Position numbers and translations under genes: made by a program. The notes under the pieces were generated by a model, which saw nothing but the letters and a program-made list of their open reading frames with translations, was not told the DNA's origin and did no database searches. A DNA stretch of 64,000 nucleotides from Bacteroidaceae bacterium (lineage in GTDB: Bacteria > Bacteroidota > Bacteroidia > Bacteroidales > Bacteroidaceae). Location: assembly GCA_017445925.1 (NCBI GenBank), contig JAFSRW010000004.1, positions 29,387 to 93,386 of the forward strand, in the 5' to 3' direction. How positions within the stretch are numbered: position 1 is the stretch's first letter; each line of letters starts with the position of its first letter. This document shows positions 1 through 64,000 of this stretch, one piece after another.

Positions 1-816
1 GTAGTTGTAATTGTGATCGAAGACATAAATCTTGGTCTTTATGCCTGCATTATGGAAGGCAGGCGCCAGATGCTTAATGAATTCTCCCTCTTGTTTGGCT
101 CCGATGTAGGTGGAGGCGCAGTTTCCTGCATTCAGCGGCTCGTTCTGGGGTGTTACGGCATAGATATTGATGCCGTAGGTCTTCATTACCTGAACAAACT
201 TCACAAAGTACTGTGCGTAAGCCTCGTAATACTTTGGGTTCAGTACACCGCCAGCATAGTAGTTCCAGGCCGAAGGATCTGTAACGCTCTTCTGTTTCAT
301 CCAGCGGGGAGCTGTCCAAGGCGCAGCCATAATCTTTATATTGGGGTTGATAGTCAATACCTCTTTTATTATAGGAATCACATAGGTGAGCTCATCATCG
401 TGTAACTTAAAATTTGCCAGCAGATTGTTGGCGGGACCTTTCTTCTCACAGTAGGTGTAGCATTCGCTCGAAAAATCGGAGCAAGCAATAGACATTCGCA
501 CGTAATTTGCGCCGAATCCATCGGAAGGTGAGAATGTTTTTACTAGCAAGTCGTTCCTGTCCTTTGCTGTCATTTTCATCAGATTGTAACAGGCAGAGTA
601 GGTAAGGGCAAAGCCAAAACCGTCCATTGTCTGATACTTCTTGTCGGCATTCATAGTAATGATGCTGTTGGCTGTTCCAAGGGTAGAGCCTAAGTCCAAT
701 TTCTGTGTTTTCAGCAAGATTTGACCATTGGCACAGGTTGTCGTCACTTCCACCGTATTGGCGGAAAAGGCGTTTAGTGTAATGGTTAGAGTTAGCAAAA
801 GAAATAGTCGTTTCAT
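1..816 (-). CDS. GH30-family glycosidase, 5' part (runs off window edge)
   Basis: Read on the minus strand from the ATG at 816, the frame stays open for 272 codons to the window edge, so only the N-terminal half is present. Residues 1 to about 18 form a signal peptide, so the enzyme is exported. The core matches clan A family GH30 (glucosylceramidase / beta-1,6-glucanase type): DGFGFA at 65-70, AAPWTAPRWMK near 164-174, and TPQNEP at 222-227, where Glu226 is the expected acid/base. The nucleophile Glu would lie beyond the edge. It likely cleaves beta-linked glycans outside the cytoplasm; substrate cannot be told. It is 29 nt downstream of the CcsA frame on the same strand but looks functionally unrelated to it. 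Confidence 0.85.
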   Translation of the reverse strand, partial: MKRLFLLLTLTITLNAFSANTVEVTTTCANGQILLKTQKLDLGSTLGTANSIITMNADKKYQTMDGFGFALTYSACYNLMKMTAKDRNDLLVKTFSPSDGFGANYVRMSIACSDFSSECYTYCEKKGPANNLLANFKLHDDELTYVIPIIKEVLTINPNIKIMAAPWTAPRWMKQKSVTDPSAWNYYAGGVLNPKYYEAYAQYFVKFVQVMKTYGINIYAVTPQNEPLNAGNCASTYIGAKQEGEFIKHLAPAFHNAGIKTKIYVFDHNYNY

Positions 817-845
817 TTTCAATTAGGTATTATGTTGTTTGTTAA

Positions 846-1280
846 TTATCCGGCGTAGCTATGCATGCCGCCCAACAGGAAGTTCACACCAAAGTAAGTC
901 ATCAGCAGGCAGGCAAAAGCCAAAAGTGAATAGATGCGATAGTTGCGTATGCTATTGAACCAAGGCAGACTCTTATTGTGCAAGGGAATGCTATAGACAA
1001 GCAATGTAATAAGTGCCCAACTTTCCTTGGGATCCCAACTCCAATACGTTCCCCAAGAGACATTTGCCCAAACAGCTCCTAAGAAGATACCTGTTGCCAG
1101 CAGGAATACGGCGGGCCTAAGCGCTTCTCTGCGAACGATGCTCACTACCAGCAGAATGTAACTCAGCATGATGGTTCCCACATGCACAAATAGGTAAGGT
1201 GAACGTAATATGGGCACTAGAGGACTTCGGCAGATGGCGATTACCATGTAAGATGCCATAATAGTGCCGGCAAAGGCCAA
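846..1280 (-). CDS. ccsA: CcsA/ResC heme-handling domain, out of frame with ResB
   Basis: System II cytochrome c biogenesis integral-membrane domain that presents heme for ligation to CxxCH apocytochromes. The tryptophan-rich WWD-type motif is visible as WGTYWSWDPKESW, followed by the conserved end FTYFGVN-like (MTYFGVNFLLGGMHSYAG), with about four membrane segments. Only about 145 residues are present, the core of the usual CcsA. The frame opens with TTG at 1280; the first ATG is at 1256, inside the first membrane segment, so an independent start is doubtful. The 5' end overlaps the end of ResB (1241-1280) in another frame, and adding one 7-bp unit (or 1 nt) in the upstream array fuses the two into one continuous ResB-CcsA protein of about 410 residues. 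Confidence 0.75.
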   Translation of the reverse strand: MAFAGTIMASYMVIAICRSPLVPILRSPYLFVHVGTIMLSYILLVVSIVRREALRPAVFLLATGIFLGAVWANVSWGTYWSWDPKESWALITLLVYSIPLHNKSLPWFNSIRNYRIYSLLAFACLLMTYFGVNFLLGGMHSYAG

Positions 1281-2026
1281 CAGAATAGTTGAAAGTTGAA
1301 GTTGAAAGTTGAAAGTTGAGAATTCTTGGATAATTTTTCTTTTTTCTCTTTTAATTTTTCATTCCTTTTGAAGGAAACCCAAATCATGCTAATAGCTAAG
1401 AGAATGTAACCCATGTATGTGATGCCAGTTCCCCATGGGTCATAGCTGATAGTGAAGACGCTGCCAGCAAGGTCGTCATCAAAGGAAGTCTGGTAGATAC
1501 GGAAACCTTTTACTCGACCTATGTTGTTCATAGAGATGCTGGTTTCCTCTTTTCCTTCCTTTGTGGCAATCACCACCTGGCTCACATAGTCGCTGGGCGT
1601 TATGCCATCGGCATCATACAGAACCTGAAAATCCTTCAGTGCCAAATAGAAAGGCATTTGCTCGGTTAGCGTATATAAGCCTTGATTATCCTTAGCCCAA
1701 TAAGAACGACTGGTCTCACCCTCGCGCAGGTGTACCATTCCCCTATGGCTGGTGATATGGGTGGTTAGCGCTCCAATAAGAATTATCAGGAAACTCAGGT
1801 GCAGCAGGAAAACAGATGGTTGCCTCCACATCTTCTTCTTATAAATAAGCCAGCATCCGGCTAAGGCCAGTATAGCCCAAAGTCCAATAAACCACCATGC
1901 GCCATAAACGTGTTGCATGGCGTAATGGGTGTCATAACGGTTTTCCAATACAGTTGCAACCGCTATGGCAATAACCAGAAAGAATACCAGTATAAAGGGC
2001 AATTTAGAAGGGACGGAAGTTTTCAT
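1241..2026 (-). CDS. resB: ResB/Ccs1-like cytochrome c biogenesis protein (tail frameshifted)
   Basis: Membrane partner of CcsA in system II cytochrome c maturation; it helps deliver reduced apocytochrome and heme on the outer face of the inner membrane. Visible are hydrophobic segments near residues 8-25, 42-60 and 70-90, a soluble domain of about 110 residues, and a last segment (GITYMGYILLAISMIWVSF). The final 25 or so residues read through a 7-bp array and then a non-native frame ending WHLTW, while the CcsA sequence continues in the next frame. The ATG at 2026 overlaps the end of the upstream Rid gene by 23 nt, suggesting translational coupling. Context: two CxxCH proteins lie upstream in the same direction. 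Confidence 0.75.
   Translation of the reverse strand: MKTSVPSKLPFILVFFLVIAIAVATVLENRYDTHYAMQHVYGAWWFIGLWAILALAGCWLIYKKKMWRQPSVFLLHLSFLIILIGALTTHITSHRGMVHLREGETSRSYWAKDNQGLYTLTEQMPFYLALKDFQVLYDADGITPSDYVSQVVIATKEGKEETSISMNNIGRVKGFRIYQTSFDDDLAGSVFTISYDPWGTGITYMGYILLAISMIWVSFKRNEKLKEKKEKLSKNSQLSTFNFNFQLFCWPLPALLWHLTW
1287..1319 (-). repeat. 7-bp tandem array (TTTCAAC type) at the ResB/CcsA junction
   Basis: On the coding strand the units are 7, 7, 6, 7 and 7 nt long; the third unit lacks one T. The array lies exactly where the ResB and CcsA frames part. Plus 1 nt or plus one 7-nt unit (both +1 modulo 3), or loss of two units, joins the frames. Confidence 0.85.
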
Positions 2027-3143
2027 GCAGCTTCTCCTTGACAGCTATGCATTCCATCTCCACAAGCCATGTGGGACGACATACAGGAGCCAATGTAATA
2101 ACGGTGGGGATATGGGGGAAGCGGTCGGCAAAGAGAGCCTTTACCACCTCGTAGTCGGCAGTATCACGCAGATAGACAATTATCTGCATTACGTCTTGGA
2201 AATCTGCTCCGCCTTCTTTCAGCAAAGCCTCCACATTCTCCCACATACGCTTTGTTTGCAAAACGATGTCGCCTACATGTTCCACCTCGCCCTTATTGTT
2301 GATGCTGGCCGTTCCAGAGATAATGAGATGGTCTCTGTCACCATACTCCACAACGGTTCCGCGCTCAAAGGTTACACCATATTCATACGTGGGGTTCAGA
2401 TGTGTAGGGGCATACAGATAGTGTTGCTGCTCAGGTTTTATACCAGTAATGGCGTAAGTTCCCAATTGTACCAATGCTTTTGTGTCGGCAGGATTGCCTC
2501 CAATACCTGTGCTGCTGATGTAATGTGTCTTTTCTGTCAGACCTTGCTGCACAAAGTTCTCCCTGCGTGCTTTTACCAGTCCGTGATACTGTGTATCCAC
2601 ATCGCGAACAAAGAACCAGGTACGAATGCAGTTCTCTGCCAGCGTAGCATCAAACTTAGCCAACAAAGTCTCGTATTCGGTCAGCAAAGCCTCTGTCTGT
2701 TGGGCGCTGTCGCCTTGGTTCTTACACATTCCCATCTTCCACAAGTGCTGGTAGCCGTTGTGCTTTGCTATCACTACGCCTTCTTCCTCTTTTATTTCTA
2801 CATCGTTTTGCAGATACAACCAGGCTGCAACTTTGCTGCCGTCCAATGGCTGTTGCTGAATCAGGCTGATGGAGATGTTCTTTTCCTTTCGCATCAGCGG
2901 TTGCTGATTGGTGCTGTCTGAAAGGAAATAACGTTTCAGAATATATTGTGCGCCACAAAATTCGGGCATATCGGGCAGACGATCTTCTGCCTCGTAAAGA
3001 CGGCGAAGTTGGTCGGCAAAAGGTTGCTGCTTACCATCAACATGCAGCATCACATGCCATTCTGTAACGCCCTCCTTGGGCGTAAACGTGGCTACTTCTG
3101 CGGTTACTCCAAGCTCTTCAAATTGTATGTTATTATAATTCAT
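2004..3143 (-). CDS. Rid-family (YjgF/UK114) two-domain protein
   Basis: 379 residues. The C-terminal third (about 255-370) is a typical RidA fold: ISGTASINNKGEVEHVGD, then VAxTxx-like helix and IVYLRDTADYE, ending VCRPTWLVEMECIAV, with the Arg that in RidA binds the imine/carboxylate of 2-iminoacids. The first 250 residues look like a diverged second Rid-like domain, an arrangement also seen in chorismatase-type relatives. RidA enzymes hydrolyse reactive enamines/imines; the substrate here is unknown. Start at 3143: a TATTTTTG box lies only 5 nt upstream of the ATG, so the mRNA may be almost leaderless. It overlaps resB by 23 nt. Confidence 0.75.
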   Translation of the reverse strand: MNYNNIQFEELGVTAEVATFTPKEGVTEWHVMLHVDGKQQPFADQLRRLYEAEDRLPDMPEFCGAQYILKRYFLSDSTNQQPLMRKEKNISISLIQQQPLDGSKVAAWLYLQNDVEIKEEEGVVIAKHNGYQHLWKMGMCKNQGDSAQQTEALLTEYETLLAKFDATLAENCIRTWFFVRDVDTQYHGLVKARRENFVQQGLTEKTHYISSTGIGGNPADTKALVQLGTYAITGIKPEQQHYLYAPTHLNPTYEYGVTFERGTVVEYGDRDHLIISGTASINNKGEVEHVGDIVLQTKRMWENVEALLKEGGADFQDVMQIIVYLRDTADYEVVKALFADRFPHIPTVITLAPVCRPTWLVEMECIAVKEKLHENFRPF

Positions 3144-3148
3144 GGGTG

Positions 3149-3156
3149 CAAAAATA
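3149..3156 (-). promoter_or_regulatory. Bacteroidetes -7 box directly before Rid gene
   Basis: Minus-strand TATTTTTG fits the TAnnTTTG consensus. Only five bases separate it from the ATG at 3143. No clear -33 TTG was found, so this is tentative. Confidence 0.4.
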
Positions 3157-3193
3157 CAAAAAAAACGATTAAATGAGGGACGAATGAATAATT

Positions 3194-3940
3194 TTATTCA
3201 TTATTATCTCCTAAACTGTTTATCCAGTCATCAATAAGCTGCCTAACCTCGTTCAGGTTTTCCCTAAACTGGTTGGTCAGAATCTCTGTGTGGTTGACGT
3301 GCAACAGGTTTTCACCCCCGTCAGATGCTATCTGGTGCAAGAGTGATTCTTGGGCATTTCCGCTAACCACACGCATCATGCCTTCTTTGCGGGTACTGGG
3401 TATGTTTACGAGGTTTGAGTATGACTTTCCTTCCGTCAGATTCAGGCTGGCAGCACCAGATCCTCCGTTTCCACCATGACATTGTATGCAGGCCATATTG
3501 AACAATCCCTTTTGTAGAGCGCCAAAACGACTAACATCCGTAAGGCCTATGTCCATGTAGATGGTATCTTTTTGGTTGGTGTAGTCATCCAAGTTTACAC
3601 GAGCAATGGTGATGATGCGTTCACGCAACCTGTTTGTTATAGCTAATTCCACCGTATTAATCTCGTCTCCGATGTTGGAGAGTACCAATTCTATCCGTGT
3701 GCTGTCTGGCGTAGTGTTGGGAATGGCACGAACCACTTGGGCGTAGTTGTCGCCTGTGGTGAAACCGGCTAAGGATACGGAGTATTTGCTTTCCCACGAG
3801 TCGATTCCCGACAGAACAGCCGTCAGCTTTACCGTATATCCTTTATCTTCGATGGATATCGCTTGCTCCTCAATGTCGCCTGAATCGCAAGAAACGAAGA
3901 TAAGCAGAATATATATGGCTGATAGTAGTTTTTTCATCAT
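3194..3940 (-). CDS. Lipoprotein with one CxxCH heme site
   Basis: 248 residues from the ATG at 3940, which is separated by one base from the stop of the upstream porin (a further in-frame start at 3973 lies inside that porin and is less likely). A lipobox ends at Cys18 (IFVSC). Residues 25-130 look like a beta-sandwich carrier; the C-terminal part carries a c-type heme motif CIQCH at 151-155 and Met188/Met189, possible distal ligands. Expected on the outer-membrane or periplasmic side as an electron-transfer lipoprotein. It sits last in a run of porin, imelysin, DHOR and porin genes, so it probably works with DHOR; ResB/CcsA downstream would load its heme. Confidence 0.7.
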   Translation of the reverse strand: MMKKLLSAIYILLIFVSCDSGDIEEQAISIEDKGYTVKLTAVLSGIDSWESKYSVSLAGFTTGDNYAQVVRAIPNTTPDSTRIELVLSNIGDEINTVELAITNRLRERIITIARVNLDDYTNQKDTIYMDIGLTDVSRFGALQKGLFNMACIQCHGGNGGSGAASLNLTEGKSYSNLVNIPSTRKEGMMRVVSGNAQESLLHQIASDGGENLLHVNHTEILTNQFRENLNEVRQLIDDWINSLGDNNE

Positions 3941-3941
3941 C

Positions 3942-5192
3942 TTAGAAGCTGAACTGAAGTTGAACAGAAGCATGATGGGTAGAGATGCCTAAGTCGTCAT
4001 TATCTCGGTCGAGCTGTGTCTTATGGCCATACCTTCCTGTATACTGATACATAGCTGAGAGTTTAAGATGTACTTTGGGAATGTAATAGTTGCAGACTAC
4101 AGCAGGCATATTCAGGAAACCGTCCTTTGTCGTTCCATTTCTGTCCATGAAGTCATATCGTACACCCAGTTGTACGGTAGGATGAACAAAATATCCTACC
4201 TGAGCGTATGCACCCCAGTAGTTGAATGTGTCGTCAATCTTTTGGCGCTTGGTAAAGCCTACATGCATCCAGTAGGCCTCTGCTCCAACATACCAGCGGT
4301 TCAGCAACATAGAAAATTCGGCTCCAAGACGTGTATCGTTGGTACTCTCGCTCTCACTCTCCACATTCAGTCCACCGCTGATACCAAACAGCATGTGCCT
4401 TCCTTTCAACATCTTGGCATTACCCTGTGTAGCAGGCATCTGCCCCCAGGGCATAAAAGTGAGCCTACCCGCATAGAGTAGGGCAGGAATGTGCCAGTCG
4501 TCCGAGAATGTTTTGGTTGCTGTGTTTACCGAAGAACCGCTTCCGTTCCACAGACCCACTTCGTAGCCTATCAGCCAACTTTCCTGTTTCTTGTTCAGTT
4601 TGGCTACGCCATGAAACTCAACGCCTAAGTCAAATCCTGTTCCGATGATGGGATTGACAGCGTTCAGGGTGTGAGGCATGATAATGGAAGTAGTAAGCGA
4701 TGTCGGTAGAATGGGGAATAATGTCTCTCCCAATGTGGTCAGATAGGCGTGTGTAAAAGGAGTCTTAAACTTTCCTACACGAAAACGGGCAGCAGGATTA
4801 ATTCTTAAGTCCACCCAACCCTGTTGCAGGATGTCGGCTCCCTTAGCCGCGGCATTTACAGAAAGGTTGTAGTCCAGTCTGCCAAATGTTTTACCTGTAA
4901 AACCCAGGATGGCATACGGGATGGCAAAGCCTGAGTTGGCTACATTATCCTGATTGTAGGCCTTGTCTAATCCTTCGTCATCGTAGTAGTTGAACTGCCC
5001 GCGTGTCTGCAGGAACAGGTAGGGCTTAAAGACAAATTTCTCGTTTTTCGACTGAAGGGTAAAGCCTCGGTCGTCGGCAATTCCCAACACGCCATTCTCC
5101 ATGTCGATGCTTGGCGAATCTTGCGCCAAAATACATTGAACATTGAACATTGAACATTGAACAATTATCAAAAATAAAGCTATTCGTTTCAT
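3942..5192 (-). CDS. Outer-membrane porin (OprP/porin O-P type) with array in the signal peptide
   Basis: 416 residues; beta-barrel protein with alternating aromatic strands and C-terminal Phe (VQLQFSF), resembling phosphate-selective porin O/P proteins: FxxKPYLFLQTRGQF near the start, and a DLRINPAARFRVGKFKTPF segment typical of the family. The signal peptide starts MKRIALFLIIV, then seven to ten residues (QCSMFNVQC) are encoded by a 7-bp array, then ILA/QDS as cleavage site. The frame is intact here, so the gene is on in this sequence. It lies between DHOR (55 nt upstream) and the CxxCH lipoprotein (1 nt gap), suggesting that it admits the substrate or ion used by that system. Confidence 0.75.
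   Translation of the reverse strand: MKRIALFLIIVQCSMFNVQCILAQDSPSIDMENGVLGIADDRGFTLQSKNEKFVFKPYLFLQTRGQFNYYDDEGLDKAYNQDNVANSGFAIPYAILGFTGKTFGRLDYNLSVNAAAKGADILQQGWVDLRINPAARFRVGKFKTPFTHAYLTTLGETLFPILPTSLTTSIIMPHTLNAVNPIIGTGFDLGVEFHGVAKLNKKQESWLIGYEVGLWNGSGSSVNTATKTFSDDWHIPALLYAGRLTFMPWGQMPATQGNAKMLKGRHMLFGISGGLNVESESESTNDTRLGAEFSMLLNRWYVGAEAYWMHVGFTKRQKIDDTFNYWGAYAQVGYFVHPTVQLGVRYDFMDRNGTTKDGFLNMPAVVCNYYIPKVHLKLSAMYQYTGRYGHKTQLDRDNDDLGISTHHASVQLQFSF
5133..5163 (-). repeat. 7-bp array (TTCAATG type) inside a porin signal peptide
   Basis: About 4.4 copies. On the coding strand it encodes part of the repeating peptide MFNVQCS. Gain or loss of one or two units would put the mature porin out of frame. 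Confidence 0.9.
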
Positions 5193-5221
5193 AATAAACG
5201 TTCTTTTCTAAAGTCTATTTT

Positions 5222-5251
5222 CGTTATCGTTATCGTTAACGTTATCGTTAA
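5222..5251. repeat. 6-bp tandem array between DHOR and porin
   Basis: Five copies of CGTTAT/CGTTAA. It reaches the DHOR stop codon (5248-5250) and fills much of the 55-nt gap. Confidence 0.8.
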
Positions 5252-6771
5252 AGAGATTCCAAGAATTTAATGAGTGCCTCTCGGTCCTCCTTATGCATCT
5301 TCTTAAATAGGTTCTTCGAGGCTTCTCCCTCACCACCGTGCCACAGGATGGCCTCTTGCAGGTTTCGGGCTCTTCCATCATGAAGGAAATAGGTGTGAGC
5401 GTTTACCTTCTCTTGCAGACCGATGCCCCACAAGGGTGTGGTGCGCCATTCGTTTCCTCTGGCCAGACCGCTCACATAGTTGTCGTTCAGTCCTACTCCC
5501 ATAATCTCAGAACCCATGTCGTGCAACAGGAAGTCGCTGTAGGGGTGAATCGTCTGATTGCCCAACCAGGGAAGCTCAGTTCCGTTCAGTAGCGTAGCAC
5601 CTCGCGGCTTTGTATGCAAGGTAGTGACGTGACATAAGTGACATTTGGCTTCGAAGAACATCTGCTCTCCTTTTTCTATCAGCTGGCGCTCGGAGATACG
5701 GTTACTCTTGTAACTAACCTGTGTCGTGGCACTTCCCAGACGACGGGCAGGAACGCCCAATCCGTGCAGGTAGTAATCGACATCTTCCATATCTTCGGTC
5801 GAGATGTCCAACTTGTCGTACAGCAGCCCCATCATAGAGCCTTGTTGCATCTGCATTTGTCCCTCGCAAATTTCCTCAGGATAACGGCTGTTTGTTACAC
5901 CCATATCGCTGGAAAAGCCCAATTCAACGGTTAAATCGGCATGTTGAGCCTTATTGCCCGATAGTCCCAAACGTAACTGACCTCGCTCTGTGATATAGTT
6001 GCATCGTCCGGATATCCCGTATTCCGGATAATTGGATCTTTGGGCCAAAGCTTCTATCTCGTTGGGGTCAAGTGCCATCATCTGCCCCATTCCTACGTGG
6101 CGGAGCGGAATTCTGACGGTGCAGAAGAGATCTTCGGGACGAATGGGCTCGTCTGTATCTCTGTAGGTAGGCTTATACCAGTCAGTAATCGTATATTCGG
6201 GATACACCAGTTCGTACGGTTCTCCGTCAGGGAATTGGAACTGCTGACTGTGCCAACGGCATTCCAGTTTTCCTTCAGCTGTTACGCCCATAATATTCTG
6301 ATCGTGTATAACACGACCATAGTCCTGGAAGAATGCTCCGTTCTTACGAGTCACATATACCAGCATCGACGAAAATCCGTAGGCTCCACTGCCATAGACA
6401 GGCGTCCCGTCTGGGTCTTGACCGTTCTGAGTCCACAGGCCCGGTTTGGTCCTGCCGGCATTACGGTGACACGAACCGCACGAATAGCCTGCATAAACGG
6501 GACCTAATCCAGTACCTGAGTTCAGCGGATTGTCATAGAGACGATCGCCATGCGTGAACCTTTTCTCGTTGGCAGGAATGTTTGCAACCCAGTCGGCATC
6601 CGTATCGTAGGCATAGCTGGAGTTCTTAAAAACCGTAGAGGTGCCTGCAGAAAGCACAAAACCCTCTGGCACCTCTATGTCCCGGATGTCATTCACCTCT
6701 AAACCATCATTCTCACAACCCCAAAAGGCTGTGAGAACGACGGCTAATAATAGCCTGATTATATTTTTCAC
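5248..6771 (-). CDS. Di-heme oxidoreductase (DHOR, DUF1111) lipoprotein
   Basis: 507 residues. A lipobox ends at Cys19 (AFWGC), so it is a periplasmic or surface lipoprotein. Two c-type heme motifs are visible: CGSCH at 98-102 and CHLCH at 377-381. The sequence between them and the tail (TPLWGIGL, FLHDGRARNLQEAILWHGGE) follow the DHOR/DUF1111 family, distantly related to MauG and cytochrome c peroxidases. Family members often sit beside imelysin proteins in iron-uptake loci, as here, where the imelysin gene is 60 nt upstream. Likely role: redox chemistry on iron or a heme/iron ligand coupled to transport; this part is inference. Confidence 0.85.
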   Translation of the reverse strand: MKNIIRLLLAVVLTAFWGCENDGLEVNDIRDIEVPEGFVLSAGTSTVFKNSSYAYDTDADWVANIPANEKRFTHGDRLYDNPLNSGTGLGPVYAGYSCGSCHRNAGRTKPGLWTQNGQDPDGTPVYGSGAYGFSSMLVYVTRKNGAFFQDYGRVIHDQNIMGVTAEGKLECRWHSQQFQFPDGEPYELVYPEYTITDWYKPTYRDTDEPIRPEDLFCTVRIPLRHVGMGQMMALDPNEIEALAQRSNYPEYGISGRCNYITERGQLRLGLSGNKAQHADLTVELGFSSDMGVTNSRYPEEICEGQMQMQQGSMMGLLYDKLDISTEDMEDVDYYLHGLGVPARRLGSATTQVSYKSNRISERQLIEKGEQMFFEAKCHLCHVTTLHTKPRGATLLNGTELPWLGNQTIHPYSDFLLHDMGSEIMGVGLNDNYVSGLARGNEWRTTPLWGIGLQEKVNAHTYFLHDGRARNLQEAILWHGGEGEASKNLFKKMHKEDREALIKFLESL

Positions 6772-6775
6772 TATC

Positions 6776-6828
6776 TTCTTTAACTCCTTTAACTTCTATA
6801 ACTCCTTTAACTTCGAGCGAAGCGATAA
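6776..6828. repeat. 9-bp-period array between imelysin and DHOR genes
   Basis: Repeats of the form TTAACTCCT / TTAACTTCT / ATAACTCCT / TTAACTTCG. It fills the 60-nt gap and has no coding role. Confidence 0.6.
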
Positions 6829-6831
6829 CTT

Positions 6832-8007
6832 CTAGTAAGTACGTGCTTTTCCGTCCTTGAACAGCAGGAACTCCAATGTGTGGAATCCGCGTACGTTCTG
6901 AACAGCCTCTATATCCTCATTGTCCTCATCATAATCGCCTTCCCACTTAATTAGTTCTTCTATATTGCCGCTTTCCATTACGCCCTTGATAGCATCAACG
7001 TCCAAAGGCCAAGAGTCCATGTTGGGGTCGAGACCCAGGTCGGCAACAGGACCAAAAAGGAATGCCTCGCTGGTTTCCCAAGGTTCACGGGCCTCAATCC
7101 ACAGGTCGGCAGCCTTCTTGAAGTTGGCGCTTGAAGGCTGGTTGCTCAGCACAACGATAGCCTGACGCAAGGCCGCGGTCTTGGTAACCAAATCTGCGTA
7201 GGTGGGAAGTACTACCTGATCAACGTATGTGCTTACAATTTCCTCCATTTCATCGTCATCTGCATGCTGACTGATAAAACTTGTCAGGTCTTTTTCCAAT
7301 ACATTCACCAAAGCGGCACAAGCTTCCTGAGCAACCAAGACGCTGGGACTGCCAATGTGACTGCGGAAAGGAGCAGCCATACCCTTGATAGAGTTGTAGG
7401 CAGCTTCGATCTTACCCTTTACAGAAGCGTACAGTGTGGCATTTAGTGATTTGGTGAAGGCTGCCAGTGAGTGAACGGCTTCCTGATTGTTGCGAGTTCC
7501 GTTGAAAGCATTTCGAATGCTGACGATATTGTTGGAATAGTCATCGATAGAGTGCCAACTGTACCAAGACTCAACAGCATAAACTGCCTCTGTGTATTTG
7601 CCTGCTTCCCATAGGTCGCGAGGCTCACCAATCTTGGCTGTGCCGACCTCACCTGCGATGTCTATACACCCGTCAACTATCTGTTGTACGCAGGCGGCAG
7701 CACTCTGGTACTCACCTCCAAAGGTTTTGAAAGTCTGTGCATAGGGCTCACCTCCGTTGTAGCTTACGCTCCAGGCTTTGTTCAGGTCGCTGGCATCCTT
7801 TGCCAACAGATTTGCTACTGCTGTAGCATACTGTGTCCAAGTGTTGATGTTCTCTGGGGTTACATCGATGTTATTCTCATTGATGGTCACATCAGCTGTT
7901 CCTTCCGGAATGCCGGGTTTCTCCTCCTCGTTGTTGTTGTCGTTACTACAGGCTGCGAAGCCCAATCCCATAGCCAACAGGCTAATCATAAAAACGTTCT
8001 TTTTCAT
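6832..8007 (-). CDS. Imelysin-like lipoprotein, circularly permuted
   Basis: 391 residues from the ATG at 8007 (MKKNVFMISLLAMGLG); an upstream start at 8034 or within the array is possible but would precede the signal peptide. Lipobox at Cys20 (FAAC). All-helical imelysin (M75) superfamily protein, probably binding iron rather than cleaving peptides. The usual first-half signatures (EPWETSEAFLFGP, DSWPLD and the GxHxxE motif GFHTLE at 374-379) lie at the C-terminus, and the usual second half comes first. That matches the circularly permuted form known from a Bacteroides ovatus structure. Neighbours DHOR and two porins support a periplasmic iron/heme uptake role. Confidence 0.85.
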   Translation of the reverse strand: MKKNVFMISLLAMGLGFAACSNDNNNEEEKPGIPEGTADVTINENNIDVTPENINTWTQYATAVANLLAKDASDLNKAWSVSYNGGEPYAQTFKTFGGEYQSAAACVQQIVDGCIDIAGEVGTAKIGEPRDLWEAGKYTEAVYAVESWYSWHSIDDYSNNIVSIRNAFNGTRNNQEAVHSLAAFTKSLNATLYASVKGKIEAAYNSIKGMAAPFRSHIGSPSVLVAQEACAALVNVLEKDLTSFISQHADDDEMEEIVSTYVDQVVLPTYADLVTKTAALRQAIVVLSNQPSSANFKKAADLWIEAREPWETSEAFLFGPVADLGLDPNMDSWPLDVDAIKGVMESGNIEELIKWEGDYDEDNEDIEAVQNVRGFHTLEFLLFKDGKARTY

Positions 8008-8031
8008 ATTATTATTGGTTTTATCTTTTTT

Positions 8032-8063
8032 CATTGAACATTGAACATTGAGCATTGAGCATT
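8032..8063. repeat. 7-bp array (TTCAATG/TGCTCAATG type) upstream of imelysin
   Basis: About 4.5 units between the porin stop and the imelysin start. The first 32 bases with the T-run before them are the same as at 18647-18683, showing a copied element. On the coding strand the last unit supplies an in-frame ATG at 8034. Confidence 0.85.
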
Positions 8064-8072
8064 ATCTTATTT

Positions 8073-8099
8073 TTCACTCTTCATTCTTCATTCTTCATT
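8073..8099. repeat. 7-bp array (TTCATTC type)
   Basis: Nearly four units, directly after the stop codon of the porin ending at 8103 (minus strand). Different unit but the same period as the neighbouring array. Confidence 0.8.
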
Positions 8100-8102
8100 T
8101 TT

Positions 8103-9457
8103 TTAACGGAGCTTCCACTTATTATCTTGCAAGAACCAGCCAATGAAGGCTACGCCCAAGGCGAACTCGTTCTCCGATTTATATTGGCCGTTTCCAATTC
8201 TACGGTTGGTGTAGTCTGCCTTAATCACTAGATTAGGTATTGGACGATAGTTCAGACCGGCTACCCACATCTGGGTTTTCAGCCTGTCGTCGGCAGCTTT
8301 CAGGTTGTTGGCATCCACAATCACCTTCTCTTGTGGGTTGTAATATTCGTAGCGGAAGAACGGAACGAAATCAAGGTATTTCGGATTCTTCATGAAGGCC
8401 TTCAGGTTCAGACCAGCCTCCACACCATAGCTTACGCCACGTTGTGCTATTGGAGCCAGACGGCTGTAAGGCGATTTGCTGCTCAGCTTATTGTTCTTTG
8501 CGGTTAACAGAGAGCTGTTGCCGACGTTTCCACCCAACAGGTTTCCACGAACGGTAAAATATCGATGTCTGTACTGGGCATCTACCGACCAGATGGTTAC
8601 AGGAACCTTAAAAGTATAGGTTTGAGGCTTATCGCTATTGGCAGCTGCATTGTTAATGTAATAGACCGAGGCACCTAACCGAAGACCAGGAACACCCCTA
8701 TAGTTGATGCGAGCAATGTAAGCAGGCGAGGTGAAGTTGTCTGTTTCAAAGAAACCTTGTTTGCCGCCAGCTATCCATTTGTTACGATCGAAACCATTGG
8801 CATTAAGGCCTGCAACTATCATAGCCTGATAATCGAAGGAAGCCCATTTTTTGCCGAATTCACCGAGAAAACTGATACCCGTTTCGTGCCAAGTGCTGGG
8901 CAAAAGGGTTGTTTCGCCTTCAGGTCGAACGGTACCAAAGAAGTTGATGGGCTCGTGATGCGTGTTGGTCAGACCAACGGGAATAATCTGATGTCCTGCG
9001 CGAACCATAAAATGATTATTCAGTCGGTATGTTATATGGAATTGCTCCAAGGCCACTTCACCGCCCTTCTCAACCTCAGTCTCGTATTCGCCGTTTTCGG
9101 TATTCTCAATCTCGTAGGCAGTGCCTGTGCCTCCAGCCTCAAATTCAACTTCTACGCCCAAGTTCCAATGTTTATTGAATTTATAGTCGCCTGCTAATAC
9201 AAAACGGGGGATAGAAATGGTGTTACGCTTAAAGTCGCTGTTACCCTGAGACGTTCCGTTAAACCGATTGATACCATAGTTCTTGAACTGAGCCAGAATC
9301 TCACCATAGCCGCCAACACGATAACGCCCATAGCTATCCATTTCAGTAGAATCATTGTTCCATTGGGCGTGGGCGTCAGTTCCAATTGAAAATTGAAAAT
9401 TGAAAATTGGAAAGTACCAATAATCAACGCCAATGTTAGTAGTAATCTCTTCATCAT
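8103..9457 (-). CDS. Porin-like outer-membrane beta-barrel, out of frame at a 7-bp array
   Basis: Two frames are needed. From the ATG pair at 9457/9454 one frame gives a signal peptide start (MMKRLLLTLALIIGT), then enters a 7-bp array. The mature protein, about 425 residues ending at 8103, is in another frame whose only upstream start is a TTG. With one extra 7-bp unit, or two fewer, the frames join and the signal peptide ends in TDAHA/QWNN, a good AxA cleavage site. The barrel part (VRAGHQIIPVGLTN, FDYQAMIVAGLNANGF, KADYTNRRIG) resembles porin O/P-type proteins. As sequenced the gene should make no exported protein. First gene of the imelysin/DHOR operon. Confidence 0.75.
9382..9410 (-). repeat. 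7-bp array (AATTTTC) in the porin signal-peptide region
   Basis: Three full units plus four bases. Between the last in-frame Gly codon of the signal part and the first of the mature part there are 35 nt (2 modulo 3); 42 nt or 21 nt would be in frame. Ends are CCAATT and AATTGG. Confidence 0.9.
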
Positions 9458-9482
9458 TCAATCATGTTTTGGTTTCCGGCTG

Positions 9483-9513
9483 CAAAGGTACGGCGTGTTT
9501 ATAGACCCCACAA
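9483..9513 (-). promoter_or_regulatory. Promoter of the porin/imelysin/DHOR operon
   Basis: Minus-strand TACCTTTG at 9483-9490 with TTG at 9511-9513, 20 nt apart; both match the Bacteroidetes sigma-ABfr pattern. About 26 nt before the ATG at 9457. Confidence 0.7.
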
Positions 9514-9632
9514 TACACAAATTCTATGAAATTGCAGCCTAACCAGAACCCCCTCTTTACCCGATTTTGATGAAAGATAAATTACTGTAAAGGGACAAAC
9601 AGATATCAAATCCCAATAGTAAGAAGCCTGAA

Positions 9633-9762
9633 TTGACCTTCGGTCGAGCCAGCTCACGCTCGGAAGAACTCAAACAAGTTCGGTTCTCCTCTCGCTCAAT
9701 CGCTGCCTTCGAGGAGAATTAAGGCTTCAAACTCCTTGAAGCCTGCGATTGAGTGAGAGGAG
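9633..9762. repeat. REP-like dispersed element with nested hairpin, copy 1
   Basis: The 445-nt gap 9458-9902 holds no gene. Bases 9633-9710 are about 80% identical by eye to 14325-14399. Copy 1 continues into a large hairpin: arms 9686-9703 and 9745-9762 pair at 17 of 18 positions, with an inner perfect 9-bp stem (9722-9730 with 9736-9744). Looks like an intergenic extragenic-palindrome family. Confidence 0.7.
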
Positions 9763-9877
9763 ACTCTTTGCTGCTTATTTGTGATAATTATGACATTGCG
9801 CTGAAAAATTGACAGTTTTTTTTATATCTGAGACGTAACATTTTTCGATTTCGTATACTATACTGATAGAAAAGTAT

Positions 9878-9885
9878 TAATTTTG
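9878..9885 (+). promoter_or_regulatory. -7 box before RhuM/Fic gene
   Basis: TAATTTTG, 17 nt upstream of the ATG at 9903. No convincing -33 element. Confidence 0.45.
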
Positions 9886-9902
9886 CAAAAGAATTCGAAA
9901 GT

Positions 9903-10877
9903 ATGAAACAGGATCAGATTGTAATCTATCAGACAGAGGACGGACAGACACAGATTGATGTCCGTCTGGAGAACGAGACGGTATGGTTAAATGTTGCACA
10001 GATGGCTTCGCTCTTTATGAAGGAGGAATCAAACGTGAGACGACACGTTTTGAATGCCTTCAGAGAGGGCGAGTTGGAGCGTGACGATAATAACGTGCAT
10101 TTTTTACACGTTAATGGCGTGAAGAAACCTGTGCCGTTTTATAGCCTTGATGTTATCATCTCTGTTGGCTATCGCGTTCATAGCAAACGTGGTACCGCCT
10201 TCCGCATCTGGGCTCGAAAGATTATCAAGGACTACCTTGTGAAAGGATATGCTGTAAACCAACGTATACATAGTGAGCAGATTAGCGAACTGCGCCAATT
10301 GGTTCAGATGTTAGGACGTACCATACAGAATCAGCATTTGGAACAGAACGACGAGAATCAGGCTTTGTTTGATATTGTTGTAGACTATACCTATGCGCTC
10401 GACACACTCGATGACTACGACTATCAGCGACTAAGTGTCGGTAAAACCACCCAAGAAGATAGGTTCCGTGCTACCTATGAGAACGCGATGGAGGCTATAC
10501 AGGCTCTTCGTGATAAGTTTGGTGGCTCGACGCTGTTTGGTAATGAGAAAGATGAGTCGTTTAAGAGCAGCATTGGCCAAATATACCAGACATTTGGAGG
10601 TGACGAGCTCTATCCGAGTGTGGAGGAGAAGGCTGCTATGCTGCTGTATCTGGTTACGAAGAACCACTCATTTAGCGATGGTAACAAACGCATTGCTGCC
10701 ACGTTGTTCCTTTGGTTCCTGAATAATAACGGTATTCTATATCGTGAGGATGGTTCGAAGCGACTGGCTGACAACACCCTTGTGGCTCTGACGCTGATGA
10801 TTGCCGAGAGCAAGACGGAGGAGAAGGACGTGATGGTGAAGGTGGTGGTAAACCTGATTAACCAGAGGAACGAGTAA
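9903..10877 (+). CDS. RhuM-family protein with C-terminal Fic/Doc domain
   Basis: 324 residues. The N-terminal 115 residues are the RhuM virulence-protein domain (RLENETVWLNVAQMASLF, FYSLDVIISVGYRVHSKRG, FRIWA). After a helical linker comes a Fic/Doc domain with HSFSDGNKR at 255-263, the HxFx(D/A)GNKR signature. Fic proteins transfer AMP or phosphate to target proteins; Lys-Arg at the end is closer to Doc kinases than to classical HPFxxGNGR AMPylators. Cytoplasmic. No antitoxin-sized gene or inhibitory helix partner adjoins it. Function in cells unknown. Its stop is 20 nt from the convergent GH36 gene. A second RhuM-like start is at 63947. Confidence 0.85.
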   Translation: MKQDQIVIYQTEDGQTQIDVRLENETVWLNVAQMASLFMKEESNVRRHVLNAFREGELERDDNNVHFLHVNGVKKPVPFYSLDVIISVGYRVHSKRGTAFRIWARKIIKDYLVKGYAVNQRIHSEQISELRQLVQMLGRTIQNQHLEQNDENQALFDIVVDYTYALDTLDDYDYQRLSVGKTTQEDRFRATYENAMEAIQALRDKFGGSTLFGNEKDESFKSSIGQIYQTFGGDELYPSVEEKAAMLLYLVTKNHSFSDGNKRIAATLFLWFLNNNGILYREDGSKRLADNTLVALTLMIAESKTEEKDVMVKVVVNLINQRNE

Positions 10878-10896
10878 TAAAAGCCTCCGTTCCCTC

Positions 10897-12945
10897 TCAC
10901 TTCTTCTCGTACTTCAGCAGAAGGCTGGTGCGAGGTTGGGGTAGGGTAAGCGTTAGGCCGTTGGATAATTGTTGGCCTGTGTATTCCTTGGTCTCGCCAT
11001 TATCCTTATTAAATACACGGTATATGGCTGTGGGGTTTAGGCTGGAGAGGCAGACATCATAGGTGGGAGATTCGCAAGCAGCACGACGGAAAGCTATAAT
11101 ATAGCCCGTTTCATCGGAAGGACGATGAAGTTGATAGGCCAACCAGATGTCATCACCTGTAAGGTCGCCCGTACCTGAAAGGGGATAGAAATCTTCGTAA
11201 AAATAGGGTCGTACCTCCTGGAATTCCTGCATGGTACGGGCCATATCGGTGAACGACTCGCCTTGCTGAGTCAGTTTCCAGTTGAATACCACTGCGCTGC
11301 CAAGGGATGAACGGGAATCGAAGGGATTCACGTGATAACTGCCTGTTGCGTGCTGGGGAAGATAGAATTCCAGGCCATAGGTGTGGCATTGATAGCCCAC
11401 AGGCTCACCGTAGTTGTAATCTGTACGCCACATGGGAGCACTACGCAGCATAGTCTCATAGTCCAGACGCCTTCCACCGCTGGCACAGTTGTCGATAAGG
11501 AGGTGTGGGAAACGGGAAAGCAGATAGTCCCAATAGTCGTAAAGTCCCATAATGTACTTTACTTCCGTGATACCCTTGCGTCCTTCTGTATCATTGGCCA
11601 ACCAAATGCTTTCAGGAGCGATATTAAAGTCCTGCCGGTAGTGGTCGATGCCGTTCTCTTCCAGCAGATCACCTATTGTCTTACTCATCCATTGACAAGC
11701 CTCAGGGTTACCCAGGTTAAAGAGCCTGTTGTCACCACCAGCGGCCAGCATCCATTCGGGATGTTCGCGTTCCCAAAGGCTACCCTTATAAACACGTTCA
11801 GGCTCGAACCAGACCATAAATGATGTATGAGGTGTCTTATGGATGTAGTCAGAGATGGGCTTGAATCCATTAGGGAAGCGTTCTGTATCGGGCATCCAAT
11901 TGCCAACGGTGTTGTACCAGTTCTTGCCTGTAGCGTAATCAGCTGCCTCGGTATACCAACCGGCATCCAGCCAGAAGGCTTCAGGATTCAAACCAAACAT
12001 CCTTGTACGCTGAACCAGAGCAATGGCATACTCGGTAGTCATGCAAGTATACTCGTTGCAGGGAGCTGGGTCACCCCAGTTAAAGCCTCCGAACATGGGG
12101 TACCAGGCGGGTTGGTTATCAATCTTCCTTGAGTGGTGTGCCAACATAAACCGACGAAAACGATTGTGCCCCATCATACGGTCTGTTCCCTGCCAGAAGA
12201 GCAGGCAGACGCTGGCTGTGCGGATGCGTTCGTTTGGCAACAAGCCTGCATTGAAGTGCTTCAAGCCTGCTTTCAGTTGGACTCGTTGGTTATCTGTGCG
12301 GGTAATCTGGCTTTGCCAAGTGCCCGTCCAACCAATAGCCACCATAACACCTTCGTTTGGCGCTGTTTGAAGGTTGAAGAAAGGGAAAGCCCCATCAGAA
12401 GAGCGCCCGCCTCGGGGCTCCATATTTAATGTGTCATCCATTTGAAGGAGCCGTTCGCGTGGGGCAAAGTCAGCACGACTGGCATTACTGCCTTCTGCAT
12501 AATAGACTTTGGGAACTCCGGCTTGGTGGCGGAAGGTAATATCTGCTGTCTGCACCTGACTGATGGCTGGTGTGATATGGGTGCCGGTATTCTCAAAACG
12601 CAATACCCATTCTATGGTGCCGAAGTCCGTCCAACCTGTTACTTCGCACTCCACCCTAAGGCCCGTTTTGCTATCGGTGTAATGGGCAAGATAGCGTATT
12701 TGGCTCTCTTCTGTACTGGGCATACGTGTAAGGCTGTGATTGCATCGCTTCAGCACTTCTGCAGAGGACTGACCACCATATACAAAAGAGAAAGGTGGTG
12801 TTTTCCCCTTACCGAACTGTGATTTTATCCAGCGTTCCACTTGCACTGGCTTACCGTTTTGTACAAAGGTTCCCTGAGCCTTGGCGATTAGCGCACAGAA
12901 AAGGAGTGCAATAGCACATAGTACAGATTTCAAGATGCTTCTCAT
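10897..12945 (-). CDS. GH36 alpha-galactosidase, exported
   Basis: 682 residues with a signal peptide (cleavage near AKA/QGT, residue 23). Family GH36 melibiase: an N-terminal beta-sandwich (to about 270), a TIM barrel with WLDAGW at 325-330, the nucleophile Asp439 in YRQDFN, and the acid/base Asp495 in CASGGRRLD (487-495), then a C-terminal beta domain. It releases alpha-galactose from raffinose-type oligosaccharides, galactomannan side chains or host glycans, most likely in the periplasm. Single gene with its own promoter at 12960-12988; no SusC/D pair nearby. Confidence 0.93.
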   Translation of the reverse strand: MRSILKSVLCAIALLFCALIAKAQGTFVQNGKPVQVERWIKSQFGKGKTPPFSFVYGGQSSAEVLKRCNHSLTRMPSTEESQIRYLAHYTDSKTGLRVECEVTGWTDFGTIEWVLRFENTGTHITPAISQVQTADITFRHQAGVPKVYYAEGSNASRADFAPRERLLQMDDTLNMEPRGGRSSDGAFPFFNLQTAPNEGVMVAIGWTGTWQSQITRTDNQRVQLKAGLKHFNAGLLPNERIRTASVCLLFWQGTDRMMGHNRFRRFMLAHHSRKIDNQPAWYPMFGGFNWGDPAPCNEYTCMTTEYAIALVQRTRMFGLNPEAFWLDAGWYTEAADYATGKNWYNTVGNWMPDTERFPNGFKPISDYIHKTPHTSFMVWFEPERVYKGSLWEREHPEWMLAAGGDNRLFNLGNPEACQWMSKTIGDLLEENGIDHYRQDFNIAPESIWLANDTEGRKGITEVKYIMGLYDYWDYLLSRFPHLLIDNCASGGRRLDYETMLRSAPMWRTDYNYGEPVGYQCHTYGLEFYLPQHATGSYHVNPFDSRSSLGSAVVFNWKLTQQGESFTDMARTMQEFQEVRPYFYEDFYPLSGTGDLTGDDIWLAYQLHRPSDETGYIIAFRRAACESPTYDVCLSSLNPTAIYRVFNKDNGETKEYTGQQLSNGLTLTLPQPRTSLLLKYEKK

Positions 12946-12959
12946 AACAATTCTTTTTG

Positions 12960-12988
12960 CAAAGTTACGAATAAGTGAGAAAAAACAA
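12960..12988 (-). promoter_or_regulatory. Promoter of the GH36 gene
   Basis: Minus-strand TAACTTTG at 12960-12967 and TTG at 12986-12988, 18 nt apart; 14 nt before the ATG at 12945. It lies back to back with the promoter for the gene at 13032. Confidence 0.65.
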
Positions 12989-12997
12989 AGTTTTTTT

Positions 12998-13027
12998 TTG
13001 CATTTCTCTTACTAAATCGTAACTTCG
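12998..13027 (+). promoter_or_regulatory. Promoter of the lipoprotein gene at 13032, near-leaderless
   Basis: TTG at 12998-13000, 19-nt spacer, TAACTTCG at 13020-13027 (one mismatch to TAnnTTTG), four bases before the ATG. Confidence 0.5.
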
Positions 13028-13031
13028 CACC

Positions 13032-13448
13032 ATGAGACGATGGATTATTTTGAGTATGGTGGCTTGTGTGGCGTGCTTTGCATTGACAGGCTGTGACAAG
13101 CTGGATGACAGCGATGGCGAAATCATGAACGAGATATTGCCAGGCAAGTGGTCGTTCTCCTACATATTCAAGGATGATGCCGACCCAGGGCTGGAGTTTG
13201 AGTACAAGTTTGTGTTGTTCAACGAGGACAAAACATGTGCCCTGACCTATGATGATGGTGCCCTAAACGGTACCTATCAGGCAACAAGTGCCGTGATACG
13301 TATTGTGAGCAGTGATATCGATGACCAAGAGCGCATCATCCTATGGCGCATCGTATCCTTATCTTCCAAACAGATTATTGCAGAATACAGCTTTGATTAC
13401 CATGATCAGAGCTTTACGGTTGTAGTAACACTGGACAAGCAGAATTAG
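13032..13448 (+). CDS. Small lipocalin-like lipoprotein
   Basis: 138 residues. Signal peptide with lipobox at LTGC (Cys21), then about 115 residues with the pattern GKWSFSYIF ... LFNEDKTCALTYDDGALNGTY, typical of the lipocalin-like/DUF families of Bacteroidales lipoproteins that bind small hydrophobic ligands or act as inhibitors. No specific function can be given. It is convergent with the DUF4249 gene, one base between the stops. Confidence 0.6.
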   Translation: MRRWIILSMVACVACFALTGCDKLDDSDGEIMNEILPGKWSFSYIFKDDADPGLEFEYKFVLFNEDKTCALTYDDGALNGTYQATSAVIRIVSSDIDDQERIILWRIVSLSSKQIIAEYSFDYHDQSFTVVVTLDKQN

Positions 13449-13449
13449 G

Positions 13450-14262
13450 CTATTCCTCTTCTACCTCGCTGCGATGGAATTTTCGGTACAGGTTCACGTA
13501 GCTGTATGCCGAGAAGTAGCCCAAACAGCCTCCCGAGAAGTTACGTATGGGGTTGGTTCCTGCACTTTCCATCACTTGCATAGAGTAAAGATAGTCGTAT
13601 GACGCACGGTCTATGGCTCGTACCTCAATGCGGAGGGCATCGTTTTCCTGCAAAGCGTCTGAATCACCATCGTCCATTTTGTTCTCTGCAGTAAAACCGA
13701 ACAGTTGCTGCAGCTCACCGCCTTTATTCTTTTCGTCGTTCATCACAGCCCACCGATAGCCTATGTTGTTGCGATAGATGTGCATGAAATAGTAGTTGTT
13801 GCGGTCGGGGTCGTCCTGAATACGGAGATCGCCGTAGAGTACGCGCTGTGAAAACATTTTCTGCCAAAAGAAACGGAAGGACTTCACTTCTGGAACATCC
13901 TGCATGGTAGAGGAGGAGCTGAAATGATGGTCATTCACATAAATATCCAGATTGTAGGTAATACCTGGATCACCAACGGTTTCCGATGTATAGATACCGT
14001 TACGGGTATAGCGCAGTGTGTCGTTGAGTTCATAGTACTTGCAACTTATCACAATGACGGCATCTTCCACAACGTGGTCGCGAAGTTCATTATCTGTGAC
14101 GTTTTGTGTGGTGCTCAATCGTACGTTAGTGCCATTCTGCGTCAGCGAGGCCTCAGCTACGTAGTGTTGGTCTGTCTCGCGGTAGTCAATGGGTATCTCT
14201 TTCTCGCAGGACAGCAGAAGCAGCAATAAGAAGAATACTATGTATTTTAATTCAAAATTCAT
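13450..14262 (-). CDS. DUF4249 lipoprotein, partner of the TonB receptor
   Basis: 270 residues; signal peptide and lipobox ending LLSC (Cys19). The first domain (HYVAEASLTQNGTNVRLSTT) and the later DALRIEVRAIDRASYDYL ... NPIRNFSGGCLGYFSAYS match DUF4249, a surface lipoprotein family commonly encoded just after a TonB-dependent receptor. It probably binds the receptor substrate at the cell surface. Gene follows the receptor by 170 nt, a gap that holds a REP-like element and a 7-bp array. Substrate unknown. Confidence 0.8.
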   Translation of the reverse strand: MNFELKYIVFFLLLLLLSCEKEIPIDYRETDQHYVAEASLTQNGTNVRLSTTQNVTDNELRDHVVEDAVIVISCKYYELNDTLRYTRNGIYTSETVGDPGITYNLDIYVNDHHFSSSSTMQDVPEVKSFRFFWQKMFSQRVLYGDLRIQDDPDRNNYYFMHIYRNNIGYRWAVMNDEKNKGGELQQLFGFTAENKMDDGDSDALQENDALRIEVRAIDRASYDYLYSMQVMESAGTNPIRNFSGGCLGYFSAYSYVNLYRKFHRSEVEEE

Positions 14263-14324
14263 GATTCAAAATTTGCAATTAACAATTAAATGTTCAACAG
14301 TAAACGGTAAACCAACTTTCAACT

Positions 14325-14399
14325 TTGACCTTCGGTCGAGCCTGCTCACGCTCGGGATAATAAACAAGTTTCTTCTCCTCTCGCTAAATTGCAGCCTTC
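14325..14399. repeat. REP-like dispersed element, copy 2
   Basis: Second copy of the element at 9633-9710; shares GACCTTCGGTCGAGCC and the CTCACGCTCGG and TTCTCCTCTCGCT words. Here it lacks the outer hairpin arm and is directly followed by a 7-bp array. Confidence 0.65.
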
Positions 14400-14439
14400 A
14401 ATTTTCAACTTTCAATTTTTAACTTTCAATTTTCAAAAT
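14398..14439. repeat. 7-bp array (TCAATTT/TCAACTT type)
   Basis: About six degenerate units between the TonB receptor stop and the REP-like element; its end overlaps the last codons of the receptor frame. Confidence 0.7.
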
Positions 14440-16505
14440 TTAAGATTAAAACTTACTGATGGTACTATACCGAACAGACTGTACTGCTTGGCTTTGGTAC
14501 CTCGTCCATACTGGCTATCCTCGAAGGTGATGAGGTAGGGATTGTAACGGTTGTAGAGGTTATAGATGCCAAAGGTCCACTCTCGGGTCAGTCGGCCTTT
14601 ACATATTTTCTTCTCCCACGTAGCTCCTATATCCAGGCGGTGATAGTTGGGCGCACGGTAGCCGTTGCGCTCAGCGTAATAGTATATGTAGTTATCAATT
14701 ATCTGATATTTGGCGCTAGGAGCTGTGAAGGCTTGTCCCGAGTAGAAAATCCACGTGGCATTAAATGTCCATGTGGGGCTGAGCTTATAGCGGGCTACGA
14801 TGTTGATGTCGTGACGGCGGTCATTGTTGGCATTGTACCATTGCCCTTCGCTGATACCATCGATGCGAGTCTTCGACCACGATAGGGTATAGCTGAACCA
14901 TCCTGTCAATCGCCCTGTATTCTTGCGTACACACAACTCGGCACCATATCCCCTGCCTTCGCCTGCGAGCACCAATCGCTCTATCTCTATGGCTGAAGCA
15001 AAACTGATGCCGTCGCGATAGTCAAGCACATTGTCCACATGGCGGTAATAGCCTTCGAGCGAGAAGTCGTAGTCTTGGGACGGTGTCATCATGAAAAGAC
15101 CCAGGCTCACTTGGTCGGCCACCTCAGGTTTCACCAGATTACTGCTGATGGCATAACGGTCGAATGGGGTGGTGGTGTTCTGGTTGCGTAGCGCGTGGAT
15201 GTTCTGACTGGTTCGACTATATCCAGCCTTTACGCTCATCCATTCCCGAGGTTGCCATACAAGGCTCAGGCGGGGTTCCCATGTAACGTGTGTCTTAACG
15301 GGCAGGTTCTTCTGCCGTTTGTAAATCCAGGTGATATTCCCTTTTTCGTCGATGTCGTAGTAATAAGGACCGCCCAGTGCAGAGAAAGCCGTCAGATGCA
15401 GACCTGCTGAGGTAGTCAGTTGCTTTAGGGGGCTGAATTGCCAGTTTACCCAGGCACTGTTGTCCCATCCCTTGCGCTGCTCCTTCTCGCGGTTGTTCCA
15501 GCGCAACCATTCTGCCGACTTAACATCGCTAATCATGGTCTGTGCACCCATATTCAACTCATGATGTCCCCACAGCAGTTGGAAGTTTTGTCGCAAACCA
15601 AGATGGCGGATATGCCCCAGGTATTCAATGTCCATACCACCAATGTGTATGCCGTTGTTTGTCTGGTAGGAGGAGGCAAACAGCGTGGTCTGTGATGAGG
15701 AGAGTCCGCGGAAGTTGTGCCCCCAAGTCAGGCTACCGGCCAGATTGCTCCACCTCATGTCCACCATATCGTTAAGTCTGGTTTTATCATGGCTGCCAAA
15801 GAACGAGAGGTACATCTTGTTACGTTCGTTTATGCGCCAGTCCAGTTTCAGGTTGGTATCGAAGAAGTAGAGAGAGTTGTCGCGATACTTTTTGATGGGT
15901 TTCATGAACAGGTCGATGTACGAACGACGTACATTGAACAACATCATCAGTTTATCTTTAACGATGGGGCCTTCCACCGAAGCCTTGGCAGAGATTAGTC
16001 CGATGCTGGCATTCCCGCCCCAGCGGTCAGAACGACCCGTACGACCGATGATGTCCAAAACTGCTGATGAGGCTCCGCCATATTGGGCAGGCACCAAACC
16101 CTTGTAAAGAGTGGCAGAAGCCAGTGCATTATCGTTGAAGGCAGAGAAGAGACCTGCCAGATGTCCGATGTTATAGACTGGCGCCTTGTCGTAAAGGATG
16201 GTATTCTGTGCCGCTGTGCCGCCTCTCACCTGAAAGCTGCTGGAGCCGTCGCTCTCCGACTTCACGCCAGGCAACAGTTGTAGCGAACGCATAATATCCA
16301 CCTCTCCGAACAGAGCCGGTGCAGCAGTCAGTTCTTTCACCTGAATCTGCTCGGCTCCTATCTGTACGGCCTTTATGCGTCGCTGGGCATTATAGGCATT
16401 GATAAGCACCTCGTGCAACTCCTTCTCCTTCACGGTGGCGGTATCCACCTGAGCTATTGCATACGTTGGCAACAAGGCCATTATCAAGAAACATAATCTG
16501 TTCAT
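14433..16505 (-). CDS. TonB-dependent outer-membrane receptor
   Basis: 690 residues from the ATG at 16505 (MNRLCFLIMALLPTYAIA/Q signal peptide). The same frame is open further upstream to 17192, but that part is antisense to the divergent regulator gene and has no signal peptide, so it is not used. Plug domain about 60-170 (ALFGEVDIMRSLQLLPGV, SFQVRGG, NTILYDKAPVYN), then a 22-strand barrel with C-terminal VSFNLKF. It lacks the usual N-terminal carboxypeptidase-like domain. Imports a siderophore, metal complex or glycan with TonB energy. Paired with DUF4249 downstream and divergent from a hemerythrin-LuxR regulator, which hints at iron, oxygen or NO control. Confidence 0.88.
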   Translation of the reverse strand: MNRLCFLIMALLPTYAIAQVDTATVKEKELHEVLINAYNAQRRIKAVQIGAEQIQVKELTAAPALFGEVDIMRSLQLLPGVKSESDGSSSFQVRGGTAAQNTILYDKAPVYNIGHLAGLFSAFNDNALASATLYKGLVPAQYGGASSAVLDIIGRTGRSDRWGGNASIGLISAKASVEGPIVKDKLMMLFNVRRSYIDLFMKPIKKYRDNSLYFFDTNLKLDWRINERNKMYLSFFGSHDKTRLNDMVDMRWSNLAGSLTWGHNFRGLSSSQTTLFASSYQTNNGIHIGGMDIEYLGHIRHLGLRQNFQLLWGHHELNMGAQTMISDVKSAEWLRWNNREKEQRKGWDNSAWVNWQFSPLKQLTTSAGLHLTAFSALGGPYYYDIDEKGNITWIYKRQKNLPVKTHVTWEPRLSLVWQPREWMSVKAGYSRTSQNIHALRNQNTTTPFDRYAISSNLVKPEVADQVSLGLFMMTPSQDYDFSLEGYYRHVDNVLDYRDGISFASAIEIERLVLAGEGRGYGAELCVRKNTGRLTGWFSYTLSWSKTRIDGISEGQWYNANNDRRHDINIVARYKLSPTWTFNATWIFYSGQAFTAPSAKYQIIDNYIYYYAERNGYRAPNYHRLDIGATWEKKICKGRLTREWTFGIYNLYNRYNPYLITFEDSQYGRGTKAKQYSLFGIVPSVSFNLKF

Positions 16506-16509
16506 GCTG

Positions 16510-16517
16510 CAAAAATA
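16510..16517 (-). promoter_or_regulatory. Possible -7 box of TonB receptor
   Basis: Minus-strand TATTTTTG four bases before the ATG at 16505; same close spacing as at 3149, 13020 and 20693. No clear -33 element. Confidence 0.35.
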
Positions 16518-16637
16518 TATAAAAAAGTTGGATTCTGACATTCCATTGCACAAAACTTTTTCTTTGGGGAAACTCTCAATACCCACTTTTGATGATTTTG
16601 GGGGTATTGCATGTAGTCTGCTCATTAAAATAGGTGG

Positions 16638-16664
16638 TTGGTTCACAACTTTTCTGTACCTTTG
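16638..16664 (+). promoter_or_regulatory. Promoter of hemerythrin-LuxR gene
   Basis: TTG at 16638-16640 and TACCTTTG at 16657-16664, 16 nt apart; 21-nt leader to the ATG at 16686. Confidence 0.6.
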
Positions 16665-16685
16665 CAGCAGAAAAAACAAAAAGCA

Positions 16686-17663
16686 ATGACAGAGAAATAT
16701 CACGAGTTGGACCCGATGAGTGATGTCATCAGCGATGACTACCGCATGCTGCAGATGTTGGGCCGTTTTGGCATTACCTTGGGTTTCGGAAACCAGACGG
16801 TTGGCGAAACCTGTAAGGCTGCGAGTGTGGATGTGACGACATTCCTTACTGTGGTGAACTATGTGAAGGATGCTGCTCATGCGCATATCAACGAGATGGT
16901 GGAGCAGATAGACTTGCCCTGCCTGATGCGCTATCTGAAGAATTCTCACACGTATTTTGTGGACTTCCGTCTGCCTAATATCCGTCGTAAGTTGCTGGAG
17001 GCTATCGACTGTTCTTCGTCGAACCAGATTGCCATGCTGATACTTAAATTCTATGATGAGTATGCTGCGGAGGTAGCCCGTCACATGCAGTACGAGGATT
17101 CTCATGTGCATCCCTTCGTGGATAATCTGTTGAAGGGCAAGGTGGGAAGCGATACTTTCGATATGGTAGTCCACCAGCATGAGGATAACCACGCATCACT
17201 GGAAAAGAGTATTGCGGAACTGAAGAATATTATCATCAAGTATTATCCCAATGACAATGCTGCACAGTTGATGGGTGAAGTCCTGATGGATATCTTTATG
17301 ACAGAGGAAGACCTGCTTACACATTGTCACATGGAGGATACCTTGTTTGCCGAGTGTGTTCGCAGACTGGAATTCAAGGTCCGTCAGGCTGGCGGCACAG
17401 AGTCGGATGGTGAGGATGATGACGACGTAGAGAAGAATGCCCCTTCTACTAACGACCTGAGCGAACGTGAGAAAGATATTGTGGTGCAAGTAGCCAAAGG
17501 GCTTTCCAACAAGGAGATTGCCGATGCGCTCTTTATCTCGGTGAATACAGTTATGACGCACCGACGCAATATCAGTCGTAAACTACAGATTCACAGCCCA
17601 GCTGCCCTGACCATTTACGCCCTTGTAAATGGGTTAGTTAATCTCGATGAAATCGCGGTGTAG
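16686..17663 (+). CDS. RIC-like hemerythrin domain fused to LuxR-type HTH
   Basis: 325 residues from the ATG at 16686, chosen because the promoter lies just upstream of it. Residues 25-60 resemble the ScdA/RIC N-terminal domain (GITLGFGNQTVGETC). Residues 85-225 form a hemerythrin-like four-helix bundle with di-iron ligand candidates His88, His133 and Glu137, His163/165/169, His213 and Glu217, in the YtfE/RIC spacing; no His occurs between 88 and 133, where RIC proteins usually have one. After an acidic linker, 258-318 is a LuxR/NarL helix-turn-helix (LSEREKDIV, GLSNKEIADALFISVNTV). Probably a transcription factor sensing NO, oxygen or iron through the di-iron site. Divergent from the TonB receptor. 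Confidence 0.8.
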   Translation: MTEKYHELDPMSDVISDDYRMLQMLGRFGITLGFGNQTVGETCKAASVDVTTFLTVVNYVKDAAHAHINEMVEQIDLPCLMRYLKNSHTYFVDFRLPNIRRKLLEAIDCSSSNQIAMLILKFYDEYAAEVARHMQYEDSHVHPFVDNLLKGKVGSDTFDMVVHQHEDNHASLEKSIAELKNIIIKYYPNDNAAQLMGEVLMDIFMTEEDLLTHCHMEDTLFAECVRRLEFKVRQAGGTESDGEDDDDVEKNAPSTNDLSEREKDIVVQVAKGLSNKEIADALFISVNTVMTHRRNISRKLQIHSPAALTIYALVNGLVNLDEIAV

Positions 17664-17673
17664 CCATTACCTC

Positions 17674-17735
17674 GGTTAGTGGTTAGAGAACACAGCGGTA
17701 GCAAATTTTTCACTCTTCACTCTTCATTCTTCACT
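17674..17735. repeat. Two adjacent 7-bp arrays (GGTTAGT, then CACTCTT)
   Basis: GGTTAGT/GGTTAGA at 17674-17687 and CACTCTT/CATTCTT at about 17708-17735, between the regulator stop and the PfkB kinase stop. The same two unit types recur at 63661-63728. Confidence 0.7.
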
Positions 17736-18654
17736 AAACGAGAGGGTGAAATCCTCGAGTGATATAGTTTTCTTTGCTTTGGCAGGCATTGCCGGCAAAC
17801 TGGCAGGCGATATTGATAAGATTTTTCCATTGCTCCTCGGATAGGTTGGGGAGCATTTCTTTTGTAATTCCATGCCAAATGAGAGCGCATGAAAAACCTG
17901 CATTAAAGCTGTCGCCGGCACCAACAGTACTCACTACATTATCTATTTGGGGTGCCTGAAAATGATAATTTGCTGTTGGAGTACAGACTTCTATCATTCC
18001 GGCTCCTGCTGTGCAGATAAAGATAGGGCAATATGCCTTTATGTGTTGCTGGTATACTTCTTGTGCCTCGCGAGTTCCATACATAATCTCAAAATCATCG
18101 GCACTACCCCTGACTATGCTGCTCTGACTGAAATTGCTCAGTATGTTTGGCATCAGCGTTTCCAACTCATGGGCATGGCTACGGCGGAAGTTCAGATCGT
18201 AATAAACAAAGGCTCCCACCTTGTTGGCTTCTGCTAACAGATGAGTAATCATGGGGCGGGTACCTTTGCAGACAGCATAGTAGGAACTGAGCAGTAGCAC
18301 ATTGTTGGCTTCGAGGCTTGGCGCTTTCCAACCTTCTGGCGTAAAAGGCGGCTGTTTGTAGAATACGTAATTGGCATCGCCCTTATCGTTCAGAAAAGCC
18401 AGGCTTACGGCGCTCTTTTCTTTCTCCAGCACCTTAAAATATTCGGTGGATACGCCATTTTTTTGCATAAAGTTGATGGTCTGCTGTCCCACGACATCAG
18501 CTCCTGTATAGCCTACAAAAGCACAGGGAACACCAGCCCTGCCTACGCTGATAATACTGTTAAAGCTGCTACCACCAGGCACAGCTGCCACCGGCTGATT
18601 GTTCTTAAAGAGAACATCCAAAATGGTTTCTCCAATTCCGAGGACTTTTTTCAT
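17734..18654 (-). CDS. PfkB-family carbohydrate kinase (fructokinase-like)
   Basis: 306 residues from the ATG at 18654, which is the last ATG of a 7-bp array; upstream in-frame codons are array-derived and not expected to be native. Ribokinase fold: GIGETILDVLF at the start, substrate-binding PGGSSFNSIISVGRAG at 26-41, and ATP/anion-hole motif STVGAGDSFNAGF with catalytic Asp248 (the usual leading Asp of DTxGAGD is Ser). Phosphorylates a sugar, probably fructose, at the cost of ATP in the cytoplasm. No transporter or sucrase adjoins to fix the substrate. Confidence 0.87.
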   Translation of the reverse strand: MKKVLGIGETILDVLFKNNQPVAAVPGGSSFNSIISVGRAGVPCAFVGYTGADVVGQQTINFMQKNGVSTEYFKVLEKEKSAVSLAFLNDKGDANYVFYKQPPFTPEGWKAPSLEANNVLLLSSYYAVCKGTRPMITHLLAEANKVGAFVYYDLNFRRSHAHELETLMPNILSNFSQSSIVRGSADDFEIMYGTREAQEVYQQHIKAYCPIFICTAGAGMIEVCTPTANYHFQAPQIDNVVSTVGAGDSFNAGFSCALIWHGITKEMLPNLSEEQWKNLINIACQFAGNACQSKENYITRGFHPLV

Positions 18655-18700
18655 TGAACATTGAACATTGAGCATTGAGCATTGAACATTGAGCATTGAA
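18652..18700 (-). repeat. 7-bp array (TTCAATG/TGCTCAA type) forming the PfkB start
   Basis: Seven units. On the coding strand the last unit's ATG is the kinase start codon. Its first 32 bases equal the array at 8032. Confidence 0.9.
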
Positions 18701-18731
18701 ACTACGTTTCGAGCGTTAGCAGCCTTCAAAA

Positions 18732-20612
18732 TTATTTCTTCTTTGGTCTTCTTCTTGCCCAGCCTTCTTCGGGGTGAAGGAACTGCATCCAGTCGGCTTT
18801 CCCGAATTTCTTGCCACGAGGTGCGGCATATCCTCGTTCTTCACGAGAGGATTTTGGCGCTTTCTCTCTCTTCCCTTTCTTCTCCCCTCCCTTGGAGGGG
18901 CTGGGGGAGGTTTTTCTTTTGGAGGGGCTGGGAGAGGCTTTTCCCTTCCCCGCAGGTTCACTGCGGTCTACAACCACACTGCGCCCCTTGATGGTAACGC
19001 CATGTTTCATGGCCTTGATAACTCGGTCGGCATCAGCATCCTTGACTTCCACAAAGGCAAAGCTCTTCATTAGATCAATACGTCCAATCTCAACCTTATC
19101 GCCTTTGACATTGGTGTTAATTAGACCCATAATCTCACGCGCGTACATTTTATCTATCTTGCCCACATTCAGGAAAAGTCGTGTATAACCTTCCTCGGGC
19201 GTATGGTCACCCTTACGGCGAGAGCCTTTTCCCTCCCCTCGGGGAGGCTGGGAGGGGGTCTCTTCTATCTCTGGCGCATTGGCATAATATTGCAAGAAAC
19301 GACCGAACTCACGACTCAGCACACGCTTAATAAGATCTTCCTTATCCAACCAAGCCCATCGCTTCTGTACTTCATCCATAAAGGGAGCTATTTCCTCTTC
19401 ATCCACCTCAACGCGTTCTATGTCATCAATTACATGATAAAGCTGCTTGCTGCAAATCTCACGGGGCTCAGGCAATGTACCTTTCTCGAACTGCTTCTGA
19501 ATTACCTTCTCCACCTGACGGATTTTACTCTTCTCCCTCAGGTTGATGATACATAGGCTGGTGCCCTTCTTACCAGCACGACCCGTTCTGCCACTTCTGT
19601 GCGTATAGTTCTCCACATCATCCGGCATACCATAGTTGATGACATGTGTCAGGTCGTCCACATCCAATCCTCTGGCAGCCACATCCGTAGCCACAAGCAA
19701 CTGTGTTCTGTGCTTGCGGAACTTCTGCATGGTCAGGTCGCGTTGCTGCTGAGAGAGGTCGCCATGCAAAGCATCAGCATTATATCCATCACGAATCAGA
19801 TTATCAGCCACCTCCTGCGTCTCCATTCTGGTCCTGCAGAAAATGATAGCATAGATACGTGGATAGAAGTCTACCAAGCGCTTCAGGGCCAAGTATTTAT
19901 CCTTGGCGTGAACCATATAATAGATGTGGTTGACATGTTCAGCACCTTCATTACGGCTACCCACCTGAATCTCACGCTTCTCCTTCAGATAGTTCTGGGC
20001 AATACGCTCTATCTCCTGGCTCATGGTCGCACTGAAAAGGAGCGTTCTATGTCCTTGGGGAACACCCTCCAAGATGGCATCAACTTCTTCCTGGAAACCC
20101 ATAGAAAGCATCTCATCCGCCTCATCCAAGACTACATACTGAATCTGAGAGAGGTTGGCAGCGCCACGCTTCATCAAATCCACCAACCTACCAGGTGTTG
20201 CCACGATGATATCCACCCCAGCCTTCAAGGCACGAATTTGGGGTTCAATGTTGGCTCCGCCATATACCGGTAATATGGTAAGGTTGAGCAGGTATTTGCT
20301 AAAACCCTCCATGTCATCGGAAATCTGAATGCAAAGTTCACGTGTTGGCGAAAGGATAACAACAGAAGGAAACCCCTTCCCAACCTCCTCTATGGGTAGG
20401 CTTTTGTTAGATAGGATATGCAATAGCGGCAATCCGTATGCTGCCGTCTTTCCTGTTCCTGTTTGGGCAAGAGCGACCAAATCTGCTGTCTCTTCTTTGT
20501 CCAACAAGAAAGGAATGACTACTTCCTGAACAGGCATGGGATGTTCATATCCCTGCTCCTCAATAGCATGTAAGAGCTCTGCGCAGAGCCCCAATTCTTT
20601 AAATGTACTCAT
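18732..20612 (-). CDS. deaD: DEAD-box RNA helicase with DbpA-type RNA-binding domain
   Basis: 626 residues from the ATG at 20612 (MSTFKELGL); further in-frame codons to 20669 are array sequence. Motifs: Walker A AQTGTGKT at 49-56, PTREL, TPGR, DEAD in VVLDEADEML, SAT, and HRSGRTGR. A helical extension follows, then a C-terminal RRM-like DbpA domain (YTRLFLNVGKIDKMYARE) and a basic tail. Remodels RNA in ribosome assembly or cold adaptation. The linker before the RRM and the tail carry proline-serine stretches (SQPPRGEG, SPSPSKR, SPSPSKGGEKK) encoded by inserted G/C-rich palindromic repeats. Confidence 0.92.
   Translation of the reverse strand: MSTFKELGLCAELLHAIEEQGYEHPMPVQEVVIPFLLDKEETADLVALAQTGTGKTAAYGLPLLHILSNKSLPIEEVGKGFPSVVILSPTRELCIQISDDMEGFSKYLLNLTILPVYGGANIEPQIRALKAGVDIIVATPGRLVDLMKRGAANLSQIQYVVLDEADEMLSMGFQEEVDAILEGVPQGHRTLLFSATMSQEIERIAQNYLKEKREIQVGSRNEGAEHVNHIYYMVHAKDKYLALKRLVDFYPRIYAIIFCRTRMETQEVADNLIRDGYNADALHGDLSQQQRDLTMQKFRKHRTQLLVATDVAARGLDVDDLTHVINYGMPDDVENYTHRSGRTGRAGKKGTSLCIINLREKSKIRQVEKVIQKQFEKGTLPEPREICSKQLYHVIDDIERVEVDEEEIAPFMDEVQKRWAWLDKEDLIKRVLSREFGRFLQYYANAPEIEETPSQPPRGEGKGSRRKGDHTPEEGYTRLFLNVGKIDKMYAREIMGLINTNVKGDKVEIGRIDLMKSFAFVEVKDADADRVIKAMKHGVTIKGRSVVVDRSEPAGKGKASPSPSKRKTSPSPSKGGEKKGKREKAPKSSREERGYAAPRGKKFGKADWMQFLHPEEGWARRRPKKK
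18884..18937. repeat. G/C-rich palindromic repeats in the helicase tail
   Basis: CCCCTCC (18884-18890) pairs with GGAGGGG (18894-18900), followed by GCTGGGGGAGG; a second, partial copy is at 18921-18937. They encode the SPSPSK stretches of the tail. Confidence 0.75.
19232..19262. repeat. G/C-rich palindromic repeat in the helicase linker
   Basis: CCTCCCC (19232-19238) pairs with GGGGAGG (19241-19247), followed by CTGGGAGGGGG. Same family as 18884 and 34632; encodes the linker TPSQPPRGEG. Confidence 0.75.
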
Positions 20613-20621
20613 ATTCGGGCG

Positions 20622-20629
20622 CAAAGTTA
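20622..20629 (-). promoter_or_regulatory. -7 box before the helicase start
   Basis: Minus-strand TAACTTTG, nine bases before the ATG at 20612, implying a very short leader. Confidence 0.45.
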
Positions 20630-20638
20630 CGATTTTTT

Positions 20639-20670
20639 CATTGAACATTGAACATTGAACATTGAACATT
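20639..20670. repeat. 7-bp array between helicase and patatin promoters
   Basis: About 4.5 units of TTGAACA on the plus strand, in the short region shared by the two divergent genes, next to both -7 boxes. Confidence 0.9.
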
Positions 20671-20692
20671 ATTTTTTTTGAAGAATATTTTA

Positions 20693-20700
20693 TAATTTTG
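20693..20700 (+). promoter_or_regulatory. -7 box before patatin gene
   Basis: TAATTTTG five bases before the ATG at 20706; near-leaderless spacing. Upstream TTG copies (20678-20680) are too close for an ideal -33. Confidence 0.45.
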
Positions 20701-20705
20701 CGGCC

Positions 20706-21566
20706 ATGAAGAAAGGTTTGGTATTAGAAGGAGGTGGCTTGCGTGCACTTTTCAGCGCTGGTGTTACCGATGTTATGATGGAGAACCAGATAAAGTTCGA
20801 CGGACTGATTGGCGTTTCTGCAGGTGCCACATTCGGTTGCAACTACAAATCGGGACAGATAGGCCGTGCCCTTCGTTACAACATTGCCTTTAAGGATGAC
20901 CCGCGATACATGAGTTGGCGTTCTTTCTTTAAGACAGGTGATCTGGTAGGAGCTGAGTTTAGCTATCACACCTTGCCCAATGAATTGGATATCTTTGATT
21001 ACGAAGCCTTTCGCCAGAATCCCATGGAGTTCCATATTGTCTGCACGGATGCAGAAACAGGTGAACCTGTGTATAAGCAGTTGGATGATATGACCAGCGA
21101 TGGGCTCGACTGGATTCGTGCTTCAGCCTCTATGCCTATTGTCTCAAGGCCTGTTCCCTTGGAAGGCAGAAAGCTTTTGGATGGTGGCATTGTCAATTCT
21201 ATTCCCCTGAAGCATTTTCAGGAGTTGGGCTTTGAACGCAATATTGTGGTGCTAACCCAACCCAAAGGTTTCTTTAAGAAGCGTACCAAGCTGATGCCGC
21301 TCTTCCAACTGACCATGCGTAAATACCCTGCTATCATAAAAGCAATGGGCCGCAGGCATCTGATGTATAATGAGCAGCTACAATACTTGGCAGAAGAGGA
21401 GCGCAAAGGCAATGTCCTCCTTATCTATCCTGAAGATGTCTTACCTATAGGGCGCACTGAGCAGAATGAAGAAAAAATGCGCCATGTATATCAGATAGGA
21501 AGAAAAGCCGCTGAGGAAAATTTAGAGAAAATTCTAACTTTTCTTTCATTGAACATTGAACATTGA
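20706..21566 (+). CDS. Patatin-like phospholipase (RssA/YjjU type)
   Basis: 286 residues. Catalytic dyad of patatin hydrolases: oxyanion loop GGGLRALFSAG at 9-19, nucleophile Ser38 in GVSAG, and Asp159 in LLDGGIVN. Cytoplasmic or membrane-peripheral lipid acyl hydrolase; target lipid unknown. The last codons (SLNIEH-stop) are encoded by a 7-bp array, whose TGA ends the gene, so the native C-terminus may have been replaced. The next gene starts five bases further. Confidence 0.87.
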   Translation: MKKGLVLEGGGLRALFSAGVTDVMMENQIKFDGLIGVSAGATFGCNYKSGQIGRALRYNIAFKDDPRYMSWRSFFKTGDLVGAEFSYHTLPNELDIFDYEAFRQNPMEFHIVCTDAETGEPVYKQLDDMTSDGLDWIRASASMPIVSRPVPLEGRKLLDGGIVNSIPLKHFQELGFERNIVVLTQPKGFFKKRTKLMPLFQLTMRKYPAIIKAMGRRHLMYNEQLQYLAEEERKGNVLLIYPEDVLPIGRTEQNEEKMRHVYQIGRKAAEENLEKILTFLSLNIEH

Positions 21567-21571
21567 ATATT
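21547..21571 (+). repeat. 7-bp array at the patatin stop, left end of the four-helix cassette
   Basis: About 3.5 units of TTGAACA on the plus strand. It is inverted relative to the array at 22036, so the two bracket the gene at 21572 as terminal inverted repeats of about 22 bp. Confidence 0.9.
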
Positions 21572-21934
21572 ATGAGAAAAGACAATCAGATTGTTGTTGA
21601 TAGTAAGGCGTTTGCATTACGGATTATAAAGTTTTATAAGTATCTGAATGAAGAGAAAGGAGTTAAAGTCCTGTCCAAACAAGTTCTCCGAAGCGGAACA
21701 AGTATAGGTGCTAATGTTCGTGAAAGCGTCAATGCTCAAAGTAAAATGGATTTTATCAATAAGCTAAGTATTGCTTTAAAAGAGGCTAATGAAACAGCAT
21801 ATTGGTTAGAACTACTCCATGAGACGGAGATTATTGATGAAAAACAGTTTGAGTCAATTTATGATAATTGTTGTAAATTGACTGCAACCCTGACAAAAAT
21901 TATAAAATCAACAAAATCAAATATTAAAGACTGA
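21572..21934 (+). CDS. Four-helix-bundle protein (23S rRNA intervening-sequence family)
   Basis: 120 residues from ATG 21572. All-helical, with the family pattern FALRIIKFYKYLNE ... LSKQVLRSGTSIGANVRES ... DFINKLSIALKEANETAYWLELL, as in the 23S-rRNA intervening-sequence protein family (PF05635-like; also related in fold to the Avd protein of diversity-generating retroelements). Molecular role is not established. A-T rich compared with its neighbours. It lies between inverted 7-bp arrays, between patatin and S46 genes, and its TGA overlaps an ATG at 21934. No reverse transcriptase or rRNA gene is nearby. Confidence 0.85.
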   Translation: MRKDNQIVVDSKAFALRIIKFYKYLNEEKGVKVLSKQVLRSGTSIGANVRESVNAQSKMDFINKLSIALKEANETAYWLELLHETEIIDEKQFESIYDNCCKLTATLTKIIKSTKSNIKD

Positions 21935-22035
21935 TGTTTAGTTTTATGAAATTACCCGATGTGACGAACAAAATGTTCAATGAACAATATTCTACACCCA
22001 ATGGGTCGCGATTGAATAGCAAGAACGAAGTAATA

Positions 22036-22064
22036 ATGTTCAATGTTCAATGTTCAATGTTCAA
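22036..22064 (+). repeat. 7-bp array (TGTTCAA) carrying the S46 peptidase start codons
   Basis: Four units on the plus strand with ATGs at 22036, 22043, 22050 and 22057, spread over the three frames. Only 22036 and 22057 are in frame with the peptidase. Confidence 0.9.
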
Positions 22065-24219
22065 TGATAAGAAAAAAATACTTGGCATTTTTTTCTTTCT
22101 GCTTTTCGCCTTTTCGATAAAGGCGAAAGCAGATGAGGGCATGTGGATGCTTAACAACATAGATGCTAAGACGGCGCAAGTGATGAAGGAGTTGGGTTTG
22201 CAGCTCACACCACAGGAACTCTATAACCCCGACGGGGTGAGCCTGAAGGATGCGGTAGTTGACTTCGGCGATTTCTGCTCTGGTGTTGTGGTAAGTCCCA
22301 ACGGACTGGTATTCACCAATCACCATTGTGGTTATAGTTCTATCCAGAAGCTGTCGACCCCGGAGGATGACATCCTCAAGAACGGTTTTGTGGCGCGTTC
22401 TTTTAAGCAGGAAAGGCCTGTAGAAGGTCTTTTTGTCCGCTTCCTGCAACGTACAGAGGACTGTAGCCCTCGTGTTTTGGCTGCATTGGATAGCATTTAT
22501 CGTGCTAATCCAGATGTGGAACAGCGAGTGCTGCGCAAAGACCATATTGACAGCATCTGTCATGCAGTAGAAAAGGAGTACGAAGTGGCGAATCCCAGTT
22601 TGAACTGCCAACTGAAAGCCTTCTATGGCGGCAATGCTTTCTACGTAAGTATATATAAGGTATATAGGGACATCCGTCTGGTCTTTACAGCAACCGAAAC
22701 TATGGGTAAGTTCGGAGGCGATACGGACAACTGGATGTGGCCCCGTCAGACTTGCGACTTCAGTGTGTTCCGTATCTATGCCGATGATAACGGAGAACCG
22801 GCAGAGTACAGTCCCAAGAACAAACCCTTGCATCCCAAGCGTTATGCCAAGGTCAGCATTGATGGCTATCAGCCTGGTGATTATTGCATGACAGTGGGTT
22901 ATCCTGGCAGTACCAGCAGGTACCTCAGCTCTTGGGGTATTGATGAGCGTGTGAATGCCAAAAATGTCAGCACCATTCAGGTACGAGGCAAGAAACAGGA
23001 GGTCTGGAAGAAGTTTATGGATGCCGACCGTGCCGTAGCCATAAAGTATTCCAGCAAATGGGCAAGTAGCAGCAACTACTGGAAGAACTCCATTGGTATG
23101 AATAAGGCTATTGCTGATTTGAATGTGATAGCCCAGAAACAGCAGCTGGAACAGCAGGTGAAGGACTGGTATAACGGCAGGGATGACCTGAAAGCCCGTT
23201 TTGGCAATATGTTTGAGAGTCTGGAGAAGGCATACGCTGAGCGCAGGGAAAACGTCTATGCACAGGGTTTCTTTAGCGAGACATTCAACAGGGGTATAGA
23301 GATTCTACGTGTAGCCGACCAGTTGAACCGCATGCCGCAGGATGCTGATTCTACTCAGGTGGCTGCCACACGTGAGAGCCTGCAACGTTTCTTCAAGGAT
23401 TATGATGCAGCCCTTGATGAGGCTACTGCTGCCGTTCTCTTGCAGAACTACCGCGAACAGGTAACAGATAAAAAGTTCTGGCCTGAGTTTTACAACTTGA
23501 TAGATTCTCTATATAACGGCGACTGTGCCGCTGTTGCACACGACGTTTTCAATTATACTATTTGCAAGGATATCTCTTGTCTGGATAGGTTGTTGGCTGA
23601 CAGCACGTTACGCGAGAGAGACCCCTTGCTGCGTTATGCCGATGAAATTAAGGACTTTAGCCAGTTCCTTTATGGCAGTCAGCGCGAGAATAACAACATT
23701 ATTAAATATAACGAGCTTTTACTGACCCAGGCATTGCTGGAGATGGATCAGGAAACACCGCATTACAGCGATGCAAACTTTACCATGCGTCTCTCTTACG
23801 GCTTTATCCAGGATTATACGGCTCAGGGTCAGCACTTCCAGTATTATACCGATGCACAGAGCTTGTTGGATAAAGCAGCCAAACAGAACGAGATAGAAGA
23901 CTATGAGTTGGAATCTGACATTATTAAACTGATGCAGAAGGGCAAGTGGGGCAAGTATGCCGATAAGAATACCGGTGATATGCACCTCTGCTTTATTTCC
24001 AACAACGATATTACAGGCGGAAACTCTGGCAGCCCGATGTTTAATGGCAAGGGCGAACTGATTGGCTTGGCTTTCGATGGCAACTGGGAGGCTATGTCGG
24101 GCGACATCAGTTTCAACAGTTCCCTGCAGCGTTGCATAGGCGTGGATATCCGCTTCGTTCTATTTATGATTGATAAGTGGGGTAAGGGAAAGAACCTGAT
24201 AAAGGAGATTAGGCCTTAG
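22057..24219 (+). CDS. S46-family dipeptidyl-peptidase, DPP7-like
   Basis: 720 residues from ATG 22057: MFNDKKKILGIFFFLL is a signal peptide ending near AKA/DEG. The frame is open up to an ATG at 21934 that overlaps the previous stop, but that would bury the signal peptide. Chymotrypsin-like S46 serine peptidase removing dipeptides from exported peptides: His in FTNHHCGY (89-90) and Ser657 in GGNSGSPMFN. Eighteen residues after Ser is Gly (FDGNWE), the residue found in P. gingivalis DPP7 (hydrophobic P1), where DPP11 has Arg. So amino-acid fermentation from peptides is likely. Periplasmic. The native start region seems replaced by the array. Confidence 0.9.
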   Translation: MFNDKKKILGIFFFLLFAFSIKAKADEGMWMLNNIDAKTAQVMKELGLQLTPQELYNPDGVSLKDAVVDFGDFCSGVVVSPNGLVFTNHHCGYSSIQKLSTPEDDILKNGFVARSFKQERPVEGLFVRFLQRTEDCSPRVLAALDSIYRANPDVEQRVLRKDHIDSICHAVEKEYEVANPSLNCQLKAFYGGNAFYVSIYKVYRDIRLVFTATETMGKFGGDTDNWMWPRQTCDFSVFRIYADDNGEPAEYSPKNKPLHPKRYAKVSIDGYQPGDYCMTVGYPGSTSRYLSSWGIDERVNAKNVSTIQVRGKKQEVWKKFMDADRAVAIKYSSKWASSSNYWKNSIGMNKAIADLNVIAQKQQLEQQVKDWYNGRDDLKARFGNMFESLEKAYAERRENVYAQGFFSETFNRGIEILRVADQLNRMPQDADSTQVAATRESLQRFFKDYDAALDEATAAVLLQNYREQVTDKKFWPEFYNLIDSLYNGDCAAVAHDVFNYTICKDISCLDRLLADSTLRERDPLLRYADEIKDFSQFLYGSQRENNNIIKYNELLLTQALLEMDQETPHYSDANFTMRLSYGFIQDYTAQGQHFQYYTDAQSLLDKAAKQNEIEDYELESDIIKLMQKGKWGKYADKNTGDMHLCFISNNDITGGNSGSPMFNGKGELIGLAFDGNWEAMSGDISFNSSLQRCIGVDIRFVLFMIDKWGKGKNLIKEIRP

Positions 24220-24221
24220 GG

Positions 24222-24262
24222 TGTAGAACAAAGAACTGTAGAGCTAAGAACTAAGAGCTGTA
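24222..24262. repeat. 7-bp-period array after the S46 gene
   Basis: Units AGAACTG, TAGAGCT, AAGAACT, AAGAGCT. Degenerate sequence but regular 7-bp spacing. A similar run (GGTAAAC/TGTAAAC/CGTAAAC) follows at 24401-24421. Confidence 0.6.
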
Positions 24263-24287
24263 GTAAAATAGGGTTATTGATACATAG

Positions 24288-24313
24288 GAAAAAGCGCGGT
24301 TTCGCGCTTTTTC
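24288..24313 (+). terminator. Rho-independent terminator after S46 gene
   Basis: Perfect 11-bp stem (24288-24298 with 24303-24313), loop GTTT, A-run before and T-run after, so it could work both ways. Confidence 0.85.
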
Positions 24314-24357
24314 TGTTAAAAAACGGCCACATATAAAATATTTTTTGTTCCTTTTTA

Positions 24358-24387
24358 TTGTAAGTTCTTTCTGAAAACTTATCTTTG
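24358..24387 (+). promoter_or_regulatory. Promoter of first giant discoidin protein
   Basis: TTG at 24358-24360, 19-nt spacer, TATCTTTG at 24380-24387; 63-nt leader. The region from the terminator on resembles the one upstream of the paralogue at 30017. Confidence 0.7.
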
Positions 24388-24450
24388 CAACGGTAAACTG
24401 TAAACCGTAAACTATTAAACTATAATTGCAAACCTTAAATTTATTTCGCA

Positions 24451-27400
24451 ATGGGAAATCGTTACTTATTTTTTCTGACGTTGTTGTTTCCTTTAGCAAC
24501 AATGTTTGGGTCGGGAAATGTTCATGCACAGACCGACGAAGAGTATAATGCTGCTATGGCCGCTATCACAGACGGCGGCACCTATTACATCGCAACAGAT
24601 GTGGACGGCCTAAGGTGTTACTTGACTGCTGATGGCTATCTGGCATACGATAAACTCGATGCTGGAATGTTCATCTTCAAGAAGTCGGATGGCGGAGAGT
24701 TCAAGACCTATGGTTGGCTTATTGATGGTGGTACAGGTAATTACTTCAGTAATCCTAAATCCAGTAGTAACATTGATGATACCAAGCTTAACACCCATAG
24801 TATCTCTGGTTTTCGTACTACATGGGAAGCTCAGGTATTCTTCCTGAATGAAGACGGAAAGTATGCCGTTCGTGCTACCAATGCAGCTTCCACTACCAGT
24901 ACAAGTGGCTGGAATTGGTGTGGTCAGTCCTTCTGGGCTATCAAGGAAGGTCCTACTGTAGGTTATTCCTTCGATGTTAATTACATTTGGGAACTGGAGT
25001 TACCTTCGGATAAAAGCCAAATATGGACAGTCCTTAATTCAATCGTTGTAGATTATGAAGAACAAGTTTATGATGACGAGGATGGCTATTCCATGAATAT
25101 AGGTACAGGGTTCGGCCAGCGTTCTGATGCTGAGACTTGGCTGAAATTCTGGAATCTGCTTCAGGAAGTATATCAGACGGCTCAAAAGCTTTTGGATGAG
25201 GATTATGACATGGATAAAGACCCTGATGCTCCTACTCTGGAATGGGCTAATCAGGCAAGGGTTGATGCAGACTCCATGTATCAGAAGATATTAGACAGCG
25301 AGCGTCCGTATTTGATACCTAAGGATGGCTATTACCGTATTATTTCCAGATTACGTTATTCAAATCCAGATGCTGTATCGGGATATGTTGATAAAGCTTT
25401 CGCTGCTTCTATCAGCTCAGAACATGTGAACAAGGGTGTTTATGCTACAATCAAAAAAGATAGGGCCGACTTCCTTTGGAAGCTTACTCAGCATGGCGAT
25501 AGCGTTGAGATTCAGAATGCCGGTATGGAGACATTTGTCAGTTTCTCTTCTCCTGCTGAGAACAGGGTTGTTATGACTACCAACGTGGATGATGCCAGCC
25601 ATGTGGTATTAGATTATGCAGGCTATGATATTGTGGAGACGGATGAAGATGCCTTCGAGAAAGATATCTTCTACATCCGACTTGCAAGCAAGCCCAGGGG
25701 TGGCAGCAACTATTTCCATCAGTTAGAACACAACAGCAAGAGTGATGTGGCAACGGCTTCTGGCAATTCCGGTACAGACTCTGGGAAGGAAATGGAATTG
25801 AGCTTCTGGGCTGCAACCTTCAATAAGGAAGTGGACAAGGGTACCAGCGAATGGTATCTGGAGTATGTTCCTGACGATGAGGCCCAGGAACTTATTGAGG
25901 CTTTTGCTTATATTCGCGACCATGATGTTTTGGTGGAAAAGAATAATGCCCTGCGTGCCAAGGTTAATGAGGCGTTGTTGGTTGCCAAGGATTCTATCAG
26001 AACAGAGCTTATTACGTCTGCCAGTCAGATGACATCTCCTTTCAGCTACAATGAACTTACTGGTAGAACCGATGGAGGTAACCTTTCAGCCGGTGTCCTC
26101 ATAGATGGTGATAAGAGTACATACTGGCACAGTGACTATAGTGGAGCCGCTCCTGAGGGTACCCATTATATCCAACTCTCTGGTATGCAGGATATGGTTG
26201 GCAATTGTGAACTGTATCTCTGTCAGAGAGCTGCTACCAACGACCACCCGAAGGAGTTTGTTGTTGTGGGGTCGAACGACCCTGAGGCTGCTGATGAGGA
26301 TTGGGCAGAAATGGCGGTTATTGAGATTCCCAATGTCCTCAGCGGCGAAGAGAATACAGTTCCCTTCGTAATAGAAACACCTTATGAGTACGTTCGTCTT
26401 TTGTGTACTCAACAGGCACCCTCTACCCGTGGTTTCTTTCATGCCGCAGAATTGCAGATATCTACAGTAAAACCAAATCCCAACTCTCAGTTTGCAGCTC
26501 TTGGCGAGGTTGCAGAGAATCTGGATAGAATTTATAAAGAGAACATTGCCGTAGATGATGCTGATCTCACTCGTGAGATGTACGAGGCTTTGTATAATGC
26601 TTATGAGGCATTCCTGAAGGCTATGGTGGATCCTACTGAACTGCGTGAAGCTTTGGTTGCCTATGCAAACTTCACGAAGGCTGTAGTAGAGGGTCCGGAT
26701 CCTGGGCAGTGGAAGAATATTGATATTGCCAACGCATTTGATGCTCTCTATAAGGAGGTTCAGGATTATGACGAGGCTGGAAGATACTCTGCTGTACAGA
26801 ATCATAAGTATGCACTAATGCTCAAAGCTATGTCTAAGAGCGTTATGGAAAAGGCTAACGGTATTAAGACCGACAAGTGGTATCGCATTATGTTCCCCAC
26901 CGAGGAGATGTACACCAAATATAACATGGATCCTTCAGGTGCGGGAGGCAAGTCTGATTACGAAGACCAGCCCTATATGTTTGGAAGTTTCATTGCTCCT
27001 GGTGTGAGATCATCTGAGAATGAAACGGTGATAGATCCGGAAACAGGCGAGGAAAAGGAAGTTACTCATAATATCGTTGAGCCTTATGGAGGAAAAGATC
27101 TTCGCGACGGCCTTGGAATGTATATGTTCGATGATGAACTAATTACAGACAAGGATGCCAGCATGTTCCGCTTCGTAGAACGTGAGGCAAGTGAAGTTAA
27201 CTATACTCCTCTCCTCTCCGAGGTGAAGGGGAATATGTCAATGGCACTCGACATGAGCACTACTTACAAAAAGGGTGAGCCACTGATTACTGATGCTTCT
27301 CAACTCTCATCTAATGCTCCCGATCCCGTCGAGGGTCTGCACATTGAGTATGCTTGCGATGGCAATCCTAATACCTTCTGGCACAGCGATTATCACAAGC

Positions 27401-29742
27401 AGTATCTCGAGCCTGCCTATCTGCAGGTTGCTCTTAATCAGCCAGTTTCAGGTATGATTCAGGTTGACGTAACACGTCGTCAGAATAGTACCTATGGCCA
27501 TATTACTCGTATGTATATCCAAGGCAGTAACGATGCTGAGGCTTGGACCAATGTGGGTTATCTGGAGGTTCCTTACACTAACATGAACGAGTCTGTTACC
27601 ACTTTACCTGTTGATTTGGGCGGTACTTATTCTCACCTGCGTTTTATCCTTACACAGAGGGCAATCAGTGACGGTGTTAGCCCAGAATTTGATCCCTTTG
27701 CAGTAATAACCAGTGCAGACCAATATGATAAAGAAGGAGGCTGGACATACTTCCACGTGGCAGAGTTCCAGATATATCCTGTAACAGCCGAGAAGGAACT
27801 GAGCACAAGCGGTAAAGCTTTGCAACAGGCTTTTGCTGTTGCCAATAAGGTCGTATTAAAGGATGCTACTGCCGATGATTTTTCTGCTGCTGTACAGGCT
27901 TACAGGGCTTATCAGAGCGATTTTAACAACTCTGTAGGAAAGGCTGTTCTGCCTGAGGGTGCAGACAAGCCCGCTGTCAACTACGCTATTCAGAATAAGG
28001 CTACAGGTCTATTCGTTTATGCAAAGGGAACTAATACCAACGACGTGGCATTGCGCCTGATTCCCACTTTCTACGAATACAAAGCTATGGGTTATGAGAG
28101 AAGTCTGCTACATGGCACGAATCCTGACGGTAAGGATTGCGCCTATCTGCATGTTCAGAACTCTAATCACCGCTTCTGTACTTGGCATGACTCAGGAATT
28201 ACTACCAACTCTCCCCTCGTAATCCGTGAGGCAGATGAAACGTATGTAGCTCCCACCGAGTTTACCTTCTATAAGGACATTAAGCCTGGCAAGATTTACA
28301 ATTGGTGCAACAGTGTGACCATCACTCCTGTCGACGTTCCTGAAGGTGCAGTTGCTTACGCTCCCCTTGGTCAGTACAATACGGAAGACGGCATGTTCCT
28401 GGCTCTGAAGAGTATTGAGACCATAGAGGCTGGTAAGCCGGCATTCTTCATCTACGGTGATACGCTTTCCTATAATTCCAGTGAAGACGATGCAGAGGCT
28501 GTGAAGTTCACTATGGCTGCAGATCAGGAGTTCGTTTTGGAGGGTGATACCGTCAATGGAGTCATTGGTATCCTTGGCGACCATACACTTTTGCCATACG
28601 AGTTCTACTTCTCTGGCAATCATCCTGTAATGATTAAGACAACAGGCTATTATGTACATCCATACGGAGGCTGGGGTGCAGTAGTGGATATCTACAGTTG
28701 TCCGCAGGTTAATCCCGAAGCTGAATATGACTTCAGCATCTTCCTCGGAGAGGAAGCTGCCGAACTTGCTGGCGGCACGAAGGACCATCCGTTCGTAGTT
28801 AAGACGGCTGAAGACCTTGTTGGTCTGATTAACAAGCTCGTATCAGGCCGCACAAACTACATAGTTATGGAAGATAATGTCGATATGACTGGCGTAACAG
28901 ACTGGACGCCCCTCTTCAACATTCCTTATCAGCCGAACGGCTATCCCTACATCGACTTCGATGGCCAGAACCATGTCATCAGCAACCTCACCTCCAAGAC
29001 GGAAGGAGAGTATGACTACTGCGGCCTCTTTGGTGTGCTCTGTGGCAATGTACGCAACCTGGGCGTGGAGAATGCCGACGTGACATGCACCGGCGGCACA
29101 GGCATCCTGGCCGGCTATCTGGGACACTCGACCTACGGTAAGCCCTGCTATATCGAGAACGTATGGGTAACAGGTAAGTTGGCTGCAAACAGTTACACCG
29201 GCGGAATGTTCGGTAACATTGCCGACGAGAGCCATATCACCAACTGCTATGCCAACGTAGAGGTGACTGGTGCAAGCGACTTTACTGGCGGCATCATCGG
29301 CCGTGTACGCAACAAAGTTGTTATGAACAATGTCTATGCAGCCGGTACCATCAACCGTGGCGGCGGCATCATCGGCGGTGGCTTCAAGGATGCAACTCCC
29401 GGGGGCTCATACACCAACGTAGCTGTATGGAACAACACGGAGAAGAACTTCGGTCCGGCTCGCGACACAGATACATTGAGTGGCATCCTCTACTACAACG
29501 GCAGCAACTTTGCCGATTTGCAGAGTCAGGTAGTAGCATGGGATCCTGAGGTATGGTACTGCGATATGCAGCCAGGCAGCTATCCTGTACTGGTGGCAGC
29601 CTGTGATCCTGACGGCATCAAGGTTGTGACAGCAGGCGAAAGTAACCAGACTGTTGTCATCTACAACCTCGCAGGCCAGCGCCTGAGCAAGTTGCAGAAG
29701 GGCATCAACATCGTGAACGGCAAAAAGGTTCTGGTTAAGTAA
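24451..29742 (+). CDS. Giant secreted discoidin-domain protein with GLUG-like module
   Basis: 1763 residues. Signal peptide MGNRYLFFLTLLFPLATMF with cleavage near VHA/QTD. A region of unknown fold (30-510) is followed by an F5/8 type C (discoidin) domain about 520-670 (LIDGDKSTYWHSDY ... VRLLCTQQ), helical spacers, a second discoidin domain about 950-1110 (CDGNPNTFWHSDY), then unknown repeats, a GLUG-like beta-helical module about 1435-1680 (YIDFDGQNHVISNLTS, YCGLFGVLCGNVRNLGV), and a C-terminal tail ending GINIVNGKKVLVK that looks like a sorting signal. Likely binds glycans at the surface or outside. The GLUG part is more G+C-rich than the rest and absent from the paralogue at 30017. Confidence 0.8.
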   Translation: MGNRYLFFLTLLFPLATMFGSGNVHAQTDEEYNAAMAAITDGGTYYIATDVDGLRCYLTADGYLAYDKLDAGMFIFKKSDGGEFKTYGWLIDGGTGNYFSNPKSSSNIDDTKLNTHSISGFRTTWEAQVFFLNEDGKYAVRATNAASTTSTSGWNWCGQSFWAIKEGPTVGYSFDVNYIWELELPSDKSQIWTVLNSIVVDYEEQVYDDEDGYSMNIGTGFGQRSDAETWLKFWNLLQEVYQTAQKLLDEDYDMDKDPDAPTLEWANQARVDADSMYQKILDSERPYLIPKDGYYRIISRLRYSNPDAVSGYVDKAFAASISSEHVNKGVYATIKKDRADFLWKLTQHGDSVEIQNAGMETFVSFSSPAENRVVMTTNVDDASHVVLDYAGYDIVETDEDAFEKDIFYIRLASKPRGGSNYFHQLEHNSKSDVATASGNSGTDSGKEMELSFWAATFNKEVDKGTSEWYLEYVPDDEAQELIEAFAYIRDHDVLVEKNNALRAKVNEALLVAKDSIRTELITSASQMTSPFSYNELTGRTDGGNLSAGVLIDGDKSTYWHSDYSGAAPEGTHYIQLSGMQDMVGNCELYLCQRAATNDHPKEFVVVGSNDPEAADEDWAEMAVIEIPNVLSGEENTVPFVIETPYEYVRLLCTQQAPSTRGFFHAAELQISTVKPNPNSQFAALGEVAENLDRIYKENIAVDDADLTREMYEALYNAYEAFLKAMVDPTELREALVAYANFTKAVVEGPDPGQWKNIDIANAFDALYKEVQDYDEAGRYSAVQNHKYALMLKAMSKSVMEKANGIKTDKWYRIMFPTEEMYTKYNMDPSGAGGKSDYEDQPYMFGSFIAPGVRSSENETVIDPETGEEKEVTHNIVEPYGGKDLRDGLGMYMFDDELITDKDASMFRFVEREASEVNYTPLLSEVKGNMSMALDMSTTYKKGEPLITDASQLSSNAPDPVEGLHIEYACDGNPNTFWHSDYHKQYLEPAYLQVALNQPVSGMIQVDVTRRQNSTYGHITRMYIQGSNDAEAWTNVGYLEVPYTNMNESVTTLPVDLGGTYSHLRFILTQRAISDGVSPEFDPFAVITSADQYDKEGGWTYFHVAEFQIYPVTAEKELSTSGKALQQAFAVANKVVLKDATADDFSAAVQAYRAYQSDFNNSVGKAVLPEGADKPAVNYAIQNKATGLFVYAKGTNTNDVALRLIPTFYEYKAMGYERSLLHGTNPDGKDCAYLHVQNSNHRFCTWHDSGITTNSPLVIREADETYVAPTEFTFYKDIKPGKIYNWCNSVTITPVDVPEGAVAYAPLGQYNTEDGMFLALKSIETIEAGKPAFFIYGDTLSYNSSEDDAEAVKFTMAADQEFVLEGDTVNGVIGILGDHTLLPYEFYFSGNHPVMIKTTGYYVHPYGGWGAVVDIYSCPQVNPEAEYDFSIFLGEEAAELAGGTKDHPFVVKTAEDLVGLINKLVSGRTNYIVMEDNVDMTGVTDWTPLFNIPYQPNGYPYIDFDGQNHVISNLTSKTEGEYDYCGLFGVLCGNVRNLGVENADVTCTGGTGILAGYLGHSTYGKPCYIENVWVTGKLAANSYTGGMFGNIADESHITNCYANVEVTGASDFTGGIIGRVRNKVVMNNVYAAGTINRGGGIIGGGFKDATPGGSYTNVAVWNNTEKNFGPARDTDTLSGILYYNGSNFADLQSQVVAWDPEVWYCDMQPGSYPVLVAACDPDGIKVVTAGESNQTVVIYNLAGQRLSKLQKGINIVNGKKVLVK

Positions 29743-29846
29743 GAGTAAAGAGCCAAGCTTGCTTGAGATCTTTACCGAACGTGAAGAAGCTCGAGCATAG
29801 CTCAAGGTCATGGTTAAGTAATTGAACCCTATATATATATATAATG

Positions 29847-29872
29847 TAAAAGGCGCCGAAAGGCGCTTTTTA
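29847..29872 (+). terminator. Rho-independent terminator between the paralogues
   Basis: Stem of about ten pairs (GGCGCC with GGCGCT, one G-T pair), loop GAAA, T-run. Followed by TGTTAAAAAACG, as after the terminator at 24288, so the whole intergenic block was duplicated with the gene. The 104 nt before it hold no gene. Confidence 0.8.
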
Positions 29873-29912
29873 TGTTAAAAAACGTTTACAAGAAGAAAAT
29901 ATTGTATTTTTT

Positions 29913-29946
29913 TTGCAAGAAAGTACAAGTTTTTCGCTTATCTTTG
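29913..29946 (+). promoter_or_regulatory. Promoter of second giant discoidin protein
   Basis: TTG at 29913-29915 and TATCTTTG at 29939-29946, 23 nt apart; 70-nt leader. Matches the arrangement at 24358-24387. Confidence 0.65.
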
Positions 29947-30016
29947 CAAAATAATACGTGTATAAAACTAACTAAAACAAACAATATTTACAAACCTTAA
30001 AACTTTTTTTAAAGCG

Positions 30017-33000
30017 ATGAGAAAACGTTACTTATTTTTATTGATGTTGTTGTTCCCATTGGCAACAATGTTTAAGTTGGGTAGTGCATTCGCAGCTGAC
30101 CCACCAGAATCAGAGTATGAAGCAGCATTAGCTGCCATTACAGATGGTGCGTATTACATCACAACAGATGTGAACGGAGTTAAGTTCTATGTCACTCAGG
30201 GTGGTAACTTGACAGACGACATTGAAGTTGCTTACATGTTCGGCATCTCAAAGGTTGATGCTTCTGGTGCTGGAGATAAGCTCTTTAACACTGCGTGGAA
30301 AATAGAGCCTGACAATGGAGCTCACTTCTCCAACACTACCTTGACTGACAATAAGGCTAATCTGATGTATTCAGAAAAAGTATATCGTCAGGATAGTGGT
30401 AACAACCGTGATGACTGGGAAAGGCAGGTTTTCTATCTGAATGCAGAAACTGGTAAATTTGCCATCCGTTCTTGTAATACAGCTTATGATGAGAGCAGTT
30501 GGAAGGATGCTGGTCGAGCATTCTGGACATGGTATATTGAAGACCCAGAAGCAGATTATGTAGTGCCCACTCCTTGCTACTCTTACGATGTTGCTTACAT
30601 TTGGTCTTTTGAATTGCCAGAGGAAAAGGCTCAGATTAAGATGGCGATTGAAGGTATTTTCAACGCTTACGAGCAGCAGGCTTATGATGATGTTGACGAG
30701 CCTACTTCTGTGAATATGTATCCAGGCGAAGGCCCAGGCTACGGTACACTTGCAGCTTGGGATACATGGCGTGAGTTAAAGGCAGAACTTGACAAAGTTG
30801 GTACCCTCGTAGAGAAGTTCCTCGACGAGGACTATGATCCTGCTACGGATCCTGACTGTCCCGATTTGGATGGTGCTAATGCATGGAAGGCTGAGATTGA
30901 TTCTATGTGGACTGCACTCTTAGCTTCTGAGATTTCTTATAAGATTCCTCAGGATGGTTACTATCGCATTATGACTCGTATGCGCTACTATACTGATAAC
31001 GAAACCAAGGATGAGGAAACCGGTGAAGTTATTGACACTGAGCGCACTTACGTAACAAAGGCTGCGTTGGCTTCTTACGATAAGAACTTCCCAGGCAATG
31101 TTATGTTCGGTACCCTCAGAAAGGATTTGGCTAACTACGTATGGAAACTTACTCAGGTTGGCGACAGCGTTCTGATGCAGAATGTCGGTATGGAGACATA
31201 TCCCAACAAAGAGAGTTCAAACCGCTTCTTGCTTACCGATGATCCTACAAAGATCAGTCACGTAACATTCGACTATGCTGGCAATGATATTGTTGACTTG
31301 GATGATGACGATCAGGATGAAAGAGACATTTTCTACATCCGTTTGTCAAGCGATCCCCGTCATGCTGAAAGATACCTTCACCAGAATGGCCACAGCAGAG
31401 GTAAGGATGCTCACAAGGATTTGGACATGGGCTTCTGGAGAGGCACCTATGACATGGGTGATATCTATGACACTGATGCCGGTACCAGCGAATGGTATCT
31501 GGAGCCTGTTTCTGAAGAAGAGGTTGCAGAACTCATAGAGAAATTTGCTCCTATCAAGGACCACGATGTTTTGGTTCAGGATAATCAGGCACTCCGCGAT
31601 GAGGTTCTTGCTGCTATGACAGATGCCAAGGATATCATCAGAGAAGATATGATTGCTAATGCAGCTCAGTTGAGCAGTCCTAACAGCGACGAAGCTGAAG
31701 GAACAAACATCGGTAACTTGATTGATAATGACGGTGGTACCTTCTGGCACACCAGTTGGCACGGTTCTAACCAGGAGCCTCAGATGGCTTACAATGATGG
31801 TTCATACCACTTCCTGCTGATTTCTGGTATGGAGAAGATGGTTGGCAACTGCGAATTGTACTTCCGCCAGAGAAATGGTGCTGACAATGACCATCCATCT
31901 GAGATTAAGATCTTTGGCGCCAATGATCCTGAGACTGCTGATGAAGAGTGGGTAGAAATGGCGACGATGACTATTCCAAACGTTGGCAACGGCGCAGAAA
32001 ACTATGTTCCTTTCACCGTAGCAGAGGCATATCCTTATGTTCGCTTAATTGTTACAGAGGTTAAAAAGGCTGATGGTAGTGCTATGGAACACCGTACCTA
32101 CTGGCATGCTGCCGAGATTCAGTTCAGTACTGTTCAGGATAATCCTAACTCTCGCTTTAACGCTCTTGGTGAGATTGCTACCAACCTGGAGAATATCTAC
32201 AACGAGAACTGCGCTATTGCAGACGAAGATATTCAGTTCTCAGATTATGAGAAGTTGAAGAATGCTTATGAGCTGTTCAAGGGCGGTTTGGTAGATCCTA
32301 CCGAGTTGCGTGATGCTCTGAAGAAGTATGCTAAGGTAACTGAGGGTGTTGTAGAGGGTACAGAACCCGGCCAGTGGGCAAGCACTGATGTTGCTAAGGC
32401 TTATGACAAGCTTTATGCTGAGGCTAAGGCTTATGAGGCAGGTGGTAAGTACACCGTTGCTCAGATTCACAAGTATGCTGCTATGCTGAAGGCTATGTCT
32501 AAGAGCGTAGCTGAGCAGGCTAATGGTGTTAAGACCGGTGTTTGGTATCGCATTATGTTCCCAACAGAGGAAATGTATGATAAGTATGGATTCGACAAGT
32601 CTCCTGCTGACAAGACCAGTCTTCGTGAAGACCAGGCTACTATGTGGGGTACCTTCGTTACTTCTGCTGTAGAGATAACAGAAGAAGAGGCTGCTCCTAC
32701 AGATGAAGATCCTGATGCAGTGGCTAACGTTAGTCATCTGGAAGCATTCGAGAGAGCTGATGTCAGCGATGCTACTCGTATGTTCTTCATGGCAGAAGAT
32801 GAGATTACTGATAAGGATCTCAGCAAGTTCCGCTTCATAGAGCGTCCTCAGGAGAAGGTTGACTATACAGGTCTCTTCAGTGAGGTTATGGAGAATTCAG
32901 CTGTTGCTCTTGACCTGAGCACTGGCTATACTCAGGGCGAGGCTCTGATTACAGATGCTGCACAGCTTTCAAGTAATGCAAGTGATGAGGCTGAGGGTAA

Positions 33001-34564
33001 GAATCTTGGTGATTTGATTGATGGTAATCCTTCTACATTCTGGCACAGCGATTGGCACCAGAAAGCCCGTGTACAGCCTTATCTGCAGGTTGCACTGAAC
33101 GAGCCTGTTTCTGGTCTTATCCAGGTTGCTCTGACACGTCGTGGCAATGACTTCGGTCACATTGTTCGTATGTTCGTTCAGGGTAGTACAGATGCTGAGA
33201 ACTGGACCAATGTTGGTTACTTCACAACTCCTTATGTTTCTCCAGGTGAGAATGTTGTCAGCCCTGTTATTGATCTGGGCGGCTCATACAGCCATCTGCG
33301 CTTCACTATCACTCACAGAGCAGGTAACGATGTAGAATTTGATCCATTCCAGGAGATTACAGCATCAAGTCCTTATGATAAGGAAGGTGGTTGGACATAC
33401 TTCCACTCTGCTGAATTCCAGCTTTATCCTGTAACAGCTAACAGCGAGCAGGCTGCAACAGCTAAGGAACTTCAGAATACCTATAATGAACTGAATAAGG
33501 TTGTTAATATCTACAAGGCTCCTACAGCAGAAAACTTCGCTACTGCTAAGCAGGCATACAGTGCTTACCAGAGAGAGTTCAATACATCTGTTGGCAAGGC
33601 AGTTCTGCCCAATGGTGCAGAGAAGCCTGCAGCTACCTATGCTATTCAGAACAAGGCTAACGGTCTGTTCATCAGACCTAATGATGGTAACACCAACGAT
33701 GTATTCCTGAAGCTCACTCCTACATTCTTCAGCTACACAGCTCCTGGCTATGAGAGAAGCTTGCTGCATGGTACAAACCTCAATGGTGCTACTACCAATT
33801 ATATGCACGCTGGTGAGTCTAACCGTAGATTCTGTACATGGACTTCTTCAGAAGCTTACTCTAATTCTGCTCTCGTTATCCGTGAGGCTGAGGCTGTTGA
33901 ACCTTCAGACTTCGAGTTCAACCTGAGCATTAAGACCGGTGAGATTTACAATTTCACTTCTACCGTTTCTATTACCAATAAGAGCGAGGAGGGTGTTGCT
34001 TACATAGGTCTTGGTAAGTATACTGATGAGAACGATGAAACCTATCTGGCTATGCAGAAGGTAGAGACCATCCCAGCTGGTGCTCCTGCATTCTATATTG
34101 TTGGCGATACAACCCAGTATGTTGCAGAGGACGATGCAGAACTCCTGAAGTTCTCTATGGCTGCAGAACCTGACTTCAAGCTTGTAGGTGATACCATCAA
34201 CGGTTTCGTTGCTTGCATGGTTAACCAGCCTATTGGTGCTACCGACATCATCTTCGACGCTAACTTTGCTACCAGCCTTGGTAAGACCGGTTACAACCTG
34301 GTTGCTCCTGGTGTTCTGGTTAACCAGGCACTCTGTCCTGAGGTTGATGCTACCGTTGAATATGACTTTGCTATTTGCCTGAATGATCCAGACGCTGTTG
34401 ACGGCATTAAGGATGTTGCTACCGTTGTTAAGAAGGTTAGCCAGCCTGGTGATGTTTACAGTGTTGACGGTAAGCTCCTCAAGACTGGTGCTACCCTCAA
34501 TAGCCTGAATTCTTTGGGTAAGGGTATGTACATCCTCAATGGAGTAAAGGTACTTGTAAAGTAA
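30017..34564 (+). CDS. Giant secreted discoidin-domain protein, tandem paralogue
   Basis: 1515 residues; signal peptide (MRKRYLFLLMLLFPLATMF) almost equal to that of the gene at 24451, and collinear with it for most of its length. Two discoidin-like domains: about 550-705 (LIDNDGGTFWHTSWH) and about 975-1135 (LIDGNPSTFWHSDWH, ending WTYFHSAEFQLYPV). The shared middle part (KTGVWYRIMFPTEEMYDKY) matches no family I recognise. It lacks the GLUG module and ends GMYILNGVKVLVK, again a sorting-like tail. Codon use is very uniform and Lys/Asp/Glu rich, as in a well-expressed secreted protein. Own promoter and terminator. Confidence 0.8.
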   Translation: MRKRYLFLLMLLFPLATMFKLGSAFAADPPESEYEAALAAITDGAYYITTDVNGVKFYVTQGGNLTDDIEVAYMFGISKVDASGAGDKLFNTAWKIEPDNGAHFSNTTLTDNKANLMYSEKVYRQDSGNNRDDWERQVFYLNAETGKFAIRSCNTAYDESSWKDAGRAFWTWYIEDPEADYVVPTPCYSYDVAYIWSFELPEEKAQIKMAIEGIFNAYEQQAYDDVDEPTSVNMYPGEGPGYGTLAAWDTWRELKAELDKVGTLVEKFLDEDYDPATDPDCPDLDGANAWKAEIDSMWTALLASEISYKIPQDGYYRIMTRMRYYTDNETKDEETGEVIDTERTYVTKAALASYDKNFPGNVMFGTLRKDLANYVWKLTQVGDSVLMQNVGMETYPNKESSNRFLLTDDPTKISHVTFDYAGNDIVDLDDDDQDERDIFYIRLSSDPRHAERYLHQNGHSRGKDAHKDLDMGFWRGTYDMGDIYDTDAGTSEWYLEPVSEEEVAELIEKFAPIKDHDVLVQDNQALRDEVLAAMTDAKDIIREDMIANAAQLSSPNSDEAEGTNIGNLIDNDGGTFWHTSWHGSNQEPQMAYNDGSYHFLLISGMEKMVGNCELYFRQRNGADNDHPSEIKIFGANDPETADEEWVEMATMTIPNVGNGAENYVPFTVAEAYPYVRLIVTEVKKADGSAMEHRTYWHAAEIQFSTVQDNPNSRFNALGEIATNLENIYNENCAIADEDIQFSDYEKLKNAYELFKGGLVDPTELRDALKKYAKVTEGVVEGTEPGQWASTDVAKAYDKLYAEAKAYEAGGKYTVAQIHKYAAMLKAMSKSVAEQANGVKTGVWYRIMFPTEEMYDKYGFDKSPADKTSLREDQATMWGTFVTSAVEITEEEAAPTDEDPDAVANVSHLEAFERADVSDATRMFFMAEDEITDKDLSKFRFIERPQEKVDYTGLFSEVMENSAVALDLSTGYTQGEALITDAAQLSSNASDEAEGKNLGDLIDGNPSTFWHSDWHQKARVQPYLQVALNEPVSGLIQVALTRRGNDFGHIVRMFVQGSTDAENWTNVGYFTTPYVSPGENVVSPVIDLGGSYSHLRFTITHRAGNDVEFDPFQEITASSPYDKEGGWTYFHSAEFQLYPVTANSEQAATAKELQNTYNELNKVVNIYKAPTAENFATAKQAYSAYQREFNTSVGKAVLPNGAEKPAATYAIQNKANGLFIRPNDGNTNDVFLKLTPTFFSYTAPGYERSLLHGTNLNGATTNYMHAGESNRRFCTWTSSEAYSNSALVIREAEAVEPSDFEFNLSIKTGEIYNFTSTVSITNKSEEGVAYIGLGKYTDENDETYLAMQKVETIPAGAPAFYIVGDTTQYVAEDDAELLKFSMAAEPDFKLVGDTINGFVACMVNQPIGATDIIFDANFATSLGKTGYNLVAPGVLVNQALCPEVDATVEYDFAICLNDPDAVDGIKDVATVVKKVSQPGDVYSVDGKLLKTGATLNSLNSLGKGMYILNGVKVLVK

Positions 34565-34580
34565 AAAACTAATCTATATG

Positions 34581-34623
34581 AGAGGGAGTTTTTGGGACAA
34601 ATCCAAAAGCTCCCTCTTTTTTT
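34581..34623 (+). terminator. Strong rho-independent terminator
   Basis: 15-bp stem (34581-34595 with 34603-34617, one G-T pair), 7-nt loop, run of eight T. Confidence 0.9.
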
Positions 34624-34631
34624 GAGAAGAG

Positions 34632-34662
34632 CCTCTCCCCCCGCCCTCTCCCAGGGAGAGGG
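34632..34662. repeat. G/C-rich palindromic repeat, intergenic copy
   Basis: CCCTCTCCC (34644-34652) and GGGAGAGGG (34654-34662) are perfect arms around one base. Related to the copies in the helicase and at 37195; followed four bases later by a 7-bp array. Confidence 0.75.
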
Positions 34663-34666
34663 AGCT

Positions 34667-34702
34667 AAACTTTCAACTTTCAATTTTCAATTTTCAACTT
34701 TA
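34667..34702. repeat. 7-bp array just before the protease start
   Basis: Five units AAACTTT, CAACTTT, CAATTTT, CAATTTT, CAACTTT; the ATG at 34705 follows after two bases. Confidence 0.9.
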
Positions 34703-34704
34703 AA

Positions 34705-37700
34705 ATGAAACTCCGTTTCCTACTCATAGCAAGCCTGATTCCCACTCTTAGCGCAGTGGCTCAGATAGAGGAATATACTTTACCTGATGGTAAGGTGATA
34801 AAGATAGACCGCAGTGTCTTTCCTGACTTGAAATACGATGTAACCCCAAGGCCCCAGCCTGCCGATTATGTGGCTCGTCGTAAGGCAAGGAGGGGTAAGT
34901 CCCAACTGCCTCCGTTTGTCTATAACGGACAGGATAAGTATTTCCCTCCCATCTTCAATCAGGATGGCGGCTCCTGTGGCTCTGCTGCGGGAGTAGGTTA
35001 TCAGTTTACGCACGAGATAAACAGTTATCGCGATGCGGATGCTTCCCTACCTGAGAACCAGTATCCCTCGCATTTCACCTGGCTGATGGCTTACCAGACC
35101 AGTTCAACAGAGGGAATGGCTAAGGGAAACGGAATCCCCAATGTGCCAACATACGGGGGAAGAACCTACAGCAGACTTTTTGGCCCGCAGACACATGATG
35201 ACCCCGACTATGGTTGGATGCAGGGTTACGACAAGTGGTATAGCGCCATGTGGAACAGGTCGGCGTATGACTTTTCCATGGCCCCCACCAACACGCCAGA
35301 GGGCAGACAGGAACTCAAGGAATGGCTCTATAACCATAGTGGCGATGACACCATGCACGGAGGTGGTGTGGCAGGCATTGGCGTAGCTGCATACGGAACT
35401 TGGGCAGCTATCCCTAACTCAGCCGCCAATAAGGCTGCTGGGGTTGTGGGTATGAAGTACGTTAAGGCATGGGGCGAAACCTTTAACCATGCACTTACCG
35501 TCTGCGGTTATGACGATCGTATAGAGTTCGACTTGGATGGCGACGGCAAGATAGGCGAGGTGGACGAGGATGAGGTAGGAGCCTGGATTATCGCCAACTC
35601 GTGGGGTGACGGATGGGAGAACAAGGGCTTCATCTATTGTCCCTATAAATACTCCTATGCGGTAGGAACAGATAGCTGGACCTGGACTCCAGGAGCCTTT
35701 GTTATCCGAGAGGATTATCGTCCGCTGCGTACCATTAAGTTGCTGATGGATTACACGCGTCGTAGTGAGTTGTTGCTCACTGCTGGTGTGGCTGAGAACT
35801 TGAATGCCACCAAGCCGGAAAAGACCATTCCTTTTGAACATTTCCGCTATGCTGGCAATACCTTAGGAGCCAGCCCTGCTCCAGAGGTTCCTATGCTGGG
35901 TCGTTGGACAGATGGTATACACGATGAACCTATGGAGTTTGGCTACGATCTTACAGACCTGACCTTCTCCGTGGACCGTACCAAGCCTCTCAAATATTTC
36001 TTCATTGTCAAGCCCAAGACGGACGCTATAGGAACCGGACATATTTATAATGCTTCCATTATCAATTATGAAGTAGAGAATGATGGCGTGGAAATACCCT
36101 TCGACCAACAGAATGTTGAAATCAAGAATAAGGGCAGGGAAACAGTCATCAGTGTCATTGTGCCAGGTGAACAGCTTTATCCTCCCACTAATCTTAGTGT
36201 GGAAGACGGGGTGCTGGTTTGGGAGGCCCCACAGGCTTCCAGTCTTACCCTTACAGGTTATCATGTTTATGAGGGAGAAATACTCGTGGCTCAGCTGCCA
36301 GCTGAGAAGACCTTCTATACCCCCGCTGATGGGGCAACAGGCCCCTTTACCGTAAGAGCAGTATATCAGGCTGGTCAGTACGGACAGGAGTCAGCATCAT
36401 CTAATACCGTTCTTTTACAGACTCCACAGTTGGGTGCCAATCAGATTGTCGAACTAACTGAGAGTGGAATCACCATCCCCAATGCCATCTCAGAGATGCT
36501 GGGAAAGGCTACCATTGAGTTCTGGATGCGCAACGATAAGAATGTCAACTATTCCCATCAGGTAGGTCCGGGTTGGGGCAAGTTCCTCTTCCACAACAAC
36601 AGCAACGGAAGCCTTTCCGTAGGGTGGGAGAGTAACAGCACCGACCGTCTGAATGTCTCCAACATTTTCACCACTACTAAGAAGTGGAACCACATAGCCA
36701 TTGTCATAAACGGTAGTACGCTTTCGGTATTTGTCAATGGTACCAAGAAAGGCACCATCACTTCTAAGACTTATTCGGGACTGACCGCCTTTGGCGATCT
36801 TCGGTTTGGTCATACTGATACCAATAACTGGTGGTTGGGTGGTCTGGATGAGATTAGGGTCTGGAAGACAGCCCGTACGCAGACCGAGATCAGGAATAAT
36901 ATGCGTGTTCGTATAGCGGCTCCAGCTTTACAGCCCGATTTGTTGGTTTATCTGCCTATGGAGACTATCGAGGTGGACGGAAAGACCCTGCTACGCGAAT
37001 GCGTAAGCGGAAAGCATGCCACCTTCCATGTAGGTACCCATGAGGTCGTGGAGTCCGAAGCTCCCTTCACAGGTTCAGCACCTACTCCCACCCTCACCAT
37101 TGTAGAGGAAGAAACCACCCACTTGGCAGGCATCCCCTTCCAGCTTACAGCTCAAACCACCCTTAATGCCATCAAATGGGAATGGAAAGTCGAGACCCCC
37201 TCTAACTCCCCCTCTATGGGGAGAACAATAGGTCAACTGTCAACTGTCAACTGTCAACTGGTAACACTGAATTTCCCGGAACCCGGAAAATACAATGTTA
37301 CCTGCACTGCTACCTATGCAGATGGAAGCGAACTGACAGAAAGCAAAGAAGTGACAGTGCTTCAGGGAGAAAGCCCTGTGGCAGCCTTTGAGATCCTCAA
37401 TGATACACTTCCCGCTGGCGACAGGTTCAGCTTTATCAACAAGTCGGAGGGTACGGGTTGTACCTATCAGTGGAGCATGCCTGGAGCTGAGGTAGAGCAG
37501 TTGGGAGGTACCAATGCTACAGCCCTGTATCCCACCGTAGGAACCTTCCAGGTAACTCTTACGGCTACCAACCCATACGGCTCTAACAGTGTGACCAAGC
37601 AGGTAATGGTGCGTGAGTCGGCTCCTGCAGCACGCTTTGACATCTCTCAGACAGCCATCATGCTGGGCGAGGGAGTCCAGCTTACCGATGAGAGTCGTTA

Positions 37701-39240
37701 TAGTCCCCTCTCCTGGCAATGGGAGTTGAGTAATGGCTGCCGTTCCTTGACTATCAGTGAACAGTCTCCTTACGTGGTTCCTACCGCTCCTGGCGTTTAT
37801 GATGTCAGTCTGCATGTCACCAACCAGTTGGGTGAGAATACCCTTTCTATGGGTCGCTATTTGATTGTCAGCAATGATGATGCCAAATCTTGTCTCAACT
37901 TCACCGGTGAAGAGCAATTGCTGGTTTCTAGTCCGTTTACCGAGGAGCAGAAGGCACTTACCCTTGATTGGTGGATGCGTCCGCAGCAATATCAGGGCAG
38001 TGTGAGTCTTGCTTCTGCGCAGGGCAGTTTCTCAACCACCGTTGATAGTAAGGGTGTACTTTCTGTCAAGTTAGGCAGTAGGACCGTGCCTTCCGATGAT
38101 GGCTTTATCCTGACAAATGAGTGGCATCACTATGCTGTTACTTACAGCTCAGGAACGGTTAAGTTTTACCGCGATGGTTTGCTCTTCAGCAGTCCTACCA
38201 CCAAGTTGGCTACCCGTATGCCTGTATTGGGTACTATCACTATGGGAGCAGATGGCTTTAAGGGACAGTTAGACGAGGTTCGCTTGTGGGGCTCAGCCCT
38301 TACAGCGGATAAGGTTAAGGCATACAGCAACCAGCATATCAGTGATGTACAGACTGCCCAGTCAGAGGATAATCTGTTGCTGTATTATGATTTCAACCAG
38401 AATGGTGGGGATGTCTTAGACCGTACCTCCAATGCCTGCAATGCGCAGCGTATAGGCTTTGGACCTGATGGTGATGCATGGAACTCTGCTTTGGGAGTCT
38501 TCACCCTTGATACGGAAGCCCTGATGCACGGTGATATTTCATCCCAATACCTTACAAATTATAAGAATCCGTTCATCACAGGCTCAGGAACGGTCAATAG
38601 CAACAATAGCAGTCGTTTCCTGAAGCTGGCCATGCGCACAGCTCGTTCTAAGTGGCAGGATGCCAATGCTATCGTCAAGAATGGAATCACCACGGGAGCA
38701 CATATTGATACCAGCCACCACAGTGATATCCAGTTCGAGACACAATGGAGTGGTTTTGCCACACCGTTATTGGATTATCGCCTATGGCAGGCAGTAACCC
38801 TTCCGGCAGGTCGTTATACTTTCAGTATCACGCATGGAGATGTGGATGACATGCAGACAAGCCGTCTGGTAGTATGCGAGGGTAGCAAGATGATAAGCGA
38901 TGCAGAGTGCGAGGAGAAAGCCCTTGCATGGGCAAAACTTGTCGATGGAATCGTTAATTTTACGCTTTCTGAAGAGACTGAAGTGTCTTTGGGAATCATT
39001 GTTAATCTTACTGGTCAGTCCAGTTTTGGTATCAATGCCTTCAAGTTGGAGGGTGTCACCATAGAGCCTCTCACTCCCTCAGATCCCACCGGCATTAACG
39101 CTCCAAAAGAGAACAATGTTCAATGTTCAATGTTCAATGTTCAATCAAACAAGGGAGTCTACGATCTCTCAGGCCGCAAGGTCAGTTCACAATTGAAGAA
39201 GGGTGTTTACATCCAGAACGGCAAGAAAGTGCTATATTAG
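34705..39240 (+). CDS. Large secreted papain-like (C1) protease with LamG and PKD domains
   Basis: 1511 residues; signal peptide ends near AVA/QIE (residue 19-20). Catalytic domain about 70-325: Gln86 (oxyanion hole), Cys91 in GGSCGSA, His262 in FNHALTVCGY, Asn298 in IIANSWGDGW; a DLDGDGKIGE EF-hand-like calcium loop sits between His and Asn. Then fibronectin-like sequence, a LamG domain about 590-745, two PKD-like domains about 855-1055, a second LamG about 1070-1215, a DUF5013-like domain about 1280-1455, and a tail (GVYDLSGRK ... GVYIQNGKKVLY) like a type IX secretion signal. Probably a cell-surface or secreted protease. Two 7-bp arrays interrupt the coding sequence. Confidence 0.85.
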   Translation: MKLRFLLIASLIPTLSAVAQIEEYTLPDGKVIKIDRSVFPDLKYDVTPRPQPADYVARRKARRGKSQLPPFVYNGQDKYFPPIFNQDGGSCGSAAGVGYQFTHEINSYRDADASLPENQYPSHFTWLMAYQTSSTEGMAKGNGIPNVPTYGGRTYSRLFGPQTHDDPDYGWMQGYDKWYSAMWNRSAYDFSMAPTNTPEGRQELKEWLYNHSGDDTMHGGGVAGIGVAAYGTWAAIPNSAANKAAGVVGMKYVKAWGETFNHALTVCGYDDRIEFDLDGDGKIGEVDEDEVGAWIIANSWGDGWENKGFIYCPYKYSYAVGTDSWTWTPGAFVIREDYRPLRTIKLLMDYTRRSELLLTAGVAENLNATKPEKTIPFEHFRYAGNTLGASPAPEVPMLGRWTDGIHDEPMEFGYDLTDLTFSVDRTKPLKYFFIVKPKTDAIGTGHIYNASIINYEVENDGVEIPFDQQNVEIKNKGRETVISVIVPGEQLYPPTNLSVEDGVLVWEAPQASSLTLTGYHVYEGEILVAQLPAEKTFYTPADGATGPFTVRAVYQAGQYGQESASSNTVLLQTPQLGANQIVELTESGITIPNAISEMLGKATIEFWMRNDKNVNYSHQVGPGWGKFLFHNNSNGSLSVGWESNSTDRLNVSNIFTTTKKWNHIAIVINGSTLSVFVNGTKKGTITSKTYSGLTAFGDLRFGHTDTNNWWLGGLDEIRVWKTARTQTEIRNNMRVRIAAPALQPDLLVYLPMETIEVDGKTLLRECVSGKHATFHVGTHEVVESEAPFTGSAPTPTLTIVEEETTHLAGIPFQLTAQTTLNAIKWEWKVETPSNSPSMGRTIGQLSTVNCQLVTLNFPEPGKYNVTCTATYADGSELTESKEVTVLQGESPVAAFEILNDTLPAGDRFSFINKSEGTGCTYQWSMPGAEVEQLGGTNATALYPTVGTFQVTLTATNPYGSNSVTKQVMVRESAPAARFDISQTAIMLGEGVQLTDESRYSPLSWQWELSNGCRSLTISEQSPYVVPTAPGVYDVSLHVTNQLGENTLSMGRYLIVSNDDAKSCLNFTGEEQLLVSSPFTEEQKALTLDWWMRPQQYQGSVSLASAQGSFSTTVDSKGVLSVKLGSRTVPSDDGFILTNEWHHYAVTYSSGTVKFYRDGLLFSSPTTKLATRMPVLGTITMGADGFKGQLDEVRLWGSALTADKVKAYSNQHISDVQTAQSEDNLLLYYDFNQNGGDVLDRTSNACNAQRIGFGPDGDAWNSALGVFTLDTEALMHGDISSQYLTNYKNPFITGSGTVNSNNSSRFLKLAMRTARSKWQDANAIVKNGITTGAHIDTSHHSDIQFETQWSGFATPLLDYRLWQAVTLPAGRYTFSITHGDVDDMQTSRLVVCEGSKMISDAECEEKALAWAKLVDGIVNFTLSEETEVSLGIIVNLTGQSSFGINAFKLEGVTIEPLTPSDPTGINAPKENNVQCSMFNVQSNKGVYDLSGRKVSSQLKKGVYIQNGKKVLY
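37195..37260 (+). repeat. Composite G/C palindrome plus 7-bp array inside the protease gene
   Basis: CTCCCC (37206-37211) and GGGGAG (37218-37223), then four units of TCAACTG at 37231-37260. Together 66 bp (22 codons), in frame, encoding a low-complexity linker (TPSNSPSMGRTIGQLSTVNC) before the first PKD-like domain. Looks like an insertion. Confidence 0.8.
39114..39145 (+). repeat. 7-bp array before the protease sorting-like tail
   Basis: About 4.5 units of TGTTCAA between the DUF5013-like domain and the tail; encodes NVQCSMFNVQ. A change of one or two units would remove the native tail. Confidence 0.9.
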
Positions 39241-39302
39241 TTTTCAACTCTTTATCCTCCTATGCCGCTACGCGCCAAGAGATCTCTCAGATCTTACAGA
39301 TA

Positions 39303-39437
39303 GGAAGACTTAGGATGGCATGAACCTTACGGTTCTATCAAGCACTATTGGATGTATACTTATGTAAGCAAGCTTTCAAAGTATACATCCAATCGCACTT
39401 GCCCACTACGTGGTTATGCCATCCCAAGCCTTTGAAT
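39303..39437. repeat. Long imperfect palindrome left of the GxxExxY gene
   Basis: Inner arms 39347-39361 and 39379-39393 are a perfect 15-bp inverted repeat around 17 bases; outer arms carry GGATGGCAT (39313-39321) and ATGCCATCC (39416-39424) with partial pairing between. Could be a MITE-like element, a structured RNA or the terminator of the protease gene (no T-run seen). Confidence 0.65.
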
Positions 39438-39452
39438 ATCTTTTATAGATGA

Positions 39453-39824
39453 TTAAATATCCACACGATATATTCCATTTTTCATGTCATATTCTCCAAA
39501 ATTAACTAGAAGTCCTACGTGTTTATTTAATAGTCGGAGGTATGTTCTAAGCTGCTTATAGAAAATCGGTTTTATCTCTTCCACTGATTTGAGCTCTATT
39601 ATAATCTGGTCTTCTACTAGCAAATCCAACCTATAGTCGCTATTTAGCGTTATTCCTTTATAAATAATGGGAATCTGTTTTTGACGTTCAAATCTAAGCC
39701 CTTTTTGTTGCAGTTCATAGCACAGAGCTTCTTCGTAAATTGATTCCAATAAACCTGGTCCAAGAATATTATAAACGTCCCATACCGCTCTGCGTATTTG
39801 ATATGTCAAGTCTTTCTCTGTCAT
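39453..39824 (-). CDS. GxxExxY-family protein (PDDEXK-like)
   Basis: 123 residues. The family motif is visible in GPGLLESIYEEAL (22-34). A PD-(D/E)xK nuclease-like core follows: DYRLDLLVEDQIIIELKSV, then a helix with KQLRTYLRLL and VGLLVNFGE. Common in Bacteroidetes, often in several copies, biological role unknown. Cytoplasmic, no signal peptide. It stands alone, A-T rich, with a long imperfect palindrome on each side, which suggests a small mobile cassette rather than a housekeeping gene. Confidence 0.85.
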   Translation of the reverse strand: MTEKDLTYQIRRAVWDVYNILGPGLLESIYEEALCYELQQKGLRFERQKQIPIIYKGITLNSDYRLDLLVEDQIIIELKSVEEIKPIFYKQLRTYLRLLNKHVGLLVNFGEYDMKNGIYRVDI

Positions 39825-39909
39825 AACAATGTTTTACTGGTTCCATAAATAAAACGAATAAGTTCAGATTATATTGTGCAATATTTGGCTATTATCTGAA
39901 AAAATCCTG

Positions 39910-40057
39910 AAATGTTTTTAAGTGGTGGTGAGTTACAATAAGTAACGGGTGATGTGTTTCTGGCTTGGACGTTAAGAGCTCGTTCTTATAAGTACAAGTA
40001 TGAAACATATCGCCTGAAGGTTTACGTAGTAAGCCTGTCCGCCACTTAAAAGCATTT
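39910..40057. repeat. Long imperfect palindrome right of the GxxExxY gene
   Basis: Outer arms 39910-39925 and 40042-40057 match at 15 of 16 bases (the odd pair is G-T); inner parts such as GATGTGTTTC and GAAACATATC pair imperfectly around a centre near 39985. No gene inside. The rest of 39825-40195 shows nothing else recognisable. Confidence 0.65.
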
Positions 40058-40195
40058 GAATCTGTGGGATCTGTGAGATTTCTTGCCGCATCGCGGCATA
40101 GGAGATGAGATATTTTTCTCTCTTATTGCTTTTTTTTATATTTACAAGGGAATCAAGGTAAATGTTGGTATTCTTGTTATTTTAACCTGTAAAAT

Positions 40196-40226
40196 TTGTT
40201 TATAAGGAATTTAATCTCTACTTTTG
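40196..40226 (+). promoter_or_regulatory. Promoter of the exopolysaccharide operon
   Basis: TTG at 40196-40198, 20-nt spacer, TACTTTTG at 40219-40226. It leaves a 5' leader of about 260 nt before the antiterminator gene at 40491. No invertible-promoter inverted repeats were seen around it. Confidence 0.75.
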
Positions 40227-40227
40227 C

Positions 40228-40345
40228 ATGGGAAATAGTAATTGCATGACTGCGCCCTTTAAAAAAGGGCGCCCTGAATATGCAATGGCTATTATGTAAA
40301 AGACAGGAGAATCCAGTCGCCGTACTGAAGGTCTATTTTATAGAC
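40228..40345 (+). promoter_or_regulatory. Structured leader of the exopolysaccharide operon
   Basis: A 9-bp perfect hairpin (40252-40260 with 40264-40272, loop AAA) lies inside a larger stem (40241-40247 with 40280-40286). A second 6-bp hairpin is at 40331-40345. The first hairpin overlaps a short ORF, ATG 40228 or 40246 to TAA 40299 (17 residues from 40246: MTAPFKKGRPEYAMAIM). There is no T-run after the hairpin, so it is not a standard terminator; it may be a pause or loading site for the NusG-like protein encoded next. The remainder to 40490 shows no other feature. Confidence 0.5.
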
Positions 40346-40490
40346 TCACAAGGGATTACGCAATGGCTGGGTTAACCAATGGGAGATAATAATCGTTCTC
40401 TTTGGCGTGCTGGAGGGGACAAGGAGAGGTTGTAACTTCGAGTGAAACGCCAATTTCCTATGTAGCGTTAGCTCCTTTAAAAGTTGAATT

Positions 40491-41636
40491 ATGGAAAATG
40501 AAAAGCGGTGGTGCATCTTGCGCCATTCCGACTCTGACTTGATAGGAGAGATATTCAGTGGTAAGCGGAAAGTGTTCAATGCCTCTGAGGCAGATGTGCA
40601 TCCCTTGCCGCCATTCGAGTATTTCATCCCCTTTGCCGATCTTAGGCAGAAGCCCGTCGATAGACGTTCGGATTCTGATGATGAGTATAAATCCTACGAT
40701 GCGGTATTGGATGACAGGGCTCTCCGTAACGACCTCCACCACTTTATCTTCATCTGCGCCACTAAGGAGCAGGTACTTTCCATTCTGGATGCCCCATGGA
40801 TTAAGATGCTCCAGAATCGGCTCTATGCGTATCGCGACGAGAAGGGCGTACCCTTTGAAATCAGCAATTCTGATTTGGAGCGTTTCAAGACCATTCTCAA
40901 ACGATTTGATTTCCAAATTATCAATGGTGATCCTTCCGAGGATGTGCAGACTGGTGACGAGGTTGTTGTTACCAGTGGCCCCATGGCTGGAAGCGAGGGA
41001 AAGGTGAAAGAGATTCACGAGTGGGACGGACAGATTCTGCTTACCATAGAACTGCCCATGTTCATGAACAGAATGCGTATAGCTGTTCCCGGTATCAATA
41101 TTGCCGATGTCCGGCTCAAGGGCGAGAAGGCACAGCAGTTATTGCAGGACCCAGTAATTGGCCGGTTCGAGGATGAGCTCATTGAGCTGCTTTGTCATTT
41201 GCATGGCAAGAAAGGCTCCCGCCAGTTGAATCAGGAGGACCAGAAGCAGCTTCGCTTCCTTTACCAGTATTCCGATATTGTCTTTGAGGACAATCCCGTT
41301 GATCAGGCCAAGTTTGCCGCCCTCATGCTCATCTGTGTCTATCTGATGAACGACAAAGAAGAAGTGACACGTCGCACCAAAGAAGTCGAACAGTTGCTCT
41401 TTTTCCAAGAGCCAAGAGTTCAAGAAGTTCAAGGGTTCAAGGGCGCAACCTCAATGTTCAATGTTCAATGTTCAATGGTTCACGATGAACTAAGCTGTTA
41501 CTTAGTTACATCGCTCTTCATCGTAAAGCACGAGGTGCAGCTTCGCCAACAAGCCAAGGCTTGGTGCCAGAGTTATCCTGATTGTCCGTTGGTTATCCGT
41601 CGTTTCCTGTCTATAGCCAAGCAAATACGTTGCTAA
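40491..41636 (+). CDS. NusG/RfaH-like antiterminator (UpxY-like) with long C-terminal extension
   Basis: 381 residues. Residues 1-150 fit a NusG N-terminal domain (starts RWCILRHSDSD, contains DLHHFIFICATKEQV and YAYRDEKGVPFEI), and 154-185 a KOW motif (GDEVVVTSGPMAGSEGKV). UpxY proteins of Bacteroides capsule operons, which prevent early termination in their own operon, have about the same first part but are only about 170 residues. The extra 190 residues are helical and unrecognised, and are interrupted near residue 322 by a 7-bp array. First gene after the leader and before the polysaccharide genes, so it most likely controls this operon. Confidence 0.8.
   Translation: MENEKRWCILRHSDSDLIGEIFSGKRKVFNASEADVHPLPPFEYFIPFADLRQKPVDRRSDSDDEYKSYDAVLDDRALRNDLHHFIFICATKEQVLSILDAPWIKMLQNRLYAYRDEKGVPFEISNSDLERFKTILKRFDFQIINGDPSEDVQTGDEVVVTSGPMAGSEGKVKEIHEWDGQILLTIELPMFMNRMRIAVPGINIADVRLKGEKAQQLLQDPVIGRFEDELIELLCHLHGKKGSRQLNQEDQKQLRFLYQYSDIVFEDNPVDQAKFAALMLICVYLMNDKEEVTRRTKEVEQLLFFQEPRVQEVQGFKGATSMFNVQCSMVHDELSCYLVTSLFIVKHEVQLRQQAKAWCQSYPDCPLVIRRFLSIAKQIRC
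41451..41477 (+). repeat. 7-bp array inside the antiterminator gene
   Basis: Almost four units of TTCAATG, preceded by a degenerate GTTCAAG run at about 41416-41441. Frame continues through. Removing one unit leads to a TAA within about 13 codons. Confidence 0.9.
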
Positions 41637-41696
41637 TTGACCTTACTGATACCATATTTTGTTGTAATTTTTATTTATTAACAATTAAAGCGAAAT

Positions 41697-42560
41697 ATGA
41701 GTATGAAAAAGAAAACAATGATTATTTGTGGTCTTTTGGCCACATTGTTCACAAGTTGTGAATCTCCCGTTATCACAGATGACGGGGGCGATGAAGACCC
41801 TCAGGGCAACCTGAAGGTTAGTATTTACCAGATAGAGCAGACTCCCTTTTCTGCTCTTACGCGTGCAGAATCAGGTATCGTCTGCTCTCGATTGAATTTT
41901 GCCGTTTATGATGAAGGAGGGGCGCGCGTAAAGCAAGTCAACCAACTATCTACCGAGACCAATTTCGGTACAGCCTCTTTTCAATTGCCTGAGGGCGACT
42001 ATCAGCTGGTTGTTGTTGGGCATAGTAGCAATGGCAATCCTACAATGACTGATTTGAAGAAGATAACATTCTCAAACAAATTAGGATTTACAGATACCTT
42101 TCTCTATAGTAAGAAGATCACGGTTACGGACGAGCCGAATGATCTGAAAGTAGAGCTTAAGCGTATTGTGTCATTGTGTCGGTTTGTTATAACAGACGAT
42201 TATCCTGATGATTTGGCAAGGATGCGGTTCTATTACACAGGTGGTAGTGGCGCATTTGACGCATCAACGGGCTTTGGTAGTGTCGCCAGCAAACAAGAGG
42301 TGTTTTTCGATATTGATCCAGATCAAAAGCGATATGACTTATACACTTTTTTGCACGATACAGAAGGAACTATCCACCTGACGGTAACAGCATTGGATAG
42401 CGGTGATAATGTGATATGCGAGCGCCCGTTCGATATCCCCATGATACAAAACCAGATAACATGGCTGACCGGAGCATTTTTCACCGGAGGTGCAGGCTCC
42501 ACTGGTGTCACCATCACTATCAATGCCGATTGGGCAGATGAATCCCATATCTCCTTCTAG
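41697..42560 (+). CDS. Fimbrillin-like lipoprotein (FimB/Mfa2 type)
   Basis: 287 residues (ATG at 41697, or 41703). Lipobox ends LFTSC. The pattern SRLNFAVYDEGGARVKQVNQ ... FQLPEGDYQLVVVGHSS ... LKVELKRIVSLCRFVI is the two-domain transthyretin-like fold of FimB/Mfa2 and related Bacteroidetes fimbrial subunits. An ALTRAES sequence follows the start of the mature part, similar to the Arg-cleavage sites of fimbrillins. Surface lipoprotein. Unusual place: between an antiterminator and the export gene of a polysaccharide operon, so it may take part in surface anchoring of the polysaccharide or of a fimbria made together with it. Confidence 0.65.
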   Translation: MSMKKKTMIICGLLATLFTSCESPVITDDGGDEDPQGNLKVSIYQIEQTPFSALTRAESGIVCSRLNFAVYDEGGARVKQVNQLSTETNFGTASFQLPEGDYQLVVVGHSSNGNPTMTDLKKITFSNKLGFTDTFLYSKKITVTDEPNDLKVELKRIVSLCRFVITDDYPDDLARMRFYYTGGSGAFDASTGFGSVASKQEVFFDIDPDQKRYDLYTFLHDTEGTIHLTVTALDSGDNVICERPFDIPMIQNQITWLTGAFFTGGAGSTGVTITINADWADESHISF

Positions 42561-42644
42561 CTTTGGGCATTGGCTCATAAGCCCTATAAGACTCATAAGT
42601 CCCATAAACCAATAAACCAATAAACAAAAGTTTAAGTTAAAAAG

Positions 42645-43523
42645 ATGAAAAGATTGATTTTTACAGCAGCCGTTGCGCTGCTCGCTGCCTCATGCAGCAA
42701 CGAGAATGAAGAGTTAGAAACAGAAACACTGGTTCCTGTGACCGTCCAAGTAAATGACTTCTCAGTAACGCTCGATGAATCAAATACCCGAGCCGAAGAT
42801 GATGTCGCAAACTACGCTGGTGTAAAAGCCATTACCTTGGCATTCTACACCTCAGGTGGCGAAGAAGTCTACAAGGTCACCCAGCAAAAATCTGATAACA
42901 CAACATATACCACCTTTGGGCAGTTCAACCTCAATCTGTACAAAGGTTCCTATACCATGGTAGTTTTGGGCTACGGTCAGGGCGAGGGTGATGTGTTCAC
43001 GCTCACCAGTCCCACAGAGGCTGCATATACCGGAGCTCATGCCCGTGAGACTTTCTCTGCCACTCAGGCAGTGAACATCACCAGCACCAATGCGGTAAAT
43101 CTCAGTGCTACTCTTAATCGTATTGTATCCAAACTGGTAGTCCTGTCAACCGACAATCGTACGGAGGATGCTGCGAATATACAGGTCACCTTCGCAAAGG
43201 GCGGTAAGAGTTTTAACCCCACCACAGGGTTGGCACTTTCCGATGAAGGACTCACCAATACGGTATCCATTTCAGCAGCGGTAGGAAGCAGTTCCACATC
43301 AGCCAGCTATCTCTTCTTGGCTTTTGATGAAGAGAGTATGGATATCACCATCGATGTGTTGGACAACCAGGGCACCTCCATCTCCCATAAGGTGGTTAAT
43401 AATGTGCCTTTTAAGCGTAATCGTTCAACAAAGCTTACGGGCCCCATCTATAGTGCCTCTACCACCGCCACCTTTAAGGTTGAGACCGCATGGGAAACAG
43501 AGACCACCGTCCCCTTTAACTAA
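42645..43523 (+). CDS. Second fimbrillin-like lipoprotein
   Basis: 292 residues. Lipobox AASC (Cys17), Asn/Glu-rich linker, then NTRAEDD (possible Arg-specific processing site) and AITLAFYTSGGEEVYKVTQQ ... NLYKGSYTMVVLGYGQ ... NLSATLNRIVSKLVV, the same core pattern as its neighbour at 41697, so the two are paralogues. Likely exported and surface-exposed. Co-directional, 84 nt after the first, 64 nt before the export gene. The 84-nt gap contains repeated AATAAACC words. Confidence 0.65.
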   Translation: MKRLIFTAAVALLAASCSNENEELETETLVPVTVQVNDFSVTLDESNTRAEDDVANYAGVKAITLAFYTSGGEEVYKVTQQKSDNTTYTTFGQFNLNLYKGSYTMVVLGYGQGEGDVFTLTSPTEAAYTGAHARETFSATQAVNITSTNAVNLSATLNRIVSKLVVLSTDNRTEDAANIQVTFAKGGKSFNPTTGLALSDEGLTNTVSISAAVGSSSTSASYLFLAFDEESMDITIDVLDNQGTSISHKVVNNVPFKRNRSTKLTGPIYSASTTATFKVETAWETETTVPFN

Positions 43524-43587
43524 AAGGGGATTGGGTTTGGCCTCACCTTCTTAGAGAGAAATAAACAAATAACATAATAACGAACCA

Positions 43588-46062
43588 ATGAAAAGATTTC
43601 TTTTAGCGTTTCTATGTCTGACGATGCTCTCCAGTCTCGTCATGGCTCAGGGTATGTCCGATCAGCAGGTCCTGCAGTTTATTGCCAGTGAGGCTAAAGC
43701 CGGTACAAGCCAGACACAGATTGTTACCAAGTTGATGCAGAAGGGAGTGAATATTGAACAGATTCGTCGTCTGCGCAACCAGTACAGCAAGCAGATTTCC
43801 AGCAACGGAATGTCGGGAGCTGCTGATAGCGCTGTGGGTGAGGCCGCTTCTCGCATGAAGCCCAAACGTAATGGTAATGGTACTAAAGATCGCGAACTTA
43901 CCACAGGTCGTATAGGTACTGATGGCACCATTGAGATTGATGCATCTGATGATGTAAATAATGTGGAACAGGATGTGAAAGCCGTACAGGGTACTGCGCC
44001 TGAAGACAAGGGAAAGGAAGTTTTTGGTCGAAGCATTTTCAGCCAAGCTAACCCCAATTTCCAGCCCAATGCCAGTACACCTGTTCCTGACACATACGTG
44101 TTAGGTCCTGGTGATCAGGTGGTGGTAGATATCTATGGTGCTTCCCAGCAGACGTTGATTCATACCATTTCACCAGAGGGAACCATCACCGTTGAAGGAT
44201 ATGGTCCCATTCACCTCAGTGGTCTCACTGTGGCTGGTGCACAGTCCAAGTTGCGTAGCACCTTGGGTTCACGCTATCAGACCAGTAGCCTAAAGGTAGC
44301 TGTTGGTAACACCCGTACCATTCAGGTGAACGTTATGGGCGAGGTAAAAGCACCCGGAACTTACCATCTGTCTTCTTTTGCCAATATCTTCTATGCTCTA
44401 TATAGGGCTGGTGGTCCCAGCGATTTGGGTACGCTGCGTAATATACAGGTCTTCCGCAATGGCCGTTTGGTCACTGTGGTTGACCTTTATGAGTATATCC
44501 TCAATGGCCGTTTGGCAGGTAATATAATTTTGCAGGACAACGATGTCATTCAGGTGCCTACGTACGAGTGTCTGGTGGGCATTACCGGTAAGATTAAGCG
44601 TCCCATGTTCTACGAGATGCGCAAAACCGAGAGTGTTGCTACTTTGTTGAAATATGCAGGTGGCTTTACAGGTGATGCTCATAAAAAGAGTGTTCGTTTG
44701 GTGCGCCAATCAGGTGATCGTTATCAGGTTTACAATGTGGAAGAGTTTGACCAGGCCAATTTTCTGCTTGCAGATGGAGATGCCGTTACTGTGGATAGCA
44801 TGCTAAACCGTTTTGAGAACATGGTAGAAATAAAGGGAGCTGTATTCCGTCCCGGTCAATTTCATTTGGATGCAAACATCTTCAGTGTCAGAAGTTTGAT
44901 TGAAGCTGCTGAGGGCCTTACCGAAGATGCTTATACCGAACATGCCGTACTGCACCGTCTGAAGGAAGACCGTTCTTTGGAGGTTGTACCGGTAGATGTG
45001 AAAGGCATCATGGAAGGTACGGTAGCTGATATTCCTTTGAAGAACGAGGATGTGTTGTTCATCATGACACAAGAGGATCTTCGTCAGCAGCGCACCTTTA
45101 CCATCTCAGGTGAGGTGATGAGCCCCGGCACTTATCAGTATGCGGATAATACCACTATTGAGGACCTCATCGTTATGGCAGGAGGTCTTACTGATCAAGC
45201 CTCGCTCATGAGAGTAGAAGTCAGCCGTGTGTTGCGTGACCCGTTGGCTACAAAGAAGAACGACCAATATACCAAGAAGTACCACTTTGACCTGAAGAAT
45301 GGTCTGGTGATTAACAACGAACGCAATTTTGTGCTGGAACCATACGACCATGTCACCGTCTATGCCAGCCCGGTATTTTCTCAGACTCGTATGATTACCG
45401 TCATGGGTGAAGTGAATTGGGAAGGCACTGTGGCAATGGAGCAACGAAATACGCGTTTGAGTGATGTTCTCTCCATGGTGGGTGGTGCTACTCCTCATGC
45501 CTACTTGAAAGGGGCAACACTGCTGCGTCGCATGACGGATGATGAGCGCAGGCGTATGTCTGCCACCATGTCAGCTATACGCGATATTCTCACGGAGAAT
45601 GGCGATTCCGTCTCTTATGCAAAGCTGGATTTGGACAATAACTATCCCGTTTATATAGATTTGGATAAGGCCATGAAGAATCCTGGTGGAGAGGCAGATA
45701 TCCTCATGCGCGATAGCGACCAGCTCTTTGTGCCGGAGTATGATCCTGTAGTCCGAGTTTCGGGTGATGTTATGTTCCCCAATACCCTTTACTATGAGGC
45801 AGGTAAGAAGTATAAGTATTATGTGGAGGAGTGTGGCGGCTTTGGTCATCGGGCCAAGAAGTCCAAGACGTTCATTGTATATCAGAACGGTAAGGCAGGT
45901 CTTGTAAAGAAGGGTGCGATGCCTGAACCTGGTTGTGAAATCGTAGTGGTGAGCAAGAAGAAAAAGTCTGGTTGGAATATTGCTATGTTTACCAGTGCAC
46001 TCACAGGAATCAGCAGTCTTGCCTCCATGATTACTGCTATTAGTGTATTGACAAGGAAGTAG
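43588..46062 (+). CDS. Wza-like polysaccharide export protein with multiple SLBB domains
   Basis: 824 residues. Signal peptide MKRFLLAFLCLTMLSSLVMA/Q. After a helical N-terminal region and linker, a Poly_export domain starts at about 170 (YVLGPGDQVVVDIYGAS ... ISPEGTITVEGYGPIHLSG), followed by five or six SLBB units (for example VNVMGEVKAPGTYHLSS, FTISGEVMSPGTYQYAD, ITVMGEVNWEGTVAMEQ, VRVSGDVMFPNTLYYEA). A C-terminal hydrophobic segment (AMFTSALTGISSLASMITAIS) may cross the outer membrane. It should form the outer-membrane channel for the polysaccharide together with the Wzz-like protein encoded next. Confidence 0.9.
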   Translation: MKRFLLAFLCLTMLSSLVMAQGMSDQQVLQFIASEAKAGTSQTQIVTKLMQKGVNIEQIRRLRNQYSKQISSNGMSGAADSAVGEAASRMKPKRNGNGTKDRELTTGRIGTDGTIEIDASDDVNNVEQDVKAVQGTAPEDKGKEVFGRSIFSQANPNFQPNASTPVPDTYVLGPGDQVVVDIYGASQQTLIHTISPEGTITVEGYGPIHLSGLTVAGAQSKLRSTLGSRYQTSSLKVAVGNTRTIQVNVMGEVKAPGTYHLSSFANIFYALYRAGGPSDLGTLRNIQVFRNGRLVTVVDLYEYILNGRLAGNIILQDNDVIQVPTYECLVGITGKIKRPMFYEMRKTESVATLLKYAGGFTGDAHKKSVRLVRQSGDRYQVYNVEEFDQANFLLADGDAVTVDSMLNRFENMVEIKGAVFRPGQFHLDANIFSVRSLIEAAEGLTEDAYTEHAVLHRLKEDRSLEVVPVDVKGIMEGTVADIPLKNEDVLFIMTQEDLRQQRTFTISGEVMSPGTYQYADNTTIEDLIVMAGGLTDQASLMRVEVSRVLRDPLATKKNDQYTKKYHFDLKNGLVINNERNFVLEPYDHVTVYASPVFSQTRMITVMGEVNWEGTVAMEQRNTRLSDVLSMVGGATPHAYLKGATLLRRMTDDERRRMSATMSAIRDILTENGDSVSYAKLDLDNNYPVYIDLDKAMKNPGGEADILMRDSDQLFVPEYDPVVRVSGDVMFPNTLYYEAGKKYKYYVEECGGFGHRAKKSKTFIVYQNGKAGLVKKGAMPEPGCEIVVVSKKKKSGWNIAMFTSALTGISSLASMITAISVLTRK

Positions 46063-46088
46063 TTTAACAACTTGAAATAGGAAGTAAT

Positions 46089-47318
46089 ATGTCTGCAGAG
46101 AATCATTATAACGATCAGCAGGTCGAGAACAGAAATAACGAACAGCTCCAGAAGGAGGCATCACCTGTTGGTTTCATGAAGATATACAAGGATCTTCTCA
46201 AGCACAGGAGACTTTATTATAAGGTGCTACCCGTTACCTTCATTTTAGCTGTTATCTATACGCTGTCTTTGCCTAATTATTATTGTTGTACAGTGAGGCT
46301 TTCCCCGGAAATGTCCAGTTCCAGAACAAGTTCCAGTTTATTGTCGCTGGCAAGTAACTTTGGCTTTAATTTTGGCAAGAGTTCTGGTGGAATGGGAACA
46401 GAGGCATTGTTCCCTACTTTGTATCCCGACTTGGTCAACTCCACAGACTTTAAGGTTAGCTTGTTCACTGTACCGGTGACTATCGAGGGAAACAAAGAGA
46501 AGGGCATCAAGGACCGTACCATGCCTTATTATGATTATCTGGTTAATGAGCAGAAAAAATCAGGGCTTTCGGTAATCCTCGGAGCTCCTCGAAAACTGAT
46601 AAAATGGATCTTTGCTTCTGAAAAGGACTCCACAAAAGTTTTGGAGGTTGATCCTTTCCGCTTGACTATGAAACAGGCCATGGTAGTCAAGGCCATTAAC
46701 AAGAAAATTACCTGTGATGTCGATAAAAAGATGATGGTCATCACCATCAAAGTAACTGACCAAAATCCTGTGATTGCTGCCACCATGGCTGATACAGTAA
46801 AGACACGCCTGCAGAAATCTATCACAGATTACCGAACGAGCAAGGTACGCGTGGATATGGAGTATTATGAGAAGATTAATGCGGAAGCGAAGATTCGTTA
46901 TGAGGAAGCACGACAGAAATATTCTGAGTTTGTGGACGCTAACCAGTACATCATCCTTCAGACCGTTCGTCAGAAGCAGGTTGACTTGGAGAATGAGATG
47001 CAGCTTCAGTACAATGCGTATATGCAGACAGCTCAACAACTCTTGGCTGCAGAAGCTAAGGTGCAGGAGGAAACGCCCGCTTTCACCACACTTCAGAGCG
47101 CTACGGTTCCCGTCAGGAAAGCTGGTCCTGCCAGATCTAAGATGTGTTTGATGTTCCTCTTTTTGGCATTTATCGGAACATCTGTCTGGATTCTCTACAA
47201 AGAGGGCGACCTCATGGCCCTCTTCAACTCAAATGATGAAGAAGAGCCTGACACATCAGACACCACAGAACAAACCGCTCTCATCCAAGCTCTTCTCAAC
47301 CTAAATGCTAAAAAGTAA
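46089..47318 (+). CDS. Wzz-like chain-length/polysaccharide co-polymerase
   Basis: 409 residues; two membrane segments (about 43-60 and 350-370) around a periplasmic helical domain with coiled-coil character (YYEKINAEAKIRYEEARQKY). The N-terminal PVGFMKIYKDLLKHRRLYYKVLPV and the C-terminal proximal KAGPARSKM follow the Wzz/GNVR family. No tyrosine-kinase domain is attached. It sets chain length in Wzy-dependent assembly and contacts the export channel encoded upstream (26-nt gap). A terminator-like hairpin follows. Confidence 0.85.
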   Translation: MSAENHYNDQQVENRNNEQLQKEASPVGFMKIYKDLLKHRRLYYKVLPVTFILAVIYTLSLPNYYCCTVRLSPEMSSSRTSSSLLSLASNFGFNFGKSSGGMGTEALFPTLYPDLVNSTDFKVSLFTVPVTIEGNKEKGIKDRTMPYYDYLVNEQKKSGLSVILGAPRKLIKWIFASEKDSTKVLEVDPFRLTMKQAMVVKAINKKITCDVDKKMMVITIKVTDQNPVIAATMADTVKTRLQKSITDYRTSKVRVDMEYYEKINAEAKIRYEEARQKYSEFVDANQYIILQTVRQKQVDLENEMQLQYNAYMQTAQQLLAAEAKVQEETPAFTTLQSATVPVRKAGPARSKMCLMFLFLAFIGTSVWILYKEGDLMALFNSNDEEEPDTSDTTEQTALIQALLNLNAKK

Positions 47319-47423
47319 GAAGACTATTTACCTTAACCTGAGTTCGAGGAAATATAATTGTCTATAAATAGCCTGACACACTGTTTTTTACACTCTTCAT
47401 ACCCGGCAGTCAGGACCTTTTCA

Positions 47424-47475
47424 ACCCCGATTTTTGGAATCGGACTTACATCGGAGGTACATCGGGGTATCTTTT
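47424..47475 (+). terminator. Terminator-like hairpin inside the operon
   Basis: ACCCCGAT (47424-47431) pairs with ATCGGGGT (47461-47468), followed by a five-T run; an inner CCGATT/AATCGG stem is an alternative fold. It would stop transcription before the sugar genes unless the antiterminator acts. The 215-nt gap holds no gene. Confidence 0.65.
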
Positions 47476-47533
47476 TGTTGCTCAGTTACTCATAAATAAA
47501 GTTAAACTCAAGTGCTGCAGATTTTAGAAAAAA

Positions 47534-48289
47534 ATGATTAACGTTGGAATTATTGGATGCGGCTTCGTTGGTGGAGCCTTAAAAGATTGGTTAGAACATA
47601 ATAACCCCGAATGTAAACTTTTTATAAGCGATCCCCCAAAGGGGTATAATGATGATTTAAGTAACATTGATATTGCATTTCTGCAGATTCATGTGCCTAC
47701 AGAAGATGATGGTACACAAGACCTGACATTGATGAAGGAGCTTATTACCAATCTCCCTGATGTGCCTGTGTTTGTACGTACTACTATTCTTCCAGGCACC
47801 AGTGAGCGTCTCTCCAAGGAAACAGGACATCAAGTGTGCTATATGCCAGAGTTCCTTACAGAGCGCACTCATATTGAGGATTTCAAGAAACAAACAATGG
47901 TGTTTACAGGTGCACACGAATTGCTTACAAAGATTTTTGTAGGCAAGAAGTTTACTGTTATGAGCCCATTAGAGGCAGAGTTGACAAAGTATATGCACAA
48001 TGTGTTCGGTGCTTATAAAGTTACCTATTTCAATGCTTGCCGTGAATACTGTGAGCAGATGGGTGGTGATTGGCGTAAGGTCCATACAGGTATGTTGCTT
48101 TCTGGTTACATCAATGATACTCACACCTATGTTCCTGGTCCTGATGGAAAGTTTGGCTATGGTGGAAAGTGCTTTCCCAAGGATGTTAATGCCTTTGCCA
48201 AGATGACTGCAGGTACTCCTCTCGGAGTCCTTTTGGAGCATTTACATGAGTTGAATGTTCATTTCCGTGGAGTAGAAGAGCATATATAA
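47534..48289 (+). CDS. Short UDP-glucose/GDP-mannose dehydrogenase-like protein
   Basis: 251 residues. Rossmann start VGIIGCGFVGGAL, then MPEFLTER, catalytic Lys152 in EAELTKYMHN and catalytic Cys213 in YGGKCFPKD, all as in the nucleotide-sugar 6-dehydrogenase family. The usual C-terminal UDP-binding domain (about 150 residues) is missing and the protein ends naturally. Possibly oxidises a nucleotide sugar to a uronic acid, or acts with another subunit. First gene after the internal terminator-like hairpin. Confidence 0.75.
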   Translation: MINVGIIGCGFVGGALKDWLEHNNPECKLFISDPPKGYNDDLSNIDIAFLQIHVPTEDDGTQDLTLMKELITNLPDVPVFVRTTILPGTSERLSKETGHQVCYMPEFLTERTHIEDFKKQTMVFTGAHELLTKIFVGKKFTVMSPLEAELTKYMHNVFGAYKVTYFNACREYCEQMGGDWRKVHTGMLLSGYINDTHTYVPGPDGKFGYGGKCFPKDVNAFAKMTAGTPLGVLLEHLHELNVHFRGVEEHI

Positions 48290-48323
48290 TCAATTATTGG
48301 TAGAAAATAAATAAAGAAACTAT

Positions 48324-49415
48324 ATGTCAGTTTTTAAGGACAAAGTTCTTTTAATCACCGGTGGAACCGGTAGTTTTGGTAATGCGGTATTGCGCAGGTT
48401 TTTGGACAGCGACATAAAGGAAATTCGTATCCTAAGTCGTGATGAGAAGAAACAGGATGACATGCGTCATTTCTTGCAGGCTAACCGTGGAGATGTGGCA
48501 CATAAGGTGAAATTCTACATTGGCAATGTGCGCCAGCGAGAAGCTGTGGACTTTGTGATGACTGGCGTTGATTATGTATTCAGTGCAGCAGCATTAAAGC
48601 AAGTTCCTTCTTGCGAGTTTTTCCCAATGGAGGCAGTACGCACGAATGTAGAGGGTACAAATAATGTACTTCTAAGTGCGATTGCTCATGGTGTGAAAAA
48701 TGTGGTGGTTCTTTCTACTGACAAGGCAGCTTATCCAATTAATGCTATGGGCATTTCCAAGGCTATGATGGAGAAAGTAGCCATTGCTCAAGGTCGTGCA
48801 CTTGGTATGAATGCGAAGACAACAATTTGTTGCACAAGATATGGAAACGTGATGGCCAGTCGTGGTTCTGTCATTCCTCTTTGGGTTGAGCAGATGATGG
48901 AGGGCAAGCCTATTACTATAACTGACCCGAATATGACCCGCTTCATGATGACATTGGATGACGCTGTGGATTTGGTTATATACGCTTTCACCCACGGTGA
49001 AAATGGTGATCTGTTCGTTCAGAAAGCACCTGCTGCAACTCTTGATGTATTAGCAGAAGCCCTAAAGCAGACTTACGCCAAGATTAATCCGGAGTATGCT
49101 GAAACAGAGGTTAAGGTAATTGGAACACGCCACGGTGAGAAACTTTACGAGACACTGGTAACTCGTGAAGAAATGGCCAAGGCCATTGATATGGGTGGAT
49201 ACTATCGTATACCTTGCGACAACCGTGATTTGAACTATGATAAGTTCTTCACAGAAGGCGACCACAAGGTGGAAACCGTTGAAGAATACCACTCTCACAA
49301 CACCAAGCGTCTGGATGTGGCAGGTATGAAGGAATTGTTGTTGAAACTCAACTTTATCCGTGAAGACCTAGGTTTACAGCCCAGGGCTAAAGCACGTGAT
49401 TACCGTTCGGAGTAG
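48324..49415 (+). CDS. UDP-GlcNAc 4,6-dehydratase/epimerase (FnlA/CapE/WbvB type)
   Basis: 363 residues; extended SDR of the polysaccharide-biosynthesis CapD-like group. NAD-binding GGTGSFGNAVLRRF, LSTDKAAYPINAMGISKAMMEK (active site region), CCTRYGNVMASRGSVIPLW. Members dehydrate UDP-GlcNAc and epimerise at C5 and C3, the first step to UDP-L-FucNAc or UDP-L-QuiNAc. The two following genes supply reductase and 2-epimerase. Cytoplasmic. Confidence 0.87.
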   Translation: MSVFKDKVLLITGGTGSFGNAVLRRFLDSDIKEIRILSRDEKKQDDMRHFLQANRGDVAHKVKFYIGNVRQREAVDFVMTGVDYVFSAAALKQVPSCEFFPMEAVRTNVEGTNNVLLSAIAHGVKNVVVLSTDKAAYPINAMGISKAMMEKVAIAQGRALGMNAKTTICCTRYGNVMASRGSVIPLWVEQMMEGKPITITDPNMTRFMMTLDDAVDLVIYAFTHGENGDLFVQKAPAATLDVLAEALKQTYAKINPEYAETEVKVIGTRHGEKLYETLVTREEMAKAIDMGGYYRIPCDNRDLNYDKFFTEGDHKVETVEEYHSHNTKRLDVAGMKELLLKLNFIREDLGLQPRAKARDYRSE

Positions 49416-49577
49416 AGTTTAGTAGATTAATAGGTTGGCAGTTTAATAGTTTAGTTGGTTAGTAGTTTTATAGGTTAATATGTGAATGGAAAAGATAAGA
49501 TGCTCTTAACTAAACGATTAAACAAAACAAAAAACGACTAAACCATTAAACGAGTAAACAATTAAACTAAATAGTAT
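49416..49577. repeat. A/T-rich intergenic repeats
   Basis: Irregular TTTAAT/TTTAGT words on one half and 8-bp units ending TAAAC (for example CATTAAAC, GAGTAAAC, AATTAAAC) on the other. No gene. Confidence 0.5.
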
Positions 49578-50444
49578 ATGAAATTTTTTATATGTGGCTG
49601 TAATGGTATGGCTGGTCATACTATCAGCTTATATCTTCAGGAGCAAGGTCATAAAGTATATGGCTTTGACCTTCAAGAGTCCAAACTCATCAAGAGTTTT
49701 GCAGGAAATGCATTTGATACTGAGACTATAGCTCGAGTTATTAAGGAAGGCAAGTATGACACTGTTATTAACTGCATTGGAGTGCTGAACCAGTTCGCAG
49801 AGAACAACCATGCTCTGGCTGCATTCTTGAATAGTTACTTCCCCCACTTCTTGGCAAAAACTACCGAGGGTACAGATACTCAGGTTATCCACATGACTAC
49901 CGACTGTGTGTTTTCTGGTAAAAAGGGTGGCTATACGGAACGTGACTTGCGTGATGGTGAAACATTCTATGATAGAAGCAAGGCACTTGGTGAGTTAGAT
50001 GATGAAAAGAACCTCTCTTTGAGAAATTCCATTGTGGGAGCTGATATTAACCCAAAGGGTATTGGGTTGCTGAACTGGTTCATGAATAACACCACAGGTG
50101 AGCATCCTGTGGTGAATGGCTATACGAAAGCTATGTGGACAGGCCAGTGTACTTATCAGTTGGCTAAAACTATGGAAGCTGCTGCCAAGGAACGTGCTTA
50201 TGGATTGGTGAATGCTGTACCAGACACAGACATTTCTAAATATGAATTGCTGAAGCTCTTTAACAAGTATCTGCGTGGCGGTCGTGTTCAAGTAAATCCT
50301 GTGGAGGGCGTAAATGCTGACAAGAGCCTGAAGCGTACCAACTGGGATTTTAATTACCGCATACCTGACTATGAGCAGATGGTAGCTGAGATGGCCGAAT
50401 GGATTCAGCGGCATAAATCGTTGTACCCTCATTATGCCTTATAG
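49578..50444 (+). CDS. RmlD-like nucleotide-sugar reductase (WbvR/FnlB role)
   Basis: 288 residues; SDR with a MKFFICGCNGMAGHTISLYL start, DTVINCIGVLNQ, MTTDCVFSGKKGGYTE and YDRSKALGE (Tyr-x-x-x-Lys). It lacks the C-terminal cupin domain of CapF/FnlB (about 370 residues) and looks like dTDP-rhamnose reductase RmlD. In Vibrio and related UDP-L-QuiNAc pathways the reductase (WbvR) is RmlD-like, so UDP-L-QuiNAc is the better guess here than UDP-L-FucNAc. Between the dehydratase and 2-epimerase genes. Confidence 0.8.
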   Translation: MKFFICGCNGMAGHTISLYLQEQGHKVYGFDLQESKLIKSFAGNAFDTETIARVIKEGKYDTVINCIGVLNQFAENNHALAAFLNSYFPHFLAKTTEGTDTQVIHMTTDCVFSGKKGGYTERDLRDGETFYDRSKALGELDDEKNLSLRNSIVGADINPKGIGLLNWFMNNTTGEHPVVNGYTKAMWTGQCTYQLAKTMEAAAKERAYGLVNAVPDTDISKYELLKLFNKYLRGGRVQVNPVEGVNADKSLKRTNWDFNYRIPDYEQMVAEMAEWIQRHKSLYPHYAL

Positions 50445-50479
50445 TTTAATGATATTCTATAGTTTAAGAGTTTAAAAAG

Positions 50480-51607
50480 ATGAAGAAACTAAAGTTAATG
50501 ACAATAGTAGGTACTCGTCCTGAGATAATCAAGATGAGTGCTATCATTAAGAAAGCAGATAGGTATTTTGACCAAGTGTTGGTACACACTGGTCAGAATT
50601 ACGACTATACGCTGAACGAGGTTTTCTTCAAAGATCTTGGCCTGCGTGAACCTGACTATTACCTGGGTGTAGTAGGTGAAAATCTTGGTCAGACCATGGG
50701 TAATGTAATAGCTAAGAGTTATGAACTGATGGCAGAGGTAAAACCGGATGCAGTGATTGTTCTTGGTGATACCAATTCTTGCCTATGTGTAATTTCTGCT
50801 AAGCGTTTGAAAATCCCTATTTTCCACATGGAAGCCGGTAACCGCTGCAAGGATGAAAACCTTCCAGAAGAGGTTATCCGCAGGATTGTGGATGTGACTA
50901 GCGATATTAATTTGTGTTATAGTGAGCACGCAAGGCGTTATATCCTTGAAACAGGTGTGAAACCGGAATATACTTATGTAGTCGGTTCACCGATGGCGGA
51001 GGTGTTGAAGGACGTCCTGCCTCAGATTGAAGCATCGAACGTTTTGAATGACTTGAACCTTGAGCCAAAGAAGTACATACTTCTTTCTGCTCACCGTGAG
51101 GAGAACATTGATATTGAGCAGAACTTCTTCTCATTGATGAACGCAGTGAATACCATGGCTGAGACCTACAATATGCCTGTGCTCTATAGCTGCCATCCTC
51201 GTAGCCAGAAAATGATTGAGAAACGTGGCTTTAGGTTCAATGACAAGGTTATCCAGCATAAACCCCTTGGTTTCTTTGACTATAACAAACTCCAGCAAAA
51301 TGCTTTCTGTGTAGTAAGTGATAGTGGTACCGTACCGGAAGAGGGTGCTTTCTTTGGATTCCCCGCAGTAAGTATTCGCACCTCTACCGAGCGTCCTGAG
51401 GCTATGGATAAGGGCGTGTTTACTATTGGAAGTATTACCTCTGAGGCTGTTTGTCAGGCTGTGGAATTAGCCGTGGCTATGCACGCAAATGGAGACGATG
51501 CATGCCCAGTTCCTGCATATACGGATGAGAATGTGTCCATTAAGGTGATAAAGCTCATTCAGAGTTATGTGGGAATTGTGAATAAGATGATTTGGAAGAA
51601 ATCCTAG
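50480..51607 (+). CDS. UDP-N-acetylglucosamine 2-epimerase-type enzyme (WecB/FnlC/WbvD)
   Basis: 375 residues, full length for non-hydrolysing 2-epimerases. TIVGTRPEIIKMSAII at the N-terminus, VLVHTGQNYDYTLNEVFF, GDTNSCL, MEAGNRC, SAHREENID, and SDSGTVPEEGAFFGFP in the C-terminal domain. It would epimerise C2 of the 6-deoxy-HexNAc made by the two enzymes encoded before, giving UDP-L-QuiNAc or UDP-L-FucNAc. Confidence 0.9.
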   Translation: MKKLKLMTIVGTRPEIIKMSAIIKKADRYFDQVLVHTGQNYDYTLNEVFFKDLGLREPDYYLGVVGENLGQTMGNVIAKSYELMAEVKPDAVIVLGDTNSCLCVISAKRLKIPIFHMEAGNRCKDENLPEEVIRRIVDVTSDINLCYSEHARRYILETGVKPEYTYVVGSPMAEVLKDVLPQIEASNVLNDLNLEPKKYILLSAHREENIDIEQNFFSLMNAVNTMAETYNMPVLYSCHPRSQKMIEKRGFRFNDKVIQHKPLGFFDYNKLQQNAFCVVSDSGTVPEEGAFFGFPAVSIRTSTERPEAMDKGVFTIGSITSEAVCQAVELAVAMHANGDDACPVPAYTDENVSIKVIKLIQSYVGIVNKMIWKKS

Positions 51608-51648
51608 TTCTGACTTAGTCTTCGCGAAAGAACAAAAGGCTTTGTATA

Positions 51649-53196
51649 ATGACGCAATCGAGTGGTAAGCGAATAGCACGAAATACGACATTTCTTTATA
51701 TGAGAATGTTGTTTGTGATGCTGGTGAATATCTTTAGCGTCCGTTATGTGCTTAAGGGGCTGGGAGTTGTTGACTATGGCATCTTCAATGTTGTTGCGGG
51801 CTTGGTGACAATGTTTTCAAGCCTAAGCAGTATCATTTCGTCTGCTACTTTACGATTCCATTCATATGCTATAGGAGAAGGGAAAGAAGAGAAGGTTAGT
51901 GATGTTTTTACAGCCAGCGTAAATATTTATGCATTACTTGCTGTGATAATTCTAATTGCTGGAGAAATCATAGGCGTATGGTTTATTAACGCAAAGGCAG
52001 ATATTCCGATAGATAGGCTTATAACAGCCAATTGGGTATTCCAATCAACGATGATATCGTTCGTTATTGGGTTGATGACGTCGCCTTTTTCCTCATTAAT
52101 TTTCGCTTATGAAAGAATGCATGTATTCTCCGTCGTAAGTGTCTGTGATTGTGTGCTCAAATTTTTCTTGGCATATAGCCTGTTGTATTTGTCCGGAGAT
52201 CATCTTTTATGGTATGGAATAGGGCTATTATTCATTCAATCACTGAGTTTTTTCGCTTATCTTATAACCTCACGTCATGGAGGTGGTGAGTACTACTATA
52301 AAAAGAAAACGGAAAAACAATTGTATAGACAGATGTTGTCTTTCTCAGGCTGGACACTTTTTAGTTCTTCTGCAAGTATCGGTATTTCACAATTGGTTAC
52401 AATGGTAACGAATGTATTCTTTGGACCTGTTGTAAATGCTGCAAGGGCTATTTCATTTCAGGTTATTAGCGCAATGAATTCGTTTACGGGTAATATCATT
52501 GTGGCACTGCGCCCGCCGATGATAAAGCAATACGCAGAAGGGGATTACGAGAAGGTGAAACATTATTTCAATTTTAGTAATAAAGCTGTTTTTTATAGTT
52601 TATTATTGATTTTGCTCCCTCTCTTTTTCGAGATGGAGACGGTTCTCCGATTATGGTTAGAAGTGGATGATTCGCAAACGGTATTGTTCTGTCGTCTCAT
52701 ATTAGTTTATGCGTTAATTCTTTCGTTGAACAATCCTATTTCTATCATCATTCAGGCTACCGGAAATATTAAAGCATATAGTACATACGTTGAAATACCA
52801 ACTCTTTTGTGTTTTCCTGCAACATGGGGACTTTATGCTCTAGGAATGCCTGCAGAATCAGCATTTTATGTGATGATAGTGGCGATAGTTGCATCACATA
52901 TAATCAGGTTGTTATGTTTGAAAAATGTTTTTCCTGTTATTTCTTATAAGGATTATTTTGTCCATTTTTTATTACCGGCAATAGTGATACTTTGTATAGT
53001 ATCTCTTTGTCTATTCTTTATACAACAAAAAATCATTGAGGGCTTACCAAGACTATTAGCAATTCTCATCACCAATAGTCTATTACTATTCGTATCTTGT
53101 TTTGTTATCGGTTTATCTCAGACAGAAAGAAATGCATTAATATCATTGATTATGGAGGTTATGACTAAATTAAAAATCTTCAGATGGACGAGTTAA
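51649..53196 (+). CDS. wzx: Wzx-type oligosaccharide flippase
   Basis: 515 residues with about 12 to 14 membrane segments. The start RIARNTTFLYMRMLFVMLVN and FNVVAGLVTMFSSLSSIISS are typical of polysaccharide-biosynthesis MATE/MOP flippases of Bacteroidetes. It moves undecaprenyl-linked repeat units across the inner membrane. It begins an A-T-rich block (to about 59450). Overlaps wzy by 13 nt. Confidence 0.88.
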   Translation: MTQSSGKRIARNTTFLYMRMLFVMLVNIFSVRYVLKGLGVVDYGIFNVVAGLVTMFSSLSSIISSATLRFHSYAIGEGKEEKVSDVFTASVNIYALLAVIILIAGEIIGVWFINAKADIPIDRLITANWVFQSTMISFVIGLMTSPFSSLIFAYERMHVFSVVSVCDCVLKFFLAYSLLYLSGDHLLWYGIGLLFIQSLSFFAYLITSRHGGGEYYYKKKTEKQLYRQMLSFSGWTLFSSSASIGISQLVTMVTNVFFGPVVNAARAISFQVISAMNSFTGNIIVALRPPMIKQYAEGDYEKVKHYFNFSNKAVFYSLLLILLPLFFEMETVLRLWLEVDDSQTVLFCRLILVYALILSLNNPISIIIQATGNIKAYSTYVEIPTLLCFPATWGLYALGMPAESAFYVMIVAIVASHIIRLLCLKNVFPVISYKDYFVHFLLPAIVILCIVSLCLFFIQQKIIEGLPRLLAILITNSLLLFVSCFVIGLSQTERNALISLIMEVMTKLKIFRWTS

Positions 53197-54506
53197 TTCT
53201 ATGGATATATATTGCTGCTTGGGGAGGAGTAGCATGGCTATATTGGAGAAAGAGAAGGCATTTTGATACGGGATTCTTTATAGTTCTTTTATATTTTGTC
53301 ATTTCTATAATCTCCTATTTTGCATATCTTGTAGAATGGGATGAAGTATTAAAGGACTTTAGCCTGTTTCCTTTTTTTTATCTGTTTTTTGTGGCTCTCT
53401 TTTCGCTGTTTCCTATATTGCGATTTGATGACAGAAAAGTTAAGAGGTGTGTTGTGCCAAATCGCACACTTCTTGGTCTTTTAGTATGGACTTGTATTAT
53501 ACCCAATATTATTAGTTTCCCTAGTACGATTAAGGGCCTTTCTGAAGGTCTTTCTCAAATGATGATTGATGTAGCTATAGGAGGTGAATTATATGATGAA
53601 AACCGTGGCTTAGCTGAGACAACAGGGCATGGTATATCAAACTTACCTTCGGTCATTAGTACTGCTTTTTCAGGGATAACGTGTATGTTAACTTTCTATT
53701 ATGCATCATTGAAGAAGAAGTCTCGTTTGATTCTTTATCTTCTTTTTCTGTCTTGCATTAAATTAGCGTTACAAACAGTCTCGCAAGGACAGCGTGGAGG
53801 CGTTGTGGAATACTTGTTATTAATGGTAGTTTCTTATTTTCTTGTAAAACGTTTTATGAGTAATACTTTAAGAAAAACTATTGCAAGGACTGGATTGATA
53901 TTTGTGGTTTTTGCTTTCGCCATATTAACAGCTATAACAATTGGTCGGTTTGGACAAATGGCAGATAGAACTTTTGACTCCACCGTATATTATGCAGGAC
54001 AGCAGAATTTGTATTTTAATAAATTTGCTTTTGACAATAATGGTATAAGGTATGGTGATCGTACAATACCTTTGCTAAAAAGAATGGTTGGTATAGAAGG
54101 GGTCCCGCACAATTATATTGAGAGACGAAACAAGTACCATAATTTAAAGATAAACGACGAAGTTTTTATTGGTTTTGTTGGAGATTTTGCCTTAGATTTT
54201 GGCCCATTCCTTGGTGCTTTATTACTTGTAATGCAAACCTTGTTTGTCTTACATAATACTAAAGTGAGAAAAGGCAAACTTTATCTTCATCAAATTATTT
54301 TACTACACTTTACTTTGTATATGGTGTCTATCGGAAGTATTAAACTTTATCCGTTTTCAGATGTCCGAGGTAATTTGCAAATTTTAGTTTATTTGTTCTT
54401 ATATATTATTTTTTATAGTGATTATTATCGTAAAGTTAATAACAAACAAATAAAAAAAGAGAATGGATTATCCACGATTTACAGTAATAATTCCTCAAAA
54501 GGATAG
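53184..54506 (+). CDS. wzy: Wzy-like repeat-unit polymerase
   Basis: 440 residues, about 11 membrane segments, low sequence conservation as usual for Wzy. A large loop carries RFGQMADRTFDSTVYYAGQQ and GVPHNYIERRNKYH, comparable to the periplasmic loop of O-antigen polymerases. Position between flippase and glycosyltransferase genes supports polymerase. Overlaps both neighbours (13 and 44 nt). Confidence 0.75.
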   Translation: MDELILWIYIAAWGGVAWLYWRKRRHFDTGFFIVLLYFVISIISYFAYLVEWDEVLKDFSLFPFFYLFFVALFSLFPILRFDDRKVKRCVVPNRTLLGLLVWTCIIPNIISFPSTIKGLSEGLSQMMIDVAIGGELYDENRGLAETTGHGISNLPSVISTAFSGITCMLTFYYASLKKKSRLILYLLFLSCIKLALQTVSQGQRGGVVEYLLLMVVSYFLVKRFMSNTLRKTIARTGLIFVVFAFAILTAITIGRFGQMADRTFDSTVYYAGQQNLYFNKFAFDNNGIRYGDRTIPLLKRMVGIEGVPHNYIERRNKYHNLKINDEVFIGFVGDFALDFGPFLGALLLVMQTLFVLHNTKVRKGKLYLHQIILLHFTLYMVSIGSIKLYPFSDVRGNLQILVYLFLYIIFYSDYYRKVNNKQIKKENGLSTIYSNNSSKG

Positions 54507-55746
54507 ATCTGAATATATAGGTCATACTTTGAAAACCTGTATGATTCAAGATTATCCTAATTTTGAGATAATCGTATCAGATGATTGTAGTGAAGACAAC
54601 TCCGTTGAAGTGATTCAAGAATTAGCAAATTTAGATTCGCGAATTAAATTATTTGCACATAAGGAGCATCTCGGTATGCGCGACAATTTTGAATTTGCTT
54701 TAAATCAGGTAAAACCGGGATACGTTATGGCATTGGGAGGCGATGATGGGTTAGTTCCTGGGTGTATTTGGGAAATGTATCGTATTATAAAGGAAACGGG
54801 AAGGCAGCTTCTTACTTGGACTCCTGCAGGATTCTCGTATCCAGAAAAGGAGGGCGGACAGAATATTTTTTATGTTCGTCGTGTAAAAGATACTGGAGTT
54901 AAGTTTATTAAATCTGAGGATTTTCTTAATAGATTAGCATCAACATTTCATTATCAAACGGATGATTGTCCAATGTTTTATATGAAGGGGGTTGCCTCAA
55001 CGGAATTGGTGGATAAAGTTAAATCTCGTACACCAGATCACTGTTTCTATTACTGTCCAACCCCGGATGGGTTTTCTGGTGTTGTTTTAGCAGGTGAAGT
55101 AGAAGATTATGCTTATACCAACAAGCCACTTTCTATTACTGGGGATACAATAAAGTCTCAAGGCAAGAACTATATGAGGGCGGATAAAAAATCTAAGTTT
55201 GAAGCTCAGCAGTTCTTCAATGATAATATAAGAAGAACGATGCATGCAGAATTGGCTTCACAGCAGTATTCTCCACTCGTATCCCTAATGACGGCAGATT
55301 ATTTACTAACTGCGCGAGATCTTCCTGGTTGGCCTGGTAAATTTAAAATGTTTTCCTATGAATCTTTGATAAAAGCATCATTTGACGTAATGATTAATAG
55401 GCCTTTCGCTGACGAAGTTTTAGAAAGGGAACTAAGAATATTACAAGAAATTGCGAAACAACATGATTTAATAGATCTATTTAATAATCTTATTAAAGAA
55501 AAAAAACGTAAAGTCCTAAAGAAGAAGGAAGGCGGATATGGTTTTTTGATTACTCATTCAATACGATTCGAGGGATCCTCAATCGGCATCTACAATATAT
55601 TTGATGCCTGCTTGGCAGTCAATTTTGTATTTAATTGTCATAATACTCTTTCAATGAGAAGTGTTGTTGAATTTATTAAAAGAATGTTCTCCTTCATTAT
55701 GAGTAGAAGAAAATATAGATTAGTAGGTTTTCCACAATTAGATTAA
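54463..55746 (+). CDS. Glycosyltransferase family 2
   Basis: 427 residues. GT-A fold: FTVIIPQKDRSEYIGHTLKT, IIVSDDCSEDNS with the first acidic pair, and ALGGDDGLVP with the metal-binding DxD-type GDD. The C-terminal 200 residues are unassigned. Adds one sugar of the repeat unit on the cytoplasmic side; donor unknown. The first codons overlap wzy in another frame. Confidence 0.85.
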   Translation: MDYPRFTVIIPQKDRSEYIGHTLKTCMIQDYPNFEIIVSDDCSEDNSVEVIQELANLDSRIKLFAHKEHLGMRDNFEFALNQVKPGYVMALGGDDGLVPGCIWEMYRIIKETGRQLLTWTPAGFSYPEKEGGQNIFYVRRVKDTGVKFIKSEDFLNRLASTFHYQTDDCPMFYMKGVASTELVDKVKSRTPDHCFYYCPTPDGFSGVVLAGEVEDYAYTNKPLSITGDTIKSQGKNYMRADKKSKFEAQQFFNDNIRRTMHAELASQQYSPLVSLMTADYLLTARDLPGWPGKFKMFSYESLIKASFDVMINRPFADEVLERELRILQEIAKQHDLIDLFNNLIKEKKRKVLKKKEGGYGFLITHSIRFEGSSIGIYNIFDACLAVNFVFNCHNTLSMRSVVEFIKRMFSFIMSRRKYRLVGFPQLD

Positions 55747-55887
55747 ATAAACGATTGGATTAGCTCAATTAGATTATATACGTAATAGTCTTCTAATGTG
55801 CGTTGGATGTACTTTGAAAAAGCAAGTAGAAATGGCGTAATATAATATGTTAATAATCCCCATCGGGAATTTGGAAAAAATACGAAA

Positions 55888-57042
55888 ATGAAGATTGTTC
55901 ACCTTTGTATAAGTGCATTCTATATTGATAATTTCTCGTATCAAGAGAATCTTTTATCGAAATATCATAGAAAGCTTGGTCACGATGTTACTGTTATTGC
56001 CTCCTTGTTTTCTTTTAACAAAGAAGGTAAAGGATGTTACTTGGAAGGCCCGTCGGAATATGTTAATTCGGATGGTGTCAAAGTTATAAGGATTGATTAT
56101 AAGAAGCCATTTTACAAAATTAACAAATTATTTCGTCACTATGAGGGTTTGTTTGAAAAAATAGCAAATGAGAAGCCTGATATTATTTTCTCTCATAACA
56201 TTTCTGCAGCCGACATGATGATTCTGCGTCGTTATCTTAAGTTACATCCCAATGTGAGGCTATATGCGGATAATCATGCAGATTATATCAATAGTGGTAA
56301 AAACTTTTTGTCAAAACATATCCTTCATCCGATAATATGGAGGTTTTTTGCTCAAAAAATAGAACCATATATACAGAAATGTTATGGAGTAACACCGATG
56401 AGATGCCGTTTTTTGAAGGAGGTATATAGAATTTCAGAAAAAAAAATAGGATTTTTGCCAATGGGAGTGGATGACGACTCCATTCCTTCAGAACGAGATG
56501 TTGTTAGAAAAAAAATCCGTTCAGAGTTAGGAATTTCTGATGATGCAATTTTAATTATTTCTGGAGGAAAAATAGACCGCTTGAAAAATATCCATAAATT
56601 AGTCGAAGCCATCAAGTCTTTAAATAACGAAAAAATCAAGTTGATATTGTGTGGTGTGCTCACCCCTGAGATGGATTGTTTAAAGAAGGAATTTGACGAC
56701 AAGACCGATGTCTTTTATTATTTAGGCTGGTGTGATGCTCAAAGAGTAATTGATTGTATGGTTGCATCTGATATTGCGTGTTTCCCTGGGACCCATTCAA
56801 CTTTATGGGAGCAATCTGTTGGTATTGGTTTGCCTGCAATTTTTAATCATTGGAATGAAATGGAACATGTTAATGTAAATGGGAATTGTTTTTTAATTAA
56901 TGGAGAGGATGTTGGTGAAATTCGACAAGCTATTTTAACGATGACGGATTTATCAAATTTATCTCATTATAGAGAGTTGGCTAAAGAAGCTTCAAAATCT
57001 TTTCTTTATTCTGAAATTGCAAAAAAGGCGATAGAATTATAA
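55888..57042 (+). CDS. Glycosyltransferase family 4
   Basis: 384 residues, GT-B fold. N-terminal domain starts MKIVHLCISAFYIDNFSYQE; the C-terminal domain has IISGGKIDRLKNIHKLVEAI (phosphate/donor binding) and ACFPGTHSTLWEQSVGIGLPAIF with the acidic residue of the EX7E-like motif. Transfers a sugar to the lipid-linked unit. The 141 nt before it contain no gene. A-T rich, and 5 nt before the acetyltransferase. Confidence 0.83.
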   Translation: MKIVHLCISAFYIDNFSYQENLLSKYHRKLGHDVTVIASLFSFNKEGKGCYLEGPSEYVNSDGVKVIRIDYKKPFYKINKLFRHYEGLFEKIANEKPDIIFSHNISAADMMILRRYLKLHPNVRLYADNHADYINSGKNFLSKHILHPIIWRFFAQKIEPYIQKCYGVTPMRCRFLKEVYRISEKKIGFLPMGVDDDSIPSERDVVRKKIRSELGISDDAILIISGGKIDRLKNIHKLVEAIKSLNNEKIKLILCGVLTPEMDCLKKEFDDKTDVFYYLGWCDAQRVIDCMVASDIACFPGTHSTLWEQSVGIGLPAIFNHWNEMEHVNVNGNCFLINGEDVGEIRQAILTMTDLSNLSHYRELAKEASKSFLYSEIAKKAIEL

Positions 57043-57047
57043 GTATT

Positions 57048-57719
57048 ATGGGTAAGTTTCATTTCTTCGTGGGGTTAGCGAAGACATTGTTTAACAAGCG
57101 AATCTCGTTTCTTTCTTTTATATCTTCTCGCTGTATTATTGATAAAACTTGTGTCATTTGTCGAGGTGTAAAAATAAAAAGTAGTAAAATAGGCTCTTAT
57201 TCCTATGTTTCTGCTTGTACAGATATTGAAAATGCGGAGATTGGAAAGTTCTGTTCCATAGCAGATCATTGCCGCATAGGTATGAGTAGTCACTCCTTAC
57301 AATATTTATCATCATCTCCACTCTTTACTCAAAAGGTTAATGCTCTTCGTGAGAAATGGACGGATAGAGATGTGTTTGAAAAAAAAGATGTAGAAGAGCG
57401 AGTTTTTTTAGGCAATGATGTTTGGGTTGGTTCTCATGCCCTAATTAATGGAGGAGTACATGTGGGCGATGGTGCCTGTATAGCAGCGGGGGCAGTTGTT
57501 GTTAAAGATGTTCCTTCATACGCAATTGTCGGGGGAGTGCCAGCAAAGGTAATAAAATACAGATTTGAACAACGCATGATTGACAGACTGGTGGCGTTGA
57601 GATGGTGGGATTTTCCTGTCGAAAAACTTAAGTCACTTGTCCCATTTTTCCAGAAGGAAACAACAGAAGAGATGTTGATAGAATTAGAAAGAAATCTTTT
57701 GAATAATATTAATGAATAA
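57048..57719 (+). CDS. Hexapeptide-repeat O-acetyltransferase (CatB/XAT-like)
   Basis: 223 residues. Left-handed beta-helix of hexapeptide repeats (IGSYSYVSACTDIENAEIGKF, IGNDVWVGSHALINGGVHVG type coils, VGDGACIAAGAVVVKDVPSY), a loop with SSHSL where His is the likely catalytic base, and the end AIVGGVPAKVIKYRF. Probably acetylates a sugar of the polysaccharide. Overlaps the next gene by 8 nt. Confidence 0.85.
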   Translation: MGKFHFFVGLAKTLFNKRISFLSFISSRCIIDKTCVICRGVKIKSSKIGSYSYVSACTDIENAEIGKFCSIADHCRIGMSSHSLQYLSSSPLFTQKVNALREKWTDRDVFEKKDVEERVFLGNDVWVGSHALINGGVHVGDGACIAAGAVVVKDVPSYAIVGGVPAKVIKYRFEQRMIDRLVALRWWDFPVEKLKSLVPFFQKETTEEMLIELERNLLNNINE

Positions 57720-59448
57720 TAGTGCATCGCATCCATCTGGATTTTTTCTTGTTATTTTTTTTGTCTTTTTAACCCTGGGTTGTTGCATGAGGGTAGAAAC
57801 ATGCTTTGCAAAGACCGTTCTTGAAATTAAATCTCAAAAAGATTTCGATGTGTTAAGTGTGAATCTTTTGGAACATTTGACAAAGGGCGAAAAAAATATT
57901 GTAGTTAACTTTGCAAAGGGTAAGTACTATTATAAGACTCTGCACATTTATTTTGACGATAGGCAGTTTCCTGATGCGTCTATAAGTTTTAAAGGTAATG
58001 GCTCTACTATTATTTCTGCAGGCAATGACTTAATAAAAGACGGGCCAATTGTAAAATATAGAGAAGGGGCAGGATTCATTGATGCTAACGGGAAAGATTA
58101 CGAGAATTATAGTCGCATGTTTCAATCTGATAATCTTGTTGATATAGTTGATGAGAAATCGAAACTATGTCGTATTCATTGCCCAGAATTGGCCAACACT
58201 GGTAATATAGACTGCCCAAATGCATATCTCCGACTTACTTCTTGGTTTACCAGTTATCTTTATCATGTGACAAAAATATCTGATGGTTATGTTTATTTTA
58301 CTGCCGATAATCTTGCCCCAGGTTACTCACAGTATGGTAATTTTAATGTCAATTATGATTATACTGTGGGAAAAATTATGCCACGTTTTAGGCTCATTAA
58401 TGTGTCATTAGGTGGGTGTCAGATTGAAGGTAAAGTGCAAGGTGTGATAAATCGGTCTTCCGAACGTGTCATTCATCAGTGCGAGGCTGGTTTTTTCATT
58501 TTTTTACAGAATTGCAGCATGAAACGATTAGCTATTGAAGGATTCCGTGTTATTGGCTGTAGAGCAGATTGTCAGACAATCCGATTCCGAAATATGAAAG
58601 CCGAATCAATTATTATTTCCAACCTTACTCTGTCAGGTGCTCGGGGAATGACTATATATGCAGAAAGCACAGATAATGTTATTATTAAGAACTGTGAGTT
58701 CTATGATAATTACCGAGATGTCGTCAATATCTCAAATACATGTAATAATAGTGTTATAAAAAATAACCTTTTTTATAATAACGGAAAAGGTGTTGTTAAT
58801 AGTTTCTGCATAATTTGTCGTGGTGGTAACTATCTTATAGCAAATAACGTCATTCGTGACTTTAATTATGGTGCAATAGGTGTTGGTGTATGGCATAAGT
58901 CCGCAAAAGGGAGTTACCCATCTTATGGCATAGTTGAACGAAATCATATTTATTATACTTCGGATTACATTAAAGAAAAGGCCGAGTGGACTTTAGTAGA
59001 TGGTGGTGCAATCTATCTTTGGACGAAAAACGATGATGCCGTTATTCGTCATAACTTTATACACGATTATGAAGGAATGGGAAGTAACCGAGGCATCTAT
59101 TGCGACGATGGAACAAATAATTGCTCAATTTATGGCAACATTGTTCTAAATATAAATAATTGCCGCGCTATTGACTTACGCCGTTCAAAAACTATTGAGA
59201 ATGCACCAGTGGGACAAAGGTCTAATGAGAATAATCACATTTTTGGAAATGTTTTCAATAATGATTTTCTATTTGAGGGACGCGATGATGATTCAACTTC
59301 TGTGAAGGGTAGAAATACGATACTGGTTAATTCTGAGGTGGGTATGCCTAAAATAACAGTAAAAAATGTCATCGAAGAGTCTCAGGATAAGATTTCAGAA
59401 TACAAAGAAAAGATGTGGTATAGAAGGGGGAGGAAATTAGTTCTTTAA
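57712..59448 (+). CDS. Exported right-handed beta-helix protein
   Basis: 578 residues. A hydrophobic N-terminus (FFLVIFFVFLTLGCC) is a signal peptide, possibly a lipobox. From about 260 on, PbH1/NosD-type repeats (IIISNLTLSGARGMTIYAES, VIIKNCEFYDNYRDVVNISN, SVIKNNLFYNNGKG, IYGNIVLNINN) form a pectate-lyase-like helix. Such proteins in polysaccharide clusters are lyases, epimerases or hydrolases acting on the polymer in the periplasm. Catalytic residues cannot be named from sequence alone. Confidence 0.72.
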   Translation: MNNSASHPSGFFLVIFFVFLTLGCCMRVETCFAKTVLEIKSQKDFDVLSVNLLEHLTKGEKNIVVNFAKGKYYYKTLHIYFDDRQFPDASISFKGNGSTIISAGNDLIKDGPIVKYREGAGFIDANGKDYENYSRMFQSDNLVDIVDEKSKLCRIHCPELANTGNIDCPNAYLRLTSWFTSYLYHVTKISDGYVYFTADNLAPGYSQYGNFNVNYDYTVGKIMPRFRLINVSLGGCQIEGKVQGVINRSSERVIHQCEAGFFIFLQNCSMKRLAIEGFRVIGCRADCQTIRFRNMKAESIIISNLTLSGARGMTIYAESTDNVIIKNCEFYDNYRDVVNISNTCNNSVIKNNLFYNNGKGVVNSFCIICRGGNYLIANNVIRDFNYGAIGVGVWHKSAKGSYPSYGIVERNHIYYTSDYIKEKAEWTLVDGGAIYLWTKNDDAVIRHNFIHDYEGMGSNRGIYCDDGTNNCSIYGNIVLNINNCRAIDLRRSKTIENAPVGQRSNENNHIFGNVFNNDFLFEGRDDDSTSVKGRNTILVNSEVGMPKITVKNVIEESQDKISEYKEKMWYRRGRKLVL

Positions 59449-59473
59449 TGTGTAAATAAAAGAAAGAAAAAAA

Positions 59474-60481
59474 ATGATAATTGTTATAGGCGCAACAAGT
59501 TTTATTGGTGTTCATACTGTCACAGAATTATTGAATCAAGGATGCAAGGTCCTTGTGACTGGACGTAAAAATCGATTTAAAGAGCACTATGATGCCTTGG
59601 GCGTGGAATATGTAAACTTAGACCTCAACAATGAGGCTGATTTTGAAAAGTTGCCCAAGTGTGATGTTGAGGGTGTTATCCTTTTGGCTGGACTGTTACC
59701 AGCTAATGCTCCTGTCAACCTTGATGAAGATGAGAATGCTGCAGATTATTTCCTTATCAACGTCATTGGCACCATCAATGTGCTGGAGTACTGCCGTAAG
59801 AATGGCATTAAAAGGATGATCTCCACCTGTTCCTACGCAGATGTTCGTGGTGCCTGGAGTGCCACGAAACGTATCACCGAAGACGAGCCACGTGATTTCA
59901 TCTATACGGGTGATCACGCCGTATATGTCATCTCTAAGAATGCAGCCAACGATGTGATGGAGTATTATAATCAGCAACATGGCATGAAAAACGCAGTATT
60001 CAGATTCCCAACGGTGTTTGGTGTCACTCCTCATATGTCCCTGTATGTTAACGGGGAGATGAAGAAGTCCGGCTTCCAGATTTTTATGGAAAAGGCTGAA
60101 AAGGCTGAAGACATTACCGTGTTTGGCAATCCTAATATGATTCGTGATGTGGGATATGTGAAGGATATTGCCCATGCTTTTTATCTTGCCATCAAGAGCG
60201 AGAATACATACGGACTTTACAATATGACTGCAGGTGGAGGCGTGACACTTCAAGAGCAGGCAGAGGTGATGCGCGATGTGTTTGGACCAGCTGATGGTCG
60301 TCGCAGCCGCATCCTCTATAAACCGGAGGTGCAGAATAATACTCCATCTTATCTCTTCTCTATGGAAAAAGCCAAAAATGACTTTGGCTTTGAACCCAAG
60401 TTTAAGACTTATCGTCAGATGATGGAGGACTTTAAAAAAGATTGGGATAATAACCTGTATCGAGATTTATTTAAATATTAA
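59474..60481 (+). CDS. NAD-dependent epimerase/dehydratase (extended SDR)
   Basis: 335 residues. IVIGATSFIGVHTVTELL (GxxxxxG NAD site), ISTCSYADVRGAW, the YVISK Tyr-Lys pair, and VFRFPTVFGVTPHMS. Changes a nucleotide sugar, substrate unknown. G+C content returns to that of the operon flanks at this gene, after the A-T-rich block. Four nt before the sugar transferase gene. Confidence 0.8.
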   Translation: MIIVIGATSFIGVHTVTELLNQGCKVLVTGRKNRFKEHYDALGVEYVNLDLNNEADFEKLPKCDVEGVILLAGLLPANAPVNLDEDENAADYFLINVIGTINVLEYCRKNGIKRMISTCSYADVRGAWSATKRITEDEPRDFIYTGDHAVYVISKNAANDVMEYYNQQHGMKNAVFRFPTVFGVTPHMSLYVNGEMKKSGFQIFMEKAEKAEDITVFGNPNMIRDVGYVKDIAHAFYLAIKSENTYGLYNMTAGGGVTLQEQAEVMRDVFGPADGRRSRILYKPEVQNNTPSYLFSMEKAKNDFGFEPKFKTYRQMMEDFKKDWDNNLYRDLFKY

Positions 60482-60484
60482 ACA

Positions 60485-61072
60485 ATGTACAAGCATTTCT
60501 TTAAAAGACTGATAGCTTTTATCATCGCTTTGATTGCATCCCCATTCGTGTTGCTGCTTTGCATATTCGTTTGGATTGCTATTAAGTTGGATGATGGAGG
60601 CCCGCTGTTCCACATGGCATCACGTATAGGAAAGGGAGGACGCATTTTCAAGATGTTCAAGTTCCGCTCTATGATTGTGAATGCCCCGGATTTGAGGATG
60701 GAAGATGGTAGTACTTACAATGCTGAGGATGATCCTCGCGTGACAAAGGTCGGTAAATTTTTGCGCAAAACCAGTTTAGATGAGATTCCTCAGCTACTGA
60801 ATGTACTAATAGGCGATATGGCTTTGATTGGTCCTCGCCCGGATTCTGCGTTCTATCTGGAACATTATACGCCAGAAGAGAGAGTTATCTTAACGGTACG
60901 TCCTGGTATCACAGGATGGAATCAGGCTGTCAATAGAAATAGTGTCGGAACAAAAGAGAAACTGCAGGCAGATATTTACTATGTGGAGCATCTTTCTTTT
61001 TGGTTTGATTGCAAGGTGATTTGGTTAACTATCAAGACAGTTATATCTCATAAAGACGTATATAGAGCGTAG
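60485..61072 (+). CDS. Initiating sugar phosphate transferase (monotopic PGT)
   Basis: 195 residues, the minimal PglC size. One N-terminal re-entrant membrane helix (LIAFIIALIASPFVLLLC), then KMFKFRSM, KTSLDEIPQLLNVLIGDM (the Asp-Glu catalytic dyad), IGPRPD and RPGITGWNQ. Transfers the first sugar phosphate from UDP-sugar to undecaprenyl phosphate, starting the repeat unit. Confidence 0.92.
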   Translation: MYKHFFKRLIAFIIALIASPFVLLLCIFVWIAIKLDDGGPLFHMASRIGKGGRIFKMFKFRSMIVNAPDLRMEDGSTYNAEDDPRVTKVGKFLRKTSLDEIPQLLNVLIGDMALIGPRPDSAFYLEHYTPEERVILTVRPGITGWNQAVNRNSVGTKEKLQADIYYVEHLSFWFDCKVIWLTIKTVISHKDVYRA

Positions 61073-61124
61073 GCGCAACCTTAACGAAAGTCGAATAACG
61101 AAAGACGAAAACGAAAAAAGTTAG

Positions 61125-62318
61125 ATGAAGAAACTTATGGTTCTCGCCGCAGGGCTGCTTCAGATTCCTGTAATAAAGAAAGCCCACGAATTGGGCGTGT
61201 TTGTCATCGCTGTGGATGATGATCCCAGCGCACCAGGAATGGCGCTGGCAGATAAATCTATAGTGCCGGGCGGGCTGATGAATGAAGATAAATTGGTTGC
61301 TATTGCCAAGGAGGAGCATGTGGATGGTGTAATACATCCTTGTTCTGAGGTCGCAATGATGGTGATGGGACGTATTAATGATGAGTTGAACCTGCATGGT
61401 ATTTCCCGTGAAACGGCAATGCGTGCTACAAATAAACATTTGATGCGTGAGGCATTTGAGGCATATGGCGCACCAAGTCCCAAATCATACTGTACGGCAT
61501 CAGTTGAAGAAGGATGGTCTCTTTTCTCTTCCATTGGTGGAAAGGCCATTTTGAAACCTTCTCGTAACAGTGGTAGCCGGGGAATATCCGAGATTGAGCC
61601 GGATATATCAAAAGAAGACTTCTCTGCGTTATTTGAACGGTCCAAAGACGAAAGTCGTGATGCTTCGGTAATGATAGAACAATTTATCGAAGGACCTGAA
61701 TTTAGCATCGAGATTATTGTTTGCAATGGTGTGGTGAATGTTCTGCAAGTGACTGATAAGAAAACGACGGAAGCCCCATATTTTGTAGAGTTGGGGCATA
61801 GTCAACCCTCACAATTTCCAAAAGAAGTAGTTGATGCCATTAAAGATGCCGCTATAAAGGGCGTAAAAGCATTAAACTTGAATGATTGTGCAGCACATGC
61901 TGAAGTAAAATACCAGGAAGGGAAACCCTATATAATGGAAATTGGCGCCCGTTTGGGTGGAGATTTTATCTCAACAGAACTTACACATCTGAGTACGGGC
62001 ATAGACATGGTGGCAGCTGCTATCAATGTGGCTTTGGGAAATAAACCTAATTTGGATTCTGTTGCAGAATCGCAAGGAGTTGCCATACGATACTTTACTC
62101 CAAAACCTGGGAAAGTGACTGCTATTGAGAATGCGGGTCTGTTGGACCGACCTGATGTATATGATGCTGAAATATACGTAAATCCTGGTGATGAGGTAAA
62201 AGAGGTAAAATCAAGTCTGGACAGGTCTGGACACGTAATAGTGACGGCTCCAATTGCTAAAGAGGCAATTGCTATCGCAGAATGTCTAATAAATAAAGTA
62301 AGGATTATTACTGAATGA
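61125..62318 (+). CDS. ATP-grasp carboxylate-amine ligase-like enzyme
   Basis: 397 residues. N-terminal preATP-grasp domain (LMVLAAGLLQIPVIKKA, VIAVDDDPSAPGMALAD), ATP-grasp core with AILKPSRNSGSRGI (ATP lysine and glycine loop), MIEQFIEGPEFSIEI, and IMEIGARLGGDF (Mg-binding Glu). Family members join a carboxylate to an amine using ATP. In polysaccharide clusters this usually means adding an amino acid or similar group by an amide to a sugar. Overlaps the next gene by 4 nt. Confidence 0.82.
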   Translation: MKKLMVLAAGLLQIPVIKKAHELGVFVIAVDDDPSAPGMALADKSIVPGGLMNEDKLVAIAKEEHVDGVIHPCSEVAMMVMGRINDELNLHGISRETAMRATNKHLMREAFEAYGAPSPKSYCTASVEEGWSLFSSIGGKAILKPSRNSGSRGISEIEPDISKEDFSALFERSKDESRDASVMIEQFIEGPEFSIEIIVCNGVVNVLQVTDKKTTEAPYFVELGHSQPSQFPKEVVDAIKDAAIKGVKALNLNDCAAHAEVKYQEGKPYIMEIGARLGGDFISTELTHLSTGIDMVAAAINVALGNKPNLDSVAESQGVAIRYFTPKPGKVTAIENAGLLDRPDVYDAEIYVNPGDEVKEVKSSLDRSGHVIVTAPIAKEAIAIAECLINKVRIITE

Positions 62319-63556
62319 GGATATTACAATTAGCCGGATATTTCTTCCCAGAAAAGGCCGCGAGTATCTATTTGGAGGAGAATAGATATGAAGCTTTTTC
62401 TAATGCCGGCTTCAAAACAATAGTTTATGCGGCAAGACCGCAGCGTGGCCTGACTGAGGAGGAGTATCAAGAATACAAGCAAAAGAAGCTTGAAATGATG
62501 TTTAATGGTGGTGTGGAAGTACATCGCTTTGCTATGTATCGTGAAGGGAAGAATGCCTTATTAAGAGCTTTTCGATATTTATTGATTAGTGCTGTCCAGT
62601 TGTGGAAAGGCATTTGGGCAAAGAATATTGACTTGATTTATGTTGCAAGTACACCACCTACACAGGGTGCTTTGGCCGCAATTGCGAAATTGATCAAAAG
62701 AGTTCCGCTCGTTTACAACCTTCAGGACATTTTTCCAGACTCTCTTGCAGGAACTGGCCTGGCCAAGAAAGGTGGCCTGTTGTGGAAAATTGGTCGGGTG
62801 ATTGAGGACTTTACCTATCGTAATGCTGATATAATCATTGTTATCAGTGAGGACTTCAAGCGCAACATAATGGCGAAAGGTGTACCCGAGGATAAAATCG
62901 TGGTCATCTATAATTGGGTGGACCAGAATGCTGTGGTAGATGTTCCCCGCTCCGAGAATATCCTCTTTGACCGTTACGGGCTTGATAGGAATAAGTTCTA
63001 TGTTACTTATAATGGTAACATCGGCCTGACACAAAATATGGATATGCTTTTGGAAGTGGCGAAATCATTGGAGGCTAATGAGGATATACATTTTGTTTTA
63101 GTGGGAAATGGGGCTTATCTTGAACAGGTGAAGCAGATAATCAAGGACAGGAATGTGCAGAATGTGACGTTACTACCCTTCCAACCATACGAAGACATAT
63201 CTCATGTGTTCTCTTTGGGAGATGTGAGTCTTGTAATTTCCAAGCCTGGAGTTGGCGCAAATAGTGTTCCTTCTAAAACTTGGAGCATTATGAGTGCCTC
63301 AAGGCCAGTGCTGGCAAACTTTGATGAGAATGAACTGAAGACTATCATAGAAGAGAACCATTGTGGTATCTTTACAAAGGCGGGTGATAAAGTTGCTTTC
63401 ACAGATGCTATTCTTCGGCTGTATAATGACCGCGAACTTTGTAGAGAAATGGGAAAGAATGGTCGCAAGTTTGTAATGGATAATCTCACGAAAGAGGTGG
63501 GGACATCAAAATATGTAGAAGTTATCAAGTCGTTTGAAAAAGAGGTCAAGAATTAG
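62315..63556 (+). CDS. Glycosyltransferase family 4, WbuB-like
   Basis: 413 residues, GT-B. MRILQLAGYFFPEKAAS, YVASTPPTQGALAAIAKL, LVYNLQDIFPDSLAGTG and YNWVDQNAVV follow WbuB, the L-FucNAc/L-QuiNAc-type transferase often encoded with FnlABC-like enzymes. It would add the 6-deoxy-L-HexNAc made by the enzymes at 48324-51607 to the lipid-linked first sugar. Last gene of the operon seen; overlaps the ATP-grasp gene by 4 nt. Confidence 0.85.
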   Translation: MRILQLAGYFFPEKAASIYLEENRYEAFSNAGFKTIVYAARPQRGLTEEEYQEYKQKKLEMMFNGGVEVHRFAMYREGKNALLRAFRYLLISAVQLWKGIWAKNIDLIYVASTPPTQGALAAIAKLIKRVPLVYNLQDIFPDSLAGTGLAKKGGLLWKIGRVIEDFTYRNADIIIVISEDFKRNIMAKGVPEDKIVVIYNWVDQNAVVDVPRSENILFDRYGLDRNKFYVTYNGNIGLTQNMDMLLEVAKSLEANEDIHFVLVGNGAYLEQVKQIIKDRNVQNVTLLPFQPYEDISHVFSLGDVSLVISKPGVGANSVPSKTWSIMSASRPVLANFDENELKTIIEENHCGIFTKAGDKVAFTDAILRLYNDRELCREMGKNGRKFVMDNLTKEVGTSKYVEVIKSFEKEVKN

Positions 63557-63650
63557 AGAATTATAGAATTGATATACAATGAACATGAAATTAAGAAATA
63601 TTCCTTTCTCTCCGCCGGAGAAATTATGGTTCATGGTTTCTTGAAAGGTT

Positions 63651-63828
63651 CAAGGTTAAGGGTTAGCGGTTAGTGGTTAGCGGTTAGAGCCCCTTGACCC
63701 TAGACTCTTGGCTCTTGACTCTTGACTTCCAACTGTAAACTCTAAACTTTATAAACTGACTCTCAACTCTAAACTCTAAACTGTTAGCGGTTAGCGGTTA
63801 GTGGTTCACGGTGAATGGTTCAGGTTTC
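63651..63828. repeat. Cluster of several 7-bp arrays after the operon
   Basis: The 390-nt gap 63557-63946 holds no gene. In order: GGTTAGC/GGTTAGT units (63661-63688), GACTCTT/GGCTCTT (63702-63726), ACTCTAA-type (63737-63780), and GTTAGCG/GTTAGTG/GTTCACG (63783-63828). Unit changes but period stays 7 bp. No clear terminator was found. Confidence 0.75.
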
Positions 63829-63946
63829 ATGATTACTTCCAACCAATATGGCATACGAGAAGAAGGAATATAAAAAGAGAATAGAGGGGTGTCACAATCT
63901 GTGATACCATGTTAAACATCAGTAGTAAAGGAATTCTTGACAACTC

Positions 63947-64000
63947 ATGGATAAGGATCTTATACTAAGTGAAGAGAAAGGTGAGATAGTGTTATATCAG
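63947..64000 (+). CDS. Start of a RhuM-like gene (cut by window end)
   Basis: Only 18 codons. MDKDLILSEEKGEIVLYQ resembles the first residues of RhuM-family proteins, which commonly begin with a (K/G)xIxxYQ segment, compare MKQDQIVIYQ of the gene at 9903. The call rests on this short match and the open frame. Confidence 0.35.
   Translation, partial: MDKDLILSEEKGEIVLYQ

What the first reader, a model, noticed from the sequence alone, without database searches (positions are those of the whole stretch)
8103..9457. Porin switched off by a 7-bp array in its signal peptide
The good signal peptide (from 9457) and the mature beta-barrel are in different frames, meeting at AATTTTC repeats (9382-9410). 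The mature frame alone has only a TTG start. The distance is 35 nt between matching Gly codons; plus one unit (42) or minus two (21) puts them in frame and gives an AHA/Q cleavage site. This is what a slipped-strand phase-variable surface protein, caught in its off state, should look like.
Basis: partly seen in the sequence, partly recalled or inferred. Interest (0 to 1): 0.88.

Follow-up and report, generated by a model that had tools for sequence, protein, structure and literature searches.

The report
Porin frame broken at heptamer repeats
In an uncultured bacterium related to rumen species, the start of an outer-membrane porin gene is out of step with the rest because a 7-base repeat in its export signal has one copy fewer than in a nearly identical stretch of a sister genome, where the gene is intact; such repeats are common in this genome, so the break looks real but regular on/off switching is not shown.

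Summary
At 8103-9457 (-) a signal-peptide frame and a Porin_O_P frame meet out of register at (CAATTTT)n, 9384-9413; the Gly-Gly distance is 35 nt. Of 70 distinct porin loci examined, the window included, 68 have start, signal peptide and mature part in one frame, one is cut by a contig end, and only the window is broken. The sister genome G051 has one more 7-bp unit and is in frame; 133 nt upstream and 12 nt downstream of the array are otherwise identical, although the mature genes differ by 11%. The window-lineage mature frame shows 53 silent against 7 replacement changes, so loss of frame looks recent.

Heptamer arrays are a genome-wide feature (55 in 460 kb sampled, mostly intergenic). In signal peptides they are nearly always in frame, and close relatives carry different units at the same site. 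Three coding sites of this gene cluster differ in unit between species yet stay in frame in the near relatives seen; in this genome a second gene (ResB-CcsA fusion, 849-2026) is also broken at an array. An off allele made by unit loss is likely; phase variation in a population is untested.

The parts
9194..9457 (-). Signal-peptide frame (MMKRLLLTLALIIGTFQFSIFNFQ...), runs out of frame into the mature region and stops after 87 aa
9384..9413 (-). Heptamer array in the signal-peptide core, 3 full CAATTTT units plus 5 nt (strict array 9384-9409)
8103..9461 (-). Frame of the mature Porin_O_P protein; only a TTG start and no signal peptide in this frame; predicted mature part 8103-9365
   Evidence: (PF07396, 28.7 bits against a cut-off of 20.9)
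6832..8055 (-). Imelysin-like (Peptidase_M75) gene, same cluster; heptamer arrays 8032-8063 (over its listed start) and 8073-8099
5248..6771 (-). Di-haem oxidoreductase (DHOR) gene, same cluster
3942..5192 (-). Second Porin_O_P gene, in frame, with a CAATGTT array (5133-5165) in its own signal peptide
849..2026 (-). ResB-CcsA fusion gene in two frames (1367-2026 and 849-1298), broken at a degenerate CAACTTT array (1287-1319) in the inter-domain linker; one open frame in nine other genomes

Best explanation
A short heptamer array forms the hydrophobic core of the signal peptide of a Porin_O_P protein. Because 7 is not a multiple of 3, each gain or loss of a unit shifts the mature frame against the start codon. 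In the lineage of this genome the array lost one unit, most likely by slipped-strand mispairing, so ribosomes that start at 9457 leave the porin frame and stop at 9194: the porin is not exported, apart from any leak by ribosomal frameshifting. Shown: the frame break, the array at the junction, the one-unit difference from an in-frame sister allele in an otherwise identical tract, and conservation of the mature frame. Inferred: slippage as the mutation, loss rather than gain of a unit, absence of protein, and reversibility. Wider frame: genomes of this clade can carry hundreds of short heptamer arrays, mainly between genes but also where proteins tolerate them (signal-peptide cores, linkers). 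Their units differ between close relatives at the same site while the frame is mostly kept; this genome holds the out-of-frame cases that I found.
For: 68 of 70 distinct porin loci in frame, 1 cut by a contig end, only the window broken. G051/L092: 37-nt against 30-nt run, in frame; 133 + 12 nt around the array identical while the mature parts are 88.9% identical. Window branch 53 silent, 7 replacement changes, two of the latter in the last codon. Other array-bearing orthologues (L091, L093, L095, L096, L097, L011; degenerate in L104) in frame, most with another unit. In one search, 38 G051 and 47 other relatives' ORFs with a good homologue in the G000 sequence held gave five splits: four at the porin and ResB-CcsA arrays and one in the last residues of a protein, so a generally error-ridden assembly is unlikely. 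A 30-nt array is shorter than a short read (inference).
Against: One consensus assembly; no reads, no second genome of the species, no proteome. The array is short (3-4 units), where slippage should be slow (recalled). A one-unit difference could also arise by unequal recombination: L092 is itself a mosaic whose breakpoint lies at or just after the array. A leaky product cannot be excluded. The split scan missed L178, so its sensitivity is limited.
Confidence: 0.62

Rival explanations
1. True phase variation: the population holds both states and the array is maintained as an on/off switch for a surface porin, as in Neisseria Opa.
For: Array position, non-triplet unit, one-unit difference between close alleles in an identical tract, conserved mature frame. 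Opa repeats also lie in the leader-peptide region (PMC3960869, passages seen).
Against: Out-of-frame states are rare across relatives; arrays are short and unspecific; no population data.
Confidence: 0.3
2. Gene-cluster decay in this lineage: the porin and the ResB-CcsA cytochrome maturation protein both lost frame at arrays because the pathway is no longer under selection.
For: Two of the three array-bearing coding sites of the cluster are broken in this genome; none in the array-bearing relatives read. The ResB half shows 20 replacement to 30 silent changes on the window branch.
Against: Mature porin 7 to 53 and CcsA half 4 to 23 replacement to silent; imelysin, DHOR and second porin open; ResB and CcsA work as separate proteins in other bacteria (recalled).
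Confidence: 0.25
3. Ribosomal frameshifting inside the array makes some porin even from this allele, so the array sets a dose rather than a switch.
For: The array holds TTTT/TTTTC runs on which tRNA-Phe could re-pair in a neighbouring frame (inference); the title of a 1989 paper in a reference list reports ribosomal frameshifting for gonococcal P.II genes in E. coli (title seen; paper not read).
Against: No slippery site with a stimulatory structure was looked for; the relatives read keep the frame by DNA sequence.
Confidence: 0.12
4. Assembly or consensus error in the array.
For: Draft genome (100 contigs, 84% complete; metagenome origin inferred from its relatives' titles); tandem repeats are where errors gather; the second break also lies at an array.
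Against: Array shorter than one read (inference); few frame breaks elsewhere in the genes compared; the second porin's array reads in frame.
Confidence: 0.12

Closest known systems
Neisseria opa genes (CTCTT pentamer repeats in the leader-peptide region)
   Same: Tandem non-triplet units in the part encoding the leader peptide of an outer-membrane protein; unit number sets the frame (PMC3960869, passages).
   Different: 7-bp units in Bacteroidales, few copies, unit sequence differs between relatives, nearly always in frame, no switching measured.
Helicobacter pylori oipA/hopZ-type CT repeats in signal-peptide regions (recalled)
   Same: Frame control in the signal peptide of an outer-membrane protein.
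   Different: Dinucleotide tract, another phylum; recalled only, not looked up.
Haemophilus influenzae hmwA heptanucleotide repeats
   Same: 7-bp units linked to a phase-variable surface protein (PMC8262952, passages).
   Different: Repeats lie between promoters; the constructs named in the passages have 13-24 copies; they tune transcript level, not frame.
Dispersed heptamer arrays of Xanthomonas/Nostoc (GGGNATC) and of Beggiatoaceae, Cyanobacteria and five Bacteroidetes (TAACTGA)
   Same: Many dispersed short heptamer arrays, few units each; over-represented outside genes or just upstream of start codons; length and sequence variation between close relatives; other heptamer repeats noted beside them in some Bacteroidetes (PMC4692102, PMC4679880, passages).
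   Different: Those papers follow one unit family each; here 36 kinds of unit in 143 arrays, also in signal-peptide cores and linkers.

Membership tests
Porin_O_P (PF07396) | Pfam gathering score reached | tested here: met
   28.7 bits against a cut-off of 20.9 (residues 64-172 only)
Porin_O_P (PF07396) | Outer-membrane beta-barrel fold | not testable with these tools
   structure prediction switched off; no PDB relative by sequence
Simple-sequence contingency (phase-variable) locus | Tandem repeat of non-triplet unit inside the reading frame | tested here: met
Simple-sequence contingency (phase-variable) locus | Unit-number difference between close alleles changes the frame | tested here: met
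   (between two species-level genomes, not within a species)
Simple-sequence contingency (phase-variable) locus | Both states common among relatives | tested here: not met
   1 of 70 loci out of frame (most of them have no array); 1 of 19 signal-peptide arrays. Within one species: not tested
Simple-sequence contingency (phase-variable) locus | Reversible switching within a clonal population | not testable with these tools
   no reads or isolates
Neisseria Opa system | CTCTT pentamers in the leader of an Opa protein | tested here: not met
   unit is CAATTTT and the protein matches Porin_O_P; analogy only

The most novel reading that the evidence does not exclude
These Bacteroidales carry a genome-wide set of interchangeable heptamer cassettes: short 7-bp arrays whose unit is replaced at fixed sites (intergenic, signal-peptide cores, inter-domain linkers) between close relatives, by an unknown copying or regrowth process. 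Because a stop-free heptamer array reads as the same cyclic heptapeptide in all three frames, it can serve as a hydrophobic signal core in any frame while acting as a frame switch for what follows. The porin and ResB-CcsA genes of this genome would be two such switches caught out of frame.
Probability: 0.3. Interest if true: 0.78.

Novelty: new variant of a known kind. Interest (0 to 1): 0.6.

Why it matters
Slippage switches in signal peptides are known from a few mucosal pathogens. A commensal clade in which several genes have heptamer arrays in signal peptides and linkers, with units changing between sister species while the frame is mostly kept, would give a natural system for how tandem repeats arise, spread and are tolerated in proteins. 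It also warns that gene callers may miss or truncate surface proteins in such genomes.

Tried and rejected
Rejected readings: random coincidence (shuffles and reversed-pattern control); intact gene with an alternative start (the mature frame has only an acidic TTG-initiated N-terminus); long-standing pseudogene (53 silent to 7 replacement); generally frameshifted assembly.

Candidates dropped from counts: L163, L157 and L235 (not signal-peptide-like by eye) and L100 (marked OFF?, not signal-peptide-like by eye); L211 is the same gene as in L143. The detector missed L178 (gene broken further on) and arrays under 20 nt (L104, L011). One search was given 96 loci (30, 52, 14 of the 17 new ones) and kept 71 distinct sequences; one search shows that L006 and L101 are one place, so I count 70. 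Other porin matches were listed but not fetched. In a few of the 70 (L029, L123, L136, L268) the first ATG printed is not the likely start; their frames are open.

The genus request returned 139 genomes and no relative closer than L091/L092.

Full report
Observation. On the minus strand a signal peptide begins at ATG 9457 and its frame stops at 9194; the Porin_O_P frame is open from TTG 9461 to 8103. They meet at (CAATTTT)3 plus 5 nt, 9384-9409 (period-7 run to 9413). In the window, period 7 stands out: 15 arrays of at least 24 nt against 0-1 for each other period from 2 to 15 at matched length, and none in 20 Markov shuffles.

Relatives. I read the N-terminal region of 96 fetched loci (30, 52, 14). 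They reduce to 71 sequences and, since L006 and L101 are one place, to 70 loci including the window. Of these 68 have an ATG with a signal-peptide-like start in the mature frame, one is cut by a contig end (L140), and only the window lacks it. The array is seen only in near relatives, and its unit differs: CAATTTT in the window and G051/L092, CAATTCT in L091, CAATTAT in L093, CAATTCA in L095, CAACTTT in L096 and L097, degenerate in L104 and L011; L094 keeps about one unit. More distant orthologues read have ordinary signal peptides.

The sister allele. G051/L092 has a 37-nt run where the window has 30, and is in frame. From 133 nt upstream to 12 nt downstream of the array the two are otherwise identical, although their mature genes are only 88.9% identical. 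L091 and L092 are 98.9% identical in the mature gene (14 of 1239 differences) yet 75-88% in the three 60-nt steps around the signal peptide, where L092 matches the window at 95-100%. So L092 looks like a recombinant with a junction at or just after the array, and the unit number has changed faster than point substitutions in the shared segment. This is the strongest support for an unstable array; it also leaves unequal recombination open beside slippage.

Selection. Against L091, L092 and L093 the window branch has 53 silent and 7 replacement changes in the mature porin. The gene was probably functional until recently.

Signal-peptide arrays in general. The relaxed scan covered 919,892 bases of the own genome, 413 kb of G051 plus 30 pattern loci of it, and 112 relative loci (some of the same genome). 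It listed in-frame signal-peptide arrays 5 + 5 + 9 times and out-of-frame 1 + 0 + 1 times. One in-frame row is a duplicate (L211) and one out-of-frame row is not signal-peptide-like (L100), leaving 18 in frame and 1 out. If frames were free, about one third would be in frame; at least 18 of 19 would then have a chance near 3e-8 (hand calculation; rows are not independent, several being orthologues). Frame thus appears kept by selection, and the locus does not look like a member of a freely switching set.

Genome context. In 460 kb of the own genome (20 stretches plus the window) there are 55 arrays of at least 24 nt: 38 intergenic and 17 in called ORFs, with 84% of bases coding (ORFs called mechanically). 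This sample is not strictly random: it includes the window, and the stretches come from contigs already known to hold arrays, without the array-centred parts taken earlier. G051 has 28 in 400 kb of contigs chosen likewise. Arrays are short: in the 143, 4 or 5 full units in 73, 61 and 9. The CAATNTT motif array occurs in 94 of 139 genus genomes, with up to 289 overlapping hits (203 in the own genome), and in 44 of 149 genomes drawn across the order, the own included, mostly at low counts. The reversed control is near zero in most genomes but equals or exceeds the motif in some (for example G106 and G211), so other heptamer families are probably counted there. A heptamer array free of stops reads as the same cyclic heptapeptide in all frames (arithmetic; examples).

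Unit differences at the same site. Of 183 own-genome arrays, 24 had both flanks matched in the G051 sequence held. Some keep the unit (9384, 20639, L156, L162), others carry another heptamer at the same place (5133, 37232, L174, L178:10045), and in some no clear array remains. In the gene cluster itself: the second porin's signal peptide has CAATGTT in the window and L212, CAATTCT in L211, TTCATTC in L210 and TTCATTC/TTCACTC in L213, all in frame; the ResB-CcsA linker has GTCAGAT, AATGTTC, CAATGTT with TCAATGG, and TTTCAAC arrays in L275-L278, all in one open frame.

A second break. In the window the ResB-CcsA gene lies in two frames, 1367-2026 and 849-1298, joined at a CAACTTT array that includes a 6-bp unit. 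Of 14 genomes searched, 13 have a match: seven besides the window's cover essentially the whole query in one stretch; G017 and G026 show two matched pieces inside one open frame; G046 gives two pieces in open frames of different length (645 and 599 aa) and G038 and G058 only weak partial matches, so these three say little. A third case, L178 (67 codons in this genome, 647 in G051), breaks at a heptamer-like insert. In one search the splits other than at the porin and ResB-CcsA were three: one in the last residues of a protein, without an array, and two at N-termini, both next to arrays in G051. Two or three breaks in this genome may mean a slippage-prone lineage or relaxed need for the pathway; I cannot separate these.

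Mechanism. Most likely one unit was lost in this lineage, by slippage or unequal exchange, taking the porin frame away from its signal peptide. The change is reversible in principle. Whether the population switches, and whether the array is kept for that, needs reads. The nearest known analogue in logic is the pentamer leader repeat of Neisseria opa (PMC3960869, passages). Dispersed heptamer arrays are known in other bacteria, some Bacteroidetes among them (PMC4692102 and PMC4679880, passages). Signal cores built from exchangeable heptamers were not found in my paper searches.

Noticed in passing
window 849-2026 (-): ResB-CcsA fusion split into two frames at a heptamer array in the linker; one open frame in nine other genomes.
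   Followed up: yes
L178 from 5960 (+): Gene with an in-frame CAATGTT signal-peptide array stops after 67 codons at a heptamer-like insert; the G051 orthologue has 647 codons.
   Followed up: partly
window 5133-5165, 37232-37260; L174, L178: Orthologous sites in G051 carry arrays of a different heptamer.
   Followed up: partly
window 8032-8063, 18652-18685, 20639-20670, 22035-22068: CAATGTT arrays lie at gene starts so that the ATG of a repeat unit may serve as start codon.
   Followed up: no
window 9576-13023: RhuM/Fic-domain gene and melibiase gene lie in about 3.4 kb with no match in L091, whose flanking matches are about 95 nt apart there.
   Followed up: no
L214 about 1285-1304 (-): A lipoprotein-like signal peptide built from TGCATTA heptamers (MRNTLCIMHCALCIVSLCLAAC) in another relative.
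   Followed up: no
genus, 139 genomes: Overlapping hits of the CAATNTT array motif range from 0 to 289 per genome within one genus.
   Followed up: partly
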